Shown piece by piece: positions 1 to 64,000 of a stretch of DNA of 64,000 nt. Position 1 is the stretch's first letter, and each line of letters begins with the position of its first letter. The translations under genes were made by a program, and so were the position numbers. The stretch lies in assembly GCF_030846775.1 (NCBI RefSeq), contig NZ_CP132910.1, forward strand, positions 3,382,001 through 3,446,000, written 5' to 3'. The notes beneath the pieces are model-generated. The model searched no databases, was not told where the DNA came from, and saw nothing but the letters and a program-made list of their open reading frames with translations. The stretch is from Geothrix sp. 21YS21S-2. Its GTDB lineage: Bacteria > Acidobacteriota > Holophagae > Holophagales > Holophagaceae.

Positions 1-494
1 GTCTCCCGGTCCAGGACCGTCAGGAGGTCCATGAGGTAGTGGGACTCCTGGAAGGTGTTCCAGATGAAGTGGCGGTGCTGGAGCTTGAAGTGCAGGTCCT
101 GCTCCAGCCGCTTCTCCATGGGACCGGCGTGCCACGTCCACGCAAGCACCGGGTGCTCGAGGGCGTGGATCATGATCTGTTCCTGCAGGGCCTGCAGGTG
201 GAGGTCCCGCTCCTCGAGGTTCATCATGCCCCACTGGATGACCTTCTCCCCGATGCGGTAGCGCTCGTCGTTGGCCAGCAGCTCGTTGAGGGAGGCGAGG
301 TCGAGGATCCCCTGGCGGAGCAGGTAGTTCCCGAACTGCTCTCCGGCCACGTCGCTCTTGAGGTGGATCAGCTCCCCCCGGCTGATGAAGAGGGTGCGCA
401 CCCCGTCGTTGTGTTCGAGGATGAGTTCGCCGCTCACGGCCTCCTGGCGCATGGCGCCCATGAGGACGGGCAGGTTCTTGATGGCCTCGGTCAC
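1..494 (-). CDS. DUF4388 (PATAN-like) domain protein, C-terminus outside window
   Basis: This is the 5' part of a leftward gene cut by the window edge; about 164 residues are visible. I chose the GTG at 494 because a GGAG lies 5 nt upstream and a TATAAT box sits at 521-526. The visible protein fits the DUF4388 pattern: a short strand/helix unit containing GELILEHNDG, a strand FISRGELIHL, then LLRQGILDLASLNELL. DUF4388 proteins are cytoplasmic and usually linked to signalling or gliding-type functions, but the role here is unknown. It is divergent from rnc. Other starts (the ATGs near codons 12 and 15) are possible but would cut into the domain. Confidence 0.7.
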   Translation of the reverse strand, partial: MTEAIKNLPVLMGAMRQEAVSGELILEHNDGVRTLFISRGELIHLKSDVAGEQFGNYLLRQGILDLASLNELLANDERYRIGEKVIQWGMMNLEERDLHLQALQEQIMIHALEHPVLAWTWHAGPMEKRLEQDLHFKLQHRHFIWNTFQESHYLMDLLTVLDRE

Positions 495-520
495 GGGTTC
501 TCCGGTGGTGAAATTACGTC

Positions 521-549
521 ATTATAGGCAAGGTCCGCCGCCGGGCGCG
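521..549 (-). promoter_or_regulatory. Candidate promoter for the DUF4388 gene
   Basis: A perfect TATAAT is present on the minus strand at 526-521, about 27 nt before the GTG start at 494. The expected -35 region (about 544-549) is GC-rich and does not resemble TTGACA, so the site depends on the -10 alone. The remaining DNA between 495 and 648 holds the rnc leader; no clear rnc promoter is visible in it. Confidence 0.35.
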
Positions 550-648
550 TCCAGAATCGAGCACAACAGTTATTATTGATGACGATGGTGGCAGCCTCCC
601 GGTGGGCCATCCAGGAAAAGGTTGGGAATATCCCTTGGAAGGTGGCCA

Positions 649-1353
649 TTGAAACGGACGGGCAGGTCCCCATCCCCGCTGGAGGCGGGGCTCGCCTACA
701 CCTTCCGGGACGAGGCGCTGCTGCGCACGGCCCTGACCCCGCCCTCCTCCGGGCTGTCCCCGGACAACCAGCGGCTGGAGTTCATGGGGGACTCCATCCT
801 GGACCTGTGCGTGTCCCTCCTGGCGTACCGCGAGCACCCCTCCTGGCCCGAGGGCTCCCTCTCCAAGCTGCGCGGGCTCATGGTCTGCACCGACGCCCTC
901 CATGCCTGGGCGCTGGATCTCGGCGTGACGCTGGTCGCCGGTCCCCGGTCGCCGAAGAAGGGCGGAGCCAGCCTGCGCAACGCCCTGGCCGACGCCATGG
1001 AGGCCCTCCTGGCGGCCGTGTTCCTGGACCTCCAGGCCGCGGGGGGGAACCCCCTGGACGGCGTCCTCGCCATCGTCGAGGGCCGCTTCCTGGAGCAGAT
1101 CCGGGCGGCCTACGTGGGGATCTGGGAGGCCAAGGACCACAAGACGACGCTGCAGGAGCGGGGGGCGGCGCTCGGACTGCCCCCGCCCGTCTACGAGCTG
1201 CTGGACCGGCAGGGCCCCGACCACGCCCCCTCCTTCACGGTGCGGACCGTGGTGGGCGGCTTCGAGGCCGTGGGCCGGGCGGGGAACCTGAAGGGGGCGC
1301 AGATGGAGGCGGCGCGCCTCCTGCTGGCTGCGCTGCCCAAGCCTCCTTCTTGA
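649..1353 (+). CDS. rnc: Ribonuclease III
   Basis: Endoribonuclease that cleaves double-stranded RNA in rRNA and mRNA processing; cytoplasmic. The family signature NQRLEFMGDSILD is at residues 40-52 with catalytic Glu44 and Asp48, and the second acidic motif DAMEALLAAVFLD follows. A C-terminal double-stranded RNA binding domain starts near DHKTTLQERGA. I chose the TTG at 649 because GGAAGG lies 6 nt upstream; the TTG at 622 in the same frame has a weaker context. The resulting 234 aa is normal for the family. It is the first gene of a long rightward run. Confidence 0.93.
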   Translation: MKRTGRSPSPLEAGLAYTFRDEALLRTALTPPSSGLSPDNQRLEFMGDSILDLCVSLLAYREHPSWPEGSLSKLRGLMVCTDALHAWALDLGVTLVAGPRSPKKGGASLRNALADAMEALLAAVFLDLQAAGGNPLDGVLAIVEGRFLEQIRAAYVGIWEAKDHKTTLQERGAALGLPPPVYELLDRQGPDHAPSFTVRTVVGGFEAVGRAGNLKGAQMEAARLLLAALPKPPS

Positions 1354-1405
1354 AGTGGTCCGCATCGGTTACCATCACCACCATGGACTGAGGATTGAAG
1401 ACCCC

Positions 1406-2116
1406 TTGAAGATCCTGCCGACAGTGAACATCCAGAATGGACGCGCGGTCCCCATCGTGGGGGAGGGCGAGGGCGTCGACCTCCTGCCCCTGGTGGCCTT
1501 CCTCCTGGACCAGGGCTGCCACCGCCTGGCGCTGGTGGACGTGGACGCGGCGCGGGGCCAGGGCAACAACCGCGAGCTCATCTCCCGGGCGATCCAGAAG
1601 TTCCACGCGGGCCGCCCGAAGGTTTGCATCCAGGTGGGCGGGGGCATCCGCAGCTCCGACCAGGCCCAGTACTTCCTGGACCAGGGGGCCACCTGGCTCG
1701 CCGTGGGGACCATCCTCCAGCGCTCTCCCGTGATGGTGGAGCAGCTTCTGGCGCGGTTCCGCGAGCACCTCACCGCCGCGGTGGACGCCCGCGGCGGCGA
1801 GATCCTCCCGTCGGGCTGGGGCGGGATCAGCGGCGAGACCGCCGAGGCCGCGGGCCGCCGCATCGGGGACTTCGGCTTCAAGCGGCTCCTCTTCCTGGAC
1901 CTTCCCGCCACCCGGCCCGCCGTTCCGGACTTCGCCACCGCCCGCACCCTGTCCCTGAGCTCGCGCCTCTCCATCTGGATGGGCGGCAGCATCCAGACCG
2001 CCTCCCACCTGGCCCAGGCCCGCGAAGTCTCCGGCATCCAGGGCCTGGCGGTCGATGGGCTCCTCCTCCGCGGCGACGCGGCCCTCACGGCATCCCTGAC
2101 CCTTCCCGGCTGCTGA
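1406..2116 (+). CDS. HisA-like TIM-barrel protein lacking the Asp8 catalytic residue
   Basis: 236-aa protein aligning along its length with HisA, the ProFAR isomerase of histidine synthesis. With the TTG start at 1406 the N-terminus is MKILPTVNIQNGRAV, matching the HisA pattern PAIDLxxGxxV, but the catalytic base Asp8 is Asn8. The second catalytic acid is kept as Asp127 in AAVDARGGEI, and phosphate-binding glycines occur in VGGGIRSS and MGGSIQ. An upstream GTG at 1355 would add 17 residues including HHHH, which looks like read-through leader rather than protein. No other his genes are nearby; it sits 52 nt after rnc. It may be a divergent isomerase, a relative with another substrate, or a non-catalytic paralogue. 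Confidence 0.75.
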   Translation: MKILPTVNIQNGRAVPIVGEGEGVDLLPLVAFLLDQGCHRLALVDVDAARGQGNNRELISRAIQKFHAGRPKVCIQVGGGIRSSDQAQYFLDQGATWLAVGTILQRSPVMVEQLLARFREHLTAAVDARGGEILPSGWGGISGETAEAAGRRIGDFGFKRLLFLDLPATRPAVPDFATARTLSLSSRLSIWMGGSIQTASHLAQAREVSGIQGLAVDGLLLRGDAALTASLTLPGC

Positions 2117-2125
2117 GGAGGGGGT

Positions 2126-3913
2126 GTGGCTGAGCCCGAGGCGCCCTTCGTCCTGAGCCTTCCGGAGCCGGACCGGCTCCACTTCAGGAACCTGGCCCTC
2201 ATACGCCCCCAGATGCCCTCGGAGCGCCAGATCGAGCTCATCGAGAGCCTCGGGCGCAACCTCTCCTCCCCGAGGCTGCTCACCCTCATCGCCCGGACCC
2301 CCCACTGGCTCGTGCACGCTCCGGTGCTCCACGCCCTGGCCGGCAACGAGAGCACGCCCGAGCCCATCCGGCGGGACCTGGAGATGGCGGTTTCGCTGTT
2401 CGACCTCATGCGGGAGATGGAGCGCGCCCCGGAGGGCGAGAAGGCCGAGCGTTCCGAATCCATTAAGGCCATCTACCAGGACCTGCCCCCGGATCTGAAG
2501 CCCATCGTCAAGCAGCTCGCCAAGCAGCTCGCCAGACCCGTGAACGCCTCGGGCACGACGATGGAGATGCCGCCCCTGCCGCCGGCTGAGGCCGACTGGG
2601 AGGCCCTGACCCTGCCCCCCCAGGGCCGGGGGCCCTCGCCGCTGCCCTACCGGATCCCCAAGCAGGACCGGGCCACGGCCGCGGAGGCCACCCTGATCCA
2701 GGAGGACCTCCAGAAGTACCTCGCGGACGAGGAGCCCGAGGTTCGCACTGCGGCCTTGCGCAACCCGGCACTTTCCGAGGAGATCCTCCTGGCCTGCCTG
2801 CCCGGGGCCGGACGGGAGCTGTTCGAGGAGATCTACCAGGAGGCGCGCTGGTACTTCAAGGACCCCGTGCGGGAAGCCCTGGCCGAGGCCCCCCGCTGCC
2901 CGGCGGCCATGGGCCGGAAGATGGACAGCACCCGGGATCTGGTGGCCCTCCTGGAGCGGGGCGGCCAGAACCGGCGCCATCTGCACCGCATCGTGAGCCT
3001 GTTCACCCAGTTGGAGGAGTCGGAGTACCAGTACCTGACCTTCTGGGCCAAACGCAGGGCACCCAACATGCTGCGGGTCATCAAGATCTTTTTCGACCGC
3101 CTCCAGCGGCGCCGGACGAACCAGGCCAGCGGTCTTTCCCCGGTGCAGTCCGAGGGACGGTGGGTCTCGCTGGAGGAGCGGGTCTTCATGGCCAACCAGG
3201 CCACCCAGCCGGACCAGATCGTGGCGGCCCTGCGCGACCCGGACCCCCAGGTGTTCACCGTGGCGCTGGAGAACCCCGGCCTCACGGCCCGGGAGCTCAT
3301 CTCGGTCATCCCGCACCTGGACAGCATCCGCGCCGAGCGCCTGGCCTTCAGCCGCACCTGGAGCGCCTACCCCGCCGTGCGGGAGGCCCTGCTCCACAAC
3401 GTCCATCTGGGCGAGGACACCGCGCTCGGCCTGCTCCGGAGCCTGGAAGGCCCGCCCCGGGTGCTGCTGGAGCTGCTGCGGGACCAGCGGGTGCCCCACC
3501 TGTCCGTGAAGAAGGCGGCCCTGGACCTGCTCCGCGCCTCGTACGAGCAGATGACGGTCCCCCAGCGGATCGTCGCCCTGCGCAGCTCGGGCGGGGAGCT
3601 CATGCGCCACCTGCCCGCGGAGGTCCTCAAGGACGAGGACACCCTGCGCCTGCTGGTGGCCGATCGCCAGCTGGACCCCACGATCCTCCTGCGCCTGGCC
3701 CGGAACAAGCAGACGCCGCGCCCCATCCTTGAGCTCATCGCAGGCCACGCGGCCCTCATGGCCCACCCCGCGGTGATGACCGAACTGCTGTTGAACCCCA
3801 AGACGCCGAGGGAGGCTTCCACCCGCATCTGGGCCCTCCTCTCGGACAGCGAGCAGAAGCACCTGCTCCGGAGCCCGCACCTGCCCACGGCCCTCCGGGC
3901 CTTGGCGGACTAA
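2126..3913 (+). CDS. Helical-repeat (HEAT / leucine-rich-variant-like) protein of unknown function
   Basis: 595-aa protein starting at GTG 2126, preceded by AGGAGG. No enzymatic motif or membrane segment is visible. It is almost all helix-forming, and a short motif of the form L-x-NP-x-[TL]-x-x-E-x-L recurs (RNPALSEEIL, ENPGLTAREL, RNKQTPRPIL, LNPKTPREAS), as in leucine-rich-repeat variant or HEAT solenoids. A Pro-rich linker near residues 150-185 splits it into two parts. It lies 9 nt downstream of the HisA-like gene, so the two are probably co-transcribed. Solenoids like this usually serve as protein-binding scaffolds; the partner is unknown. Confidence 0.7.
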   Translation: MAEPEAPFVLSLPEPDRLHFRNLALIRPQMPSERQIELIESLGRNLSSPRLLTLIARTPHWLVHAPVLHALAGNESTPEPIRRDLEMAVSLFDLMREMERAPEGEKAERSESIKAIYQDLPPDLKPIVKQLAKQLARPVNASGTTMEMPPLPPAEADWEALTLPPQGRGPSPLPYRIPKQDRATAAEATLIQEDLQKYLADEEPEVRTAALRNPALSEEILLACLPGAGRELFEEIYQEARWYFKDPVREALAEAPRCPAAMGRKMDSTRDLVALLERGGQNRRHLHRIVSLFTQLEESEYQYLTFWAKRRAPNMLRVIKIFFDRLQRRRTNQASGLSPVQSEGRWVSLEERVFMANQATQPDQIVAALRDPDPQVFTVALENPGLTARELISVIPHLDSIRAERLAFSRTWSAYPAVREALLHNVHLGEDTALGLLRSLEGPPRVLLELLRDQRVPHLSVKKAALDLLRASYEQMTVPQRIVALRSSGGELMRHLPAEVLKDEDTLRLLVADRQLDPTILLRLARNKQTPRPILELIAGHAALMAHPAVMTELLLNPKTPREASTRIWALLSDSEQKHLLRSPHLPTALRALAD

Positions 3914-3956
3914 GCGATTCCCCCCGGCAGGCGTAGCCAAGACGAACGGAGAATCC

Positions 3957-4931
3957 ATGAACCTGCCCCGCCGCATCCCCGGTGCCACCCTGGGCGGAGC
4001 CATGGTCCTGGTCGTGGCGCTCGCCTGCGGCCGGCAGCGCTCCGCGGGGCCCGATTGGGTCGCCTCCGCCCCGGCCGGTTCGGTGATGGCCCTGTCCGGC
4101 CAGGCGGGCTGGCTTCTGGAACAGCGGAGCTTCCAGACCTACCTGGCGAAGTTCCCCTACGCCGACCAGACCCTCGACCTCTTCCTCAAGAAGGCCCGCA
4201 TCAACCCCCACCAGGAATCCGGCCGCATCAACTTCTATGTGATGGGCTTCCCCGACGGCAAGACGCCGCCGGACTTCCTCATCCAGCTGGGCGGCTTCAA
4301 GGACCAGCGGGCCGTGCAGATGGCCATCGCCGAGGCCTTCCCCGCCGAGGGGTCCCTCCCGGTGAGGAAGAAGGAACTGCCCATCTACGTCATCCTGGAC
4401 ATCAACCAGTACCACATCCGGGCCGTGGCCGATCCGGCCGGCCGCATCTGGCTCGGGGAACTGCGCTCGCTGGCCAAGCTGGACGCGGGCACGTTCCCGC
4501 CCCGCCATCCGGTCCCGAACGCAGCGGAATGGGTCAACGCCGGGGCCCCCTTCCAGGGGTTCATCCGCACCCAGGCCCTCCTGGACGGTCTCTCCGGCAA
4601 CGTGCCTCCCGAACTGGCCCGGAACCTGCCCCAGGGGATCGAGGCGCTCGCCTGGAGCGTGACGCCCGGCGAGGGCGGCAAGAATGGCCTCCACCGCTTC
4701 GAGCTGGCCATCACGGGCTCCCCCGAGGGCATCGTGCAGGTGGCGCCCTGGGTCCAGCGCTTCATGGCCGCCGCCTCCAGCCTCCAGGGGGGCCAGGCCG
4801 GGCAGGCCCCCGAGATCCTTCAGGAACGAAAACGCATCGGCCTGCGCTGCCAGCTCACGGGCGAGCAGATCAACCAGGCCCTGGCCAAGCTCTCCCAGCC
4901 CGGGCTCTCCAGCCTGGTGCACCGGCCATGA
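3957..4931 (+). CDS. Predicted lipoprotein, unknown function
   Basis: 324 aa with an N-terminal signal peptide ending in a lipobox (VVALAC, Cys about residue 24), so it is predicted to be lipid-anchored in the cell envelope. ATG 3957 has GGAGA just upstream. The mature part is soluble alpha/beta and I recognise no family; several short segments (FYVMGFPDGKTPPDFLIQLGG, YVILDINQYHIRAV) look like paired beta strands. Its stop overlaps the ECF sigma factor start by 4 nt (ATGA), so it is translationally coupled to it and may sense or respond to the same signal. Confidence 0.7.
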   Translation: MNLPRRIPGATLGGAMVLVVALACGRQRSAGPDWVASAPAGSVMALSGQAGWLLEQRSFQTYLAKFPYADQTLDLFLKKARINPHQESGRINFYVMGFPDGKTPPDFLIQLGGFKDQRAVQMAIAEAFPAEGSLPVRKKELPIYVILDINQYHIRAVADPAGRIWLGELRSLAKLDAGTFPPRHPVPNAAEWVNAGAPFQGFIRTQALLDGLSGNVPPELARNLPQGIEALAWSVTPGEGGKNGLHRFELAITGSPEGIVQVAPWVQRFMAAASSLQGGQAGQAPEILQERKRIGLRCQLTGEQINQALAKLSQPGLSSLVHRP

Positions 4932-5500
4932 CCGGAGCGGTCCTGGAAGAGCGCCCTCCGGAATTCTGGATGATGCGCCTCAAGGCCGGACAGGAGGAGG
5001 CCCTGGCCCACCTCATGACCCGCTTCGAGAAGCCGGTCTTCGCCTTCCTGTACCGCCGCCTGGGGGGGGAGACGGGGGTCGTGCAGGAGCTCACCCAGGA
5101 TGTCTTCCTCAAATGTCTCCAGCATTGCCAACGTTTCGAGGAGGGCCGGCCGGTCGCCGCGTGGATTTTCACCCTGGCGGCTAATGCGGCGACGGACCAT
5201 CTCCGTAAACGAGGTCGGGAGCTGCCCCCGCCCGAGACCTTTGACGCACCCGACCCCCACCAGCCCGCACCTTGGGACACGGTCGACCAGAGCCGGCGGA
5301 TCCGGAGCCTGCGACAGGCCCTGGAGGGCCTGACCCCTCGGCAGCGGACCATGGTCCTGGCCTACTACGTCCACGAGCACCCCGTGAAGCGGATCGCGGA
5401 CGACCTGGGCTGCGCCGAGGGCACCGTGAAGGCCACCCTGTTCCAAAGCCTCGCCAAATTGAGAAAGAACCTGGAAGTGACCCATGAAACCCGAACCTGA
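4928..5500 (+). CDS. ECF-type RNA polymerase sigma factor
   Basis: 190-aa sigma-70 family protein with only regions 2 and 4. Region 2 includes VVQELTQDVFLKCLQHCQRF and WIFTLAANAATDHLRKR; region 4 includes GLTPRQRTMVLAYYVHEHPVKRIADDLGCAEGTVKATLFQSLAKLRK, shown here only as landmarks around residues 125-180. It would direct RNA polymerase to a dedicated promoter set. The start overlaps the lipoprotein stop, and the end overlaps the next gene, a single-pass membrane protein in the usual position of an anti-sigma factor. The target promoters are not evident in the window. Confidence 0.9.
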   Translation: MTGAVLEERPPEFWMMRLKAGQEEALAHLMTRFEKPVFAFLYRRLGGETGVVQELTQDVFLKCLQHCQRFEEGRPVAAWIFTLAANAATDHLRKRGRELPPPETFDAPDPHQPAPWDTVDQSRRIRSLRQALEGLTPRQRTMVLAYYVHEHPVKRIADDLGCAEGTVKATLFQSLAKLRKNLEVTHETRT

Positions 5501-6161
5501 GATCCTGAGCGACGAAAGGGCCTTCGAGATCCTCGAACAGCCCGAGCTCTGGCCCGACGACCCGGAGACCCAGGCCCGCCTGGCCAGCCTCCTGGAAATC
5601 CACCTCGCCCTCCTGGGGGCGGGTGTCGCCGCCCAGGCCGCGGAGGGCGCTCCCGCCCCCGTGCCCCTGATCCGCCGCTTCCCCTGGCTCATGTCCGCCG
5701 CGGCGGCCGTGCTGGTGGCCCTGCCCCTGGCGTACCACGCCGTGAACGCCCGGGAGATGGCCGTGGTGGCCAAGGACCAGGCCCGCATCCAGGACCTGGC
5801 CCAGAAGCGGGCCCAGGACCGGCTCTGGGCAGCCTTCTTCCAGCAGTCCTCCACCCTCATCCAGGATTTCACCAAGAACCCCAAGGCCTGCGAGAGGAAG
5901 AACACCGAGGACCGCGCCGCCGAGCGCGAGATCGCCCTGGCCCTGCTCCAGTCCAGCCACGGCCTCTCCTCCCAGCTCGCGCCGGCCCCCGAGGCCGAGG
6001 CGGTGCGGGAGGACCTGCACGCCTGGCTGCGGGAGCTCTCCCTGGAGGATCCCTGCATGGACCCCCAGCGGGCCCAGGAACTCAGGCAGTGGGCGGACAC
6101 GCACGGCCTTGAGGACGAAGCCCAGCGGCTCAGCCGGCTGCTCAAGGGAGGGTCGATTTGA
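5484..6161 (+). CDS. Single-pass membrane protein, probable anti-sigma factor
   Basis: 225 aa with one transmembrane segment at about residues 67-87 (rich in Ala/Leu/Val), a short acidic cytoplasmic N-terminus and a long helical, charged C-terminal half likely outside the inner membrane. It overlaps the ECF sigma factor by 17 nt and ends inside the next gene, so the three are coupled. No zinc-binding anti-sigma motif (HxxxCxxC) is visible, so the role rests on position and topology. It may bind and hold the sigma factor until an envelope signal is received. Confidence 0.6.
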   Translation: MKPEPEILSDERAFEILEQPELWPDDPETQARLASLLEIHLALLGAGVAAQAAEGAPAPVPLIRRFPWLMSAAAAVLVALPLAYHAVNAREMAVVAKDQARIQDLAQKRAQDRLWAAFFQQSSTLIQDFTKNPKACERKNTEDRAAEREIALALLQSSHGLSSQLAPAPEAEAVREDLHAWLRELSLEDPCMDPQRAQELRQWADTHGLEDEAQRLSRLLKGGSI

Positions 6162-6982
6162 TCCCGCTGGTCCTGGCCTTGGCTCTGCTGGCCGGCCCCG
6201 CGCCGGATCCCGCCCCCGAACCCTCCGCGGCCTGGACGGGCCCGCGGGAGGGTCCGGCCGACGCGCTCCTGCGCGAGGCCAAGAACCTCAGGTATGCGCA
6301 GCGCTGGTTCGAGGCCGCGGCGGTGTACCGGAAGTTCCTGGCGGCCCATGCGGACTCCCCCCGGGGGCCCGAGGCGCGGTTCTGGCTGGCCGCTTCGCTG
6401 GAATCCGACCAGCGCTGGGACGAGGCCGCCGACGCCTACACCGCCTTCCTGGAGGCCCACCCCGACCAGCGGCTCCTGGGCAAGGAGGCCCGCATGAACC
6501 GCGTGCGCTGCTGGGGCATCCGCCAGGGGCAGCAGCCCCGGGCCACGCCCGGGCTCCTGGAGGCCCTGAAGGACCCTTCCGTGGATGTGCAGGTGGCTGC
6601 CGCCCTCCAGCTGGCCAAGGTCTGCGATCCCCGGGCGGCCGAGGGCCTGCGCAAGGGGCTCCAGATTCCGGGCTACGCCGACGCCTGCGCCTCCGCCCTC
6701 ACCGTCATGGGCCTGAAGGCCGTGGCGCCCCCGGACCGCCAGGCCCGCTTCCTGGTCATCCGCATCAAGGAGGCCGGCAAGCCCGACACGGTCACCATCC
6801 GCCTGGCCCTCACCCTGGCCCGGGCCGTGGGGAACTACCTCACCGACGCCCAGATCCGCCAGGCCCGCGCGAAGGGTTTCGAACTGGAGGGGATCACGGA
6901 CCAGGCCGCCTCCATGCCCAAGGGGAGCGTGCTCCTGTCGGTTGACGACGCCAAGAGCAGCGTGCAGGTGACGGTGGAGTAG
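6158..6982 (+). CDS. Exported TPR / HEAT-repeat protein
   Basis: 274 aa beginning at TTG 6158, whose last bases overlap the previous stop. The N-terminus is a hydrophobic signal sequence. Tetratricopeptide-like helices follow (AQRWFEAAAVYRKFLAAHAD and WDEAADAYTAFLEAHPDQR, about residues 45-110), then HEAT-like helices around DPSVDVQVAAALQLAKV. The shape resembles YbgF/BamD-like periplasmic scaffolds. It is the fourth member of the lipoprotein / sigma / membrane protein cluster and may be part of the signal-sensing complex; the function is otherwise unknown. Confidence 0.6.
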   Translation: MIPLVLALALLAGPAPDPAPEPSAAWTGPREGPADALLREAKNLRYAQRWFEAAAVYRKFLAAHADSPRGPEARFWLAASLESDQRWDEAADAYTAFLEAHPDQRLLGKEARMNRVRCWGIRQGQQPRATPGLLEALKDPSVDVQVAAALQLAKVCDPRAAEGLRKGLQIPGYADACASALTVMGLKAVAPPDRQARFLVIRIKEAGKPDTVTIRLALTLARAVGNYLTDAQIRQARAKGFELEGITDQAASMPKGSVLLSVDDAKSSVQVTVE

Positions 6983-7000
6983 GGCTGGTAGAGTAGTTGG

Positions 7001-8818
7001 ATGTCGAACTTTGCCCGGTTCTACCGCGAACACCTGAAGCGCTTCCTGCCCCTGATGGTGGGGGGATCCCTGCTGCTGACCCTGGCGGGGTCCTGCCAGG
7101 GGGCCATGATCGGGATCACCAACCTCATCTTCCGCTTCCTCATGGGCGTCAAGGAGGACCCCTCCTCCAGCGTGTCCAGGTTCAGGCTGCTGGCTGAACT
7201 CAAGGCCTGGGCCCTGGCGCACCTGCCTTCCGAGGCGCTTTTCCAGGAGAAGATCTGGCTCCTGCCCGCCCTCCTGGTACTCGTCTTCATCCTCAAGGGC
7301 TTTTTCACGTACAGCGGCACCCTCCTGATGGTCCGCTCCGGCATCCGGGCCACCATCTCGCTGCGGGAGCGGCTCTTCGCCAAGCTGCTGAAACAGGAGC
7401 CTGCCTATTTCCAGCGCCACCCGGTGGGGGAGCTCCTCCAGCGCTGCATCAGCGACGTGGGGGCCGTCCAGGGCATCGCCTCCAACCAGCTGGCGGACGC
7501 CACCCGGGAGATCACCCAGGCCCTGGTCATGCTGGGCTACGTGATGTACCTGAACTGGCAGCTGAGCCTCACCATCTTCATCGCCGGGCCCCTGGTGGTC
7601 CTGCCCATCAAGAAACTCAGCCAGAAGATCCGCAGGATCAACCACCGGAACATGGAGGCCTCCAGCCACGTCCTCCAGCGGCTCAAGGAGGTCTTCAGCA
7701 ACATCCGGGTGGTGCTGGGTTTCGCGCGGGAGCCCTTCGAGGAGGCCCGGTTCCACGACCTGAACAACGAACTGTTCCGCCTGGGCATGAAATCCGCCCG
7801 GGTCTCGGCCATCTCCCACCCCATCATGGAACTGGTGGGGGGGGTGCTCCTGGCCCTTCTATTCATGTACGCCACCGGACAGGTGCGCTCCGGGCGCATG
7901 AGCGGCCCCGATTTCCTCACCTACGTCCTGGCCCTCTACAGCTTCTACGACCCCATCCGGCGGCTCACCAAGCTCAACAGCGACATCCAGGTGGCCCAGG
8001 CCAGCCTGGACCGGGTCTACAGCGTGCTGGACCGGGAAACGGAAATGGCCGCCCCGGCCAACCCCCGGCCGGTGCCGGTCGTGCCCGAACGCCTGGCCTT
8101 CGAGGACGTACGCTTCACCTACGAGGGGAAGAACGGGCGCAACGAGGTGCTCAAGGGCATCAACCTCCAGGTGGCCAAGGGCGAGACCGTGGCCCTGGTG
8201 GGCGGCTCCGGCGGCGGCAAGACCACCGTGGTCAACCTGGTGCCGCGCTTCTTCGATCCCACCGGGGGCCGGGTGACCCTGGACGGCACGGACCTGCGGG
8301 ACTTCGACCCCCGGGAGCTGCGCCAGCGCATCGGCATCGTCACCCAGGAGACCCTGCTCTTCATGGACTCGGTGCACGACAACATCGCCTACGGCAAGGA
8401 CGCCACGCGCGAAGCGGTGGTGGAGGCGGCGAAGAAGGCCCACGCCCACGACTTCGTCACGGCCCTGCCCAGGGGCTACGACACCCCCCTGGCGGAGACG
8501 GGCTCGACCCTCTCGGGCGGCCAGCGCCAGCGCCTGGCCATCGCCCGGGCCCTGCTCCAGGATCCCCCCATCCTCATCCTGGACGAGGCCACCAGCGCCC
8601 TGGACACCGAAAGCGAGCGCGCCGTGCAGGACGCCCTGGAGGTGCTCATGCGCGACCGCACCACCCTCGTCATCGCCCACCGCCTCTCCACCATCCAGCG
8701 GGCCACCCGGATCTGCGTCCTGCGCCAGGGGGAGATCGCCGAGATGGGCACCCACGAGGAGCTGCTGGCCCTGCACGGGGAGTACGAGCGGCTCTACACG
8801 CTCCAGTTCCACCCATGA
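7001..8818 (+). CDS. msbA: ABC transporter, lipid A / multidrug exporter type (MsbA-like)
   Basis: 605-aa half transporter with an N-terminal six-helix membrane domain and a C-terminal ATPase. The Walker A motif GGSGGGKTT lies near residue 400, the signature LSGGQRQR near 505 and Walker B ILILDEATSALD just after it, followed by the H-loop IAHRLST. Homodimeric exporters of this arrangement flip lipid A-core or lipids across the inner membrane. The substrate cannot be read from sequence, so MsbA is the best but not the only assignment. It overlaps queA by 4 nt. Confidence 0.85.
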   Translation: MSNFARFYREHLKRFLPLMVGGSLLLTLAGSCQGAMIGITNLIFRFLMGVKEDPSSSVSRFRLLAELKAWALAHLPSEALFQEKIWLLPALLVLVFILKGFFTYSGTLLMVRSGIRATISLRERLFAKLLKQEPAYFQRHPVGELLQRCISDVGAVQGIASNQLADATREITQALVMLGYVMYLNWQLSLTIFIAGPLVVLPIKKLSQKIRRINHRNMEASSHVLQRLKEVFSNIRVVLGFAREPFEEARFHDLNNELFRLGMKSARVSAISHPIMELVGGVLLALLFMYATGQVRSGRMSGPDFLTYVLALYSFYDPIRRLTKLNSDIQVAQASLDRVYSVLDRETEMAAPANPRPVPVVPERLAFEDVRFTYEGKNGRNEVLKGINLQVAKGETVALVGGSGGGKTTVVNLVPRFFDPTGGRVTLDGTDLRDFDPRELRQRIGIVTQETLLFMDSVHDNIAYGKDATREAVVEAAKKAHAHDFVTALPRGYDTPLAETGSTLSGGQRQRLAIARALLQDPPILILDEATSALDTESERAVQDALEVLMRDRTTLVIAHRLSTIQRATRICVLRQGEIAEMGTHEELLALHGEYERLYTLQFHP

Positions 8819-9882
8819 AGCGCTCGGACTTCCACTTCGACCTCCCCCCGGAGCTCATCGCCCAGCATCCCGCGCCCGCGAGGGACGGCGCGCGGCTCCT
8901 GGTGGCGGACCCGGTCACCCGGACGCTCCAGCACCGGTCCATCCGCGACCTGCCCGGCCTGGTGCCGGAGGGGACCCTCTGCGTGCCCAACGACGTGAAG
9001 GTGCGCCATGCCCGGCTGCCGCTTCGGCGGGCCGGGGGCGGCGAGGGGGAGGCCCTGCTGCTGCGCGCTCTGCCGGGCGGCTGCTTCGAGGCCCTGGTGC
9101 GGCCCGGGGCGCGCCTCAAGCCCGGCAAGGCCGCCCACGTGGTGGACGCCGCGGGCCAGGTGCTGGCGGAAGTGCGCGTGGAGGAGGCCCTGGAGGAGGG
9201 GCTGCGCCGGGTGCGGGTCCTGGGACCCGGCGGCGGAGAGCTGGACTGGGACGCGGTGGACGCCATCGGCCGCCTGCCCCTGCCGCCCTACATCACCCAC
9301 CCCGCGGACGCCGAGGACGAGGGCCGCTACCAGACGGTCTTCCACGCCCGGGACGGCGAGGCCGTGGCCGCGCCCACCGCCGGCCTGCACTTCACGGAGG
9401 AGCTCATCGGCGCCCTGGAGGCCCGGGGCTGCCTCTGGAGCCCGGTGCGCCTCCACGTGGGCCTGGGCACCTTCCGCCCCATGACGGCCGAGGATCTGGG
9501 CGACCACGTCATGCACGAGGAGCGCTACGAGGTTCCCGAGGCCACCGCGGCCCTGCTGGAACCGGTGCTGCGGGAGCGGGCCCGGTCCCTGCTGGCGGTG
9601 GGCACCACCAGCCTGCGGACCCTGGAGGCCGCCTGGGACGGTTCGTCCCTGCGGCGTTCCGGCTCGACCCGCATCTTCATCCAGCCCGGCTGCCGCCTGC
9701 GGACCGCGGACCTGCTGCTCACGAACTTCCACCTGCCTGAGAGCACCTTGTTCGTGCTGGTCTCGGCGCTTCTGGGCGTGGATTTCGCGCAGGAGGCCTA
9801 CCGGGAGGCCATCCGGGAGCGGTACCGGTTCTTCAGCTACGGCGATGCGATGCTCATCTTGAACGCGAGACCCGAACGCTAA
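8815..9882 (+). CDS. queA: S-adenosylmethionine:tRNA ribosyltransferase-isomerase
   Basis: 355 aa, the usual QueA length. The enzyme transfers the ribosyl part of SAM to 7-aminomethyl-7-deazaguanine in tRNA to give epoxyqueuosine. Family landmarks are visible: the N-terminal FDLPPELIAQHP, the central TAGLHFTEELI, HVGLGTFRPM, and the C-terminal TNFHLPESTLFVLVSALLG. The start overlaps the msbA stop (ATGA). No other queuosine gene is in the window. It is the last gene of the rightward run that begins at rnc. Confidence 0.95.
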   Translation: MKRSDFHFDLPPELIAQHPAPARDGARLLVADPVTRTLQHRSIRDLPGLVPEGTLCVPNDVKVRHARLPLRRAGGGEGEALLLRALPGGCFEALVRPGARLKPGKAAHVVDAAGQVLAEVRVEEALEEGLRRVRVLGPGGGELDWDAVDAIGRLPLPPYITHPADAEDEGRYQTVFHARDGEAVAAPTAGLHFTEELIGALEARGCLWSPVRLHVGLGTFRPMTAEDLGDHVMHEERYEVPEATAALLEPVLRERARSLLAVGTTSLRTLEAAWDGSSLRRSGSTRIFIQPGCRLRTADLLLTNFHLPESTLFVLVSALLGVDFAQEAYREAIRERYRFFSYGDAMLILNARPER

Positions 9883-9891
9883 TTCCTCGGG

Positions 9892-9999
9892 GGACCTCGG
9901 CGATGCGTTCTGTTTCAAGCCCTTTCGGCGCATCCGACTGCAGCGCCGGAGGTCCAGGGAACGAAGCGCATCGCCGAGGCCGCCGAGGGGCCGAGGTCC
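9892..9999. repeat. Intergenic inverted-repeat element
   Basis: Between queA and the DUF2442 gene, CCTCGGCGATGCG (9895-9907) recurs as its exact reverse complement at 9967-9979. An outer GGACCTCGG (9892-9900) recurs inverted as CCGAGGTCC at 9991-9999. The two arms can form alternative long hairpins. There is no T-run on the plus side, so it is not a standard terminator for queA; a dispersed REP-like element is plausible. Confidence 0.5.
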
Positions 10000-10114
10000 G
10001 CCGAAAAAACATTAAATAAGTATCTTTATTATTGCATTTAGGTTTGATTTACACACGGACGTGGCAATCGGGCGTGCCGGGCAAGCTACGATGGATGTGG
10101 AAGAGGTGAAATTC

Positions 10115-10372
10115 ATGGACATCATGAACACCGTAAAAGCCCTGGATACCAAGGCTCGCCGCGTATGGGTGGAGGCCGGCCGCATCCAGCTCGAGACCGA
10201 GGATGGCCGTACCGCGTCGGTGCCCATTTCGTTCTACCCCCAGCTGGCCTGGGGCAAGGAAGAGGATCTGAAGAAGGTGCGGCTCCTGGGTGGCGGGCAG
10301 ATGATCCACTGGCCCCGGCTGGAGGAGGCGCTCCGGCCCTCCGACCTGCTGCGGGACGCGAAGATCTGCTGA
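10115..10372 (+). CDS. DUF2442 domain protein
   Basis: 85-aa cytoplasmic protein. ATG 10115 is preferred because GAGG lies 8 nt upstream; in-frame starts at GTG 10061 and ATG 10091 lack such a site. The pattern of a strand with RRVWVEAGRIQLETEDGR, then SFYPQLAWG, RLLGGGQMIHWPRLEEALRPSDLL matches DUF2442, a small family often found as the second gene of toxin-antitoxin-like pairs with DUF4160. No DUF4160 partner is present here, so its role is unknown. The upstream leader (10010-10060) is AT-rich and probably holds its promoter. It converges on the PfkB gene with 5 nt between them. Confidence 0.75.
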   Translation: MDIMNTVKALDTKARRVWVEAGRIQLETEDGRTASVPISFYPQLAWGKEEDLKKVRLLGGGQMIHWPRLEEALRPSDLLRDAKIC

Positions 10373-10377
10373 AAACC

Positions 10378-11247
10378 TTAATCGGGTAAGGATGCCAGGA
10401 AGGCGCGGGTGTCCGGCGTGGCCCCCGGCTGGGTGCACACGTAGGCGGACAGCTGCGCGGCGCGCCGGTGGACGGCGGGAAGCGGAAGTCCCTGGACCAG
10501 GCCCGCCGCCAGGGCGGCGGTGAAGGCGTCGCCGGCGCCCACGGTGTCCACCACCTCCACCTTCACGCCGGGTTCCACCAGGGGGGCGCCCCCGGCATGG
10601 AGCTCGCTGCCCCTGGAACCGAGGGTGAGGGCCACGAGTTTGAGGCCGTACCGCCTGCGCAGGCCCTCGGCTCCGCCGGCGCCGCACATGTCGGCCACCA
10701 GGGGCAGTTCGTCCTCGTTGAGTTTCAGGACGTCGCAGAGGCCCAGGAAGGCGCGCACCCGCTCGGGGCTGTGGTAGTCCTGGCGGAGGTTCACGTCGAA
10801 GATGCGCAGGCAGCCCGGGGACGCGGCGGCCAGGAAGCGGCGCACGGTGTCCAGGGTGCGGGGGCCCCGGGAGGCCAGGGTCCCGAAGCAGATGGCGGCG
10901 GCCCCGGCGGCCACCTGGCCCAGGTCCGGCGTCCAGGCCAGGGCGTCCCAGGCCACGTCCGGGTGGATGGCGTAGGTGGGATGGCCATGGGGATCCAGGG
11001 CGACCGCCACGGTGCCGGTGGGGAGCGCGGGGTCCACCTGCACGGGGCCGCCGTCCACGCCCAGGGACCGGAGGCGCTCCAGGGCTTCGCGGCCCAGGGC
11101 GTCGTCCCCCACGCGGCTCACCACCGACCCGGCGCAGCCCAGGCGGGAGGCGTGGCAGGCGAAGTTGGCGGGGGCGCCGCCCAGGCGCCGCCCGCCAGGG
11201 TAGATGTCCCACAGCAGCTCGCCGATGCCGACGACCCGCGGTGCCAT
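10378..11247 (-). CDS. PfkB-family sugar kinase (fructokinase-like)
   Basis: 289 aa. Begins at ATG 11247 (MAPRVVGIGELLWDIYPGG), which shares one base with the stop of the upstream gene. PfkB landmarks are the N-terminal GELLWD and LGGAPANFACHASRLG for sugar binding, and the C-terminal DTVGAGDAFTAALAAGL with the catalytic Asp of GAGD near residue 235. Such enzymes phosphorylate fructose, ribose or related sugars with ATP in the cytoplasm. The N-terminal GGAPANFA form is most like fructokinases, but the substrate is not certain. Confidence 0.88.
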   Translation of the reverse strand: MAPRVVGIGELLWDIYPGGRRLGGAPANFACHASRLGCAGSVVSRVGDDALGREALERLRSLGVDGGPVQVDPALPTGTVAVALDPHGHPTYAIHPDVAWDALAWTPDLGQVAAGAAAICFGTLASRGPRTLDTVRRFLAAASPGCLRIFDVNLRQDYHSPERVRAFLGLCDVLKLNEDELPLVADMCGAGGAEGLRRRYGLKLVALTLGSRGSELHAGGAPLVEPGVKVEVVDTVGAGDAFTAALAAGLVQGLPLPAVHRRAAQLSAYVCTQPGATPDTRAFLASLPD

Positions 11248-11594
11248 CAAAGGTAGTCCATGAACTGGTGGAGGACGGGGATCTTGTGGCGCTTGCCCTT
11301 GCAGGCCTGCAGCACGGAGATGACGGACATGGCCAGGCACCACATGAGCCACACGGGCAGGAAGAACCGCAGGAACACCCACCCCAGCAGGGGGAACAGG
11401 CCCATGATCGCCAGGGCCAGGGCCAGGCTCACCTCGGTGAAGGCCAGCAGCACGCCCTGGCGGGAGTGCCACAGGAGCTCCTCGTCATCCCTGCGCCGAA
11501 GGTAGGGCAGGAAGGCCCAGGGTCCGGCGTAGCAGAGGATGAGATCCCTCAGGCGGTCGCCCGTGTAAAGGGGGGCAGGGGACTCAAGGGACAC
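11247..11594 (-). CDS. Small membrane protein, DUF4870/Tic20-like
   Basis: 115 aa starting at GTG 11594, with GGAGG 7 nt upstream. Two or three hydrophobic helices follow a short N-terminus (around LLAFTEVSLALALAIMGLF and WVFLRFFLPVWLMWCLAM). The conserved ending, where a QACKG motif is followed by KIPVL, is typical of DUF4870 inner-membrane proteins. The function of that family is unknown. It is coupled to the downstream PfkB kinase by a TGATG overlap. Confidence 0.7.
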   Translation of the reverse strand: MSLESPAPLYTGDRLRDLILCYAGPWAFLPYLRRRDDEELLWHSRQGVLLAFTEVSLALALAIMGLFPLLGWVFLRFFLPVWLMWCLAMSVISVLQACKGKRHKIPVLHQFMDYL

Positions 11595-11610
11595 GTAGCG
11601 ACCTCCGGAC

Positions 11611-12384
11611 TTAAAATAGCATCAGCAGGGCCACGCAGGCCATGAGGATGGCGAAGCCCTTGCGGAGCCTGGGGGCGTTCAGGCGGGTGGCAATGCGGGC
11701 GCCGCCGTAGGCGCCGAACAGGAAGCCGACAGCCACGCCGGCCATGATGAGCCAGGGCAGGCCGCCCTGGTGCCGGGCGTAGACGATGACCCCGGGCAGG
11801 CCGATGGGGGCGAGCATGAAGGCCAGGCAAGCCGCCTGGGCCTCGTGCTGGGGGAGGTCCAGGCTCCACACCAGGAAGGGGATGATGACGATGCCGCCCC
11901 CGATGCCCAGGAGGCCCGAGAGCAGGCCCGCCGCGAGGCCGATGCCCAGGCCGGGCAGGACCATCTCCCGCGCCGTGGGGACCCGCGTCTCCCGTCCGGG
12001 CGCCAGGGGCTTCTGGAGCCAGGTGCGCACGGCCAGGATGGCCAGGAAGACGCCGAACACGGTGCGCAGGGGGCCGTCGGGGATATGGGAGGCGAGCCGG
12101 GCCCCGCTCCAGACCCCGGGGAGGAAGGCTGCGGTGAGGCAGCCCACCAGGGGCCAGTGGATGCGGATGCCCCGCTGGCGGAAGTGGAGCACCGCGGGCA
12201 GGCCGTTGGGCAGGAGCATGGCCGCCAGGGTCACCCCCTGGGCCTGGTGCTGGGACAGGCCCAGCAGGAGCCCCAGCATGGGGATGAGGATGATGCCCCC
12301 GCCGATGCCGAAGAGGCCGGAGAGGATTCCGCCGCAGAGGCCCGCGGCCATGGATCCCGCGGCAAGTACCAGGGGTGCCGTCAT
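11611..12384 (-). CDS. TauE/SafE family sulfite/anion exporter-like permease
   Basis: 257 aa, very hydrophobic, with about eight predicted membrane helices arranged as two repeats, each containing GLFGIGGGI / GLLGIGGGI (about residues 23-32 and 159-168). This duplicated motif is the mark of the TauE/SafE (DUF81) family, which moves organosulfur compounds or sulfite across the inner membrane. ATG 12384 has AAGGAGG 8 nt upstream. It heads a leftward group with the small membrane protein and the PfkB kinase, and is divergent from the phosphoesterase-like gene. Confidence 0.88.
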   Translation of the reverse strand: MTAPLVLAAGSMAAGLCGGILSGLFGIGGGIILIPMLGLLLGLSQHQAQGVTLAAMLLPNGLPAVLHFRQRGIRIHWPLVGCLTAAFLPGVWSGARLASHIPDGPLRTVFGVFLAILAVRTWLQKPLAPGRETRVPTAREMVLPGLGIGLAAGLLSGLLGIGGGIVIIPFLVWSLDLPQHEAQAACLAFMLAPIGLPGVIVYARHQGGLPWLIMAGVAVGFLFGAYGGARIATRLNAPRLRKGFAILMACVALLMLF

Positions 12385-12456
12385 GCGAATGCCTCCTTCA
12401 CCACTCTAAATGGGGGCCGGTCATGTTCCAATGGAATGGATTGGAATGACAGCCCC

Positions 12457-13242
12457 ATGCAGATCAAGTTCTCCGAAGATGTGATCCTCGACAGCCGCCG
12501 CGCCATCCTGATGCCCCGCCAGGAGACCCTGGTCATCGCCGACCTGTTCCTGGGCCTGGGCGCCGGGCGGAGGAAACGTCCGGATGCCCTGCCCAACGGC
12601 CAGCAGCACGAGATCTGGGAACGTCTCCTGGGCCTGCTGGAGGACTTCAAGCCCAAGCGGGTGGCCATCCTGGGCGACATCAAGCCCAACCAGGGCCATC
12701 TGGAGGAGGACGAGGCCGAGGAGCTGCGCCTCCTCTTCCGCAAGCTGGGCAACCACGGGCGGGAGGTCATCCAGGTGGTGGGCCACCCCGAGCGCAGCTG
12801 GGGCCCCTCCCTGGAGGGCACCGGGATCCAGCCCATGGACACCTACCGGGTGGGCATCAACACCCTCATGCACCGCCGGCGCATCTTCGTGTATCCCCGC
12901 CACGATCCCCCCACGGGCTTCTGGATCAACGGCGGCCTCCACCCCCTTTTCGCCGTGCCCATGGCCGGGCCCGACCAGCAGGAGGAGTGGCTGCGCTACC
13001 CCGCCTTCCTCTACACCGGCTTCGCGCTGGTGATGCCGAGCTTCGTGTCCTACGCCCAGGGCTGGGAAGTGATGCAGCCCGAGCGGCTCCCCAAGCAGGC
13101 CCGGGCCTGGAAGGTTGTGGGGGACAACCTGCTGTCGCCGCTGTCCCTGCCGGACCTGCCGTCGCCGCCGGACAGCCAGAAGCTGATCACCAGGCCCCCG
13201 GCACGGGGAAAGCACCGGGAGAACCGGGGCGAGGAGAGCTAG
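12457..13242 (+). CDS. Degenerate metallophosphoesterase-like protein
   Basis: 261 aa. The order of motifs resembles ICC/PdeM-type calcineurin phosphoesterases: ETLVIADLFLGLG near residue 23, RVAILGDIKPN near 68 and VIQVVGHPER near 105. Key metal ligands appear changed: the usual DxH is DLF (Asp29, Phe31), and the usual GNH[DE] is GHPE. Asp74 of the GD motif is kept. It may have lost or altered catalysis. An in-frame ATG at 12436 would add seven residues; neither start has a strong ribosome binding site. Its 3' end overlaps the convergent esterase-like gene by 56 nt. Confidence 0.6.
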   Translation: MQIKFSEDVILDSRRAILMPRQETLVIADLFLGLGAGRRKRPDALPNGQQHEIWERLLGLLEDFKPKRVAILGDIKPNQGHLEEDEAEELRLLFRKLGNHGREVIQVVGHPERSWGPSLEGTGIQPMDTYRVGINTLMHRRRIFVYPRHDPPTGFWINGGLHPLFAVPMAGPDQQEEWLRYPAFLYTGFALVMPSFVSYAQGWEVMQPERLPKQARAWKVVGDNLLSPLSLPDLPSPPDSQKLITRPPARGKHRENRGEES

Positions 13243-15064
13243 CGGCCCAAGGCTGGGAGGGGTGGATGCGTTCCAGGAAGATCAGGGCGTCCAGTTCTTC
13301 GGGGGCGTTGATGGCAAGGGCGTGCGGGCGGGAAGGGTCGAAGCACAGGGGTATGAAACGGACGCCTTGGGGCGAATCCAGCCAGCGTCGAGTCTCTCCC
13401 TGGGGCCGGCCAGGGCGCAGGTCGAGGAGGAGCCGCGGCAGGCCGGTGGATCCCAGGGCTTCGTCCAGGGTGGCCCGGGGGTCCGGACCCACCTCGAAGG
13501 GGACCCAGGCCGGATCTTCCCGGCCGGCCTCCAGGGCCATGAACCCGCCGCGCCGGAAGGTCATCGCGACGGGTACGTAGTCGGCCCCGAGTTCCTGCGC
13601 GAGATGCCAGCCCATGGTGGGCCATCCCATCGAGTTCCGGAGGGATCTGGCGACGTGGCCGCAGTGGGCGAAAACCAGCACGCGGCCTCGAACGCCTTCC
13701 TGCCGCAGGACCCACCGGACATTTTCGGCCATGGCCAGCTCCCGGGCCCGGGACCCGCCCGTCAGATCCACAGCCAGTGGAATGAATTGGCCCAGCGCCA
13801 CCAGCGACCGCCGCTGCCTTTCCAGGGACCGGGAGTCCAGGGCCGTGGTCAGCGCGTCGAGCCGCCGTTGAAGAAGCTCCAGGGCGGCCCGCCACCGGTC
13901 GGCCCGGGCCTGATCGCCCGGAAAGCCAGCCTCCCGGGCAGAACCGAGGTCCCCGAGTACCCTCTGGAAGTGGGACGCGGTCCTGGGATCATGCCGGCGA
14001 AAGAAGGTGAGGGCCCAGCGATAGGCGGGTCCAGGATCGGCCGGATCGATCCCGTAGATCCTGAATCTCGAATCCCGCGGCCTGGGGCCGTTGAAACGGC
14101 GCAGCCACTGGAGCAGGTCCCGGATCTCGCCGGTACGGTAGGCAAGGGGAAGGGCCTGGACGGATTCGGATTCTTCGCCCTGGATGAAGGCATCGAGCGT
14201 GAAGCCATCGCTGGGGGAAAGCTCCAGCGCGATGGCCCGGGGTTCTCCGCGACCGCCAAGGCACTGGATCACCTCGTGGACGATCTGGCGGAATTCCCTG
14301 GACCCGTGCGTGGCCTCCCCCAGGCCCAGCACGGCGCCGGACCTCAGCAAACCGTCCAGGCGGCCTGGGTCCCCGGTTTCCAGCGGGACGGCCTGGGCCT
14401 GAAGCCAGCCCACCGTTTTCCGCGGGGCGGGTGACGGCTCCGGAACGAGCACTGCGTTCCGGTCCTGGGGCACCCGTCCAGCCTCAAGCCACTCGCCCGG
14501 GTGCATCAGCCCCTTCGCCCACGGAAGGAAGAAATACGTCCCGGGGGCAACCGCGACCTCGTAGCGGCCATCTCGGATCCGGACCAGACGGACCGAAGCG
14601 GCCGTCAGGAGGGGACCCCCCAGGGGAGGCACAAGCCCCAGGATACCGTCCAGGGGGTGGCCCCCGAGGTCCCGGATCTCGCCGCGCAAAGGGGACCCGC
14701 CGCCCTGCAGCTGGAGCGGGAAAGGCAGGGTGTAGGTGGAACCCGGGTCCACGGAGAACCGGCTCACATTGGCACCGATGAAGGCCGGATGGCTCACCGA
14801 AAGGCCGTGAGGACCCGGCGGCAGCGAGAAGCGGAAGCGGCCCCGCCGATCCGTCCGCTGCCAGGCCACCCTTTCGAAGCCGCTCCAGCCCTCTACCGGA
14901 TCAAGCGGAAAGACTGCGACCGCGGCACCCGGTTCAGGTTTGCCGGAAGGGTCGAGTACCTGACCCTCCACCACCCCCGTCACCGGGCGGCAGGAGAGGC
15001 TTCCGCCCAGAAGCCAGCAGAGGATCGCAGCCAGGGCCAGCCCGGGATGCCGCCTCGCGTTCAC
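13187..15064 (-). CDS. Erythromycin esterase-like lipoprotein with carboxypeptidase-regulatory-like domain
   Basis: 625 aa. GTG 15064 gives a signal peptide ending in GGSLSC, a likely lipobox. A carboxypeptidase-regulatory-like beta-sandwich follows (VEGQVLDPSGKPEPGAAV, about residues 30-110), then an erythromycin-esterase-type domain from about residue 260. That domain carries the family motifs GLGEATHGSREF, an Ala-rich strand ending in ELSPSDGF, and VLVFAHCGHVARS. EreA/EreB enzymes open macrolide rings, but most relatives act on unknown substrates, so resistance should not be assumed. It lies 19 nt after a small GG-leader-like gene. Confidence 0.75.
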   Translation of the reverse strand: MNARRHPGLALAAILCWLLGGSLSCRPVTGVVEGQVLDPSGKPEPGAAVAVFPLDPVEGWSGFERVAWQRTDRRGRFRFSLPPGPHGLSVSHPAFIGANVSRFSVDPGSTYTLPFPLQLQGGGSPLRGEIRDLGGHPLDGILGLVPPLGGPLLTAASVRLVRIRDGRYEVAVAPGTYFFLPWAKGLMHPGEWLEAGRVPQDRNAVLVPEPSPAPRKTVGWLQAQAVPLETGDPGRLDGLLRSGAVLGLGEATHGSREFRQIVHEVIQCLGGRGEPRAIALELSPSDGFTLDAFIQGEESESVQALPLAYRTGEIRDLLQWLRRFNGPRPRDSRFRIYGIDPADPGPAYRWALTFFRRHDPRTASHFQRVLGDLGSAREAGFPGDQARADRWRAALELLQRRLDALTTALDSRSLERQRRSLVALGQFIPLAVDLTGGSRARELAMAENVRWVLRQEGVRGRVLVFAHCGHVARSLRNSMGWPTMGWHLAQELGADYVPVAMTFRRGGFMALEAGREDPAWVPFEVGPDPRATLDEALGSTGLPRLLLDLRPGRPQGETRRWLDSPQGVRFIPLCFDPSRPHALAINAPEELDALIFLERIHPSQPWAASSPRPGSPGAFPVPGAW

Positions 15065-15083
15065 AGACAGCCGGCAGCGGTGA

Positions 15084-15392
15084 TCAGTTGCGGACCACGT
15101 GGGGCTTCCCGTAGCCGGTGGCCAGCCGATGCTGGAGCATGTGGACGCTGTGGTTCGGGTCGGGAGGTCCCAGGATTCCGGGGTTCGCCTTGACCAGGGC
15201 ATCGAACCTGGCCTGCCCGGCGGCCAATTGCTGGTCGCGGATGCCCCCGGGACGAAGGTAGGGGTCATCATCCCTGTTGAGATGCGTGGTCCGGACAAGG
15301 GAATTCCAGGGAAACCGGGAGATCATTCCTCCGGTGACCCCATCGAGCACGGAATCGTCAATGCGCGGCAAGGAGGGTGAAACGGTTCTCAT
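15084..15392 (-). CDS. Small protein with bacteriocin-like GG leader
   Basis: 102 aa beginning at ATG 15392, with AAAGGAG 5 nt upstream, so translation is well supported. The first 22 residues contain IDDSVLDGVTGG, close to the leader pattern in which an acidic/hydrophobic stretch ends in a Gly-Gly cleavage site of peptides exported by C39-peptidase ABC transporters. The remaining 80 residues are polar, Pro/Asn/His-rich and match nothing I know. No transporter or modifying enzyme is adjacent; the esterase-like lipoprotein follows in the same operon. Confidence 0.6.
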   Translation of the reverse strand: MRTVSPSLPRIDDSVLDGVTGGMISRFPWNSLVRTTHLNRDDDPYLRPGGIRDQQLAAGQARFDALVKANPGILGPPDPNHSVHMLQHRLATGYGKPHVVRN

Positions 15393-15520
15393 GGCGTCTC
15401 CTTTCAGGGAAGGGCGGAATCAGCGGCCGGCTTGCTGAAGCCGGGCCGAATTCCGTCCAGGAAGGAGTGTCCTGGAGGCCGGGGCAGGTTCCCCGGTGGG
15501 GCTTCCCTCCCCGGGTTCCG

Positions 15521-16504
15521 TCAGTCCAGCATTCCCTTTTCGCGCATCCAGTCGTCGTTGAAGATCGTGCTCAGGTAGCGCGAGGCGCTGTCGGGGAAGA
15601 GGATGGCCACCCGCGCATCGGGCGCCAGGGTGGGCGCGATCCTGCGCAGGGCGTGGATCACGGCGCCGCTGGAGCCGCCCACCAGGAGGCCCTCGGTCCG
15701 GGCCAGTTCCCGGGCGGCGAGGAAGGCATCCCGGTCGGACACCTGGACCATCTCGTCGATCACGGAGAAGTCCGCGCAGCCGATGAGGAACTCGTCGCCC
15801 AGGCCTTCCAGGAGGTAGGGGGCGGCCTTGCCGGGTTCGCCTGTCTTGAAGAAGGGCGTGAACACCGAGCCCACCACGTCCACGGCCACGATCCGGACGG
15901 CGGGGTTGCGCTCCTTCAGGTAGCGGCCCACGCCCCCGATGGTGCCGCCGGTGCCCATGCCGGCCACGAAGACGTCGATCCTGCCGTCCATCTGGTCCCA
16001 CACCTCGGGCCCGGTGCCCAGGTAGTGGGCCTCGTTGTTCTCGCGGTTGTTGTGCTGGTCGGGGAAGTAGCAGTGCGGCGTCTCCCGGGCCAGGCGGGGG
16101 GTGATGAGGTTGTAGCTGTCGGGATGCTCCGGGGGCAGGCTGGTGTCGACCCGGACCACGTCCACGCCCAGGGCGGTGAGCTGGTCCAGCTTCTCCTTGG
16201 AGGTGCGGTCCCGCACCACGGCCTTGAGGGTGTAGCCCTTCTGGATGGCGGCCAGGGCCAGGCCCATGGCGGTGTTGCCCGAGGAGTTCTCCAGGATCAC
16301 GTCGCCCGGCTGGAGGCGCCCGTCCTTCTCGGCCTGCTCCACCAGGTACTTGGCGATGCGGTCCTTGCTGCTGCCCATGGGGTTCAGGTACTCGAGCTTG
16401 ACCCACACCGGGAAGGGCATCCCGGCCGTGATGCGGCGCAGGCGCACCAGGGGGGTGTTGCCGATGACGTCGAGGAGGCTGTCGTAGACCCGCTTGTCAC
16501 GCAT
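15521..16504 (-). CDS. Cysteine synthase / cystathionine beta-synthase family PLP enzyme
   Basis: 327 aa fold-type-II PLP enzyme. The start at ATG 16504 gives YDSLLDVIGNTPLVRL; the PLP lysine is Lys47 in NPMGSSKDRI, and the phosphate-binding loop is GTGGTIGG. ENSSGNTAMGLA is the substrate-binding motif. The segment HNNRENNEAHYLGTGPEVWDQ (positions given by key residues N, H and Y) is closer to cystathionine beta-synthase than to CysK, but no CBS regulatory domain is present. It condenses serine or O-acetylserine with a thiol. The start overlaps the ridA stop by 8 nt. Confidence 0.85.
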   Translation of the reverse strand: MRDKRVYDSLLDVIGNTPLVRLRRITAGMPFPVWVKLEYLNPMGSSKDRIAKYLVEQAEKDGRLQPGDVILENSSGNTAMGLALAAIQKGYTLKAVVRDRTSKEKLDQLTALGVDVVRVDTSLPPEHPDSYNLITPRLARETPHCYFPDQHNNRENNEAHYLGTGPEVWDQMDGRIDVFVAGMGTGGTIGGVGRYLKERNPAVRIVAVDVVGSVFTPFFKTGEPGKAAPYLLEGLGDEFLIGCADFSVIDEMVQVSDRDAFLAARELARTEGLLVGGSSGAVIHALRRIAPTLAPDARVAILFPDSASRYLSTIFNDDWMREKGMLD

Positions 16505-16883
16505 CGGCGGGGATCTCCGCCACCAGCTCGATCTCCACCTTGGCGCCCCGGGGGAGGGCGGCGACCTGCACGGTGCTGCGGGCGGGCTTGGCGCCGCCCA
16601 GAAGCTTCTCGTAGACGGCGTTGAAGGCGCCGAACTCGGCCAGGTCCGTGAGGAAGACCGTGGTCTTGAGGACATGGGACCAGTCGGTGCCCGCGGCCTC
16701 GAGCACGGCGGCGAGGTTGGCCACCACGCGCCCGGTCTGGGCCTCGATGGGGCCGGTGACCAGCTCCATGCTGCCGGGCACCAGGGGGATCTGGCCGGCG
16801 GTGAACAGGAGGTTTCCCGAGATGCAGGCCTGGGAGTAGGGGCCGATGGCGCCGGGGGCGTTGGGGGTGGCGACGGTCTTCAT
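16497..16883 (-). CDS. ridA: RidA family imine/enamine deaminase
   Basis: 128 aa. RidA hydrolyses reactive 2-aminoacrylate and other enamines made by PLP enzymes. The conserved N-terminus (PNAPGAIGPYSQA), the central QTGRVVANLAAVLEAAG and the C-terminal ARSTVQVAALPRGAKVEIE with the key Arg are visible. ATG 16883 has GGAG 7 nt upstream. It overlaps the following PLP-dependent cysteine/cystathionine synthase gene, which fits its job because such enzymes release 2-aminoacrylate. Confidence 0.93.
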   Translation of the reverse strand: MKTVATPNAPGAIGPYSQACISGNLLFTAGQIPLVPGSMELVTGPIEAQTGRVVANLAAVLEAAGTDWSHVLKTTVFLTDLAEFGAFNAVYEKLLGGAKPARSTVQVAALPRGAKVEIELVAEIPADA

Positions 16884-16900
16884 GACGGACTCCTTGGGGT

Positions 16901-17872
16901 TCAGCCCTTGCCCCAGCGACGCTTCTTGCTGTGGCGCCAAGGTTTGGCACTGGGCTGGGCGGGCATGGCGGACTCGAAGGGGGATGCGGCGGGTTCCGCG
17001 GCGGCCTCGGGCTGGGCCTCGGGCTCCTCCATGTTCCCGACCCCTTCCTCGATCTGGATCTGCACTACCTGGGCGGTGCGGTGCATGAGGGCCGCCAGGC
17101 ACAGGCTGGCCTCGATGCGGGCGTGGGGCAGCGGGCCCAGCTGGATGAACACGGAGGGGTCCGCGGGGATGGCCCGGGGCAGGGCCACTTCGGGGATGGG
17201 CACGGGCGGGGTGTCGAAGGCCTCGTCGGACATGCGCAGCCAGGGCTCGACCATCTCGTTGCGCCGGGGCAGCAGGTCCACCACCGAGACGACCTTCTTG
17301 GGGCGGCCGCGCTTGCGGGGGGCGGGCTCGGCGGAGGCGGCGTCCATGTACCCCTGGAGGGCCGCGAGCACGTCCTCGCGGGTGCGCCCGCGCAGGTCGA
17401 AGAGCAGCCAGGGATCGCGGTCCAGGGCCTCGGCCATGATGTAGCACACCGCCGCCACGTGCTTGCAGGGGTTGGCCCAGTCGGGGCAGTCGCAGTGGGT
17501 CTGCAGCTCCTTGGGCACCCGCGGGTAGAGGCTTGCGCCGGATTCCCGGAAGGTCTCGTCCAGGCCCTGGGGCATCTCGCCGGCCAGGAGGGAGGCCACG
17601 AAGCGGCTCTCGGCGTAGATGCGCTCCAGGGCCTTCTCCCACTGGGATGAGGAGAGCGCGGGCAGCCCGAGGGTGACGTTGTAGGTCTTGCGGCCGTGCA
17701 CCTTGGCCTGGATCTCGCCCGGGGTCACGGTGAAGTGGCTGACGGCGCCCTCCTCGGCGTACTTCTTGCCGCGGGGGAGGCGGTTCTCGAAGTCGTCGCC
17801 CAATTGCTCCAGGGCCGTGATCCAGAGGCGGCCCCACCAGGTGGTGCCGAAACGTTCGCTCATCTGGCTCAT
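16901..17872 (-). CDS. SWIM zinc-finger protein
   Basis: 323 aa. A SWIM zinc finger of the form CxCx6CxH is at Cys127, Cys129, Cys136 and His138. A basic AT-hook-like KRGRPKK occurs near residue 190 and a Pro/Ala/Glu-rich tail ends in a strongly basic KKRRWGKG. Proteins of this type are regularly paired with bacterial SNF2 ATPases and are thought to bind DNA or the ATPase. Here the start overlaps the SNF2 stop by 4 nt (ATGA), so the two are made together. Confidence 0.88.
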   Translation of the reverse strand: MSQMSERFGTTWWGRLWITALEQLGDDFENRLPRGKKYAEEGAVSHFTVTPGEIQAKVHGRKTYNVTLGLPALSSSQWEKALERIYAESRFVASLLAGEMPQGLDETFRESGASLYPRVPKELQTHCDCPDWANPCKHVAAVCYIMAEALDRDPWLLFDLRGRTREDVLAALQGYMDAASAEPAPRKRGRPKKVVSVVDLLPRRNEMVEPWLRMSDEAFDTPPVPIPEVALPRAIPADPSVFIQLGPLPHARIEASLCLAALMHRTAQVVQIQIEEGVGNMEEPEAQPEAAAEPAASPFESAMPAQPSAKPWRHSKKRRWGKG

Positions 17873-20800
17873 GAGAGCACCCCCTTCCGGAGGGCGGGCT
17901 TGGGCTTGCGTTTCACCGGGGTGCGGGACTTCGCGGGGAGGACGTCGTTGACGTCATCCTCGGACGGGTCCTCTTCAGGCAGGACGGCGGCGGCGTGGCC
18001 GTTGCCGTTGGCCTCCTCCTCGCCCATGATGTCGGCGTCGGGCTCCAGGAGCACCAGCCGCCTCAGGGCGTCGTCGTCCAGCTCCGTGAGCCAGCCCTCG
18101 CCCGTGCCCACCACGCGGTCCGCGAGGTCGCGCTTGGATTCCAGCATGCCGTCGATCTTCTCCTCCAGGGTGCCCATGGTGATGAACTTGTGCACCTGAA
18201 CGTTGCGCGTCTGCCCGATGCGGTAGGTGCGGTCCGTGGCCTGGTCCTCCACGGCCGGGTTCCACCAGCGGTCGAAGTGGAAGACGTGGGTGGCCGCGGT
18301 GAGGTTGAGGCCCACGCCGCCGGCCTTGAGGCTCAGGAGCATCACCTTGGCGCCGTCCTCGTCCTCCTGGAAGCTGCGCACCATCTCGTCGCGCTGCTCG
18401 CGGCTGGAGCCGCCGTGGAGGAAGGGGGGTTCGAAGCCCAGGACGTCGTTGAGGTGGATCTGCAGGCGGTCCCCCATCTCCTTGAACTGGGTGAAGACCA
18501 GGGCCTTCTCCCCGCTCTCCAGCACCTCCTCGAGCATGTCGGTGAGCCGCTCGAGCTTGCCGCTGCGGCCCTTGTAGGGGCCGGTCTGCTTGAGAAACTG
18601 GGAGGGGTGGTTGCAGATCTGCTTGAGGTGGGTGAGAAGGGCGAGGATCCGGCCCCGGCGCTCGATGCCGTTGGCGGCCTCCAGGTCCTTCTCCATCTGG
18701 TCCACGCGGGCCTGGTAGAGGGCGGCCTGTTCCCGGGTGAGCTGGGTGTAGACCTTCATCTCGTTCTTGTCGGGCAGGTCCTGGATGATGGAGCGGTCGG
18801 TCTTGAGCCGGCGCAGGATGAAAGGACCCACGCGCTGGCGCAGCTCGGTGGCGGCGTCGGCGTCGCGGTACTTCTCGATGGGCGAGGCGAACTGGTCCTT
18901 GAACCGGGACTCGCTGCCCAGGTAGCCGGGAAGCGCGAAGGCGAGGATCGACCAGAGCTCCAGGAGGCGGTTCTCGATGGGCGTGCCGGTGAGGGCCAGC
19001 TTGAAGGGCGCGCGCAGCTTGCGCACGGCCTTGGCCTGGTAGGAGCCGGCGTTCTTGATGGCCTGGGCCTCGTCGACGACGACCATGGACCAGGCCCGGG
19101 CGCCGAAGACCTCCTCCTCCCGCCGGATCACCCCGTAGGTGGTCAGGACGATGGTGTGGGGCCTGAAGACCTTGGGCAGCCGGTCCCGGTTGTTGCCGTG
19201 GTGCACGAAGAAGGGGATGGTGGGCGCGAACTTGGCGATCTCCCGCTCCCAGTTGCCCAGCAGGGAGGTGGGGCAGATGAGGAGGGTGGGGTTGCCCACG
19301 TGGGGGTCCTGCTGCTGGCGGTGCAGGAGCAGGGCGAGGACCTCGATGGTCTTGCCCAGGCCCATGTCGTCGGCGAGGATGCCGCCCAGGCCCAGCCGGG
19401 ACAGGCCTTCCAGCCACGCCAGACCCCGGAGCTGGTAGGGGCGGAGCATGCCCTTGAAGCCCGCGGGCTGGGAGATGGGCTTGTCGGGCAGGACCTTCAG
19501 GTCCTCCAGGGCCGCGCCGAAGTCGCCGGCCACCTCCACCTCGATGGCCTCGGACACGCCCGGGATGTGGGCGCTGCCTGTGAGCGCGGCGGCCAGGGCC
19601 TCGCCCCGGCTCATGCTCTCGAAGCCGGCGCCGCGGCTGGCCTGGATGACCTGGGTGATCTGCTTGAGGGTCTCGGGGTCGAGCGCGACCCACTTGCCCT
19701 TCCAGGCCACCAGCGGATGCTTGAGGCTGGCCATCTGGGCGAAGTCCTGCAGGTCGAGGGTGTCGTCGCCCAGCATGAGGGACCAGTCCGCGGACACGGA
19801 ACCGTCCAGCCCTTCCTGCACCGCGCCTTCGTCGCCCGCGGCCTCGATGCGCCGGGCGCCCAGCTTGACCTTGGCGCGCAGGCGCCTCGCCCCGCCGAAT
19901 TCCGCGAGCTGCTCGGGGATGTGCACGAGGAAGCCGGCTTCCTTGAGCTGCGCGGCGCCCCGGGTGAGGAACTGCCAGGCCTCGGTGGGCAGCAGCGGAA
20001 GATCCTCGGGCTGCTTGCCCGAGAGGGCCCCCTGCAGGGGCGGGAAGAAGGGCATGGCGCGGGCCAGGCCGCGCAGCAGGACCTTGCGGGCCTCCAGCAC
20101 CTCGGGCTCCACGGAAGGCTCCCAGAGGCGGGCCACGGGGATGAAGTCCTCCTCCTGGGTCTCCAGGCCCACCCGGAGGATCCAGCCGCCCTCGGAGAGA
20201 CGGTCGGCCTCCTGGATGGCATCCACCTCGGCGGGCACCGGGGGCGCCTCCAGCTTCAGGCTGGGACGGATCCACTGGACCCGCGCGCCCTCGCTCCACT
20301 GCTCGAGCTGCTCGCCCAGGGTGCGCTCGGTGACGCCGATGGTGGGGAACTCGTTCATGGGGTGGCTGAGGGCCACCATGAGGCGCTCGTCCCAGGGCAG
20401 GCGATCGCGCTTGTGCCCCCGGAGCCGGTGGATGAGCCCGAGGCGCGGGTCCTCCCCCTGGCGCAGGGAGCCGGCCACGAAGCGCACCAGGAAGTCGGCG
20501 CCGTCCTCCAGGAAGGCCTTCAGGATGAAGGCCGCCGCGGGGGGCTGGGCCAGGTCGTCGTCCACGTCCTCGGTCTCGAGGGTGCCCAGGGCCAGGCCCT
20601 TGGTGAAGATCCACCCGTCGTCCTCGGGGAAGGCGAGCACCGACGGGGGCATGGATTTGAGGAGCTCATCGAGGGCTTGGCGGTCGGCGGGACTGGTGAG
20701 GCTGATGCCCCAGGTGGCCCGCCAGGGGTTGCCCCGGGTGTCCAGCTGGGGGAGCAGGGCGCCGCGCATGACCATGGACTGCAGGAGGCGCAGGGCGGAG

Positions 20801-21081
20801 GCCCAGAAGGCGAGGCTGCCGCCCACCTTCTCCGGATCGGTGGCCATGGAGGCCAGCCAGGGCAGGGCCCGCTGCCAGCGCAGGGGCACGGTGTGGGTCT
20901 CCACCAGGCTGGAATCCGGCAGGAAAAGGCGCGCCCGGGCGGGCGTCAGCCGGTCGCGGCCGTGGAGGTTGCCGGGCAGGGTCCTCAGGGTCCGCTGCCA
21001 GTCCTGGCTGCTGCCCTCCCCGGGCATGCAGAGGAGAAAACCCCGGTCCAGTGGACGATACTGGAGGATGGGCCGGGTCAT
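17869..21081 (-). CDS. SNF2-family DEAD/DEAH helicase-like ATPase
   Basis: 1070 aa. The C-terminal half holds a complete SNF2 engine: Walker A LADDMGLGKT near residue 570, DEAQ box VVDEAQAIKN, the TGTPIENRL motif, and helicase C motifs ending in ATDRTYRIGQ near 955. The first ~480 residues are a poorly conserved bacterial SNF2-associated region. These ATPases move along duplex DNA and remodel protein-DNA complexes such as stalled RNA polymerase. The tail is acidic then basic. It is coupled to the SWIM protein and is divergent from rpiB across only 30 nt. Confidence 0.92.
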   Translation of the reverse strand: MTRPILQYRPLDRGFLLCMPGEGSSQDWQRTLRTLPGNLHGRDRLTPARARLFLPDSSLVETHTVPLRWQRALPWLASMATDPEKVGGSLAFWASALRLLQSMVMRGALLPQLDTRGNPWRATWGISLTSPADRQALDELLKSMPPSVLAFPEDDGWIFTKGLALGTLETEDVDDDLAQPPAAAFILKAFLEDGADFLVRFVAGSLRQGEDPRLGLIHRLRGHKRDRLPWDERLMVALSHPMNEFPTIGVTERTLGEQLEQWSEGARVQWIRPSLKLEAPPVPAEVDAIQEADRLSEGGWILRVGLETQEEDFIPVARLWEPSVEPEVLEARKVLLRGLARAMPFFPPLQGALSGKQPEDLPLLPTEAWQFLTRGAAQLKEAGFLVHIPEQLAEFGGARRLRAKVKLGARRIEAAGDEGAVQEGLDGSVSADWSLMLGDDTLDLQDFAQMASLKHPLVAWKGKWVALDPETLKQITQVIQASRGAGFESMSRGEALAAALTGSAHIPGVSEAIEVEVAGDFGAALEDLKVLPDKPISQPAGFKGMLRPYQLRGLAWLEGLSRLGLGGILADDMGLGKTIEVLALLLHRQQQDPHVGNPTLLICPTSLLGNWEREIAKFAPTIPFFVHHGNNRDRLPKVFRPHTIVLTTYGVIRREEEVFGARAWSMVVVDEAQAIKNAGSYQAKAVRKLRAPFKLALTGTPIENRLLELWSILAFALPGYLGSESRFKDQFASPIEKYRDADAATELRQRVGPFILRRLKTDRSIIQDLPDKNEMKVYTQLTREQAALYQARVDQMEKDLEAANGIERRGRILALLTHLKQICNHPSQFLKQTGPYKGRSGKLERLTDMLEEVLESGEKALVFTQFKEMGDRLQIHLNDVLGFEPPFLHGGSSREQRDEMVRSFQEDEDGAKVMLLSLKAGGVGLNLTAATHVFHFDRWWNPAVEDQATDRTYRIGQTRNVQVHKFITMGTLEEKIDGMLESKRDLADRVVGTGEGWLTELDDDALRRLVLLEPDADIMGEEEANGNGHAAAVLPEEDPSEDDVNDVLPAKSRTPVKRKPKPALRKGVLS

Positions 21082-21111
21082 TCAGTTACCCTCAATAATG
21101 GGAGAAGCATC

Positions 21112-21540
21112 ATGAAAATCGGCTTTGCTAGCGATCATGCAGGTTATGACCTCAAGGAGCGCCTGAAGGCGTGGGCCTTGGCCCAGGGACACGAGGCGGT
21201 GGACTTTGGAACCTATGGCCATGCCTCTGTGGATTATCCGGATTTCGCGCACCGGGCTGCGGAAGGTATGGACTCGTGGGAACGCCTTGTGCTGGTCTGC
21301 GGGTCCGGCATCGGCATCAGCATTTCAGCCAATCGCCACAGGGGCCTCCGTTGCGCCCTGGTGACTTCACCCGAGCACGCCAGGCTGGCCAGGATGCACA
21401 ATGACGCAAACGCCATCGCTTTCGGCCAGCGGCTGACGGATCCGCTTCAAGCTGAATACTACCTCAAAACCTTCCTGGAAACCCCCTTTGAAGGGGGCAG
21501 GCACGAATTTAGGGTGAAAAAGATCGAACCGGGAGCCTAG
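21112..21540 (+). CDS. rpiB: Ribose 5-phosphate isomerase B
   Basis: 142 aa. Interconverts ribose 5-phosphate and ribulose 5-phosphate in the pentose phosphate pathway. The N-terminus (KIGFASDHAGYDLKE) and the active-site loop LVCGSGIGISISANR with catalytic Cys63 are typical, and HNDANAIAFGQR follows. ATG 21112 has GGAG 8 nt upstream. It is followed 4 nt later by rph. The weaker similarity at the extreme C-terminus is normal for the family. Confidence 0.95.
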   Translation: MKIGFASDHAGYDLKERLKAWALAQGHEAVDFGTYGHASVDYPDFAHRAAEGMDSWERLVLVCGSGIGISISANRHRGLRCALVTSPEHARLARMHNDANAIAFGQRLTDPLQAEYYLKTFLETPFEGGRHEFRVKKIEPGA

Positions 21541-21544
21541 AACG

Positions 21545-22273
21545 ATGAGAATGCCAGAAGAATCAAGGCCTTTGACGCTCGAGACGGGCGTCCAGCTCCA
21601 TGCGGAGGGTTCCTGCCTGGTCCGCCTGGGGAACACGCACGTGCTCTGCTCGGCCAGCCTCGAGGACCGCGTGCCGGACTGGATGCGGGGCAGGGGCAAG
21701 GGCTGGATCACCTCCGAGTACGGGATGCTGCCCCGGGCCACCCACACGCGCTCGGCGCGGGAGGCGGCCAAGGGGAGGCAGCAGGGCCGGACCGTGGAGA
21801 TCCAGCGCCTCATCGGCCGGAGCCTGCGCCAGGCGGTGGATCTCACGGCCCTGGGAGAGGTGCAGCTGACCCTGGACTGCGACGTGGTCAACGCCGACGG
21901 CGGGACGCGCTGCGCCTCCATCACCGGCGCCTGGGTCGCCCTGGCCCTGGCACTCAAGGCCCGGGGCCTGGAAAAGGCGCTGATCCATCAGGTGGCGGCC
22001 GTCAGCGTTGGTATCCTGGAAGGGTGCCCCGGCCTGCGCCAGGGGCTCATCCTGGACCTGGAATACGAGGAGGACCACCGTGCCGCGGTGGATTGCAACC
22101 TGGTTGCCTCGCGCCCCACGGGCGCCGGGAGCGAACTCGCCGTGGTGGAGTTCCAGTCCACCGGGGAGGGCCGCAGCTTCAGCAGGCTCGAGGCCACGTC
22201 CCTCCTGGACCTGGGGCTGACGGGATGCGCCGCGCTCATGGAGGCCCAGCGCAAGGCCGTCGCCCTGGGATGA
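21545..22273 (+). CDS. rph: Ribonuclease PH
   Basis: 242 aa, normal RNase PH length. A phosphorolytic 3'-5' exonuclease that trims tRNA 3' ends. Landmarks are the strand GNTHVLCSASLEDRVP, the loop RGKGWITSEYGMLPRATHTR, RTVEIQRLIGRSLRQAVDL, and DCDVVNADGGTRCASITGAWVAL read here by key residues. The start codon is 4 nt after rpiB and the stop overlaps the patatin gene by 4 nt, so the three are probably one transcript. Confidence 0.95.
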   Translation: MRMPEESRPLTLETGVQLHAEGSCLVRLGNTHVLCSASLEDRVPDWMRGRGKGWITSEYGMLPRATHTRSAREAAKGRQQGRTVEIQRLIGRSLRQAVDLTALGEVQLTLDCDVVNADGGTRCASITGAWVALALALKARGLEKALIHQVAAVSVGILEGCPGLRQGLILDLEYEEDHRAAVDCNLVASRPTGAGSELAVVEFQSTGEGRSFSRLEATSLLDLGLTGCAALMEAQRKAVALG

Positions 22274-24969
22274 GGCTCGGAGCGGCGTTCCTGGCGCCCG
22301 CCCTGGCCTTCGCCCAGGGGGCGTTCGAGGTCAAGGTCGTTCCGCCCGACATGGTCTTCACCTTCTCGCCGAAGGTGGAGCTCCCGGGGCGCCCGCGCGT
22401 GGCCCTGGTGCTGAGCGGGGGCGGCGCCCGGGGCGTGGCCCACATCGGCGTGGTCGAGCGCATGGAGGAAGTGGGCATGCCCGTGGACAGCATCACGGGC
22501 ACCAGCGCCGGGGCCCTCATGGGCGCGCTGATGGCGGGGGGCTTCTCGGGGCGGGAGATCGAGGAGCTCTTCACCCGGGTGGACTTCAACCGGTCCTTCC
22601 TGGACCCGCTGGGGCGCACCCTGGGCCGGACCCTCCAGGAGGACGAGGCCGAGAACGGCACCCTCATGTCGTTCCGCCTGGAGGAGGGGGCGCCGTCCTT
22701 CGCCCTGGCGCTGCGGGAGGGCGTCGAGATCCGAAAGACGCTGGAAGGGCTCATGACCCGCGCGGACTACTTCTCCGGAGGGGACTACGACCGCCTCAAG
22801 CACCCCCTGCGCGTCGTGGCCACGAACCTGGAGACGGGCCGGGGGAAGGTGTTCGAGCGGGGCGACCTGGTGGAGGTCCTGCGGGCCTCCATGGCCGTGC
22901 CCGGGGCCTTCCGTCCCGTGGTGATCGACGGGCAGCCTTACGTGGACGGGGCCCTGGTGGAGAACCTGCCGGTCTTCACGGCCCGGGGGATCTTCCACCC
23001 CGACGTCGTGCTCGCGGTGGACGTGAGCATGCCCTTCCAGAAGGCCTCGGTGACGAACTTCTTCTCCCTGGCCGCGCGCAGCCTCGACCTGGTGGTCGAA
23101 CGCCGGCAGTGGGAGAGCCGCGCGGCCGCGACGGTGCTCGTGCGGCCCGAGCTGAAGACCACGGACTTCCTGGAGTACGGGAGCCAGCTGCCCGCCATGA
23201 TCCAGGCCGGCCGGACCGCCTTCGACGCCGGCCTGCCGGCCCTGAAGCAGGCGATGCTGGGGCTCGAGGGGGACCGGGACCGGTTGCCTGTGTCGGCGGT
23301 GGCCGTCAACACCATCCGCCCCCTGGAACCCGCCGCCTCGGCCATGCTGGCCCGGGTCCTGCCGCCCGGACTGCCCGTGCACCGCCAGGATGTGCTGGTG
23401 GCCCTGCAGCAGCTGCTGCTCCACGGCTGGGCCAGGGACGCCACGGCCCGGGTGGACGGCGAGGTCCTGCGCATCGACGTGACGCCCTTCAGCCGCATCC
23501 GCTCGATCTCGGTCCAGGGCAGCCCCCGCCTCGTGCGGGTCCTGGAACATCCGGCCCGGGCCCAGTTCACCGTCGGCGAACCCTTCAATCCCGAGGCCTT
23601 CGGCACCTTCCTCAGCGGCTTCGTGCACCACCTGGTCACCGCCGGCACGCCGCTGGTGGACGTGCGGGGTTCCGGATTCGACGAGACGAGCGGGGAGCTG
23701 CTCGTGGTGGTCCACGAGCCCGCCATCCGGGAGGTCCTGGTCCGCGGGGCGCGGGCCGACTTCGAGTCCCGGTACCTCCAGCGCCTCCTGGCCCACGCCA
23801 AGGGCGACATCGTCCACACCACGCGGCTGCGCAACGACATCGACCTGGCCGAGCGCAGGCTCCACCTGTCCGAGCTGCGCGCCCAGATCCGGCCCGCCGC
23901 GGGAACGCCCGACGCCGACCTGGAGCTGACCCCCGTCCACCACAAGGCCATGGCGATGGACCTGAGCCTGGGCTACGAAACCAGCCTGGGCGCGGCCGCG
24001 GGCCTCACCTACCGCACGGAGAACTTCGGGGGGTTCGGCGTGGAAGGGGAGCTTTCCGGCGCGCGCAACCGGCTCCAGCAGATGGCCTCCCTCGCCCTGC
24101 AGGGCCCGGTATTCCTGTCGTTCCCCGGGTTCGCAATGGAGTTCTGGGCCTCCACCTTCCGCCAGCGCCTCGAGCGGGCCCCGGACTACCCTTCCGCCGA
24201 ACTGGCCCCGGGCGCCGTGGGCGCCGTGGTCGCCACCCAGGACCTGGGCGTGGGCGGCTCCGTGCGCTACGGCAACATGGGCACGGGCAAGGTGGGACTG
24301 GCCACCACCTGGCGGGAGGCGACCCGCGACTGGGCAGGGTCCCGGGTCCTGCGGCACCAGCGCACCCTGGAGCTCTCCACGGAATGGGACAATTTCGACC
24401 GGCACACCTTCCCCCGGGAGGGACTGCTGCTGCGGGGCCGCTACGGCCTGGGGGAATGCCTCCCCGACCAGCTGCCCGCGAGCACCTTCCGCTTCGGCTA
24501 CATTCGCGCACGCGGCCTCACCACCTTCGGCTCCGCCCGCGCCAGCGCCAACCTGGGGCTGGACCTGGACCTGGAGTGGGGCTACGGCCGCAACCTGCCC
24601 CTGGACCGGTTCTGGAACCTGGGCGGGACGTCCTTCCTGGTGGGCTCCCAGGCCCTCGGCCTCCAGGCGCCGGGCTTCGGCGTGGCGCGGCTCGGAGTGC
24701 CCCTTCGCATGGCGGGGCCCTTCGGGCTCTCCTTCCAGGTGGTGCCCAGGGTGGACTACGCGGTGGCCTCGGGCGGCGCGCAGGACCTGTTCCGGGACCG
24801 TCGCCTCCTGGGCACCGGGGCGGTGGTGCGCACCATCTTCGCGCGGTTCTACGTCGAGCTGAGCTACGGGTTCATGCGCCAGTACCGGCCGGGGCCGGGG
24901 TGGGGGGCCTCCTCGGGCTCCTTCAACGCCCTCATCGGAACCCAGCCCTTCGACATCTGGAAGCGGTGA
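22270..24969 (+). CDS. Patatin-like phospholipase fused to POTRA and outer-membrane beta-barrel (PlpD-like, type Vd)
   Basis: 899 aa. A signal peptide (cleavage near AFAQ, residue 16) is followed by a patatin domain: GGGARGVAHIG oxyanion motif at 50-60, nucleophile Ser79 in GTSAG and Asp226 in VDGAL. A POTRA-like segment (about 470-560) comes next, then a C-terminal beta-barrel of alternating strands ending in FDIWKR. This order matches Pseudomonas PlpD, in which the lipase is exported through its own barrel. It would hydrolyse phospholipids at or outside the outer membrane. It overlaps rph and the next gene. Confidence 0.85.
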   Translation: MRLGAAFLAPALAFAQGAFEVKVVPPDMVFTFSPKVELPGRPRVALVLSGGGARGVAHIGVVERMEEVGMPVDSITGTSAGALMGALMAGGFSGREIEELFTRVDFNRSFLDPLGRTLGRTLQEDEAENGTLMSFRLEEGAPSFALALREGVEIRKTLEGLMTRADYFSGGDYDRLKHPLRVVATNLETGRGKVFERGDLVEVLRASMAVPGAFRPVVIDGQPYVDGALVENLPVFTARGIFHPDVVLAVDVSMPFQKASVTNFFSLAARSLDLVVERRQWESRAAATVLVRPELKTTDFLEYGSQLPAMIQAGRTAFDAGLPALKQAMLGLEGDRDRLPVSAVAVNTIRPLEPAASAMLARVLPPGLPVHRQDVLVALQQLLLHGWARDATARVDGEVLRIDVTPFSRIRSISVQGSPRLVRVLEHPARAQFTVGEPFNPEAFGTFLSGFVHHLVTAGTPLVDVRGSGFDETSGELLVVVHEPAIREVLVRGARADFESRYLQRLLAHAKGDIVHTTRLRNDIDLAERRLHLSELRAQIRPAAGTPDADLELTPVHHKAMAMDLSLGYETSLGAAAGLTYRTENFGGFGVEGELSGARNRLQQMASLALQGPVFLSFPGFAMEFWASTFRQRLERAPDYPSAELAPGAVGAVVATQDLGVGGSVRYGNMGTGKVGLATTWREATRDWAGSRVLRHQRTLELSTEWDNFDRHTFPREGLLLRGRYGLGECLPDQLPASTFRFGYIRARGLTTFGSARASANLGLDLDLEWGYGRNLPLDRFWNLGGTSFLVGSQALGLQAPGFGVARLGVPLRMAGPFGLSFQVVPRVDYAVASGGAQDLFRDRRLLGTGAVVRTIFARFYVELSYGFMRQYRPGPGWGASSGSFNALIGTQPFDIWKR

Positions 24970-25877
24970 TGGACCGGACGCTGGCGTCGGCGCTGGCCCG
25001 GGAGCAGCGGGCCTTCCTGGCCCGGCAGCGGGGCGCGTGGGCGCCGCACCTGGAGCACGCCCGGGCCTTCCTGGGCCAGGGCCTGCGGGAGGCGCGGGGG
25101 CCCGCGCTCATCCTGGGCGCGGGCTCGGGGCTGGAGGTGCCCTGGTTCCTGGCGCCGCCGGGGACCGTGGGCTGGGACGCGGATCCCTGGAGCCGCGCGC
25201 TCACCTTCGTGCGGCACAGGCGCTGGGCCCCGTGGGTGTTCAAGGACCTCACGGGGGGAATGGAGGAACTGGCGGCCACCGCCCAGCGGACCGCGCGCCA
25301 GCCCTGGTCGGGGCGGGTGCGGGCCACCCGGGCCGCCTCGCGGCGCCTGGCGGGCCTGGTGGGCACCCTGGACCCCGCCGCCAGGCCCCTGCGGGCCTGG
25401 ATCGCGGAACACCGCCCCGGCACGATCCTGGCCGCCAACGTGATGGGCCAGTTCGGCGTCCTGGCCCAGAGGACCGTGGAACGGGCCTTCCGCGGCGCCA
25501 GCCCGTGGACGGACGAGGAGGAGGACCCCCTCGAGGCCGCGCTGCGGACCTGGACGGCCCGGGCGGTGGGCTCCTTCCTGGCCGCCCTGGGGCGGAGCGG
25601 CGCGGATATCTGGCTGGTGCACGACCGGGGCGTGCTCTTCGGGGAGGCGCCCTTCCGGCTGGGCCCGCTCGCGGAGCCATGGACCGCGCAGCTGGAGTCG
25701 GAACTCCCCCTGGAGGCGGAGGATCCCCTGTGCGGGGTGGACGTGGCCCGGGCCTTTCCCGGAAGGCCCGCGGAGTTCCATCAGCGCTGGCTCTGGCCGG
25801 TTGCGCACGGCCAGGTCCACGTGATGGAGGCCATGCGATTCCGTCCATCCGCCGATGGTTCCGGGGCGGGTTCCTGA
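24969..25877 (+). CDS. Methyltransferase-like protein of unknown function
   Basis: 302 aa. Starts at ATG 24969, sharing one base with the previous stop. A nucleotide-binding glycine motif ALILGAGSGLEVP is at residues 46-58, followed by an acidic GWDADPW, which resembles motifs I and II of SAM-dependent methyltransferases. The later motif that would place the substrate is not clear, and I do not recognise a subfamily. Its position directly after the PlpD-like gene suggests a related job, but this is only context. Confidence 0.55.
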   Translation: MDRTLASALAREQRAFLARQRGAWAPHLEHARAFLGQGLREARGPALILGAGSGLEVPWFLAPPGTVGWDADPWSRALTFVRHRRWAPWVFKDLTGGMEELAATAQRTARQPWSGRVRATRAASRRLAGLVGTLDPAARPLRAWIAEHRPGTILAANVMGQFGVLAQRTVERAFRGASPWTDEEEDPLEAALRTWTARAVGSFLAALGRSGADIWLVHDRGVLFGEAPFRLGPLAEPWTAQLESELPLEAEDPLCGVDVARAFPGRPAEFHQRWLWPVAHGQVHVMEAMRFRPSADGSGAGS

Positions 25878-25915
25878 GTCATAATCCAGGGAAGCGAAGT
25901 CTCACACGGGGCACT

Positions 25916-27850
25916 ATGGCTGATTTTCGACGTCTCCTCCTCGGCCGCCGACTGGCAAGCGACGAGACCCACCACAACAGGATCAGCAACCCGATCGCCC
26001 TCGCGGTGTTCTCCTCCGACGCGCTGTCCTCGGTGGCGTACGCCACGCAGGAGATCATGGCCTCCCTCTCCACCGCCATGGGCCACGGCGGCGCCGTGAT
26101 CGCCGGCGCCGCGGCGGCGGCCGTGTTCGGGCTGTCGGTGCCCGTGGCCATGGGCATCACGACCCTGCTCATCATCCTGGCCTTCAGCTACCGCCAGACG
26201 ATCCTCGAATATCCGGGCGGCGGCGGGGCGTACATCGTAGCCAAGGACAACCTGGGCGAGATGGCCGCGCAGACCGCGGGCGCATCCCTGCTGGTGGACT
26301 ACATCCTCACGGTGGCCGTGTCCGTCTCCTCCGGCATCGCCGCCATCACGGCCGCGATTCCGGCCCTCCAGGGGTACAACGTCTCCCTGACGCTCCTGGC
26401 CATCGGGTTCATCGCGACGGCCAACCTCCGGGGCGTGAAGGAGAGCGGCACGCTGTTCTCCATCCCCACCTACGGGTTCCTCCTCGCGATCCTGGGGCTG
26501 CTGGCCATCGGCACCGTGCGCTGGGTCTTCGGCCCCGCACTCGCTCCGGCGCATGTGGAGGCCGCCGCACACCAGGCGCCGCGGCTGGCCGGGCTGGCCT
26601 TCCTTTGGGTCTTCATGCGCGCCTACTCCGCGGGCTGCACCGCCCTCACCGGCGTCGAGGCCATCTCCAACGGCGTGCCGGTGTTCCGGGACCCGCCCGG
26701 CCAGAACGCCGCCAAGACCATGATCTGGATGGTCTTCCTGCTGGGAACGATGTTCATGGGCATCACGCTCCTCAGCCACCACTACGGCGTGGTCTACCGC
26801 CACAGCGCGGACCCCACGCTCGTGCAGGAGACGCTGCTCTCCAACCTCTCGCGGCAGGTGCTGGGCACCGGCGGGGTCCTGGTGTCGCTGCCTGCGAAGA
26901 TCTACTACTACGTCGTCCAGGGCTTCACCTTCGCCATCCTCGTGGTGGCGGCCAACACCGCCTACGCCGACTTCCCGCGCCTGGCCGCGCTCCAGGCCAA
27001 GGACGGCTTCCTGCCCAACCAGTTCACGAGCATGGGCGACAGGCTCGTGTTCTCCAACGGCATCCTCATCCTCTCGGTGCTGGCGGGGGGGCTGGTGGTG
27101 CTGTTCCACGCCAACACCGACGTGCTCCTGCCGCTGTACGCCCTGGGGGTCTTCCTGGGTTTCACCATCAGCCAGACCGGCATGGTGGTGCACTGGTACC
27201 GCAAGCGCGGCCGCCACTGGCAGTCCAAGATCGCGGTGAACGGCGTGGGCGCCTGCGCCGCGGGCATCGTGATGCTCGACATCGCGGTCACCAAGTTCAC
27301 GGGCGGCGCCTGGATCGTCACCGTCCTTGTGCCGCTGCTGGTCATGACCTTCTTCAACATCCACCGCCACTACATCCGGGTGAAGTCGACCCTGGCCGCG
27401 AGCCGCACCGACGCCTTCCTGCCCTCCAAGCACCACGCCATCGTGCTGGTGTCCGGGCTGCACGCGGGGACGGTGCAGGCGCTCTCCTACGCCCGCCTCA
27501 TCTCCGGTGACCGCGTGGAGGCCCTCACCGTGGACCTGGGCTCCGACGGGTTCCACGAGAGCCCCGCCATCCAGAAGCTGCGCGCGGACTGGGCGTACTA
27601 CGGCATGGGTGTGCCTCTGCGCAGCGTGCCCAGCCCCTACCGCAAGGTGGTTGAGCCGATCCTGGAGGAGGTCAAGCGCTTCAAGCTCGCCGAACCCGAG
27701 GTGTGCCTGACCATGATCCTGCCGGAGTACGTCACGTCCAAGTGGTGGCAGCGGCTCCTTCACAACCAGATGGCCTTCCGGATCAAGGCCTCGCTGATGC
27801 TGATCCCCGGGGTGATCGTGACGTCGGTTCGGATGCACCTGCCTGAGTAG
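25916..27850 (+). CDS. kimA: KimA-type potassium transporter (APC superfamily)
   Basis: 644 aa with about 12 membrane helices and a soluble C-terminal ~150 residues. Similarity to Bacillus KimA (YdaO) is strong by eye: SSDALSSVAYATQEI near residue 33, a YPGGGGAYIVAKDNLGE segment, LVDYILTVAVS, GCTALTGVEAISNGVP and a closing HNQMAFRIK. KimA is a proton-coupled high-affinity K+ importer of the inner membrane. In Firmicutes it is controlled by cyclic di-AMP; only 38 nt lie upstream here and no riboswitch fits. It ends 3 nt from the convergent RDD gene. Confidence 0.82.
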   Translation: MADFRRLLLGRRLASDETHHNRISNPIALAVFSSDALSSVAYATQEIMASLSTAMGHGGAVIAGAAAAAVFGLSVPVAMGITTLLIILAFSYRQTILEYPGGGGAYIVAKDNLGEMAAQTAGASLLVDYILTVAVSVSSGIAAITAAIPALQGYNVSLTLLAIGFIATANLRGVKESGTLFSIPTYGFLLAILGLLAIGTVRWVFGPALAPAHVEAAAHQAPRLAGLAFLWVFMRAYSAGCTALTGVEAISNGVPVFRDPPGQNAAKTMIWMVFLLGTMFMGITLLSHHYGVVYRHSADPTLVQETLLSNLSRQVLGTGGVLVSLPAKIYYYVVQGFTFAILVVAANTAYADFPRLAALQAKDGFLPNQFTSMGDRLVFSNGILILSVLAGGLVVLFHANTDVLLPLYALGVFLGFTISQTGMVVHWYRKRGRHWQSKIAVNGVGACAAGIVMLDIAVTKFTGGAWIVTVLVPLLVMTFFNIHRHYIRVKSTLAASRTDAFLPSKHHAIVLVSGLHAGTVQALSYARLISGDRVEALTVDLGSDGFHESPAIQKLRADWAYYGMGVPLRSVPSPYRKVVEPILEEVKRFKLAEPEVCLTMILPEYVTSKWWQRLLHNQMAFRIKASLMLIPGVIVTSVRMHLPE

Positions 27851-27853
27851 CGG

Positions 27854-28555
27854 CTACCGCATCCTCGCGTAGGGCATCTGGAGGATCTCCCGGCCCGAGA
27901 GCAGCTCGGCCAGGGTGCGGTGGTCGGGGGTCAGCACCATGCACAGGAAGGACAGCGGGAAGGCGCCGGCCGAGACGAGGTGCAGAAGGGAGAAGGCCAT
28001 TCGGCGCTCCGGCTGGTCCGTGTCCACCGCCAGGCGCAGGACGCCCATCATGGGGGACTGGCCCACCAGGACCAGGGGAACCATGAGGAAGGCCCATGAG
28101 ATGGTGGTGTGCAGGGGCAGGAGGTAGGCCCAGAACTCCGCATAGACGCGCGAGGGCCCGGCGCCCGAGGCCAGGCAGGCCACCAGGGCCAGGAAGGCGT
28201 TGAGAGCCGCCAGGGCCGCGAACTCCCCGGCCTCCATCTTCACCACGGGCCAGAAGGAGTCCAGGAGGTCCAGGTCCTGGGCGGGCGGGGCGGGGAGCTC
28301 CGGCATGGGCGGGGCCGCGTCGGGAAGGGCCTCCATGGGCTCGAGGATGGTGAGGGGTTCCACCCTGCCCAGGGCAGGCGCGGAAATGCTCTGGCGCTCC
28401 TCCCCGGGCTGGGACGTCACGCCGGAAAGGGCGCTGGCCTGGAAAAGGAGGGGGCGGGGCAGGGGCCGGCGCTGCACGGCCAGCCCGCACACCGGGCACT
28501 CCTGGGCCAAGGGCGTGATTCGCGTGTGGCAGCTGGGGCACTGGGGGCGGGTCAC
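27854..28555 (-). CDS. Zinc-ribbon / RDD-like membrane protein
   Basis: 233 aa starting at GTG 28555. An N-terminal four-cysteine zinc ribbon uses Cys6, Cys9, Cys20 and Cys23. A variable Pro-rich linker precedes a C-terminal domain with about four hydrophobic helices and the RDD-like signature GVLRLAVDTDQPERR plus LTPDHRTLAELLSGREIL. RDD proteins are inner-membrane proteins of unclear, possibly transport, function. It is 4 nt downstream of the TPR gene and probably belongs to that operon. Confidence 0.7.
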   Translation of the reverse strand: MTRPQCPSCHTRITPLAQECPVCGLAVQRRPLPRPLLFQASALSGVTSQPGEERQSISAPALGRVEPLTILEPMEALPDAAPPMPELPAPPAQDLDLLDSFWPVVKMEAGEFAALAALNAFLALVACLASGAGPSRVYAEFWAYLLPLHTTISWAFLMVPLVLVGQSPMMGVLRLAVDTDQPERRMAFSLLHLVSAGAFPLSFLCMVLTPDHRTLAELLSGREILQMPYARMR

Positions 28556-28559
28556 GGCG

Positions 28560-30404
28560 TCAGCCCAGGAGGGGGATCCACGCGGCCCGGGTGGCCTTCC
28601 CCATGGACTGGATCTCGTCCAGGAGGCGGAGCCTGGCGGGCCAGGTCCGGTCCTGGGGGAACATCGCCCGCCCCTGCTTGAGGAGCTCCCGGGCCTCCGT
28701 GAAATGCTCCCCGGCTGCCTGCACCTGGACCAGGGCGAGGTAGATCATGCGGGCCCGGGCCTTGAGGTCGGGGTCGTCCGGGTTCCTCCGGAGCTGGTCG
28801 CCCACGGCGTTGCGGGCCGATTCCAGGTCGCCGTCCTTGATGCTGCGCTCCAGGTCCTTCTCCGATCCCACCGGCGGGACCGAAGCCAGGCGCCCGCGGG
28901 CGCGCCCCAGGAGCTGCGCGGCGGTCGGATCGCCCGGGTCCAGCCGCAGCAGCTCCTGGGCCCGGTAGAAGGCTGTGAGGGGGTCGTCGCCGAGGGCGCG
29001 CATGCACTCGCTCCGGATCTCATCCGGGGTCTCCCCGAGGTGGACGACCTGGGAGCGGCGGGCGATGGGCGCCATGGCGCTGGCCTTGGCGGCGGCGACG
29101 GCCTGGGCGAGGGCGGCGTTGCGCTGGAAATGGCGGTAGCCCAGGAGGGCCAGGGCGAGCAGGACGGCGCCGCCGCCGGCCAGGGCCAGCCGCGAGGGGC
29201 TGTCCAGCCACCTGGGCAGGGGGTGGTCGCCCAGGAACGCGGGCAGTTTCAGGCCGCTGCGCTGGGGGGCCTTGACCGTCAGGGACCTGGGGGGGTCCAC
29301 GGGGGCAGGGGAGGCCGGGGGGGCGGGCTCCGGAGCCGCGGGGGTCTCCTCCCGGGCGCTGAGGACGGCCCGGGCCTGCTGGTAGCCCTGGAGGACGCGC
29401 GCATCCCGCGAACCGGCCTCCATGAGGCGCTGGAAGGCGAAGGCGGCCTCCTCGTGCTTCTGGTTGCGCAGCAGGTTCTCCGCGGCGAGGATGCGGGGTT
29501 CCAGGTTCTCGGGGACGGCGGCGGCCTTGGGAGGCGGCTCCGGCCTGGCCGGGGCGCTGGCCGGGGAGGCCTGCTCCAGGTCGCGGCGGGCCATCTCCAG
29601 GTAGCCGATGGCGTCGCGGTGCGCGGGTTCGAGGGCCAGGGCCTGCCGCCACTTCTCCATGGCCTCGTCCGCCATGCCCATGTCGTAGATCTGGACGCCA
29701 TCGCGCACCAGCTGGTCCGCGCGGGACGTCTCCCCGTCCTCGGCCCGGGCCTCCCGGGAGGCCGCGGGGGCCGGGGAGGGACGGGCTCCCCCGGCCACGG
29801 GCGCGAGGCCCAGGTCCCTGCGGGCGTCGTTGGCATAGGCAAGGGCGAGGGTGTTGTGGGGGTCCGAGGCGAGGATGCGCTCCCACTTCTTCAGGGCATC
29901 CTCAACCTGGCCCATATCGTAGAGGGTGCATCCGTCGCGAAGAAGCTTGTCGGTCTCGTCCTCGGGAGGGGGGGGAGGAGGGGGGGCCTCCGGGGCGGCG
30001 GCGGGCGCGGCCTCGGTCTCCAGCTTGCGCCGGGCCCCGTCCAGGTAGCCCTTGGCCAGGGCGTTGTCCGGGTCCTGGCGGAGGGCCAGTTCCCAGGTGG
30101 TGACGGCCTTGGCGACGAGCCCGGCGTCGTAGAGGGCGCACCCGGCATCCAGCAGGCTGTTCACCTCGGGACTGGGGGGCGTGAGGGTCTGGCGGTTGGG
30201 CTCGGGCTCGGGGGCGGCCCGGAGGCCGTCCTGGGTGGCCCGCGCGTCGAAGTGGGCCTTGACCTTGTAGAGCCCGGCCCTGGCTTCCTCGCTGGCGGGG
30301 TCCCGCTTCAGGATGGCCTGCCAGATCTGGCCGGCCTTCACGATGTCGCCGGCATCGAACAGAGCCTTGGCCTGATGGAGGTAAGGTTCGAAGGGCGTGG
30401 CCAC
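28560..30404 (-). CDS. TPR-repeat membrane protein
   Basis: 614 aa beginning at GTG 30404, 2 nt after the FHA gene stop. Repeated blocks of the form LL.DG...YD.G....A...W...L..DP.....A occur five or so times between residues 1 and 330, separated by Pro/Ala-rich linkers. A single membrane helix (LALAGGGAVLLALALLGY) lies near residues 415-435, and a second helical TPR-like domain follows. The cytoplasmic side probably meets the FHA protein. A signalling or assembly scaffold is likely; no enzyme motif is present. Confidence 0.7.
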   Translation of the reverse strand: MATPFEPYLHQAKALFDAGDIVKAGQIWQAILKRDPASEEARAGLYKVKAHFDARATQDGLRAAPEPEPNRQTLTPPSPEVNSLLDAGCALYDAGLVAKAVTTWELALRQDPDNALAKGYLDGARRKLETEAAPAAAPEAPPPPPPPEDETDKLLRDGCTLYDMGQVEDALKKWERILASDPHNTLALAYANDARRDLGLAPVAGGARPSPAPAASREARAEDGETSRADQLVRDGVQIYDMGMADEAMEKWRQALALEPAHRDAIGYLEMARRDLEQASPASAPARPEPPPKAAAVPENLEPRILAAENLLRNQKHEEAAFAFQRLMEAGSRDARVLQGYQQARAVLSAREETPAAPEPAPPASPAPVDPPRSLTVKAPQRSGLKLPAFLGDHPLPRWLDSPSRLALAGGGAVLLALALLGYRHFQRNAALAQAVAAAKASAMAPIARRSQVVHLGETPDEIRSECMRALGDDPLTAFYRAQELLRLDPGDPTAAQLLGRARGRLASVPPVGSEKDLERSIKDGDLESARNAVGDQLRRNPDDPDLKARARMIYLALVQVQAAGEHFTEARELLKQGRAMFPQDRTWPARLRLLDEIQSMGKATRAAWIPLLG

Positions 30405-30406
30405 GG

Positions 30407-31006
30407 TCAGTCCATTCCGATGATGTTGGTGTCCCGGATGAGCAGCATGAAGGTGCTCCTTCCGCAGGAGAACTCCTGGCGGTCGGCAAGCTTGGTGGGG
30501 CCTGCGATGGGCGCGCTGCCCACGAAGGTGCCGTTGGTGGAATCCAGGTCGCTGAGCCAGACGGTGCCGTCCGGGTGGATCTCGATGCGCGCGTGGCGCC
30601 TGGAGATCTCGGGATCGTTGATCACCACGTCCCCCTCCTCCCTGCCGATGATGGTCAGGGGGGATTCCAGCACCCGCACGGTGGAGGCGAAGGGGCCGGT
30701 GAGGAAGGCCAGGGTGAACCGGAGTCCGGAAGGCATGCCGTCGTTCCGGAGGCTCGTGAGGTCGAGCATGGCGTCGCGGCCCCTGCGCCGGCTGGTCTCG
30801 GTGGCCTTCGGGGGGGGCTCGGGCTGGGCCGGCGGCAGGGGCCGGGGCGTGGGCTGGGCCGGCGGGGGCTCGGGGACCCGGGCCGGATTCATGACCTCGA
30901 ACGTCTCGCCGCACTTCGGACACCGGAAGCGCTTGGACGGCGCCCCCAGGAAGCGCTCTTCCCCGTACTGGAACCGGGATGCACAGGATGGACAGATGAC
31001 GATCAT
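30407..31006 (-). CDS. Zinc-ribbon plus FHA domain protein
   Basis: 199 aa. The N-terminal MJ0042-type zinc ribbon uses Cys5, Cys8, Cys29 and Cys32. A Pro-rich linker is followed by a forkhead-associated domain with the phosphothreonine-binding motifs IIGREEGDVVINDPEISRRHARI (key residues G, R, S and H) and STNGTFV. FHA domains dock phosphorylated partners, so a Ser/Thr kinase is expected elsewhere in the genome. ATG 31006 has GGGGA just upstream. It is followed directly by the TPR protein. Confidence 0.85.
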   Translation of the reverse strand: MIVICPSCASRFQYGEERFLGAPSKRFRCPKCGETFEVMNPARVPEPPPAQPTPRPLPPAQPEPPPKATETSRRRGRDAMLDLTSLRNDGMPSGLRFTLAFLTGPFASTVRVLESPLTIIGREEGDVVINDPEISRRHARIEIHPDGTVWLSDLDSTNGTFVGSAPIAGPTKLADRQEFSCGRSTFMLLIRDTNIIGMD

Positions 31007-31034
31007 GAATTCCCCAGGTATGCCAAGGCCAATT

Positions 31035-31715
31035 CTACTTCCTTCTTGTGGCAAAAAAGCTGAACTCATCCTTGATGGGGATCCCGGGGGGCAGTTTGAA
31101 GCCCGTGACGCCGGCTGGAAGGGGCTGGTTCGTGGTCAGGGGCCCCAGCTCCAGGAGCCAGGAATCCCCCCCCCGCTCCACCCAGTTCAGCTGGCGGGGC
31201 AGGTAGGTGTCCTTGTCGACCCATATGAGCAGCACCTGCATCCGCTTCTTGACCGAGTAGCTCCGGGGCTCGAGGGTGAGCAGGATGGAGCCCGCCACGC
31301 CCTTGCCGTCCCCGACGGAGATCTTGAAGTAGTCCGAAAGGTAGGAGAGCCTCTGCCCCAGTCCCAGGAACTTGCGGTTGGCGTTCTTGATGATCCCGAT
31401 CTTCAGCTGTTCGGCGGCGCCTTCGGCCGGGCTGTACGAGATCAGGGCCTTGGGCGTCAGGTGCAGGACCAGGTCCTCGGGCGGGGAGAAGCTGAAGTGG
31501 ACGAAGTCCGATTCCTGGAGGTAGAGGGTGCCCCGGGTGACGGTGGGGGTCTTGAGCATGGCCCTGCGGATCGTGAGGCTGAAGGGGGCCTGGAGCGTGG
31601 CGACCTTGGCCTGGGCGGCGTCGAACCGGGACACCACCTCCTGGACCGTGGGCTGGGCGGCGAGGGGGATCAGGGTCAGCGCTGCGAAGGCGGCCTTGCG
31701 GAGGAACCCGCCCAT
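31035..31715 (-). CDS. LolA-like outer-membrane lipoprotein carrier protein
   Basis: 226 aa with a signal peptide (cleavage near PLAAQ). The mature part begins VQEVVSRFDAAQAKVATLQAPFS and has the LolA/LolB-type alternating strands (GTLYLQESDFVHFSF, LLIWVDKDTYLPRQL). LolA carries lipoproteins through the periplasm, but related proteins in this family do other jobs, and this one sits away from lolB or ftsK. It starts inside the upstream outer-membrane gene stop (TGATG), so both are co-expressed. Confidence 0.75.
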   Translation of the reverse strand: MGGFLRKAAFAALTLIPLAAQPTVQEVVSRFDAAQAKVATLQAPFSLTIRRAMLKTPTVTRGTLYLQESDFVHFSFSPPEDLVLHLTPKALISYSPAEGAAEQLKIGIIKNANRKFLGLGQRLSYLSDYFKISVGDGKGVAGSILLTLEPRSYSVKKRMQVLLIWVDKDTYLPRQLNWVERGGDSWLLELGPLTTNQPLPAGVTGFKLPPGIPIKDEFSFFATRRK

Positions 31716-32824
31716 CAGTTCACCATGAGACTCAGGCCCTTGAGGGGCTTGTCCTGGCCGGCCTGGAAGCCCACCGCGAGGAACATCCTGGCGGTGCGCA
31801 GCTGCAGGGTCGCGCCCAGGCGGGTCACGCTGGCGTCGCCGATCTTCCGGCGTTCGCCGCCCACCAGGAAGATCACGGACTGGCTCACCTGGTACCGCAG
31901 GGAGGCGGAGCTGGACTGCTGCTTGACGGGGAAGGGCATGCGCATGGCCCCGTTGATGTCGCTCTCGAGGGTGAGCTGGGTGTTGGTGCCGAGGTCCAGC
32001 TGGAGGGCGCCGCGATACTGGGGATTCATGGTGACGTCCCAGAGACGCTTGCCGTTGAGCTGGTCGGCGGTGACCCCCACGCGCAGGCCCTGGGCCAGCT
32101 CGGTGGTGAAGCCCGCGTCCATGGCGACCATGAGGGTCTTGCGGTCGGTGGTGCCGTAGCCCAGCGCGAGGTCGTCCGCGGCGTAGCGGAAGGGGAAGGC
32201 GCCGCCCGGGGCGAAGGTGTAGACGCCCGGGGGGAGCTGGTTCAGGAAGGGCTGCGTCAGGCCCAGGGACCACTGCTCGATGCGCAGGTTGAACCCGGCG
32301 GCGGTGCCCGAGGCCAGGGCCCCGCCGCCGAAGTGGACCCGGTTCACGATGGCCCGGCGGCCGTCCACGTAGGAGGCGTTGTTCTGCAGGGCGGACCCGC
32401 TGGACAGGTGGGCGGGGTCCAGGTCGGGGTGGGCCGTGACCGTGTGGAACTCCTCGCGGGTGAATCCGAAATTGGTGGCGTCCCGGGTCCCCGTGAGCCC
32501 GTAGGCCCGGGTGCGCTGGGCCCAGGGGGCGTCCTTGAGCTTGCCCAGGGCGCCGGTCACGACGGCGGCGTCGCCGGAGGTGGTGTCCTGGAACAGGGTC
32601 CGGTTGTCCTGGGCCCGCTGGTCGCCGTCCACGTAGGCGAGGTACCAGCCCGCGGGGGCGCGGTCGAAGCGGGCCGGGTTCCCCAGCGGGTTGATGCCCT
32701 CGGAGAAGACCTTGGAGCCGCCGAAGGCCGGCGCGTCGTTGAAGAGGGGTGTCTGGGCCGCGAGGGGCAGGACGGTGGCGGTGACGGCCAGCGCCGTCCG
32801 GGCGAGAATTCGGGGGGTTGTCAT
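31715..32824 (-). CDS. Predicted outer-membrane beta-barrel protein (TraF_2-like)
   Basis: 369 aa with an N-terminal signal peptide ending near PLAAQ. The rest is beta-rich with alternating hydrophobic residues and ends in an aromatic/hydrophobic strand. The N-terminal SEGINPLGNPARFD resembles the F-plasmid-TraF-like outer-membrane family (named TraF_2), although no conjugation genes are present. It is directly coupled to the LolA-like gene. The function is unknown. Confidence 0.6.
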   Translation of the reverse strand: MTTPRILARTALAVTATVLPLAAQTPLFNDAPAFGGSKVFSEGINPLGNPARFDRAPAGWYLAYVDGDQRAQDNRTLFQDTTSGDAAVVTGALGKLKDAPWAQRTRAYGLTGTRDATNFGFTREEFHTVTAHPDLDPAHLSSGSALQNNASYVDGRRAIVNRVHFGGGALASGTAAGFNLRIEQWSLGLTQPFLNQLPPGVYTFAPGGAFPFRYAADDLALGYGTTDRKTLMVAMDAGFTTELAQGLRVGVTADQLNGKRLWDVTMNPQYRGALQLDLGTNTQLTLESDINGAMRMPFPVKQQSSSASLRYQVSQSVIFLVGGERRKIGDASVTRLGATLQLRTARMFLAVGFQAGQDKPLKGLSLMVN

Positions 32825-32839
32825 GGAATCATCCTCCGC

Positions 32840-33619
32840 TCAATTTTCAGGGTCCGCAACAAGGAGAGGCGACGCCTGGCTCGCGACATGCAGGGCCGTG
32901 GCGGTGCCCCGCAGGATCCCCTCGGCGGTGAACCGGGCCAGTTCGGGATCGTTGTTCTGCTCGCTGAGGTGGGCCAGGACCACGGTGCGCAGCCGCCCGG
33001 ACAGCACCCGGCCCAGGAGCTCGCCCATGGCCTCGTTGCTGAGATGCCCGACCCGGCTCAGGATCCGGGCCTTGAGGGCCGGGGGATAGCCGCCCTCCCG
33101 CAGCATCTGCACGTCGTGGTTGGCCTCCAGCACCAGGAGGTCGAGACTCCTGCAGTGGTCCTCCACCAGGGCCGTGGGGTGGCCCAGGTCCGTGACCACG
33201 GCGGCGCAGAGGCCCCCGGCCTCGATGCGGTAGGCCACGGAGTCGGCGGCGTCGTGGGGGGTGGTGAAGGGCAGGATGGTCAGGCCGTTCCAGTCCGAGG
33301 CCTCGCCCGCCCGGAGCGGGATCCAGCGGGAGCGGGGGATCTCGATGCCCTGGATGGCCTGGATGCGCGCGAGGGTGTCGGGGGTGGCGAGGATGTCCCA
33401 GTCCGTTTTCCGCAGCAGGACGGGGATGGCCGCGATGTGGTCCGAGTGCTCGTGGCTGATGGCGACCCCGCGCACCTGCGCCGGGTCCAAGCCGACCTCC
33501 GCCAGGCGCAGCCGGATCTGCTTGAGGGAGATCCCCGCGTCCACCAGGAGCGTCGCCTGGCCCTGCGAAAAGGCGTGGCAGTTCCCCTTGGATCCCGAGG
33601 CGAGCGAGGCGTAGCGCAT
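32840..33619 (-). CDS. MBL-fold metallo-hydrolase (YycJ/WalJ-like)
   Basis: 259 aa. The zinc-binding motif HEHSDH is at residues 56-61, with the preceding SLASGSKGNCHAF typical of the YycJ/WalJ subgroup, and further ligands in TPHD, TDLGHP and HLS. Proteins of this group are linked to nucleic-acid repair or cell-wall stress signalling, but the substrate is not known. The start is 68 nt from the divergent RpiR regulator. It ends 15 nt before the outer-membrane gene. Confidence 0.85.
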   Translation of the reverse strand: MRYASLASGSKGNCHAFSQGQATLLVDAGISLKQIRLRLAEVGLDPAQVRGVAISHEHSDHIAAIPVLLRKTDWDILATPDTLARIQAIQGIEIPRSRWIPLRAGEASDWNGLTILPFTTPHDAADSVAYRIEAGGLCAAVVTDLGHPTALVEDHCRSLDLLVLEANHDVQMLREGGYPPALKARILSRVGHLSNEAMGELLGRVLSGRLRTVVLAHLSEQNNDPELARFTAEGILRGTATALHVASQASPLLVADPEN

Positions 33620-33687
33620 GCCCCAGGATAACCTGCGCCGGGGGTTGCTGGGTTTTCCCTCCTTGGTGCTACACTTCTCTTCATCAA

Positions 33688-34587
33688 ATGACGAATCCCG
33701 CACCCGATACCCCAATCCAGTCGCGCCTCGCAGAAGCCTACCGGGACCTCCCCGAGGCGATGCGTCGGATCGCGGACGTCCTCATGTCCGACCACCTCCT
33801 CGGGGCCCTCTGGGGCATCGAGTCCATGGCCCAGCGCGCCAACGTGAGCGTGGGCACCGTTGTCCGCTTCGCCAAGCGCCTGGACTACAAGGGCTTCAGC
33901 GAATTCCGGGACGCCCTCAGGGCGGCCTGCCACGAGCGGAGCGGGGATGCGGAGATCGAGCTGCTGGAGGCCCCCACCGACATCTACGGGGCCCTGGCCG
34001 AAGTGGCCCGGCGGGATGGTGAGAACCTCAACCGTCTCATCCAGATGGTCGACCACACCACGCTGGAGACGGCCGTGGCGATGATCACCCAGGCCCGGCA
34101 CCGCGTGATCCTGGGCCGGGGCGTCTCCCACGTCATGAGCCTGATCATGGCCTTCTACCTCACCCAGGCCGGCCTGCCCTGCATCGCCGCCATTCCCTCG
34201 GACTTCTCGAACCAGGTGGCCAACCTGGACGAACGGGATCTCATGATGGTCCTCAGCTTCGCGCCCTACAGCCGGGAGACCGTGGACTCCGCCATCTTCG
34301 CCAAGGCCTCGGGCGTGCCCGTCCTGGCCTTCTCCGACCGCGCCGATTCCCCCCTGGCCCCCTACGCCGACATCCTGATCCCGGTGCCCAGCGAGGACCT
34401 CCTGTTCAGCTGCAGCGTCACCACCTTCTCGGCCCTTGCCCACGCCTTCGCCATCGTGGCCGCCAGCCAGGACCAGTCGGGCACCCTGCACCGCCTGAAG
34501 GCCGCGGACAAGGTGGCCCAGCCGCTGTTCGTGGACCACTGGCTGCCGATGCGGCCGGGCGGGCTCAGGGTCGAGCGCAAGGGCTAG
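33688..34587 (+). CDS. MurR/RpiR-family transcriptional regulator
   Basis: 299 aa. An N-terminal helix-turn-helix domain (GIESMAQRANVSVGTVVRFAKRLDYKGFSEFR, about residues 45-80) precedes a sugar-isomerase-like SIS domain (about 125-270). RpiR proteins bind DNA in response to a phosphosugar or other small ligand. It is the only transcription regulator beside the purine operons, converging on the first XdhC gene with a 4 nt overlap, so it is the natural candidate for their control; this is inference. Confidence 0.88.
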   Translation: MTNPAPDTPIQSRLAEAYRDLPEAMRRIADVLMSDHLLGALWGIESMAQRANVSVGTVVRFAKRLDYKGFSEFRDALRAACHERSGDAEIELLEAPTDIYGALAEVARRDGENLNRLIQMVDHTTLETAVAMITQARHRVILGRGVSHVMSLIMAFYLTQAGLPCIAAIPSDFSNQVANLDERDLMMVLSFAPYSRETVDSAIFAKASGVPVLAFSDRADSPLAPYADILIPVPSEDLLFSCSVTTFSALAHAFAIVAASQDQSGTLHRLKAADKVAQPLFVDHWLPMRPGGLRVERKG

Positions 34588-35666
34588 TGGATCGGCCCCT
34601 GCCGGTCGCGGAGGGACAGGCCTGGCCTGCCTGACAGGGCTGCCTGCACTTCGCTGAGCATGGACAGGGCGATGAGTTCGGGGGATTCCGCACCGATGTC
34701 CAGGCCTGCGGGGTAGTGGAGGAGGGCCCGGGCCGGCGCAGGCAGGGGGCCGTTCTCCTCCTGAAGTTCCCGGATGAGCCTCTCGCTGCGCTTTCGGTTG
34801 CCCTGGAGGCCCAGGTAGCCCAGGGGGGCCTTCAGGAGCGCGGCCAGCGCGGCCTTGTCGGCCTCGTACACATGGCTCACCACGAGGGCCGCGGTGCGGG
34901 CGTCGAAGGGGATGCCTTCCAGGGACTCCGGCGGGTGTCCCACGGCGATGCGGTCGGCTTCGGGGAAGCGGGCCGCGGTGGCCAGGCCCGGGCGGTGGTC
35001 AGCCAGGCCCAGGAACCAGCCCAGTTCCTTCGCAAGGCGGAACAGCGGCATGGCGTGCTCCCCGGCGCCGAAGACCCACAGGGCCACGGGGGGGGCGATG
35101 GGTTCCAGGAGGAGGTCCACCTCGCCGCCTTCCAGCCGGACGGTGCGGGCCTCGGCGCCGGCGGGCCGGAGCAGGGCCGCCTCCAGGGCGGGGGGGACCG
35201 GCTGGAGGGCAAGGCCGTCCTCGAAGACGAACCGGTCCCCGGGCGCGGCGGGGACCTCGCCCCGGGCCCCGAAGACCGTGGCCACAAGGCCGGACTTCCG
35301 GTTTAGGAACAACCGCTCGCAGTGCTCCAGCCAGGGCGGCACGGCCCCGGGCTCCACCCGCTCCAGGAGCACGTCGGCCCGGCCCGCGCAGCCCATGCCG
35401 GTGCCCCAGATCAGGTCGATCTCGCTGCCCAGGTCGAAAGTGACGAGCAGGGGGCGGCGGCCTTCCAGCACCGCCGCCACCCGCTCCTTCACGTCGGTCT
35501 CCATGCAGCCGGCGCTGATGCCGCCTTCCTGGAGGCCCCCGGGGCGGAAGACCATCCGGGCCCCGGGCTTTCGGTACGAGCTGCCCTTGGTGCGCACCAG
35601 GGTGGCCAGGGCGGAGGGCTCCGGAAGGGTTCGCAGCGCGGCGGCGATCTCCCCGAACCCCCGCAT
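34584..35666 (-). CDS. XdhC-family molybdenum hydroxylase maturation protein (copy 1)
   Basis: 360 aa. XdhC/CoxI proteins bind molybdenum cofactor, help sulfurate it and insert it into xanthine dehydrogenase-type enzymes. The N-terminal domain has the family motif GGISAGCMETDV with Cys54; the C-terminal Rossmann domain begins VALWVFGAGEHAMPL. It is the last gene of the long purine operon, 2 nt after ssnA, and one of two XdhC homologues in the window. This copy keeps the cysteine that the copy at 61219-62259 has lost. Confidence 0.87.
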   Translation of the reverse strand: MRGFGEIAAALRTLPEPSALATLVRTKGSSYRKPGARMVFRPGGLQEGGISAGCMETDVKERVAAVLEGRRPLLVTFDLGSEIDLIWGTGMGCAGRADVLLERVEPGAVPPWLEHCERLFLNRKSGLVATVFGARGEVPAAPGDRFVFEDGLALQPVPPALEAALLRPAGAEARTVRLEGGEVDLLLEPIAPPVALWVFGAGEHAMPLFRLAKELGWFLGLADHRPGLATAARFPEADRIAVGHPPESLEGIPFDARTAALVVSHVYEADKAALAALLKAPLGYLGLQGNRKRSERLIRELQEENGPLPAPARALLHYPAGLDIGAESPELIALSMLSEVQAALSGRPGLSLRDRQGPIH

Positions 35667-35668
35667 GG

Positions 35669-36994
35669 CTAGAACCGCTCCCAGAGCTTCACGGCCAGTT
35701 CCCGGCTGCGCGCGGCCAGGGCCGCCTCGTCCAGGCCGTTGGTCAGGACCTTGCCCTCCATGAGGATCCGGCCCGCGCAGATGGTGGTGTCCACCGTCGC
35801 CTGGGAGATGCCGAAGATCAGGTGGCCCAGGACCGTGTTTCCGTCCAGGGGCGTGGGGGCGTGGTAGTCCACCAGGATGACGTCCGCGGCGGCCCCCTCC
35901 TCCAGGGTGCCCAGGGGGAAGCCCCACAGCTGCGTCGCCAGTTCGGGGTTGCGGGTGAAGAGCGTGCCGGCGATCTCCATGAAGGCGCAGGTGGGGTTGT
36001 CCTGGCGCAGGTGCTGGGCCCACATGGCCACGCGGATCTCCTCCAGCATGTTGACGGTCATGGCGTCCGTGCCCAGGCCCACGCGCACGCCCCGGCGCAC
36101 CAGGCCCAGGACGTCGGCGATGCCGACGGCGTTGTTGAGGTTGGACTGGGGGTTGTGGGCCACGAAGGTGTCCGTTGCGGCCAGGAGCTCCTGGTCGGCC
36201 TCGTTGGCGTGGACGCAGTGGGCGGCGATGCTGCCCCTGCCGAGAAGGCCGTGGGCGGCCAGGCGCGCCACGGAGGTCTGGCCGTGGTGCTCGAGGTTGA
36301 ACTTAACGTCCGAGGCGGCCTCGGCCACATGAACGTGGAAGCCCACGCCCACCTCGCGGCCCAGCGCGGCGGCGCGGTCCAGGGTGGCGTCGGAGAGGGT
36401 GAAGGCGGCGTGGAGCCCGAAGAGGGCGCGCAGGTGGGGATCCTTCTCGGCGGCGCAGCGCCTGGCGAAGGCCGCGTTCTCCTCGAGGCCCGCGTCGGTG
36501 ACGGCCTGGCCGTCCCGGTCGGAAACCTCGTAGCAGAGGCAGGCGCGAACGCCGCTTCGGCGCACCGCCCCGGCGATGCGGTCCAGGGAGCCGGTCGCCG
36601 CGAAGGGGCTGGCGTGGTGGTCCACCAGGGTGGTGGTGCCCTTGCGCACGGCGTCGGCGAGCACCACCTCGGCGCTTACGTCCACGTCGTCGAGGCTGAG
36701 CTTTCGGTCCAGGCGCCACCAGAGGTTGTCCAGCACCTCCTGGAAGTTGGCGCTGGGGGCGGCCTTGCCCAGGCCGCGCACGAGGGTGGAGTAGAAGTGC
36801 ATGTGGGCGTTCACCAGGCCGGGCATGACGACCTTGCCGGTGGCGTCCAGGGTGCGGTCGAAGGGGCCGGTGATGTCTTCCTTGGGGGCGATGCGGGCGA
36901 TGCGCCCGTCTTCGAGGAGCACCGCCTGGCCTTCCAGGACCCGGCAGGGGCTCCCGAAGGTGATGACGGTTCCGCCGTGGATGAGGATTCGCAT
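35669..36994 (-). CDS. ssnA: SsnA-type aminohydrolase
   Basis: 441 aa, matching Escherichia coli SsnA (442 aa). An amidohydrolase of the TIM-barrel metal-dependent deaminase family: the metal motif VNAHMH has His64 and His66, followed by HHASPF, HVHVAEA, and HCVHANEAD. SsnA is repeatedly linked to selenium-dependent hydroxylases and to anaerobic purine breakdown, but its exact substrate is not established. ATG 36994 is preferred over an upstream in-frame ATG at 37021. An intercistronic hairpin lies upstream. Confidence 0.92.
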   Translation of the reverse strand: MRILIHGGTVITFGSPCRVLEGQAVLLEDGRIARIAPKEDITGPFDRTLDATGKVVMPGLVNAHMHFYSTLVRGLGKAAPSANFQEVLDNLWWRLDRKLSLDDVDVSAEVVLADAVRKGTTTLVDHHASPFAATGSLDRIAGAVRRSGVRACLCYEVSDRDGQAVTDAGLEENAAFARRCAAEKDPHLRALFGLHAAFTLSDATLDRAAALGREVGVGFHVHVAEAASDVKFNLEHHGQTSVARLAAHGLLGRGSIAAHCVHANEADQELLAATDTFVAHNPQSNLNNAVGIADVLGLVRRGVRVGLGTDAMTVNMLEEIRVAMWAQHLRQDNPTCAFMEIAGTLFTRNPELATQLWGFPLGTLEEGAAADVILVDYHAPTPLDGNTVLGHLIFGISQATVDTTICAGRILMEGKVLTNGLDEAALAARSRELAVKLWERF

Positions 36995-37027
36995 GGGGAT
37001 CTTTCCGGGTACGCAGGTCAAGGGAAA

Positions 37028-37067
37028 GGCCGGTGACGGGTGGTGATCATATCACCCGTCACCGGCC
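37028..37067 (-). terminator. Strong intercistronic hairpin
   Basis: A 15-bp perfect stem (GGCCGGTGACGGGTG at 37028-37042 with its complement at 37053-37067) encloses a 10-nt loop between the PLP enzyme stop and ssnA. On the minus strand it is followed by TTTCCCTT. It may be a partial terminator or a processing/stability element, since the genes on both sides appear to belong to one pathway. Confidence 0.65.
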
Positions 37068-37081
37068 ATATCAGGGGAAGC

Positions 37082-38539
37082 CTAGGACCGGGCCACTTCC
37101 TGGTTGAACTTCTCGATGAGCTTGTCGAAGGCCGCGGCCTCCTCCGTGAAGAGCTGGCGCCAGTACTCGGGATCCCACTGCGCGCAGATCTCCTCGTAGG
37201 TCTTGCCCTGCTGCTCGACCCAGGTGTAGTACTTCAGGTTGTGGATGGCCTTCTTCTCGGGGTAGGTGAGCTCCTTGAAGTGGTCCACGCCCTGGCGCTC
37301 GAGGCTGCCGATCATCGTGGTGGCGGCGTCGACGGCCGTGAAGGCGCCGTGCTCCGTGGTCTGCTCCTCCAGGCGGGAGCGGTACATCTCCACGCTGTCC
37401 GTGAAGATCGTGAAGATCACGTCGTTCTCGTCCAGCTCCCAGTACTTGGCGGCCTTGATCGCGGCCAGCATGTTGCAGACGCCGCTGATGCCCAGGAGGC
37501 CCAGCTTCTTGATGACGTCCTGGCTGATGCCCAGGCCGGCCAGGTGCTTCTGGCCCTCGGGCTCGTTGAAGAGCCGGAGGATGCGCATGCAGTCCTCGTC
37601 GTCGATGGCCGCGACGGCGTCCGTGTTGCGGACGTTGTGGACCCAGGGCACGTGCTTGTCGCCGATGCCCTCGATGCGGTGGTCGCCGAAGCCGTTCATG
37701 AGCAGCGTGGGGCACTGCCAGGCTTCCGTGGCGATGACCTTGGCGCCGGGGTGGAGGGACTTGAGGTAGTCGCCCGCCGCGATGGTGCCGGCGCTGCCGG
37801 TGGCGCTGGCGTAGCCGGCCAGGCGGGTGCTGGGGGTCTTGATGGCGTTGAAGATGTCTTCCATGGCCGGGCCCGTGACGTTGTAGTGCCACACGGGATT
37901 GCCGAATTCCTCGAACTGGTTGAAGATCACGTGCTTGGGATCGTTCTTCAGCTCCCAGCACTTGTCGTAGATCTCCTTGACGTTGCTCTCGCAGCCGGGG
38001 GTCGCGATGACTTCGGAGCCGATCTCGGCCAGCCAGGTGAAGCGCTCCTGGCTCATGTTCTCGGGCAGGATGGCGATGGCGGTGCAGCCCAGCACGGCGG
38101 AGTCGAAGGCGCCGCCGCGGCAGTAGTTGCCCGTGGAGGGCCACACGGCCTTGTGCTTGTCGGGGTCGAACTCGCCGCTCACGAGCCGGGGCACGAGGCA
38201 GGCGAAGGCCGCGCCGACCTTGTGGGCGCCGGTGGGGAAGTACTTGCCGACCAGGCCGATGATGCGGGCCTTGACGCCGGTGATCTCCCGGGGGATCTCC
38301 AGGTGGTTGGGGCCGCCGAAGAGCCCGGTCTCATGGTCGTTCTTCCAGGTGATGCGGAAGAGGTTGGCGGGATCCACGTCCCACAGGCCCACATTCTTGA
38401 GGCGGGCCTTGACGGACTCGGGGGCGGTCTCGGGGTGGCGCATCTGGGCGAAGGTCGGGATGATGATGCCCCGGTCCTTGCAGCGCTTGGCTGTGCGCTT
38501 GACGACTTCTTCGTTGTAGGTCTTGACGATTCTTGACAT
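37082..38539 (-). CDS. Fold-type-II PLP enzyme linked to selenium/purine cluster
   Basis: 485 aa, much longer than cysteine synthase. The PLP lysine is probably Lys107 in FPTGAHKVGAAF; a glycine-rich phosphate loop ATGSAGTI follows, together with GISGVCNML. Homologues occur beside ygeW and ygfK in other SDMH clusters. It is not YgeX (diaminopropionate ammonia-lyase): the length and motifs differ. By position it may perform the alpha,beta-elimination step assigned to YgeX. The product is therefore called only as a PLP-dependent lyase-like protein. Confidence 0.72.
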   Translation of the reverse strand: MSRIVKTYNEEVVKRTAKRCKDRGIIIPTFAQMRHPETAPESVKARLKNVGLWDVDPANLFRITWKNDHETGLFGGPNHLEIPREITGVKARIIGLVGKYFPTGAHKVGAAFACLVPRLVSGEFDPDKHKAVWPSTGNYCRGGAFDSAVLGCTAIAILPENMSQERFTWLAEIGSEVIATPGCESNVKEIYDKCWELKNDPKHVIFNQFEEFGNPVWHYNVTGPAMEDIFNAIKTPSTRLAGYASATGSAGTIAAGDYLKSLHPGAKVIATEAWQCPTLLMNGFGDHRIEGIGDKHVPWVHNVRNTDAVAAIDDEDCMRILRLFNEPEGQKHLAGLGISQDVIKKLGLLGISGVCNMLAAIKAAKYWELDENDVIFTIFTDSVEMYRSRLEEQTTEHGAFTAVDAATTMIGSLERQGVDHFKELTYPEKKAIHNLKYYTWVEQQGKTYEEICAQWDPEYWRQLFTEEAAAFDKLIEKFNQEVARS

Positions 38540-38557
38540 GGGATTTTCCTCTGGGGC

Positions 38558-39754
38558 CTACAGGTGGAGGGCCTGGGCCCGGTTGACGATCTGCTCGAGC
38601 TTGGCTCCGGGATCCTTCAGGCGCGTGAGGAACATGAGGGCGCTGATGATGAAGGGCTTGTAGGCGGCTTCCTGGTAGGTGGGGATGCGGTACTGCTCGA
38701 AGACCTCGGCGGAGACTTCGCCGGCCTTGCAGCTCACGTCGGTGATGTCGGCGGGCAGGCAGTGCATGTAGAGGGCCTTCTTGTCCGCGGTGCGGTCCAT
38801 CATCTTGCGCGTGCACTCCCAGTTGGTGTACTTGGCGTTGTTGGCCAGGCACTCCTTCTCGAGCTCGCGCAGGCCTTCCTTGTCGGAGACCTTGAGCATC
38901 TCGGTGCGGCGCTCCATGACGTGGTAGGGGGCCCAGCTCTTGGGGTAGACGATGTCGGCGCCGTCGAAGGCCTCTTCCATGCTGTTGGTGACGGTGAACT
39001 TGCCGCCGGACTTCGCGGCCTGCCTGCCGGAGAGGTCGACCACGTCGGAAATGAGGCCGTAGCCCTCGGGGTGGGCCAGGCGCACGTCCATGCCGAAGCG
39101 GCTCATGAGGCCGATGATGCCCTGGGGCACGGACAGGGGCTTGCCGTAGCTGGGGGAGTAGGCCCAGGTCATGGCGATCTTCTTGCCCTTGAGGGCTTCG
39201 AGGCTGCCGAAGTGCTGGCGCAGCCAGGCCAGGTCGGCCAGGGACTGGGTGGGGTGGTCGATGTCGCACTGGAGGTTGACGATGCTGGGGCGGCGGTGGA
39301 GCACGCCGCGCTCGGTGCCGTCCGTGAGGGCGTCGCCCACCTCCTTCATGTAGGTGTGGCCCTCGCCCAGGAACATGTCGTCGCGGATGCCGATGACTTC
39401 CGTCAGGAAGCTGATCATGTTGGCGGTCTCGCGCACGGTCTCGCCGTGGGCGACCTGGCTCTTCTGCTCGTCCAGGTCCGACAGGCCCAGGCCCATGGCG
39501 TTGGCGGCGCTGGCGAAGCTGAAGCGGGTGCGGGTGGAGTTGTCGCGGAAGATGGAGATGGCCAGGCCCGTGTCGAAGGCCTTGTAGGAGTGGCCGGCCT
39601 TGTGCAGCTGCTTGAGGGTGTCGGCCAGGGTGACGATGGCCCGGATCTCCTCCTCGGGATGCTCCCAGGTGAGGAGGAAGTCCTTGTGGAACAGATCCGT
39701 CTTCAGGCCCTGGAAGGCGCGCAGGTTCTCGGTGATGGTGGGGGTCGTGGTCAT
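38558..39754 (-). CDS. ygeW: YgeW knotted carbamoyltransferase
   Basis: 398 aa (Escherichia coli YgeW is 396). The carbamoyl-phosphate motif STRTR is at residues 73-77, the second motif HPTQSLADL is present, and HCLPAD near residue 325 completes the trans-carbamoylase signature. The substrate of YgeW is not firmly known; it belongs to the purine/SDMH gene set. ATG 39754 has AAGGAGG 6 nt upstream, the strongest ribosome binding site in the region. It lies 19 nt after hyuA and 18 nt before the PLP enzyme gene. Confidence 0.92.
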   Translation of the reverse strand: MTTTPTITENLRAFQGLKTDLFHKDFLLTWEHPEEEIRAIVTLADTLKQLHKAGHSYKAFDTGLAISIFRDNSTRTRFSFASAANAMGLGLSDLDEQKSQVAHGETVRETANMISFLTEVIGIRDDMFLGEGHTYMKEVGDALTDGTERGVLHRRPSIVNLQCDIDHPTQSLADLAWLRQHFGSLEALKGKKIAMTWAYSPSYGKPLSVPQGIIGLMSRFGMDVRLAHPEGYGLISDVVDLSGRQAAKSGGKFTVTNSMEEAFDGADIVYPKSWAPYHVMERRTEMLKVSDKEGLRELEKECLANNAKYTNWECTRKMMDRTADKKALYMHCLPADITDVSCKAGEVSAEVFEQYRIPTYQEAAYKPFIISALMFLTRLKDPGAKLEQIVNRAQALHL

Positions 39755-39773
39755 GGGGATCCTCCTTGAGGGA

Positions 39774-41135
39774 TCAGGTGAAGGGAAGCGTTTCGGGATC
39801 GGGTTGGAGGGGGACCCCCATGGGGCGGTCCGGTTCCAGGAGCCGCCCATCCTGGACCCGGGGGACGCCCCGGAGCAGCACTGAGCGGAAATGGAGCTTC
39901 GTGGTGAAGCCGGGGAACGGTTCGAAGGTGGGGACGCCGGTGGAGCGCACGGGACGCTCGGGACCGTCCGGATCGAGAACCACGATGTCGGCGTCCATGC
40001 CGGGCAGGATGGCCCCCTTGCGGTCCGCGACCCCCGCCCGGAGGGCGGGGTTGAGGGCGAGGTGCGTGGCCAGGCCCAGGGCGGAGCGGTCGGGATCATC
40101 CTCCCAGATCTTCCAGGTGACGTGGGGCAGGGCGCCCAGGCCGGGCATGCCGTTGGGGACCTGCCGCAGGTCCTTGCCGTTCCAGCTGTCCTTGTCCTCG
40201 GGCCGGAAGGCGCAGTGGTCCGTGGCGATCATGTCGAAGGCGCCCTCCCGGGCCAGGGCGCGGAATTCCTCCCGGTGGCCGCGCAGGGGCGGCGAGCAGA
40301 GCCAGTGGTGGCCGTCGGGGCGGTCCAGGAAGGTGTCGTCCAGGTAGAGGTACTGGGGGCAGGTCTCCATGGAGACGTCGCCCTCGGCCTTGGCCCGGAC
40401 GATTTCCCGGGCGCCTTCCAGGGTGGAGACGTGCACGACGTGGAGGGAGGCGCCCTTGGCCAGGGCCAGTTCCGTCACCCGGCGGATGGCCACCACCTCG
40501 GCCTCCTCGGAGCGCAGCCGCGTGTGGCTGTGGGCCCTGGAGAGGTCCAGGGCCGAGGGTTCCACGTGGGCGATGATGTCGTCGTCCTCGCAGTGCACCA
40601 TGAAGGTCGCGCCCAGCGGGGCCAGGCGCTCGAAGAGGTCCCCGAGGCCCTGGTAGCTCACGTAGAGCCCCGCGGGCCGGTACGTGGTGTAGAGCTTGAT
40701 GGTGCGGTACCCGGCCTCCAGAAGGGCCGCCAGGAAACGCATGTCGCCGTGCGCGAAGGTGGTGGGGGTGAGGTGCCAGAGCACGTCCCCGTGGCAATGG
40801 TCCAGGGCCTTGGCCCGGGCGGCCACCATGGCCTGGCGCAGGCTCTGGCCCTCGGCCTGGGTCACGAAGGTGCAGAGGGTGGTGATCCCGTTCAGGACCG
40901 CCTCCCGGGTGGCGGTCTCGTAGCTGTCGGCCAGGTAGAAGCGGCCGATGTGGTCGTCCACGTGGGTGTGGAAGTCCATGAAGCCGGGCAGGACGTAGCA
41001 GCCCGAGGCGTCGATGTCCCGGTCGGCGGGGCCCACCTGGCCGACGGTCCTGACAAGGCCGTCCTCCACGAGGACGTCGGCCTTCACGAGGGTGTCGCCC
41101 TGGGCCACGCGGCCGTTGCGGATGGCGAGCTTCAT
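39774..41135 (-). CDS. hyuA: D-phenylhydantoinase / dihydropyrimidinase-like amidohydrolase
   Basis: 453 aa (E. coli HyuA 461). Binuclear-zinc cyclic amidase: metal motif DFHTHVDDH with His56 and His58, candidate bridging Lys147 in TIKLYTTY, then HVVHVS and the Asp of ATDHCAF. Such enzymes open hydantoin- or dihydropyrimidine-like rings, here probably a ring from purine breakdown. The start overlaps the stop of the threonine-synthase-like gene (ATGA). Confidence 0.9.
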   Translation of the reverse strand: MKLAIRNGRVAQGDTLVKADVLVEDGLVRTVGQVGPADRDIDASGCYVLPGFMDFHTHVDDHIGRFYLADSYETATREAVLNGITTLCTFVTQAEGQSLRQAMVAARAKALDHCHGDVLWHLTPTTFAHGDMRFLAALLEAGYRTIKLYTTYRPAGLYVSYQGLGDLFERLAPLGATFMVHCEDDDIIAHVEPSALDLSRAHSHTRLRSEEAEVVAIRRVTELALAKGASLHVVHVSTLEGAREIVRAKAEGDVSMETCPQYLYLDDTFLDRPDGHHWLCSPPLRGHREEFRALAREGAFDMIATDHCAFRPEDKDSWNGKDLRQVPNGMPGLGALPHVTWKIWEDDPDRSALGLATHLALNPALRAGVADRKGAILPGMDADIVVLDPDGPERPVRSTGVPTFEPFPGFTTKLHFRSVLLRGVPRVQDGRLLEPDRPMGVPLQPDPETLPFT

Positions 41136-42346
41136 CGGGGTACGGACTCCAGCCGGGGTTCGATGGCGGGTGGGATGGAGATGCGGGACAGGGGGGCCTC
41201 GACGTCCTTCAGGCCGTTGCCCGTGGCAAGGATAACCGCCCGGGCGCCAGATGCCAGGGCCTTTGCGCTCGCCTGGAGCTTCACCAGCCCGGCGTAGGCC
41301 GTGGCGCCGGCGGGCTCCGTGAAGATCCCGGTGCGGGCGGCCATGGCGGCCTGGGCGGTGAGGATCTCGTCGTCGGTGACGGTGAGGGTGAGGCCGCCGC
41401 TCTCCAGGATGGCCCGGCGCGCCCCGTGGGCGTTGCTGGGGCAGGTCACCGAGATGGAATCGGCCCGGGTGGTGGGGTTGGCGGCGTCGGAATAGACGCC
41501 GGTCTCCACGTACCGGTGGATGGCGTCGGAGGACTCGGCCTGCACGCCGATGAGGCGCGGGAGGCGGTCGATGAGCCCGGCCCGCTTGAGGTCCACGAAG
41601 GCCTTGTGCACGCCGCCGATGATGACCCCGTCGCCCACGGACACGAAGATCGCGTCGGGGACCAGGAAGCCGGCCTGGGCCCAGATCTCCAGGCCCGCGG
41701 TCTTCTTGCCCTCGATGGTCAGCGGGTGGTAGGCGGTGTTGCGGTTCAGGCCGGCGCGCTTGTCGGTGTATTCCAGGGAGAGGCGGAAGGCGTCGTCGTA
41801 GGTGCCCTTGACGGGGATGACGGTCGCCCCGTAGAGGACCATCTGCACCAGCTTGGCCTTGGGGGCCTTCTCGGGAACGAAGATGAGGGCCCTGGTGCCG
41901 CTGGAGGCGCACACCGCGGCCAGCGCCGAGGCGGCGTTGCCGGTCGAGGCGGCGACGATGAGGTCGATCCCCAGCCGCCGGGCCTCGGCGACCACCAGGA
42001 AGGACGCGCGGTCCTTGAGGCTGCCGGAGGGGTTGAGGCCGTCGTTCTTGACCCAGAGTTCCCCCAGGCCCAGCTCGGCGCCGAGGCTCCCCACGCGGGC
42101 CATGGGGGTGTTGCCCACGGGCAGGGGCGGATGGAACTCCGTCTCCACGGGGCAGAAGAGGTTCCAGTCGGGGCGGTCCTGGCTGAAGGCCGCGGCGATG
42201 GCGTCGTAGTCGAAGACCGCCTCCAGCACACCCGCGAGGGGGATGCCGGGACGGTAGGACTTCCCGCATTCAGGGCACAGGTAGCGGACCTCGTCGCGGG
42301 AATACGTGCGGCCGCAGTCCGTGCACCGGTAGCAGAAAGGAGTCAT
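41132..42346 (-). CDS. Threonine-synthase-like PLP enzyme with N-terminal zinc ribbon
   Basis: 404 aa. An N-terminal zinc ribbon (CYRC, DCG, then CPEC around residues 5-28) precedes a fold-type-II PLP domain. The PLP lysine is Lys111 in NPSGSLKDRAS, the substrate loop is AASTGNAASALAA and the phosphate loop SVGDGVIIGG. Zinc-ribbon forms are typical of archaeal-type threonine synthase. Its position between the Tsx-like gene and hyuA suggests a lyase role in purine degradation instead of threonine synthesis. The terminator at 42364-42391 lies just upstream. Confidence 0.75.
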   Translation of the reverse strand: MTPFCYRCTDCGRTYSRDEVRYLCPECGKSYRPGIPLAGVLEAVFDYDAIAAAFSQDRPDWNLFCPVETEFHPPLPVGNTPMARVGSLGAELGLGELWVKNDGLNPSGSLKDRASFLVVAEARRLGIDLIVAASTGNAASALAAVCASSGTRALIFVPEKAPKAKLVQMVLYGATVIPVKGTYDDAFRLSLEYTDKRAGLNRNTAYHPLTIEGKKTAGLEIWAQAGFLVPDAIFVSVGDGVIIGGVHKAFVDLKRAGLIDRLPRLIGVQAESSDAIHRYVETGVYSDAANPTTRADSISVTCPSNAHGARRAILESGGLTLTVTDDEILTAQAAMAARTGIFTEPAGATAYAGLVKLQASAKALASGARAVILATGNGLKDVEAPLSRISIPPAIEPRLESVPR

Positions 42347-42363
42347 GGCGGAAGTCCTGGCGG

Positions 42364-42391
42364 AAAACGCGCGGGGGCGAACCCCCGCGCG
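42364..42391 (-). terminator. Rho-independent terminator after the Tsx-like gene
   Basis: A 10-bp GC-only stem (CGCGCGGGGG at 42368-42377 and its complement 42382-42391) with a 4-nt loop is followed on the minus strand by TTTT. It sits 16 nt after the Tsx-like stop and just before the threonine-synthase-like start at 42346, so it probably sets lower expression of the catabolic genes relative to the transport genes. Confidence 0.75.
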
Positions 42392-42406
42392 GCGTTGGAT
42401 CGGGTT

Positions 42407-43294
42407 CTAGAAGTGGTATTCCACGGAGAACTGGAAGGCGGTGGTGCGGGGATTCACGACCTGGCCGGCGGGGGTCTCGGCGAGCGTGGCATGGGTGGGA
42501 TCACCGAACTTGTTGTCCCAGTACTGCATGCCGGGGCCGATCTGGAAGGTGCCCTTCTTGGCGCCGAACACGGGGCTCACGTCGAACATCCAGTGGATGT
42601 TCGCGAGGGTTTCGGGCTTGGTCTCGACGTAGGAGCCGTCACGGCCCTTGGCGCCGGTGTAGGTGGCGAAGCCCTTGACCGTGGTGTTCACCTTGCCGAG
42701 GGGAACGTTGATGCCCCAGGCGGCGGCGATCTGGTAGGTGGGGTCGAAGGTCACGTCCATCGCGCCCTTGGGGTTGAAGGTGCCGAAGGAGTTGTGGTTC
42801 TTCTCCTTGTAGTACAGGAGGGCGACGCTGAGGAACCCGGGGACGTTGAAGGACAGCTGGGGGCCGGCCATGAGCTTGTACACGGCGGGGGCGAAGCGGG
42901 TGTTCTTGGAGGCGTAGTCGAAACCGAAGGTGAACTCGACGTCGCGCACGGGGCCGAAGCCGGTCTTGGTGTTGAAGACCTTGCTGAGGTTCAGGGTGTG
43001 CTTGTAGGTGGCGTAGAGCTCGTGGGCGCCGCCGGAGGTGCCGGGGCCCTCGGAATTGATGGGATCGTTACTGTCGGACTGGATGAGATCCACGTTGAAG
43101 AAGTTTCCGCCGTAGGCGTAGCCGGAGACGTGGTTCAGCGCGACGTAGGTCTTCGCGATGGAGACCGGGATGCCGGGCTCCTTGTATTCGCTGCCCCTGC
43201 GGACGGCGATGGACGTGTCGCTCCAGTTGGCGGCGCTGGCGGGGACGGCGGCAAGGGCCAGGATGCCCAGGGCGGCGAGAGTGAGCTTCTTCAT
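42407..43294 (-). CDS. Tsx-like nucleoside-specific outer-membrane channel
   Basis: 295 aa with a signal peptide (cleavage near ASAAN, residue 22). The mature protein is beta-rich with features of the Tsx family: WSDTSIAVRRGSEY at the N-terminus, a GGNFFNVDLIQSDSNDP segment, LYATYKHTLNLSK, and a C-terminal strand ending in EYHF, as in many outer-membrane proteins. Tsx passes nucleosides, which fits its place beside a purine permease. AAGGAG precedes ATG 43294. A strong terminator follows the stop. Confidence 0.8.
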   Translation of the reverse strand: MKKLTLAALGILALAAVPASAANWSDTSIAVRRGSEYKEPGIPVSIAKTYVALNHVSGYAYGGNFFNVDLIQSDSNDPINSEGPGTSGGAHELYATYKHTLNLSKVFNTKTGFGPVRDVEFTFGFDYASKNTRFAPAVYKLMAGPQLSFNVPGFLSVALLYYKEKNHNSFGTFNPKGAMDVTFDPTYQIAAAWGINVPLGKVNTTVKGFATYTGAKGRDGSYVETKPETLANIHWMFDVSPVFGAKKGTFQIGPGMQYWDNKFGDPTHATLAETPAGQVVNPRTTAFQFSVEYHF

Positions 43295-43394
43295 GCGTAT
43301 TCTCCTTGGTTTAGGCCGGGCTGAAACAGCGTGGCCAAATGGGTGGGGGGGGAAACTTGAAGAAATGATGACTCAAATGTCGTCTTATGGGTGC

Positions 43395-44759
43395 TCAGGC
43401 TTCGCTCGCCTTGGTGGCCATGATGGATTCCTCGCTCGCTTCCTCGCGGCGCTTCAGCTGGTTGAAGAACAGGTTGAGTGCGACAGCAACGAGGGACGCC
43501 AGGAGAATTCCGCTGCCGAGCAGGGGTTCGAGGGGTTTTGGCATTTCGCGGAAGAACTTGTCGGCCACGAGGGGGATCATGCCGAAGCCGATGCTGATGG
43601 CCACGATGTAGAGGTTGTTGCGGTTCTTCTGGAAGTCGACCCCGCCCAGGATGCGGATGCCCGTGGCCGCGACCATGCCGAACATCACGATGCCCGCGCC
43701 GCCCAGCACGTACACCGGCACCGAGGCCACCACGAAGGCCAGCTTGGGAATGAGGCCCAGGGCCAGGAGGATCCCGCCCCCCATGACGCAGACGTAGCGG
43801 CTTCGCACGCCCGTGACGCCCACCAGGCCCACGTTCTGCGAGAAGGAGGTGTAGGGGAAGGTGTTGAAGATGCCGCCGATGAGCGTGCCCAGGCCGTCCA
43901 CGCGAAGGCCGTCGGAGAGCTGCTTCTGGTCCACGGGCTTGCCCGTGATCTCGGAAAGCGCCAGGAACATGCCCAGGGACTCGATCATCACCACGATCAT
44001 CACCAGGCACATGGTGAGAACCGCGCCGAACTGGAACGTGGGCCAGCCGAACTGGAAGGGCTTGACGATCGCGAACCAGGGCTGCGCGCCGATGTTGGCG
44101 AAGCTCACCCGGCCCAGCCCGATGCAGATGACCATCCCCAGCACGATCCCGGTGAGGACGGCGATGTTGGCGAAAAATCCCTTCACGAACCGGATGATGA
44201 GGAGGATGGCGACGAGGACGGTCGCGGCGATGGCCAGGTTGCCCAGGGAGCCGTAGCCCGGGATCCCGGGATGGGGACCGCCGGCGGCCCAGTTGATTCC
44301 GATCTTCATGAGGGAGATGCCGATGACGGAGATGATGCTGCCCGTCACCACGGGCGGGAACAGCGGCAGAAGCCAGCTCACCACGGGCGCGATGAGGACG
44401 CCGAACAGGCCCGCGGCGATGACCGCGCCGAAGATGCCCGTGATGCCGATGGCGGGGTTGGCGGCCATGACGACCATGGGGCTCACCGCGGCGAAGGTCA
44501 CGCCCATCATCACGGGCATGCGGATGCCGAAGCGCCCGAATCCCAGCGCCTGGATGAGCGTTGCGACGCCGCACGCGAAGAGGTCGGCGTTGATCAGCAT
44601 CGCCAGCTGCTCCTTGGGAAGCTTGAGCGCGCCGCCGACGATGAGGGGAACAGCGACGGCGCCCGCGTACATCACGAGCACGTGCTGGATCCCCAGGAGC
44701 GAGAGCCTGCCCAGCGGCAGGACCTCGTCAACGGGATGGACCCCAGGTTTGTTGCTCAT
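43395..44759 (-). CDS. NCS2 xanthine/uracil-type purine permease
   Basis: 454 aa with about 14 hydrophobic segments. Nucleobase:cation symporter-2 landmarks are visible: GIQHVLVMYAGAVAVPLIVGG as a whole near residue 23 (key residues QH and YAG), the ESLGMFLALSE motif near residue 255, and the SFSQNVGLVGVTGVRSR motif near 300. This subgroup, including XanP, UacT and YgfU, imports xanthine or urate with protons across the inner membrane. It is the first gene of the leftward purine operon and has its own promoter at 44862-44889. Confidence 0.92.
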   Translation of the reverse strand: MSNKPGVHPVDEVLPLGRLSLLGIQHVLVMYAGAVAVPLIVGGALKLPKEQLAMLINADLFACGVATLIQALGFGRFGIRMPVMMGVTFAAVSPMVVMAANPAIGITGIFGAVIAAGLFGVLIAPVVSWLLPLFPPVVTGSIISVIGISLMKIGINWAAGGPHPGIPGYGSLGNLAIAATVLVAILLIIRFVKGFFANIAVLTGIVLGMVICIGLGRVSFANIGAQPWFAIVKPFQFGWPTFQFGAVLTMCLVMIVVMIESLGMFLALSEITGKPVDQKQLSDGLRVDGLGTLIGGIFNTFPYTSFSQNVGLVGVTGVRSRYVCVMGGGILLALGLIPKLAFVVASVPVYVLGGAGIVMFGMVAATGIRILGGVDFQKNRNNLYIVAISIGFGMIPLVADKFFREMPKPLEPLLGSGILLASLVAVALNLFFNQLKRREEASEESIMATKASEA

Positions 44760-44861
44760 TTCAAACTCCGTGGATGCGCCCCTCCGGGCGGAATGGGAAA
44801 GGGAGGGACTCCATGACTTCCTGGCGGCGGCGCGGGGGCAAGATCTGTTGATTTGCCTGTA

Positions 44862-44889
44862 AGTGTAAAATAGAGGACCCGCTCGTCAA
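44862..44889 (-). promoter_or_regulatory. Sigma-70-type promoter of the purine permease operon
   Basis: On the minus strand, TTGACG (44889-44884) and TACACT (44867-44862) are separated by 16 nt. The start codon of the permease lies about 100 nt downstream at 44759. The -35 abuts a tandem A/T-tract element. Confidence 0.65.
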
Positions 44890-44920
44890 CAAAAAATTTC
44901 AGTCCCTTGAAAAAATTTCA
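44889..44920 (-). promoter_or_regulatory. Tandem A/T-tract element upstream of permease promoter
   Basis: TGAAATTTTTTCA (minus strand, 44920-44908), an imperfect palindrome, is repeated as TGAAATTTTTTGT (44901-44889) with a 19-nt centre-to-centre spacing; the second copy runs into the -35. A near copy stands in the same place at the ygeY promoter. It could be a repressor/activator site, possibly for RpiR, or an UP element bound by RNA polymerase alpha. Confidence 0.5.
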
Positions 44921-47900
44921 TCAGGCCGGCAGTTCCGCCTGGGCGAACAACAATCCAAGCAGGGTGGCGCACGGTGCGAGGTCGACCTGGGACCCCTCGG
45001 GCAGAACGCCGACGGCCTCGAAGCCCAGGAGATCCCACCCCGGGGCCTGGAACCTCGCCAGGACCTGCCCGGTCCGGTAGACGGCGATGCCGTCGCGCAC
45101 GTCCAGGCGGTGCTCCTCGCCGCCCAGGCGGGCCTTGAGGCCCACGCCGCCGTCAAGCGCCTCGAAGCGGAACGCGTCGCCCTTGGCCTCGTTGAACCCG
45201 TCCTCGTCGATCCAGAACTTGGGCTTGTCCTTGTAGGGCGCGCCGCTGGCGGGGCAGAAGGTGTCGCAGTTGCCGCACTCGTTGCAGAAGTCCCCGACGT
45301 TGAGGGTCTGGACGCTCTGGGCCACCTGGAAGTCCCGGGCGCCTTCCGCCACGAGCCGGCCCTGGCGCACGACCAGGGTGGGCACCTGGAACGTGAAGGG
45401 CTCGACGGCGTAGGCCAGGTTGGCACGGTTGGGGCAGACGGTGACGCACAGGCTGCACAGGTCGTCGCAGTCCAGGCAGCGGCTGGCTTCCAGCGCGGCG
45501 GCCTCGGCGCTGAAGGCGTGGATGACCTCGGCGAAGCCCTCGCGCTCGGTCAGCGGCAGCACCGGGACGGTCTGGGGCCGTTGCGTGCGGGCCTTCTTGT
45601 CCATGGCGGCGGCCGCGGGAATGCCCTTGGCCAGCTGGGGCTCCGCGGGGATGGCGACGCCGTGCCTGCGGGCGATGGCTTCCGCCGCGGCCCGGCCGTC
45701 GGCGATGGCCTGGATCACCGAGGAGGGCCCGTGCACGGCGTCGCCGCCGGCGAACAGGCCTTCGAGGCTGGTCTCGCGGGTCATGGGGTCCACGTCCAGG
45801 GTGCCGTCCTTCTTGCGTCGGACCGCCAGGCCCTCCAGGAAGTCCAGCACGGGCTCCTGGCTGATGGCGGGGATGATGGTGGTGGCGGGCAGGGTCTCGA
45901 AGGCGCCCTCGATGGCCACGGGACGCGGCCGGCCCGAGGCGTCGCGCTCCCCGAGCCTCATCTTGCCGCACACGAGCCCGGTGACCTTGCCGCCGGTGAT
46001 CTCCACGGAATCCGGGGCCACCAGGTCACGCAGGCCGATGCCCTCCAGGATGCAGTCCTCCACCTCGGCGGGATCCGCGGGCATCTGGGCCCGGGTGCGC
46101 CGGTAGACGAGGGTGACTTCGCCGTCCTTCACCAGGCGCCTGGCGCTGCGCGCCGCGTCCATGGCGGAGTTGCCGCCGCCGATGACCAGCACCCGGCCGC
46201 CCAGGTCCATGGGAGCGCCGGAGCGCACCTTGTCCAGGAACTCCAGGGCGTCCATGACCCCCGGGGCGTTCTCGCCCGGGATGCCCAGGCGCTTGCCCTT
46301 CTGGGCGCCCACGCCCAGGAAGACGAAGGGGAAGTCCCTGCGCAGTCCCTCGAGGCTGATGTCGCGGCCCAGGGCCTTGCCGAAGTGGAACTTGACGCCC
46401 AGCGCCCGCAGGCGGTCGAGGTCGGCATCCAGGCTCTCCTTCGTGAGGCGGTAGCCGGGGATGACCCCGCTCACCATGCCGCCCATTTCCGAGCGGGCCT
46501 CGAAGATCTCGGCCTCGAACCCCATGCGGGCCAGGAAGTAGCCCGCGGACAGCCCCGCGGGTCCGGCGCCGACGATGGCCACCTTCACGCCCTTGGCGGG
46601 GCCCGCGACGGGCGCGGCCGGCGTGGCGTTCTCGAAGGCGAAGCGCTTGATCTCGCGGATGGCCAGGGGGGAGTCGTAGAAGTTGCGCACGCAGCGCTCG
46701 GTGCATTTGTGGTCGCAGACGCTGCCGGTGATGCCGGGCTGCGGGTTGGTGCGGAGGATGACGTCCATGGCCTCCCCGGGCCGGCCGTGGGCCACGAGCC
46801 ACATGTAGTCGGGGATGTTCTGGTGGGTGGGGCAGGCCTCGGCGCAGGGCGCGGCGATGCAGTCGAAGGAGCCCAGAGCGCGGTCGCCCTTGAAGACCAG
46901 GGGCCGGGCCCGGCGCGTGTAGGTGTCGTCGCTCGCCGCGCGGATGGCGTGGCGGGAGAGGTTGAACCGGGCTCCGTGTCCGCCCGAGACGGCCTTGACG
47001 AAGCCGGGCAGGTCGGCGGCGCCCGTGGACGTCATGGCGTCCTCCAGGTTCACCAGGTACTGCTGGAGCCGGGCGTAGCCGCCGGGCTTGAGCAGGTCGG
47101 TGCACACCGTGACGGGATACATGCCGTCGGCCACGAGGTCGGGGAAGTTGTTGGCGTCGGCGCCGCCGCAGAAGCTGATGGGCACGGCGCCGTCCAGCTC
47201 CTCGGTGACGAGGTCGGCCAGGGTGAGGGTCAGGGGGTGCAGGGAGCGCCCCGACATGTACATCATCTTCTCGCTGGCGGGGAACACGGGCCGGTGGTTC
47301 ACCACCTCGAGGGTGTTGGAGAGCTTGAGGCCGAACTGGTTGGGGCGGCCCTTGGCCACGGCGGCCAGGTTCTTCACCATCGCCATGGCGTCGGCGAACT
47401 TGGGATCGTGGCCGAAGGCCTCGTCGGGCACCTCGATGTCGAAGCCCAGGGTGTCGTTGAGGATGCCGCGCAGGCGCTCGGGGCCCAGGAGGGTCGGGTT
47501 GAGCTTGACCCACGTGTCCACGCCCAGGTCCTGGATGAGGTAGGTGGCGATGCGCTCGATCTCGGCCGGGGGGCACCCGTGCATGGTGGAGAGGGTGATG
47601 TGGTTGGAGAGGCGGGAGGGGATGGCCAGGTCCCGCACGGCGGGGTAGGCGCGGGCCACCTTGTCGATGGCCGCGGGCAGGGCGTCGGAGGCGTCGCGCA
47701 TGTGGGCGATGAAGCCCTGCACGCGGTCGGTCCGGATGCCCTCGAGGTTGTAGCCCACGCTCATGTTGAAGTGGGTGCCGGGATCCTTGAGGCCCAGGCG
47801 GTGGGCCAGGGCATGGATGAGCACCCAGGCGTTGAGGTACTCGTCGAAGGACTGCTCGAGCTTGAGCTCCTGGCTCCACTCGCAATTGTAGGTCTCGTCC

Positions 47901-48202
47901 GCGGAATCGATGCAGGGCCGGCTCACGGCGAGCTCGTCGAGGATCTGGACGGTCTTGAGCTCGATGAACCGGGCCCCGCACAGCCAGCTGGCCACGATGT
48001 TCTGGCTCAGCTGGGTGTGGGGTCCCGCGGCCACCCCGAGGGGGGCGGCCACGGTGTGTCCGAACATTTCCGTCGCCAGCTTGGCGTGGGGGATCTGGAT
48101 GTTGGCCTTGGGGATGCCAAGGACCGTCTCCCGCGCGTCGAGATCGCGGAAGATCCAGCTGGCCATCAGCTCGAGCGGGGCGGGGCGGAATGCTTTTTCC
48201 AT
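44921..48202 (-). CDS. ygfK: YgfK-type selenium-linked oxidoreductase (putative selenate reductase subunit)
   Basis: 1093 aa (E. coli YgfK 1032). An N-terminal dihydroorotate-dehydrogenase-like barrel (residues 1-420) is followed by a GltD-like FAD/NAD(P) module with iron-sulfur cysteines (APCAEACPTHQ, CDHKCTERC) and dinucleotide folds VAIVGAGPAGLSAG and VLVIGGGNSAMDAA. C-terminal cysteine clusters (CLDCDDLCSLCVTVCPN, CNECGNCDTFCP) add more iron-sulfur sites. Likely passes electrons from NAD(P)H to a dihydropyrimidine- or purine-derived substrate; the name selenate reductase is historical. It follows ygeY by 40 nt. Confidence 0.92.
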   Translation of the reverse strand: MEKAFRPAPLELMASWIFRDLDARETVLGIPKANIQIPHAKLATEMFGHTVAAPLGVAAGPHTQLSQNIVASWLCGARFIELKTVQILDELAVSRPCIDSADETYNCEWSQELKLEQSFDEYLNAWVLIHALAHRLGLKDPGTHFNMSVGYNLEGIRTDRVQGFIAHMRDASDALPAAIDKVARAYPAVRDLAIPSRLSNHITLSTMHGCPPAEIERIATYLIQDLGVDTWVKLNPTLLGPERLRGILNDTLGFDIEVPDEAFGHDPKFADAMAMVKNLAAVAKGRPNQFGLKLSNTLEVVNHRPVFPASEKMMYMSGRSLHPLTLTLADLVTEELDGAVPISFCGGADANNFPDLVADGMYPVTVCTDLLKPGGYARLQQYLVNLEDAMTSTGAADLPGFVKAVSGGHGARFNLSRHAIRAASDDTYTRRARPLVFKGDRALGSFDCIAAPCAEACPTHQNIPDYMWLVAHGRPGEAMDVILRTNPQPGITGSVCDHKCTERCVRNFYDSPLAIREIKRFAFENATPAAPVAGPAKGVKVAIVGAGPAGLSAGYFLARMGFEAEIFEARSEMGGMVSGVIPGYRLTKESLDADLDRLRALGVKFHFGKALGRDISLEGLRRDFPFVFLGVGAQKGKRLGIPGENAPGVMDALEFLDKVRSGAPMDLGGRVLVIGGGNSAMDAARSARRLVKDGEVTLVYRRTRAQMPADPAEVEDCILEGIGLRDLVAPDSVEITGGKVTGLVCGKMRLGERDASGRPRPVAIEGAFETLPATTIIPAISQEPVLDFLEGLAVRRKKDGTLDVDPMTRETSLEGLFAGGDAVHGPSSVIQAIADGRAAAEAIARRHGVAIPAEPQLAKGIPAAAAMDKKARTQRPQTVPVLPLTEREGFAEVIHAFSAEAAALEASRCLDCDDLCSLCVTVCPNRANLAYAVEPFTFQVPTLVVRQGRLVAEGARDFQVAQSVQTLNVGDFCNECGNCDTFCPASGAPYKDKPKFWIDEDGFNEAKGDAFRFEALDGGVGLKARLGGEEHRLDVRDGIAVYRTGQVLARFQAPGWDLLGFEAVGVLPEGSQVDLAPCATLLGLLFAQAELPA

Positions 48203-48242
48203 CGGGGTACCTGTCTGGCTTGTGGGGCAGGGAGGTTGAGGG

Positions 48243-49790
48243 CTACATCGCCGCGTAGACGGTGGGGAACCGGGCCAGGAAGGCCGCGGCGTGCTGCAGC
48301 TCGCGCTCGTCCAGGCATTCGCCGATCTTGTGGGTGTTCTGCTCGATGCCGGTGCCGAACCCGATCATGGCGGGGTGCTTGTAGATCCCGTTCTCGACCC
48401 ACTTCTTGTCCTTGCTGCCGGGGACGCTGTAGTCCATGGCCATCGGGTAGCCCACGCCGTCGGTGGAGAACACCCAGCGGTCCACACGGGGCTCCTTGGT
48501 GATCACGCCGCCGGTGCCGACCTTGCCGTCCACGTTGGGGGAGATGACCTTCTTATACGACGCCACGGCGGCCTGCACCGCGGGATGCTCCTCGGGGGTG
48601 ACCCAGCCCACGTACACCTGGGGGTTGTTCAGCACGAAGCCCTTCCAGCTGGCTTCGGTGTAGGTGGGGATGGAGACGTCCACCCCGAGGCCGGCCTTGC
48701 GGGCGGCGGCCACCGCGTCCAGGGCCTCGACGTCCGCGCAGGACTGGTCGGGGGTCTCGCCGATGGTGAGGCGGCGGTCGAAGCGGAAGGTGAACTTCTC
48801 CGGAACGGCGCAGTCGCTGGGGGTGTCAAGTTTGGACCAGGAGGCCGTGCGGGTGCCGTGGCCCAGGAACGGGTGGTCCAGGAAGCCGACGCGGCGGTCG
48901 TACTTGTCGGCGGCCTCCTTCAGGATGGCGCCGCCGAACTCCAGGGGGTTCTTGCCTTCCCAGGGCATGGAGCCGTGGCAGGACTTGCCGGTGACGGTGA
49001 CCTCGATCTGCATGCGGCCGCGCTGCCCGCGGTAGATGCCCAGGGCGCCGTTCTTCGAGCAGCCGGAGCTGTCGGTGAGGATCACCACGTCGGGCACGAT
49101 CTGGGGCTTGGCGGTGGGGAAGACCTTGCGGACCAGGTACATCGGGCCCGCGCCGTCGTTGTCCTCCTCGCAGACGGTGGCGTAGGAGCGCACGATGACG
49201 CCCTTGAGCGCGCCCTCGGCCTCGAGTTCCAGCATGATCTTGGTGGCGATGGCGGCGCTGATCACGCCGCCCAGCTGGTCCGCGGAGCCGCGGCCGAAGA
49301 TGAGGTGGTTCCACTCGCCTTCGGGAGGCAGGTAGCCCAGTTCCTTGTTGAGGAAGGCCTTGTTGACCTTGGAGGGGTCCACGATCCCGTCGAAGCAGTC
49401 CACGCCGCTGTTGGCGAGCCACTGCGCGCGCAGGGGCTTGACGGTGTCGGTGTGGCCGTCGATATAGATGACCTTCTTCTTGTCCGGGTCGATGCCGTCG
49501 TTGGGGTCCTCCACGAACCAGACCAGGTTGCCGAACTCGTCGAAGAAGGCGTCCTCGTCGCGGCGAACGGCCTTGATCTCGACGATCTTCCTGCGCAGGT
49601 AGTCGATGCGGGGGAACTCGTGGTTGGAGGTGCCGCAGGCGGGATCGCCGCCCTGGTCCAGGGGCTTGTCCACGTAATCCGCGGGGATGCGGATCGCTTC
49701 GCGCAGCATTTCCGAGGCGAGCGGCAGGTACTTGGCCGCGAGCTCGGAGATGCGGGTATCGAGGTTGGTCAAGACGCCTGAACTGGACAT
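48243..49790 (-). CDS. ygeY: YgeY-type M20 peptidase / selenium-metabolism hydrolase
   Basis: 515 aa, about 110 residues longer than E. coli YgeY. M20 metallopeptidase motifs are present: DGHTDTV with His113 and Asp115, FGRGSADQLGG, and the catalytic/metal acidic pair in VCEEDNDGAG. Extra length is in the N-terminal 85 residues and in the region around residues 120-160. YgeY is an amidohydrolase of the anaerobic purine set. ATG 49790 has GGAGG upstream. It is first in its operon behind a 160-nt leader. Confidence 0.82.
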   Translation of the reverse strand: MSSSGVLTNLDTRISELAAKYLPLASEMLREAIRIPADYVDKPLDQGGDPACGTSNHEFPRIDYLRRKIVEIKAVRRDEDAFFDEFGNLVWFVEDPNDGIDPDKKKVIYIDGHTDTVKPLRAQWLANSGVDCFDGIVDPSKVNKAFLNKELGYLPPEGEWNHLIFGRGSADQLGGVISAAIATKIMLELEAEGALKGVIVRSYATVCEEDNDGAGPMYLVRKVFPTAKPQIVPDVVILTDSSGCSKNGALGIYRGQRGRMQIEVTVTGKSCHGSMPWEGKNPLEFGGAILKEAADKYDRRVGFLDHPFLGHGTRTASWSKLDTPSDCAVPEKFTFRFDRRLTIGETPDQSCADVEALDAVAAARKAGLGVDVSIPTYTEASWKGFVLNNPQVYVGWVTPEEHPAVQAAVASYKKVISPNVDGKVGTGGVITKEPRVDRWVFSTDGVGYPMAMDYSVPGSKDKKWVENGIYKHPAMIGFGTGIEQNTHKIGECLDERELQHAAAFLARFPTVYAAM

Positions 49791-49958
49791 GGAGTCCTCC
49801 GGGTGGGGAAGGGGGTCGGCGCGCCGGCGACGGCGCCGGGCCACCCTGGTTGGGAAAGGATAGAGGCGGCTGCACCGGGCCTGGATCACAGCCGGATGTG
49901 CTTCATGAAGCCGCTCCCGCATTTCGGGATTTCAAGTTTGGACCACGTTGACAGGATC

Positions 49959-49987
49959 ATTGTGGGAACAAACGACCCACAGATCAA
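49959..49987 (-). promoter_or_regulatory. Sigma-70-type promoter of ygeY-ygfK
   Basis: On the minus strand, TTGATC (49987-49982) and CACAAT (49964-49959) are 17 nt apart. The start of ygeY is about 165 nt downstream, giving a long leader. The same A/T-tract element that precedes the permease promoter lies immediately upstream. Confidence 0.55.
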
Positions 49988-50019
49988 TAAAAAATTTTCA
50001 CTGGAAAAAAAATTTTTTA
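49988..50019 (-). promoter_or_regulatory. Tandem A/T-tract element upstream of ygeY promoter
   Basis: TGAAAATTTTTTA (minus strand, 50000-49988) directly abuts the -35, and a second run TAAAAAATTTTTTTTCC (50019-50003) lies 18 nt further upstream. The core TGAAA(A)TTTTTT[AG]TTGA is shared with the permease promoter. Operator or UP element. Confidence 0.5.
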
Positions 50020-50027
50020 CCTATTAT

Positions 50028-50864
50028 TTATTTTTTGAAAAAGGGGCCCTTAAGCTCTCTGACGGGCCAGCGACGGAGCAGGAAATAGCAAGCCAATGAA
50101 CAAGCAAGCGTGCATGGCAGACTCCCTTCCAGCCCGAAGGCTCCCCCGGTCAGCCAGAGGGGCCGGGCGTGCGGAATGGGGACAAAGCAGCCCAGCGCCT
50201 GGGTGCCGCTGACCCCGAAGCCCAGGAGCGCTCCCTGGCACCAGTTCCAGCCGACGTGGAGACCCAGGGGCAGCGCCAGGCTCCGGGTCCCCAGGTAGGC
50301 CAGGCCCAGCGCGGCCCCGGCCAGGAAGATGTTCACGGAGGCCAGGACCCGCGTGGAGCCCGTCATGCCGGGATTGGAGACGTGGGCGCCGGCGAAGAGG
50401 ACGGACATGAGGAAGAGGCCGCCCCAGGAGCCCAGGCTCCACTCCACGCGCTGGAAGATGTAGCCGCGGAACGCGAGCTCCTCGCTGAAGGCCGGCAGCA
50501 GGTAGAAGGCCGCGCCCGAGGCCAGGGCGGATGCCCCCGCGCCCTTCGCGAGGTGGAATCCGCCCGCGCCGTAGGCCAGCAGCGCCGACAGGAGGATGAT
50601 GCCGCACCCCAGGGCGGCGCCCAGGGCGAAGTCGCGGGCCCACGCCGTTCCGGGGCGCAGGCCCAGGGTGGCCAGGGGTCGGCCCTCCAGGGCCAGGAAG
50701 AGCGTCGAGGCCAGGAGCAGCACCGCGCAGAGGCCGGCGGCCCGGGGCACGCCGGGGACGGCCTCCAGGAGGAGGCGGTAGCCGAGCGCCGCGGCCGCAT
50801 AGAAGAGCAACGCCCTCCAGCCGGGGCGGAGGGCGTTGCCGGATCCCAGGAGCAGATCGCCCAC
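50028..50864 (-). CDS. CPBP-family intramembrane metalloprotease
   Basis: 278 aa with about seven membrane helices. The CPBP (Abi) motifs are present: EELAFRGYIF with the Glu-Glu and Arg, FAGAHVSNP and GLHVGWNW. These are glutamate/histidine metalloproteases of the inner membrane; roles range from prenyl-protein processing to bacteriocin immunity. GTG 50864 shares one base with the stop of the acyl-CoA carboxylase gene. The 3' end is within the AT-rich stretch before the ygeY promoter. Confidence 0.85.
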   Translation of the reverse strand: MGDLLLGSGNALRPGWRALLFYAAAALGYRLLLEAVPGVPRAAGLCAVLLLASTLFLALEGRPLATLGLRPGTAWARDFALGAALGCGIILLSALLAYGAGGFHLAKGAGASALASGAAFYLLPAFSEELAFRGYIFQRVEWSLGSWGGLFLMSVLFAGAHVSNPGMTGSTRVLASVNIFLAGAALGLAYLGTRSLALPLGLHVGWNWCQGALLGFGVSGTQALGCFVPIPHARPLWLTGGAFGLEGSLPCTLACSLACYFLLRRWPVRELKGPFFKK

Positions 50865-52402
50865 TAGAGCGGGATGTTGCCGTGCTTCTTGGGGGGCATG
50901 GACTCGCGCTTGCCTTCCAGGAGGTTGAGGGCCCGCAGCAGCTTCTTGCGGGTCTCGCGGGGCATGATCACCTCGTCCACGTAGCCGAGGCCCGCGGCCA
51001 CGTAGGGGTTGGCGAACTTCTCGTTGTAGTCGGCCACGATCTCGGCGCGCTTGGCGGCGGGGTCGTCGGCCTTGGCGATCTCCTTGGCGTAGAGCACGTT
51101 CGCGGCCCCGTCGGCGCCCATGACGGCGATCTCGGCGGTGGGGTAGGCGAAGTTGAAGTCGGCCCGGATGTGCTTGGACGCCATGACGATGTAGGCGCCG
51201 CCGTAGGCCTTGCGGGTGATGATGGTGAGCTTGGGCACCGTGGCTTCGCAGAAGGCGTAGAGCAGCTTGGCGCCGTTCTTGATGAGGCCGCCGTGCTCCT
51301 GGTTGACGCCGGGCAGGAAGCCCGGGACGTCCTCGATGATGATGAGCGGAATGTTGAAGGCGTCGCAGAAACGCACGAACCGCGCCCCCTTCTCGCTGGA
51401 GGCGATGTCCAGGACCCCGGCCAGGTGCGCGGGCTGGTTTGCCACGATGCCCACGCTGCGGCCCTCGAGCCGCCCGAAGCCGATGACGATGTTGCCGGCG
51501 TAGGCCTCCATCACCTCGAAGAAGTGCTCGTCGTCCACCACGCCCTTGATGATCTGGCGCACGTCGTAGGGCTTGCTGGGGTCCTCGGGGATGATGGAGT
51601 CCAGGGCCGGGTTCTCCAGGGGCATCTCGATGAGCGGGGCCCTGCGGGGCGTCTCCTGGAGGTTGTTGGAAGGCAGGAAGCTCAGCAGCTCCCGGGTGTG
51701 GGCGAGCGCCGCCAGGTCCGAAGGCACCAGGAAATGGGCCACGCCGGACTTGTAGCCGTGGGCCGAGGCCCCGCCCAGCTCCTCCTTGGTCACGTCCTCG
51801 TGCGTGACGGCCTTGATGACCTCGGGGCCCGTGACGAACATGTAGCTGGTGTTGCGCACCATGGTGATGAAGTCGGTGATGGCCGGGCTGTACACCGCGC
51901 CGCCCGCGCAGGGACCCATGATGAGCGATATCTGGGGCACCACGCCCGAAGCCATGGTGTTGCGCAGGAAGATCTCCGCGTAGCCGGCCAGGGAGTTCAC
52001 GCCCTCCTGGATGCGGGCCCCGCCCGAGTCGTTGAACCCGATCACCGGGCACCCGACCTTCATGGCCATATCCATGATCTTGCAGATCTTCCGGGCATGG
52101 GTGAGGGAGAGGCTGCCGCCTACGACGGTGAAGTCCTGGGCGAACAGCGCCACGGGGCGCCCGTCGACGCGGCCGAAGCCGGTGACCACGCCGTCTCCGG
52201 GCATCTTGGCCTCGCCGGGGGTGGGGTTGAGGGCCAGGGCGTCGACTTCCTCGAAGGAGCCCTCGTCCAGGAACGCGGCCACCCGCTCCCGGGCGGTGAG
52301 CTTGCCGCCCTGGTGCTGCTTGTCCACGCGGGCCGGGCCGCCGCCCTTCATGGCCTCCGAATAGCGGGACCTGAGGGTGTCGAATTTGTCCTGAAGGGTC
52401 AT
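50864..52402 (-). CDS. Acyl-CoA carboxylase beta subunit (carboxyltransferase)
   Basis: 512 aa, typical of propionyl-/methylmalonyl-CoA carboxyltransferase. Both halves of the crotonase-like fold are seen, with oxyanion-type glycines in FNDSGGARIQEGVNSLAGY and ITRKAYGGAYIVMASKHI (read by key GG residues), and PGFLPGVNQEHGG. The enzyme moves carboxyl between biotin and acyl-CoA, for odd-chain fatty acid or propionate use, or as a decarboxylase. No biotin subunit is in the window. AAGGAG precedes ATG 52402. Confidence 0.9.
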   Translation of the reverse strand: MTLQDKFDTLRSRYSEAMKGGGPARVDKQHQGGKLTARERVAAFLDEGSFEEVDALALNPTPGEAKMPGDGVVTGFGRVDGRPVALFAQDFTVVGGSLSLTHARKICKIMDMAMKVGCPVIGFNDSGGARIQEGVNSLAGYAEIFLRNTMASGVVPQISLIMGPCAGGAVYSPAITDFITMVRNTSYMFVTGPEVIKAVTHEDVTKEELGGASAHGYKSGVAHFLVPSDLAALAHTRELLSFLPSNNLQETPRRAPLIEMPLENPALDSIIPEDPSKPYDVRQIIKGVVDDEHFFEVMEAYAGNIVIGFGRLEGRSVGIVANQPAHLAGVLDIASSEKGARFVRFCDAFNIPLIIIEDVPGFLPGVNQEHGGLIKNGAKLLYAFCEATVPKLTIITRKAYGGAYIVMASKHIRADFNFAYPTAEIAVMGADGAANVLYAKEIAKADDPAAKRAEIVADYNEKFANPYVAAGLGYVDEVIMPRETRKKLLRALNLLEGKRESMPPKKHGNIPL

Positions 52403-52638
52403 CAGTACTCCTTGGTGGGATCGGGGGCCCGCACGACCGCGGCCTTGCGCAGCGGCACCAGGGCGCCGGGGGTCGCGGGTTCGGGGGCCTCGTCGGCCTC
52501 GGCCTCGGGCAGGTCCTGGTCCAGGGCCTCCGCCGGGATCACCACGGCCCGGCGCAGTTCCACGGATTCCATCGCGGGTCTGGGGGGGACGCTCGCCGGG
52601 GTTCCCCCCACGAGCAGGATGAGGCAAAGGCCGATCAT
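52402..52638 (-). CDS. Small secreted or membrane-anchored protein
   Basis: 78 aa starting at ATG 52638, with GGGAG 8 nt upstream; an in-frame ATG at 52668 lacks a site. The N-terminus is a hydrophobic signal/anchor (IGLCLILLVGG) and the rest is Pro/Ala/Glu-rich. Its stop overlaps the carboxylase start (TGATG). By position it could stand for the small membrane subunit of a sodium-pump decarboxylase, but I see no supporting motif. Confidence 0.5.
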   Translation of the reverse strand: MIGLCLILLVGGTPASVPPRPAMESVELRRAVVIPAEALDQDLPEAEADEAPEPATPGALVPLRKAAVVRAPDPTKEY

Positions 52639-52720
52639 GATTTCAACTCCCGTACGCAAACCGTTCATTGTAACTTTGCGCGCAAGTCACGGCCAACGCC
52701 TATTTGGCTGAGAGCTCATC

Positions 52721-53200
52721 TCAGCGCTGCCGCCAGGCCGCCAGGGTCCGGGCGATCTGCTTCAGGTGGGTGTCCAGGTGACCCACATACAATTCCAGGA
52801 GCCGCTCCAGGGTGAGGGTGCCCCGCTCGGGATGCACGAGGGTCTGCTCCCAGGCCGCCTCCGGCAGGGCGCGCAGCTGCCGGGCCAGCATCTCCCGCAG
52901 GAGCCGGAAGAGGTCCAGCGCCTCGCCCAGGGGCTGGGCGGCGTCATCCAGGGTGCCGGCCCAGCGGTCCTGGTCGTAGGGGACGATGGTGGTGCCCGGC
53001 TGGGCGATGATGGTGCGGGCCCGCAGGTAGCCGTGCAGCTCGCTCTCCGCCAGGTGGAAGAGAATGGCGCGCGGGCTCCAGGCCCCGGGTGCCGGGCGGA
53101 AGTCCAGGGCCTCCGGGGGAAGGGCCTCGACCGCCTCCCGGAGCATCCGGGGACCCTGGGCATAGGACATGAGCAGTTCAGCACGAGTCTGCGAGTTCAT
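52721..53200 (-). CDS. DinB-family putative metal-dependent hydrolase
   Basis: 159 aa four-helix-bundle protein. Three histidines expected to bind a divalent metal occur in ILFHLAESE and in YVGHLDTHLKQI. DinB-like proteins include thiol S-transferases and damage-inducible proteins; the substrate here is unknown. It stands apart, with about 80 nt on each side. Confidence 0.82.
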   Translation of the reverse strand: MNSQTRAELLMSYAQGPRMLREAVEALPPEALDFRPAPGAWSPRAILFHLAESELHGYLRARTIIAQPGTTIVPYDQDRWAGTLDDAAQPLGEALDLFRLLREMLARQLRALPEAAWEQTLVHPERGTLTLERLLELYVGHLDTHLKQIARTLAAWRQR

Positions 53201-53250
53201 GGTTCACCTGCGGTTCTTATACAGCCGAAGGCGCTGGAAAGCCACCCATG

Positions 53251-53283
53251 AAAAAAGACCCCCGCCGGAGCGGGGGTCCTTTT
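53251..53283 (-). terminator. Bidirectional rho-independent terminator
   Basis: A 9-bp stem (GACCCCCGC at 53257-53265 with its complement at 53270-53278, loop CGGA) is flanked by an A-run on the left (53251-53256) and TTTT on the right. In the minus direction it ends the TonB receptor transcript 14 nt after its stop. Confidence 0.85.
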
Positions 53284-53296
53284 GGCTGGAACGGGT

Positions 53297-56218
53297 CTAG
53301 AACTTCAGCTTGCAGCCGAAGCGGAAGGACCGGGCCGGCTGGTAGTCCGTGGCGGAGCCGAAGCGCCCGACAGGCTGGGGGTTGCCGTAGCGGTCGGTGT
53401 ACTGCTCGAGCACGGCCGTCTCGGGACGGTGGTTCATGACGTTGTAGATCTCGAAGAAGGGCTCGATTCGCATCTTCCCTTCCAGGGGCATGTCGTAGTG
53501 GAAGTTCAGATCCAGGCGGGTCAGCCAGGGAAGGCGACCCTTGTTGCCCAGCTTCAGGTCCTGGAAGTCGGCATTGGCATAACCGCCGGGATCCGGCAGG
53601 ACGGGGTTGCTGGTGCTGCCATCATCCTGCTGGCTGTAGGGGCGGCCGCTCTGGGCAAGGAAGTTGAAGCCTAGGGCGAGGTCGCCCTTGCCCACCTTGA
53701 TCTTCTTGTAGCCGTACGCCTTGAACTGGTGGGTGTGGTCGGTGGGCAGGTAGCCGGTCCCGACATAGGGCCAGAAGTCATAGGAGGCGGTGATGCCACC
53801 GTCCGGTTGGCCGTTGGTGGCGCTGATGAGACCCTCGTAGTTGCCGTAGTCCCTGCTCCACGTGTAGCCCACGAAAAGGAAGGTGTCTGAAGTCTTGTAG
53901 GTATAAGTGACGTCGACGGCCTTGTATTCGTTGTAGGCCTCGGGATACAGGCTGTTGGTGGTGGAGACCTTCTGCCCGCTGAAATTGGAGGTCCAGGAGA
54001 CCGACTTCCCGGGGTTCCAGATGATGGCCTGTCCGCCGCCGCCACTGGTTGCGCCCATCGCAAGGGAACCGGGATCGTGCGGGTCGATGGCGTAGCCGTC
54101 AACATCGGTGATCTCGGAATCCTCGATGGGATCCGTCAGCTTGCGGTAGTGGGCGTGGATGCCGAAGGTGCTTGAGGCCGTCGCCTGGTAGTCGTACCCG
54201 AGCAGGATCTCGGTGCGCTTGGGCAGCTTGAGGCCATCGGCGAGAGGGTCGTTGGACCAGCCGGTGGAATAGTCGATGTCGTCGTAGTTGGTTCCGGTTA
54301 CGGTCACGGTGTTCGTAGCGCGGTTGAAAGTCGCGGTGCTCTGACCAACGCCGGTACCAGTATGGGTCCCGCCGTAGTAGAGGAGGTGGTAGTACTCCTT
54401 GCCGTAGGTGCGGATGGCCATGCGCTGGGGGATCTGCATGTAGTACTGAGCGAAGCTACCGGAGACCTTGGACTTGCCATCGCCGGTGGCATCGAAGGTG
54501 AAGCCGATGCGGGGCTGGATGTAATCCGTGAACTTGAAGTGCATGAACGTGGAGCCATTGGCGCCGATCTGCTTCTGGTCCTCCATGCGGATGCCATAGA
54601 AGAGGTTCAGCTTCTTGTTCACCTGCCAGGTGTCCTGGAGGTAGATCGCCTGGAAGTAGGCGTTGGCTTCGGAATCGTTGTCGTAGACGTTCCGCACGGC
54701 CCTGAGGAACCCGCCGGAGTTCTGCAACTGCCAGGTCTGGCCACCATTGCGGTGGGTGATGTCGGAGTAGTTGGACTTCAGGTAGGAGTAGCCCACCTTC
54801 AGGGAGTGGTCGGCACCGATGACCCAGGTGAGGTCGCCGGCGAACTGGGTGGTGGTGTTGGTCTCCTTGGCGATGTTTCCGGCGCCGCCCGTGGCCCAGT
54901 ACGTCAGGGGATCGGCCAAGCCGTAGCCAGGGCCGCCAGAGGCGTAGTAGGTCCGGTCGCGGATGAGGGACAGGGTCGAGTTGGGCGTGACGTCGTTCTC
55001 GGCCTTGGCCTGGCCCATCTTGAGGGACATGGTGACGTTGGGAGACAGCGTGGAATCCCAGATCAGGTTGAAGTTGCTGGTGTTGTGGACCGTGTCGCCA
55101 CTGGTGTCGGCGTTGCCGCGGCCGTCATAGAGGTTGCTGGGGGAACCGGCGCCGCGGTCCTGGGTGGCCGTGGAGCGGTTGCCGAAGTAGCTGAGGGTCA
55201 GCTGGTTGTCCGTAGTGACGTAGTACTGCAGCTTGCCCATGAACTGCAGGTCGGGGGTCTTGGTGGCACCGGCCGACAGGTCGCTCAGGTTCAGGTAGGA
55301 GGGGCTGTTGGTGAGGGTATAGTTGACGCCGAAGGAGTAGAAAAACTTGTCCTTGACGAACGCGCCGCCCACCCGGGCGCCCACGTCGGTGACGCTGGCG
55401 GCGGGGAGTTCCCGGAACCACGTCGTGCCCTTGGCCTTGGGGGAGAGGGAGCCGGGGATGTGGCTGGCCCACACGGAACCCGCGAAATCGTTGGTGCCGG
55501 ACTTGGTGAGGACGTTGAACACGCCGCCCATGGCGGAGTATTCAGGCTTGTAGCCGCCGGTCTGGATGTCGACCTGGTCCACGAAGTCCTGCACCATGGT
55601 GACGCTCTGGCCGCCGTAGCGCATGTCGTTGGTCTTCAGGCCATCCACGGAGAAGGAGTTCTCGGCGCCGGAGGCGCCGCCGATGGAGATCTCGAGGCCG
55701 AGGCCGGCATTGCCGTTGCTGGCGCCGAAGCCGGACGTCGTGACGCCGGGGGTCATGTAGGCCAGGGAAGCCATCTCGCGGCCCGTGGGGACCGCCGAAA
55801 GGGTGTCCAGGCTGAAATTGGAACCCGTGGTGGTGCTGGTGGTGTCGATGGTGGCGGAGGAGGCGATGACTTCGACGACCGCCGAGCCTTCCTTGTCCAT
55901 CTTGAGGTTCGCCGTGGTGGCGGTGTTGATGGTGACCGTCACGGTCTGGCGGGTGGCGGAGAACCCGGCCTTGGTGACCTGGACGGTCCAGGCGCCGGCG
56001 TTGAGCAGGCCGGCCTGGAAGTGGCCGTCGGCGCCGGTGACGATGGTGCGGCTGACCTGGCCGGACGTGAGGCGGACGGTGGCCGCCGCAACGGGGTTGC
56101 CGGCCTTGTCGGTCACGTGTCCATTGATGGCGCCGGTGGTGACGGTCTGGGCGACCAGGACCTGGCCGGCCACGAGGGTCAAGGCTGTCAGTCCGAGCCT
56201 TGTGAGGTTGTTGCGCAT
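53297..56218 (-). CDS. TonB-dependent receptor with carboxypeptidase-regulatory-like domain (Oar-like)
   Basis: 973 aa. ATG 56218 follows GGAG; the signal peptide ends near VLVAQ (residue 27). A CarboxypepD_reg-like domain spans about 30-105 (INGHVTDKAGNPVAAATVRL), followed by a plug (about 115-230) and a large beta-barrel ending in FRFGCKLKF. This type is common in Acidobacteriota and Bacteroidota, taking up large substrates or acting in matrix adhesion. It is inserted between the two purine/selenium blocks; any link to that pathway is unproven. The closing strand ends in Phe, as usual for barrel insertion. Confidence 0.92.
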   Translation of the reverse strand: MRNNLTRLGLTALTLVAGQVLVAQTVTTGAINGHVTDKAGNPVAAATVRLTSGQVSRTIVTGADGHFQAGLLNAGAWTVQVTKAGFSATRQTVTVTINTATTANLKMDKEGSAVVEVIASSATIDTTSTTTGSNFSLDTLSAVPTGREMASLAYMTPGVTTSGFGASNGNAGLGLEISIGGASGAENSFSVDGLKTNDMRYGGQSVTMVQDFVDQVDIQTGGYKPEYSAMGGVFNVLTKSGTNDFAGSVWASHIPGSLSPKAKGTTWFRELPAASVTDVGARVGGAFVKDKFFYSFGVNYTLTNSPSYLNLSDLSAGATKTPDLQFMGKLQYYVTTDNQLTLSYFGNRSTATQDRGAGSPSNLYDGRGNADTSGDTVHNTSNFNLIWDSTLSPNVTMSLKMGQAKAENDVTPNSTLSLIRDRTYYASGGPGYGLADPLTYWATGGAGNIAKETNTTTQFAGDLTWVIGADHSLKVGYSYLKSNYSDITHRNGGQTWQLQNSGGFLRAVRNVYDNDSEANAYFQAIYLQDTWQVNKKLNLFYGIRMEDQKQIGANGSTFMHFKFTDYIQPRIGFTFDATGDGKSKVSGSFAQYYMQIPQRMAIRTYGKEYYHLLYYGGTHTGTGVGQSTATFNRATNTVTVTGTNYDDIDYSTGWSNDPLADGLKLPKRTEILLGYDYQATASSTFGIHAHYRKLTDPIEDSEITDVDGYAIDPHDPGSLAMGATSGGGGQAIIWNPGKSVSWTSNFSGQKVSTTNSLYPEAYNEYKAVDVTYTYKTSDTFLFVGYTWSRDYGNYEGLISATNGQPDGGITASYDFWPYVGTGYLPTDHTHQFKAYGYKKIKVGKGDLALGFNFLAQSGRPYSQQDDGSTSNPVLPDPGGYANADFQDLKLGNKGRLPWLTRLDLNFHYDMPLEGKMRIEPFFEIYNVMNHRPETAVLEQYTDRYGNPQPVGRFGSATDYQPARSFRFGCKLKF

Positions 56219-56704
56219 AGGATTTGGCTCCTTTGAAGGTGAGGTGGGAAACACAACTTCTGGAAAAGCACGGCATAGCCGTCCGCTACCTAGTGGACTC
56301 CTTTCATGAGAGCGGATTTTCAGTCATGGAGTGTGGCAAATTCATGACAATTAGTGGGATTCATTAAGCCTTGGAAAACAGATTTTTCAAGAGTTAATTT
56401 CGTGATTTTCCGGGGTTTTTTCGAAAGACAACGTAAGACGAGGCTTTTTAATATTAATTTTTCATTGATAATTTTGACATATATGACTTTTTACTTTTGA
56501 GATTCGGATTTATTTATTCATTCTAAAGTTGTTGCTAAGGATGTTAATAGATGTTAATTGTTTGAAAATTATCACATTTATTTATTAATCATCTTCGATT
56601 TTGCGGACTGAGAAATGCCATTACCTGGTCATATGGCCTCGTCGGAGCCTTGCGGCGAATTAGTCGGCCCGCTCATGGTGGATATGCGCATGGATCAGCT
56701 GCAA
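56219..56704. other. AT-rich intergenic region upstream of the TonB receptor
   Basis: No gene is visible. The stretch 56330-56640 is strikingly AT-rich in a very GC-rich genome. A possible minus-strand promoter for the receptor is TTGAAA with a CTTAAT 16 nt downstream (around 56365-56392). A direct repeat of GATGTTAAT occurs around 56540-56560. The selenium operon ends just to the right without an obvious terminator. Confidence 0.5.
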
Positions 56705-57313
56705 TCACCCCAGAATAACCGTAGGCCCCTGCAGCAGGTGCTCTGAAATTTCATACATGTTCGACACCCTGCCTACCGCCAAAGCCTCGGTCAATTTATA
56801 GAATTCCAGACATGTGCCGCAGGCGATGACGTCCACCCCACGGTCGGCGGTCTTGCGGAGGTTTTCAAGGGAGTCGGAACCCTCGACGGCCAGGCGCACC
56901 CCCGCGTTCATGAAAATGATCCTCATGGGCGGAACGTCGCACTCGGTGAGGGTGTAGAGGAAGCCGCGCATGAGGAGCTTCGCCAGGTCCGGGGAACCGT
57001 TGCCGATGCCGTCGGAGGTGATCAGCACGGTGGGGGCCCCGGCGGGGGCGGGTTCCGCGGGAGCGGCTTCGGGCGCCTCGCCCGGGGCTCCGGGCCGCAG
57101 GACGATGCGGGTCAGGGCACCTTCCGAGGCGACGCCCTCCACTTCGCATTTGGCCCAGGCTGCGAATTTCAGGATGTTCTCCCGTGCCGCGGCGTCGTCC
57201 ACGAGGATCTCCAGGGAGGAGAAGCCGCCCTCGGCAAGGGCCTTGCGGGTCAGGATCACGGGCTGGGGGCAGGGCAGCCCCTTTGCGTCGAGGGTTCTAC
57301 GGGTAGGGCTCAT
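56705..57313 (-). CDS. yedF: YedF-type sulfurtransferase-like selenium metabolism protein
   Basis: 202 aa. The N-terminal TusA/SirA domain has the conserved CPxP motif (Cys15-Pro-Gln-Pro). After a Pro/Ala linker, a C-terminal DsrE-like domain carries a second conserved cysteine in VIACGTCLEFY. This two-domain form is the selenium-linked YedF that travels with selD, and is thought to carry activated selenium or sulfur. GGAGG precedes ATG 57313. It is the last gene of the operon and overlaps the DUF3343 gene by 17 nt. Confidence 0.9.
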   Translation of the reverse strand: MSPTRRTLDAKGLPCPQPVILTRKALAEGGFSSLEILVDDAAARENILKFAAWAKCEVEGVASEGALTRIVLRPGAPGEAPEAAPAEPAPAGAPTVLITSDGIGNGSPDLAKLLMRGFLYTLTECDVPPMRIIFMNAGVRLAVEGSDSLENLRKTADRGVDVIACGTCLEFYKLTEALAVGRVSNMYEISEHLLQGPTVILG

Positions 57314-57545
57314 AGCGCCTCCTGGGGCTTCCGGGTTCGGGGTCGAGGACGCGCCACAGGCCTTCGGGGCCGCTGGCGCGAAGGGGTTCTTCATTGCCGG
57401 CCGGGTCCACCAGCAGGCAGAACCCGCAGCTGCTCCGGATCTGCCGGGGGACCGGAATGAGGTCCACCTTCAGCCCCGCGGCCTTGAGCCGGTTCTCAGC
57501 CCGAAGGGCCGAATTGCTGGATGGGTAGGTGGCGAGAAGGAGCAC
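57297..57545 (-). CDS. DUF3343 protein
   Basis: 82 aa starting at GTG 57545, which shares a base with the selD stop. The pattern LATYPSSNSALRAENRLKAAG followed by LIPVPRQIRSSCGFCL (conserved Pro-Arg and Cys-Gly) is that of DUF3343. The family is very often encoded between selD and yedF and may bind a selenium or sulfur species through its cysteines. It overlaps both neighbours. Confidence 0.88.
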   Translation of the reverse strand: MLLLATYPSSNSALRAENRLKAAGLKVDLIPVPRQIRSSCGFCLLVDPAGNEEPLRASGPEGLWRVLDPEPGSPRRRYEPYP

Positions 57546-58561
57546 TAGAGTATTCGCACGGAACCGGGGGCGCCGCCGGTCTCGCCGATGATCCAGCCCC
57601 CGGCGCCTGCTTCCTGCAGCGCGGCGGCGGCGGCCTCGGCCTCCTCCTCGGGCAGCGCGGCCAGGAGGCCTCCTGAGGTCTGGGGGTCGAAGAGCAGGTC
57701 CAATACCAGGGCGGGCACCTCTCCGGCCACGCAGGGGAGTCGGCCCTCCCGGTTCCGGTACGTGCCCTCGGGGATCAGGCCCATGGAGGCGTATTCCTCC
57801 ACCCCGGGCAGGAGAGGCACCTGGGCGAAGCGCAGGGTGAGGCCGCAGTCCCCGCCGGCCATCTCCGCGGCGTGCCCGGCCAGGCCGAAGCCGGTGACGT
57901 CGGTGACGGCCATGGGGTGGAACCGGGCCAGGACCTCGGCCGCGGCGCGGTTCAGGGTGGCCATGGAGCGCTCCGCGGCGGCCCGGGCCTCCGGGGAGGC
58001 GCACTGGGCGCGCAGGGCCATGTTCACCAGGCCCATGCCGATGGGCTTGGTGAGGATGAGCCGGCCGCCGGGGCGAAGGGTGTTGTTCCGCCAGGCCCGG
58101 GCGGGGTCCACCAGCCCCGTGACCGCATAGCCCAGCTTGGGCTCGGGGTCCTCGATGCTGTGGCCGCCCAGGAGGGCGCAGCCGGCCTCCACCAGGGCCT
58201 CCAGGCCGCCGGCGAGCATCTCGCGGAGCGGTTCGATGCCCAGGGCCTTGAGGGGGTGGCACACCAGGGCCAGGGCGGTGATGGGGCGGGCGCCCATGGC
58301 GTAGAGGTCGGACAGGGCGTTGGCGGCGGCGATGCGCCCGAACAGCCGCGGGTCGTCCACGATGGGGGGGAAGAAGTCGACGGTCTGCACCAGCGCCTCG
58401 TGGGGTCCGATGCGGAAGATCCCCGCGTCCTCGCTCCCGGCGAAATCGGCCAGCAGGTCGGGGTAGGCGGGCTGCTCGAGCCCGCAGAGGGCCTTGGCCA
58501 GGACGCCGGGGCCCAGCTTGGCGCCGCAGCCGGAAAACCGGGTGTAGGACGTGAGGTTCAA
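57545..58561 (-). CDS. selD: Selenide, water dikinase
   Basis: 338 aa. Makes selenophosphate from selenide and ATP. The active site is SGCGAK: Cys12 and Lys15 are the equivalents of the essential Cys17 and Lys20 of E. coli. The codon is TGC, so this is a cysteine, not selenocysteine, form. ADP/Mg-binding segments such as TVDFFPP, ALSDLYAMGARP and DVTGFGLAGHA are clear. TTG 58561 has GGAG 8 nt upstream and overlaps the upstream stop. With no selA, selB or tRNA-Sec visible, it probably serves a molybdenum-selenium cofactor. Confidence 0.93.
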   Translation of the reverse strand: MNLTSYTRFSGCGAKLGPGVLAKALCGLEQPAYPDLLADFAGSEDAGIFRIGPHEALVQTVDFFPPIVDDPRLFGRIAAANALSDLYAMGARPITALALVCHPLKALGIEPLREMLAGGLEALVEAGCALLGGHSIEDPEPKLGYAVTGLVDPARAWRNNTLRPGGRLILTKPIGMGLVNMALRAQCASPEARAAAERSMATLNRAAAEVLARFHPMAVTDVTGFGLAGHAAEMAGGDCGLTLRFAQVPLLPGVEEYASMGLIPEGTYRNREGRLPCVAGEVPALVLDLLFDPQTSGGLLAALPEEEAEAAAAALQEAGAGGWIIGETGGAPGSVRIL

Positions 58562-59685
58562 GCGAGCAGCTCCTTCATGGCGTCCAGGGTCGCCTGGATC
58601 TCGAGCGGGGTGGTGGAGAACCCGGGCGAAAAGCGCAGGGTGCCTCCGGCTTCCAGGGTCCCCAGGGTCCGATGGGCCGCGGGGGCGCAGTGGAGGCCCA
58701 CCCGGGTGCAGATGTCGCGCCTGTCCAGCTCCAGGGCCAGCTCGCCCAGGTCCCGGCCCTCGACGGTGATGGAGACCACGGGGGCCCGGTCCTCGCCGGG
58801 GCCGGGACCCTGGACGGCGACGGAGGGCAGTTCCAGGAGCCCGCGCACGAGGTCGTCGCACAGGGCCCGTTCCCGCAGGTGCAGGGCGGCGCCCTCGGAC
58901 TCCAGGAAGCGCAGCGCGGTCCAGAGGCCCGCAAGGCCGGGCACGTCGGGGGTGCCCGCCTCGAACCGGTCGGGAAGGATCCCGGGCTGGATCTCGCTCT
59001 CGGAGGCGCTGCCGGTGCCGCCCATGAGCCTCGGTTCGGGGCGGGCGCCGGGGCCCAGCAGGAGGCCGCCGGTGCCGGGCGGCCCCAGGAGGCCCTTGTG
59101 GCCGGAAAAGGCGACGTAGTCGCAGCCCCGGGGGATGGGCAGATGCCCCGCCGTCTGGCTTGCGTCCACGCAGATGGGCACGCCCAGGCGCCGGCACAGG
59201 TCCGCCACCTCGGCCACCGGGGTCAGGCAGCCGGTGACGTTGCTCGCGGCGGTCAGCACCAGGAGGTCGGGGGCCATCCACAGGGCGGCCTTGAGCTCGA
59301 CGGGATCGGGCCGGCCGCGGCCGTCGAAGGGGACCACCCGGACCCTCACGCCCCGGGTGGCCTCGAGGTGGCGCAGGGGCCGCATGACGGCATTGTGTTC
59401 CAGGGAGGAGACGGCGACGGTCCCGCCGTCCGGGACGCTGCCCAGGATGGCCAGGTTCAATGCCTCGGTGGCGTTCCGGGTGAAGACCAGGCGCTCGGCA
59501 TCGGTTCCGCCCAGGAACGCGGCGCAGGCCTCCCGGGCCCCGAAGAGGGTGCGGCTGGCGTCCCGGGCCAGCCTGTGGCTCGCCCTGCCCGGACTGCAGG
59601 CGCCCGAAGCCAGGCACGCCGCCACCGCCTCCGGCACGCCCGGCGCCTTGGGGTGGCTGGTGGCTGCGTTGTCCAGGTAGATCAC
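58558..59685 (-). CDS. Cysteine desulfurase / selenocysteine lyase (EF2568-like)
   Basis: 375 aa class V aminotransferase-fold enzyme. PLP lysine Lys197 is in FSGHKGLLGPPG, and the catalytic cysteine Cys333 is in LHCAPAAHRTLG. It starts at GTG 59685, overlapping the yqeB stop by 4 nt. Its place inside the yqeB-selD operon marks it as the family member dedicated to supplying selenium or sulfur for the SDMH cofactor. Confidence 0.9.
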   Translation of the reverse strand: MIYLDNAATSHPKAPGVPEAVAACLASGACSPGRASHRLARDASRTLFGAREACAAFLGGTDAERLVFTRNATEALNLAILGSVPDGGTVAVSSLEHNAVMRPLRHLEATRGVRVRVVPFDGRGRPDPVELKAALWMAPDLLVLTAASNVTGCLTPVAEVADLCRRLGVPICVDASQTAGHLPIPRGCDYVAFSGHKGLLGPPGTGGLLLGPGARPEPRLMGGTGSASESEIQPGILPDRFEAGTPDVPGLAGLWTALRFLESEGAALHLRERALCDDLVRGLLELPSVAVQGPGPGEDRAPVVSITVEGRDLGELALELDRRDICTRVGLHCAPAAHRTLGTLEAGGTLRFSPGFSTTPLEIQATLDAMKELLA

Positions 59686-60479
59686 GGCGCACCCAGCATG
59701 AGGAGAGCCTCCAGGACCCCGCCGGCGATGGCGCGCGCCTTGTCGGAGACGGAAAAGCAGTGTTCCCGCACGCACCTGGGATCCACGTCGGCCACCTTGA
59801 GTCCCGCCCGGGCCTCGAAGCCGGGCCGGATGAGGCCCCGCACGACACCGCCGATGGCCGAGGGCACGGGCTCGCCCCCGATGGCCAGCACCGGATCCCC
59901 GGCCGCCACCGTGTCCCCGATGGCGCAGAGGGCCTCCACCCTCCCCGCCCGGGGGGCGTGGATGACCCGCTCGGAGCCGTGGCCCGCGATGAGCCCGGGC
60001 ACGCCCGTGTTCGCCTCGGCGGAGCCGGAGAGGAGCACCCGGCCCAGGTCGTGGCCGCGGTTGGTCTCGACCACCGCGTGCGCGTCCACCCCGGCCGTGA
60101 AGCCGGGCCCGAGGGCCACCACCACGGGGGCCATCTCCAGGAAGGTGCCCAGGTTCCGCTTGGCGATGATGGCGTCCACCAGGGCCGCGGGCCGGAGCCG
60201 GGTCAGCAGGTCGCCGCGGGGGTCCTCGAGCACCGCCACCGGATCCCCCGGGGCCCATCGTTCCGGCAGGGCGTCGCACCGCAGGGCGCAGAGGCCCTCC
60301 ACCCGGGCGGAACCGTCGTACATGGCCTCCGAGAAGCTCACCGTTCGCCGGATGGCGCTGGGGTGGGCCGTTTCCAGGGCCACCACCCGGAACCCGGCGC
60401 GCACGAGGCGCAGGATCACCCCCGTGGCCAGGTCTCCGGCCCCACGCACCACCACAAGCCGGCCTTCGATCATCGTCAC
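59682..60479 (-). CDS. yqeB: YqeB / EF2563-family SDMH maturation protein
   Basis: 265 aa. The N-terminal Rossmann-like motif RLVVVRGAGDLATGVILRL and conserved VDAIIAKRN, ALGPGFTAGVDAHAVVETNRGH identify the EF2563 family, a genomic marker of selenium-dependent molybdenum hydroxylases. It may bind the cofactor or a nucleotide during selenium insertion. GTG 60479 has GGAGG 7 nt upstream and overlaps yqeC by 4 nt. Confidence 0.92.
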   Translation of the reverse strand: MTMIEGRLVVVRGAGDLATGVILRLVRAGFRVVALETAHPSAIRRTVSFSEAMYDGSARVEGLCALRCDALPERWAPGDPVAVLEDPRGDLLTRLRPAALVDAIIAKRNLGTFLEMAPVVVALGPGFTAGVDAHAVVETNRGHDLGRVLLSGSAEANTGVPGLIAGHGSERVIHAPRAGRVEALCAIGDTVAAGDPVLAIGGEPVPSAIGGVVRGLIRPGFEARAGLKVADVDPRCVREHCFSVSDKARAIAGGVLEALLMLGAP

Positions 60480-61222
60480 GGGGCGTCCTCCTCAACGAGG
60501 ATGACGCCATCGGGGGCCAGGAGGGAACCCAGCAGGACGCGGCCCGGGAAAAGCCCGGCCAGGGGCGGGAGGGCGCCGAGCGTATCGGCCTTGTTCAAGA
60601 GAAGGACCCGGGCGCCCCGGGCGTCCTTGAAGAGGCCCCGGGGGTGCCGGACCAGGGCGGCCAGGTGCTCCCAGCGGATGGGTTCAAGGGGAGCGCAGCC
60701 CGTGATTTCCGCGAAAAGCCCCGGGCGGTGGGCCACGGTCCCGTCCAGGGGCCGGCCCAGGCAGTCCAGCCCGACGACGCCCACCACCAGGTCCGTGCCC
60801 GGAGGCAGCACGGGTTCGTGGGGGGCCGGGGCCTTGACCGGCAGGCGCCGGGAGCCGTCGGCCTCCACCAGGACCAGGCCCCAGGACCCGCGCAGGACAG
60901 GGATCCAGGACGGGTGGATGCCCTTGACCTTGCCGGGGGCGTCGGCCTCCCGGGCCATGAGGATCGTGAGGCCGGGGGCCGCGGGGGGCACGGGGCCGCC
61001 GGTGAAGGGGCCTTCCAGGGCCGGGTCGAAGACCATCCTGCCCTCCCGGCCCGGTTCCAGGCGCGGGTCGGCGAGGTGGGTGGTGGTGGTGAGGAGCACG
61101 GGGCGGGGGGCCAGCTCCCGGGCCAGGCGGAACAGGGCCGTGGTCTTGCCCCCTGCGCCCACGAACGCGATGACCCCCCTGCCATCCGGCAACAGGGGCA
61201 GCAGGGCGTCCGCGAGGTTCAT
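60476..61222 (-). CDS. yqeC: YqeC, selenium-dependent hydroxylase accessory GTPase/ATPase-like protein
   Basis: 248 aa. A P-loop FVGAGGKTT is at residues 20-28, followed by TTTTHLADP and VLVEADGSRRLPVKAPAPHEPVLP, the signature run of YqeC (key residues E, D, K and P). YqeC occurs only with selenium-dependent hydroxylases and probably drives a nucleotide-dependent step in cofactor maturation. It overlaps both neighbours by 4 nt. Confidence 0.92.
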   Translation of the reverse strand: MNLADALLPLLPDGRGVIAFVGAGGKTTALFRLARELAPRPVLLTTTTHLADPRLEPGREGRMVFDPALEGPFTGGPVPPAAPGLTILMAREADAPGKVKGIHPSWIPVLRGSWGLVLVEADGSRRLPVKAPAPHEPVLPPGTDLVVGVVGLDCLGRPLDGTVAHRPGLFAEITGCAPLEPIRWEHLAALVRHPRGLFKDARGARVLLLNKADTLGALPPLAGLFPGRVLLGSLLAPDGVILVEEDAP

Positions 61223-62259
61223 GGGGTGCCGCGCCGGGCCTTCCGGGCCGGAATGCGCGCCTGGATCCAGGCGGCGTCGCGGCGCACCGCGATGAGTTCC
61301 CCGGCGATGGCGACGGCCAGCTCCTCCGGGGTCTCGGCCCCGATCTCCAGGCCGATGGGGGCGCACAGGGCCTCCACCTTGCGGGCGTCGAAGCCCTCCG
61401 AGGCGACCTGGGCCAGCACGAGCCGGGTCTTGCGGGAGCTGCCCATGAAGCCGGCGTAGCGGTAGGTCCGGCCCAGCACCGCGCGCACGCACTCCAGGTC
61501 GCAGAGGTGGCCCCGGGTGACGATCACCACGTAGGTGGAGGGGTCGAAGGCATAGCGCTCCACGATGGAGGCGAAGGCGCCGCAGAGGGTGGCCGTGCCC
61601 GCGGGGAACCGCTCCGGCTCCACATACTCCGGACGGTCGTCGCCCACGGTCACCCTAAAGCCCAGCCCCGGCGCCAGGGCCGCCAGGGCGCGGCCCACGT
61701 GGCCCCCGCCCAGGATGAGGAGCTTCTCCCGGGGAAGGACGGGATCGAAGAAGAGGCCTTCGGCCTCGGCCAGCACCGGGTGCCCGGAGGCCAGGGCGTG
61801 GGCGGCCATGGCGGGGTCGGCGCCCTCCACCCGGCCGTGGGCCCAGGCGCCCGCGGAATCCAGGACACCCGCCTCGCCCGTGGCGAGGCGCTTGACCAGG
61901 ACGATCCGCTCCCCGCGCTCGAGCAGCGCGAGGGCGGCCCGGTAGGGCGCCGCGTCGGCCAGGGGCTCCACGAGGATCCGGCTGGTGCCCCCGCAGACCA
62001 TGGCGGGCCCCTCGGCCTCCATGCCCTGCATGTCGATCTCGAGGATGAGCGGGGCCGCGCCTCCCAGGTTCTCCCGGCAGGCCGCCAGGACCAGGGACTC
62101 GCCGCGCCCGCCGCCCACGGACCCCATCACCAGGCCCCCGGGCCCGGCCAGGAGCATGGAGCCCGCGTGCCGCGGGGCGGAGCCCTTCACCTTGAGGACG
62201 GTGCAGAGGACGCGCGGTTCTCCCGCCGAAGCGAGGGCCCTGACGATCTCGAGGCTCAT
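61219..62259 (-). CDS. XdhC-family protein (copy 2), motif cysteine replaced
   Basis: 346 aa XdhC/CoxI homologue with the C-terminal Rossmann domain LLILGGGHVGRALAALA and GDDRPEYVEPERFP. The N-terminal motif, normally GSxSGGCxE, reads GSVGGGRGE, with Arg52 in place of cysteine. It lies directly after the molybdenum hydroxylase large subunit with ATGA overlap. This form probably handles selenium in place of, or with, sulfur. Confidence 0.85.
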   Translation of the reverse strand: MSLEIVRALASAGEPRVLCTVLKVKGSAPRHAGSMLLAGPGGLVMGSVGGGRGESLVLAACRENLGGAAPLILEIDMQGMEAEGPAMVCGGTSRILVEPLADAAPYRAALALLERGERIVLVKRLATGEAGVLDSAGAWAHGRVEGADPAMAAHALASGHPVLAEAEGLFFDPVLPREKLLILGGGHVGRALAALAPGLGFRVTVGDDRPEYVEPERFPAGTATLCGAFASIVERYAFDPSTYVVIVTRGHLCDLECVRAVLGRTYRYAGFMGSSRKTRLVLAQVASEGFDARKVEALCAPIGLEIGAETPEELAVAIAGELIAVRRDAAWIQARIPARKARRGTP

Positions 62260-64000
62260 CCCTTCTTCCGGGTGTAGGGCGTGCCCGCCAGGGGCAGGTC
62301 CACCCGGAACACGCCGTCCCGGTGGAAGTAGGCCCCGGCCACGGCCGGCGCGGTGGGGATGGTGGTGATCTCGCCCAGGCCCTTGGCGCCGTAGGCCAGG
62401 GGATCCGGGTTCTTCTCCACGATGATGGACTGGATGGGCGGCACGTTGGCGGCCTTGAACAGGCCCAGGGTGCCGTACTTGGCCATCACCTCGCCGTCCT
62501 TGAGCGGGAAGTCCTCGGTCAGGGCGTAGCCCAGGCCCATGACGACGCCCCCTTCGATCTGGCCTTCCACCTGGGTGGGGTTGATGGCCTTGCCGATGTC
62601 GTGGGCCGCCACGACCTTCTCGAGCCGGCCGGCCGCGTCCAGGAGCACCACCTGGGTGGCGTAGGAGTAGGCGACGTGGCTGACGGGATTGGGCTTGTCC
62701 GAGGCGAAGGGATCGGTGACGCCGTTGTACTCGCGGTAGTATTCCCGGCCTTCCAGCTGTTCGAGGGTGTGGCCTTCCAGGTCCAGCTTCAGGTCCTGGG
62801 CGGCGAGGCGCGCGGCCTCGCCGTTGAAGACGGTCTGGCGGCTGGCGGTGGTGGTGCCGCCGTTGGGGGAGTTCGAGGTGTCGGGGGTGGCCACCCGGAT
62901 CTGGCCCCAGGAGAGCCCCGAGGCGTTGGCCACGAACTGCATGAGCACCGAGGCGAGGCCCTGGCCGATGCACGCGGCGCTGGTGTAGATGACGGCCTGG
63001 CCGTCTTGCACGCGGATGCGCACCCGGCCCACGTCCGACAGCCCCACGCCGATGCCGGCGTTCTTCATGGCGCAGGCGATGCCGGCGTCGGGGCGCTGCT
63101 CGCAGAGATCCTTGACGGCCAGGAGCGTCTCCTTGAGCGCGGTGCCCGCGTCCACGATCTGGCCGTTGGGGAGCACGTCCCCGGGCTCCACGGCGTTGAG
63201 CCAGCGGATCTGCCAGGGGGTGAGCCCGACTTCCTTGGCCAGCAGCGTGATGCAGGACTCCATGGCGAAGCAGGACTGGGTGACGCCGAAGCCCCGGAAG
63301 GCCCCTCCCGGGGGGTTGTTGGTGTAGACGCCCGTGCCCACGATGTCCACGTTGGGGATCTTGTAGGGCCCCGCGGCGTGGGTGCAGGCCCGCTGCAGCA
63401 CCGGCCCGCCCAGGCTCGCGTAGGCGCCGGTGTCCTCCAGGAGGTGCGCCTTCACGGCCGTGATGCGGCCCTGGGCGTCGGCGGCCACGGTGTACTCCAT
63501 CTCGAAGGCGTGGCGCTTGGGGTGCACCTTCAGGCTCTCCTGCCGGCCCAGGGTGACCTTCACCGGGACCTTCAGGTGGTTGGCCAGGAGCGCGGCGTGG
63601 TGCTGGACGATGAGGTCCTCCTTGCCGCCGAAGCCGCCGCCCACGTAGGCGCTGATGACCTTGACCTGCTCCGGGCCCACGCCCAGGACGCCGATGATGC
63701 CCTTGTGGTCGTCGTAGATGCTCTGGGTGCCGGTGTAGACCGTGAGGGTGCCGTCGGCCTCGGGCACCGCCAGGGCGCTCTCGGGCTCCATGAAGGCGTG
63801 CTCGGTCTCCGGCGTGTTGAAGGTCTTGACGATGAGGTGGGCGGCCTCGGCGATGGCCTTGTCCGGATCGCCGCGGCGCAGGACGGTCTTGGCCAGGAGG
63901 TTGCCCTTGGGGTGGAGCCTGGGGGCGTCCTCGTCCAGGGCGCGCCGGGGGTCCGTGAGGGGCTTGAGCTCCTCGTAGTCCAGCTTGATCATGGCCACGG
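62256..64000 (-). CDS. Xanthine dehydrogenase-family large (molybdenum) subunit, 5' end outside window
   Basis: Right-edge partial: about 581 C-terminal residues. Molybdopterin-binding landmarks include FGGKEDLIVQ, GGAFRGFGVTQ with the substrate-side Arg, and the catalytic Glu in the final GAKGLGEITT. The GTG near 63998 is an internal codon. As part of the yqeC-yqeB-selD operon, it is presumably a selenium-dependent purine or xanthine hydroxylase. The Fe-S and FAD subunits would lie to the right. Confidence 0.88.
   Translation of the reverse strand, partial: VAMIKLDYEELKPLTDPRRALDEDAPRLHPKGNLLAKTVLRRGDPDKAIAEAAHLIVKTFNTPETEHAFMEPESALAVPEADGTLTVYTGTQSIYDDHKGIIGVLGVGPEQVKVISAYVGGGFGGKEDLIVQHHAALLANHLKVPVKVTLGRQESLKVHPKRHAFEMEYTVAADAQGRITAVKAHLLEDTGAYASLGGPVLQRACTHAAGPYKIPNVDIVGTGVYTNNPPGGAFRGFGVTQSCFAMESCITLLAKEVGLTPWQIRWLNAVEPGDVLPNGQIVDAGTALKETLLAVKDLCEQRPDAGIACAMKNAGIGVGLSDVGRVRIRVQDGQAVIYTSAACIGQGLASVLMQFVANASGLSWGQIRVATPDTSNSPNGGTTTASRQTVFNGEAARLAAQDLKLDLEGHTLEQLEGREYYREYNGVTDPFASDKPNPVSHVAYSYATQVVLLDAAGRLEKVVAAHDIGKAINPTQVEGQIEGGVVMGLGYALTEDFPLKDGEVMAKYGTLGLFKAANVPPIQSIIVEKNPDPLAYGAKGLGEITTIPTAPAVAGAYFHRDGVFRVDLPLAGTPYTRKKG

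Follow-up and report, generated by a model that had tools for sequence, protein, structure and literature searches.

A double-glycine precursor peptide paired with an Ere-like lipoprotein in Geothrix: a candidate partnership outside the cytoplasm

Does a small open reading frame (ORF) directly ahead of a gene for an erythromycin esterase (Ere)-like lipoprotein encode a genuine exported peptide, by which route would it leave the cell, and what would it do together with its neighbour? Both genes lie in the window, the 64-kb stretch of DNA analysed here, which corresponds to bases 3,382,001-3,446,000 of the single 5.25-Mb contig of its genome (G000). The precursor gene has the following features, given in window positions:

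15084..15392, minus strand: whole precursor gene including the stop codon, 102 aa, from the ORF list
15398..15404, minus strand: Shine-Dalgarno sequence AAAGGAG, 5 bases ahead of the ATG, with equivalent sites before the ATG in 4/4 homologues
15327..15392, minus strand: double-glycine (GG) leader, 22 codons, ending in GGA GGA
15087..15326, minus strand: predicted mature peptide of 80 aa, 8.96 kDa, pI 10.4, without Cys

The leader of the window precursor reads MRTVSPSLPRIDDSVLDGVTGG, ends in LDGVTGG and is followed by a Met. Alignment of the four known members of the peptide family showed that the two Gly, Leu(-7), Asp(-11) and the Met after GG are invariant, and positions -12, -7 and -4 of the leader are hydrophobic. 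Position -8 is not Glu, unlike the ComA consensus given in PMC6363468, which counts against the reading that we favour below. A scan of both strands of the window for a ribosome binding site followed by a leader-shaped ORF returned a single ORF, the 102-aa precursor, whereas 20 first-order Markov control runs gave 2 hits in total (mean 0.1). The pN/pS ratio of the leader was 0.41-0.63 in all six pairwise comparisons of the four homologues, with synonymous sites near saturation. Because of this chance scan, the divergent Gly-Gly codons of the G002 homologue (GGCGGC), the separate ribosome binding site of each of the four genes and the constraint at the protein level, we regard the leader as real; judged from sequence, the 102-aa product is a true double-glycine precursor, as the original prediction of a strong ribosome binding site and a GG leader had proposed.

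At the thresholds applied, searches of Pfam, NCBIfam, PADLOC and PHROGs placed the protein in no family. PADLOC matched neither the precursor nor the lipoprotein, PHROGs gave a single weak match (E 0.2) for one of the four family members, and a sequence search of the PDB with the peptide found nothing significant (best E 0.92). A weak Pfam ComC match of the paralogous peptide described below (E 0.051) stayed under the cut-off. The promoter and terminator scan was empty.

A second copy of the peptide gene is present in G000 (C1:4350509-4350793, minus strand), its product being about 41-42% identical to the window peptide. Two further genomes of the genus, G002 and G005, each carry one homologue, about 56-59% and 64% identical, respectively. 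A four-sequence profile detected the peptide in three of the six genomes of the genus. Searches beyond the genus gave one match among 100 relatives (G055, E 0.0035) and one match outside the genus among 396 genomes of the phylum (G212, E 6e-4). Both were judged to be chance matches: the first lies on the opposite strand of an ORF that looks transposase-like by eye, and the frame of the second is interrupted by stops. A wider genome scan with the single peptide returned nothing, while a pattern based on the alignment, run on the genomes of 84,980 species, matched only the metagenome-assembled genome Holophagaceae bacterium UBA692, apparently identical to G005; the plasmid search left the peptide unmatched. 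The peptide family thus has no relative outside the genus in the genomes searched.

Conservation along the four peptides is uneven. Pairwise identities range over 32-53% for the leader and 15-57% for the N-terminal segment of the core; they are 55-73% for the C-terminal half of the core, which includes the motif PPDPN...RLA.GYG.P and has a pN/pS of 0.22-0.44, again with synonymous sites near saturation. A C-terminal half conserved above the leader is as expected for a peptide with a binding partner. The four mature peptides measure 75-85 aa and have a pI of 9.7-10.4, a GRAVY of -0.47 to -0.64, 5-11% Gly and one Cys or none.

The gene that follows on the same strand has these features:

13187..15064, minus strand: Ere-like lipoprotein gene with a likely GTG start at 15064, from the ORF list; adjacent to the peptide gene at 4/4 complete loci
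14990..14992, minus strand: codon for the Cys that is probably lipidated (Cys26 in alignment numbering)
14714..14971, minus strand: CarboxypepD_reg-like domain PF13620 (E 5.9e-13; 49.4 bits against a cut-off of 32.3)
13250..14419, minus strand: Ere-like catalytic domain PF05139 (E 2.6e-43; 149.6 bits against a cut-off of 26.4)

The mechanically called ORF extends to 15298 and overlaps the peptide gene. Most likely the real start is the GTG at 15064, 19 bases past the stop codon of the peptide gene (15084-15086), giving a protein of about 626 aa. Alignment of the four lipoprotein homologues revealed invariant E251 and H254 (GExTHG), E282 and H468/H471 (AHxGH). The spacing of H254 and E282 equals that of His46 and Glu74 in EreB, and the domain likely keeps its catalytic residues. 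It shares PF05139 and the residues E-x-x-H, E(+28) and H-x-x-H with the erythromycin esterase superfamily (EreA/EreB; 2RAD/3B55), but differs from these enzymes in its predicted export, in its CarboxypepD_reg domain and in NCBIfam scores that fall well short of the thresholds for EreD (39.8 bits against 800) and EreB (22.9 against 750), so it does not count as a recognised macrolide esterase. Among solved structures, its closest matches are entries named 'succinoglycan biosynthesis protein': 2rad/3b55 (2rad, E 7.3e-24), followed by 2qgm (E 8.9e-16).

The N-terminus of the protein is signal-like, with a hydrophobic stretch followed by Cys26, which is invariant in all four homologues. The lipobox consensus is [LVI][ASTVI][GAS]C, and the residues at -3 to -1 (SLS, VLH, PTA, TLG or similar) never match it fully; one homologue has a His at -1. 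The invariant Cys26 after a hydrophobic stretch makes export with lipidation likely, the non-textbook lipobox notwithstanding. Of the surface lipoprotein with an esterase fold that had been predicted, the Ere-like domain is borne out and lipidation is probable, whereas the evidence for its location reaches as far as export and not to the surface. AlphaFold models of the lipoprotein (pLDDT 56.1) and of the peptide (pLDDT 63.7, pTM 0.30) were too poor for testing binding.

Coupling of the two genes, also part of the original prediction, is supported. At each of the four complete loci, which are distributed over three genomes, the lipoprotein gene comes directly after the peptide gene and in the same orientation; two of the loci are in G000, where the peptide paralogue precedes a paralogous Ere lipoprotein, so the pair was duplicated as a unit. 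Both proteins have diverged to a similar degree, with identities to the window proteins of about 41, 56 and 64% for the peptides and 44, 59 and 58% for the lipoproteins. The window locus and those of G002 and G005 have cysteine-synthase-like and phosphoesterase-like neighbours in common (named by eye). G005 also carries a relic (L151:3632-4057, minus strand; G005:C19) in which ~12 codons from the start of the peptide gene run in frame into the coding sequence for the ~95 C-terminal residues of the lipoprotein. It occupies the position of the second locus, flanked as there by acyl-CoA dehydrogenase-like and FHA-like ORFs (assigned by eye), and indicates that a single deletion removed most of both genes. 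In the genomes of the genus without the peptide, a different, transposase-like ORF (by eye) follows the cysteine-synthase-like gene in G001, which is complete; the contig ends at this gene in G003; and in G004 the gene was not found at the threshold used.

Searching for Ere genes gave 29 matches in 18 of 120 genomes; those at the four pair loci were the only ones with a GG ORF immediately upstream, as far as the matches could be assessed (no whole Ere ORF was recognised at L114, L118, L119, L121, L128 and L130, and the matches on C228 of G004 lie at the contig start). A third CarboxypepD_reg and Ere protein of G000 (L110:709-3042; C1:5197729) has no GG peptide upstream. Inspection by eye of the ORFs neighbouring the pair loci revealed no apparent RiPP tailoring enzyme or ATP-grasp ligase. 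One further Ere protein was observed in G005 (L113:313-2547; G005:C167); it bears an RDD membrane domain, and its gene is close to a LanB gene (L056), with a C39 transporter encoded ~7 kb away.

Export of the peptide by a C39-type transporter had been proposed from the leader, and the genome of G000 supports this route. It encodes exactly one C39 peptidase domain, whose triad Cys26/His99/Asp115 is intact. The gene belongs to a trio (L007:8774-14089) encoding an HlyD-like adaptor, the C39-ABC transporter (L007:9991-12150, with the C39 domain in its first ~150 aa) and a second ABC protein. The two ABC proteins are nearest to those of the NHLM trio, but remain below the cut-offs (TIGR03796, 660 bits against 853), and for the adaptor the top-scoring model is that of general type I HlyD proteins. 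The distance from the transporter is 1.0 Mb for the window pair and 62 kb for the second one; a transporter gene adjoins the pair at neither G000 locus, and in G002 the C39 transporter is 25 kb away. No GG-leader ORF was found within 19.9 kb around the G000 transporter. Hits to C39 occur in all six genomes of the genus, including the three in which no pair was found, and the exporter is therefore not specific to the pair. The whole resembles the GG peptides of PCAT/AMS systems, including the NHLM trio, in the hydrophobic positions of the leader, the C39 Cys/His/Asp residues, the HlyD-like adaptor and the second ABC protein, and is unlike them in the distance between transporter and precursor, in the sub-threshold TIGR03796 score and in a precursor that belongs to no Pfam or NCBIfam family.

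The prediction would have been refuted by a genome devoid of other GG-leader genes or a transporter; besides the C39 transporter, at least three GG-leader genes in addition to the window precursor were found in G000. A pattern of ribosome binding site, ATG and leader spacing matched 16 times, against 2 for the backward control. Eight of the 16 matches, at seven sites, were in frame, and four sites encode convincing leaders: the two peptides of the pair family, a glycine-rich peptide and a Cys-containing peptide beside LanC/LanB genes. Such dispersed precursors imply export in trans. From these sequences it is very likely that the window peptide would be exported in trans by the C39 system, and a single C39 exporter probably serves several scattered precursors.

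These precursors merit a brief description. The Cys-containing one (81 aa, three Cys) is part of a class I lanthipeptide-type locus of G000 (L098:9998-15712; C1:3162297-3168011) with a LanC-like gene, a weak Rce1-like match and a full-length LanB gene; the locus has no C39 gene, the sole one being 1.2 Mb off. The glycine-rich peptide of G000 weakly resembles Bacteriocin_IIc (E 0.062, under the cut-off) and represents a second, glycine-rich GG-leader family of the genus, with members in G000, G005 (two) and G004, two of the four being weakly Bacteriocin_IIc-like. Their loci (L097:9918-10268; L100:1047-1400; L101:9449-9904, minus strand; L102:2884-3267) are apparently without a transporter gene alongside. 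A Met directly after GG is present in eight of the ten GG precursors compared, from two apparently unrelated families, perhaps because the C39 protease favours it or because it is an internal start. In G002, a LanM-like gene, NHLM-like transporter genes and a leader peptide of the nitrile-hydratase type lie together (L055:1947-12188), in what looks like a typical NHLP lanthipeptide cluster.

A shared extracytoplasmic function of the peptide and the lipoprotein is likely. In the explanation that we favour, the single C39 transporter, whose gene lies ~1 Mb away beside those for the HlyD-like adaptor and the other ABC protein, would recognise the leader; its C39 domain would cut after GG, and the basic peptide of ~9 kDa would be exported. 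The Ere-like hydrolase would be exported by its own signal and probably anchored by lipid. Both would then meet outside the cytoplasm and act as one unit, the mature peptide being the specific partner of the hydrolase, either its substrate or a binder that tunes it, with the conserved C-terminal half of the peptide as the likely binding surface. The leader, the transporter, the paired genes, their duplication and their joint removal can be read from the sequences, whereas export, cleavage, lipidation, the physical partnership and its direction of action are our inferences. We hold the explanation as a whole with moderate confidence; adjacency and joint loss may also reflect mere co-transcription. 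The suggestion of a secreted peptide with a processing or immunity protein is accordingly retained for its secretory part; processing in the sense of leader cleavage would fall to the C39 domain and not to the lipoprotein. We favour this partnership over an immunity pair, tailoring after export and separate functions, which are considered in turn; our gradings are judgements, and the explanations are not mutually exclusive. A search of open-licence papers found no description of such a peptide/lipoprotein pair.

The peptide might instead be a microcin-like antibacterial and the lipoprotein an unusual factor that protects the producer enzymatically outside the cytoplasm, which we consider possible but unlikely. 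The GG leader and the C39 transporter with HlyD-like adaptor match the export parts of class II microcins as set out in PMC9746304, and a GG leader of 17-22 aa and a core of 75-85 aa are shared with microcins of this (colicin V) type; the partner gene adjoins the peptide gene, the genus also has glycine-rich, bacteriocin-IIc-like GG peptides, and a resistance role has been suggested as possible for Ere homologues in graspetide loci (PMC8939145). However, PMC9746304 describes microcin cores as highly variable and the immunity proteins as 51-216 aa in length and tending to the inner membrane, whereas the peptide core here is conserved between species, hydrophilic and not glycine-rich, and the partner is a lipoprotein of ~626 aa. 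Both the conserved, hydrophilic core and the size of the lipoprotein speak against a classical pair of bacteriocin and immunity protein, and as a class II microcin immunity protein the partner does not fit in size or predicted location.

Another explanation, which we find doubtful, is that the lipoprotein chemically tailors the exported peptide in a RiPP-like manner, for example by making or breaking an ester bond. Conservation of the Ere-type residues would suit such an enzyme, as would the graspetide loci described below, where modification is one proposed role of the Ere homologue. Yet known leader-guided tailoring takes place before export, whereas this enzyme is predicted to reside outside the cytoplasm and would meet the peptide after leader removal, and the neighbouring ORFs show no apparent RiPP tailoring enzyme. 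The nearest published arrangement that we found, in PMC8939145, concerns two gammaproteobacterial graspetide loci, in which a GG precursor and a double-glycine peptidase occur together with a distant Ere homologue whose suggested roles are peptide modification and resistance. They resemble the present loci in having a GG precursor beside an Ere relative; however, an ATP-grasp ligase and a peptidase are part of those loci, and neither was seen beside the pair here.

It is similarly improbable that the two genes are co-transcribed and functionally separate, encoding a secreted small protein beside a drug- or ester-hydrolysing lipoprotein. CarboxypepD_reg and Ere proteins without the peptide do occur elsewhere in G000, and other genera of the family have comparable ones that also lack it, but every complete locus of this Ere subgroup has the peptide, and the two were duplicated and lost as a unit. 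Finally, that Gly-Gly merely reflects an in-frame Shine-Dalgarno sequence (GGAGGA-ATG) and the protein begins without a leader at the following Met, as the invariant Met and the GGAGGA codons of the window could suggest, is very improbable given the GGCGGC codons in G002, a spacing to the ATG of only 0-2 bases, the well-spaced ribosome binding site of every upstream ATG, the constraint on the leader and the second GG family of the same form.

Under the favoured peptide-hydrolase partnership, the findings bear on a superfamily in which, to our knowledge, most Ere-like proteins have no known substrate: an Ere subgroup tied to one exported peptide provides a concrete candidate substrate or regulator. 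They also suggest that one acidobacterial C39 exporter serves scattered precursors, namely the peptide of the pair, a lanthipeptide-type precursor and a glycine-rich peptide. More speculatively, and in our judgement with a low probability, the pair may constitute a two-part extracytoplasmic enzyme, in which the Ere-like lipoprotein has a dedicated peptide subunit or substrate that arrives via the separate C39 exporter and not by the general secretory route. If this were true, the large and mostly orphan Ere superfamily would gain a peptide-linked role unrelated to macrolides.
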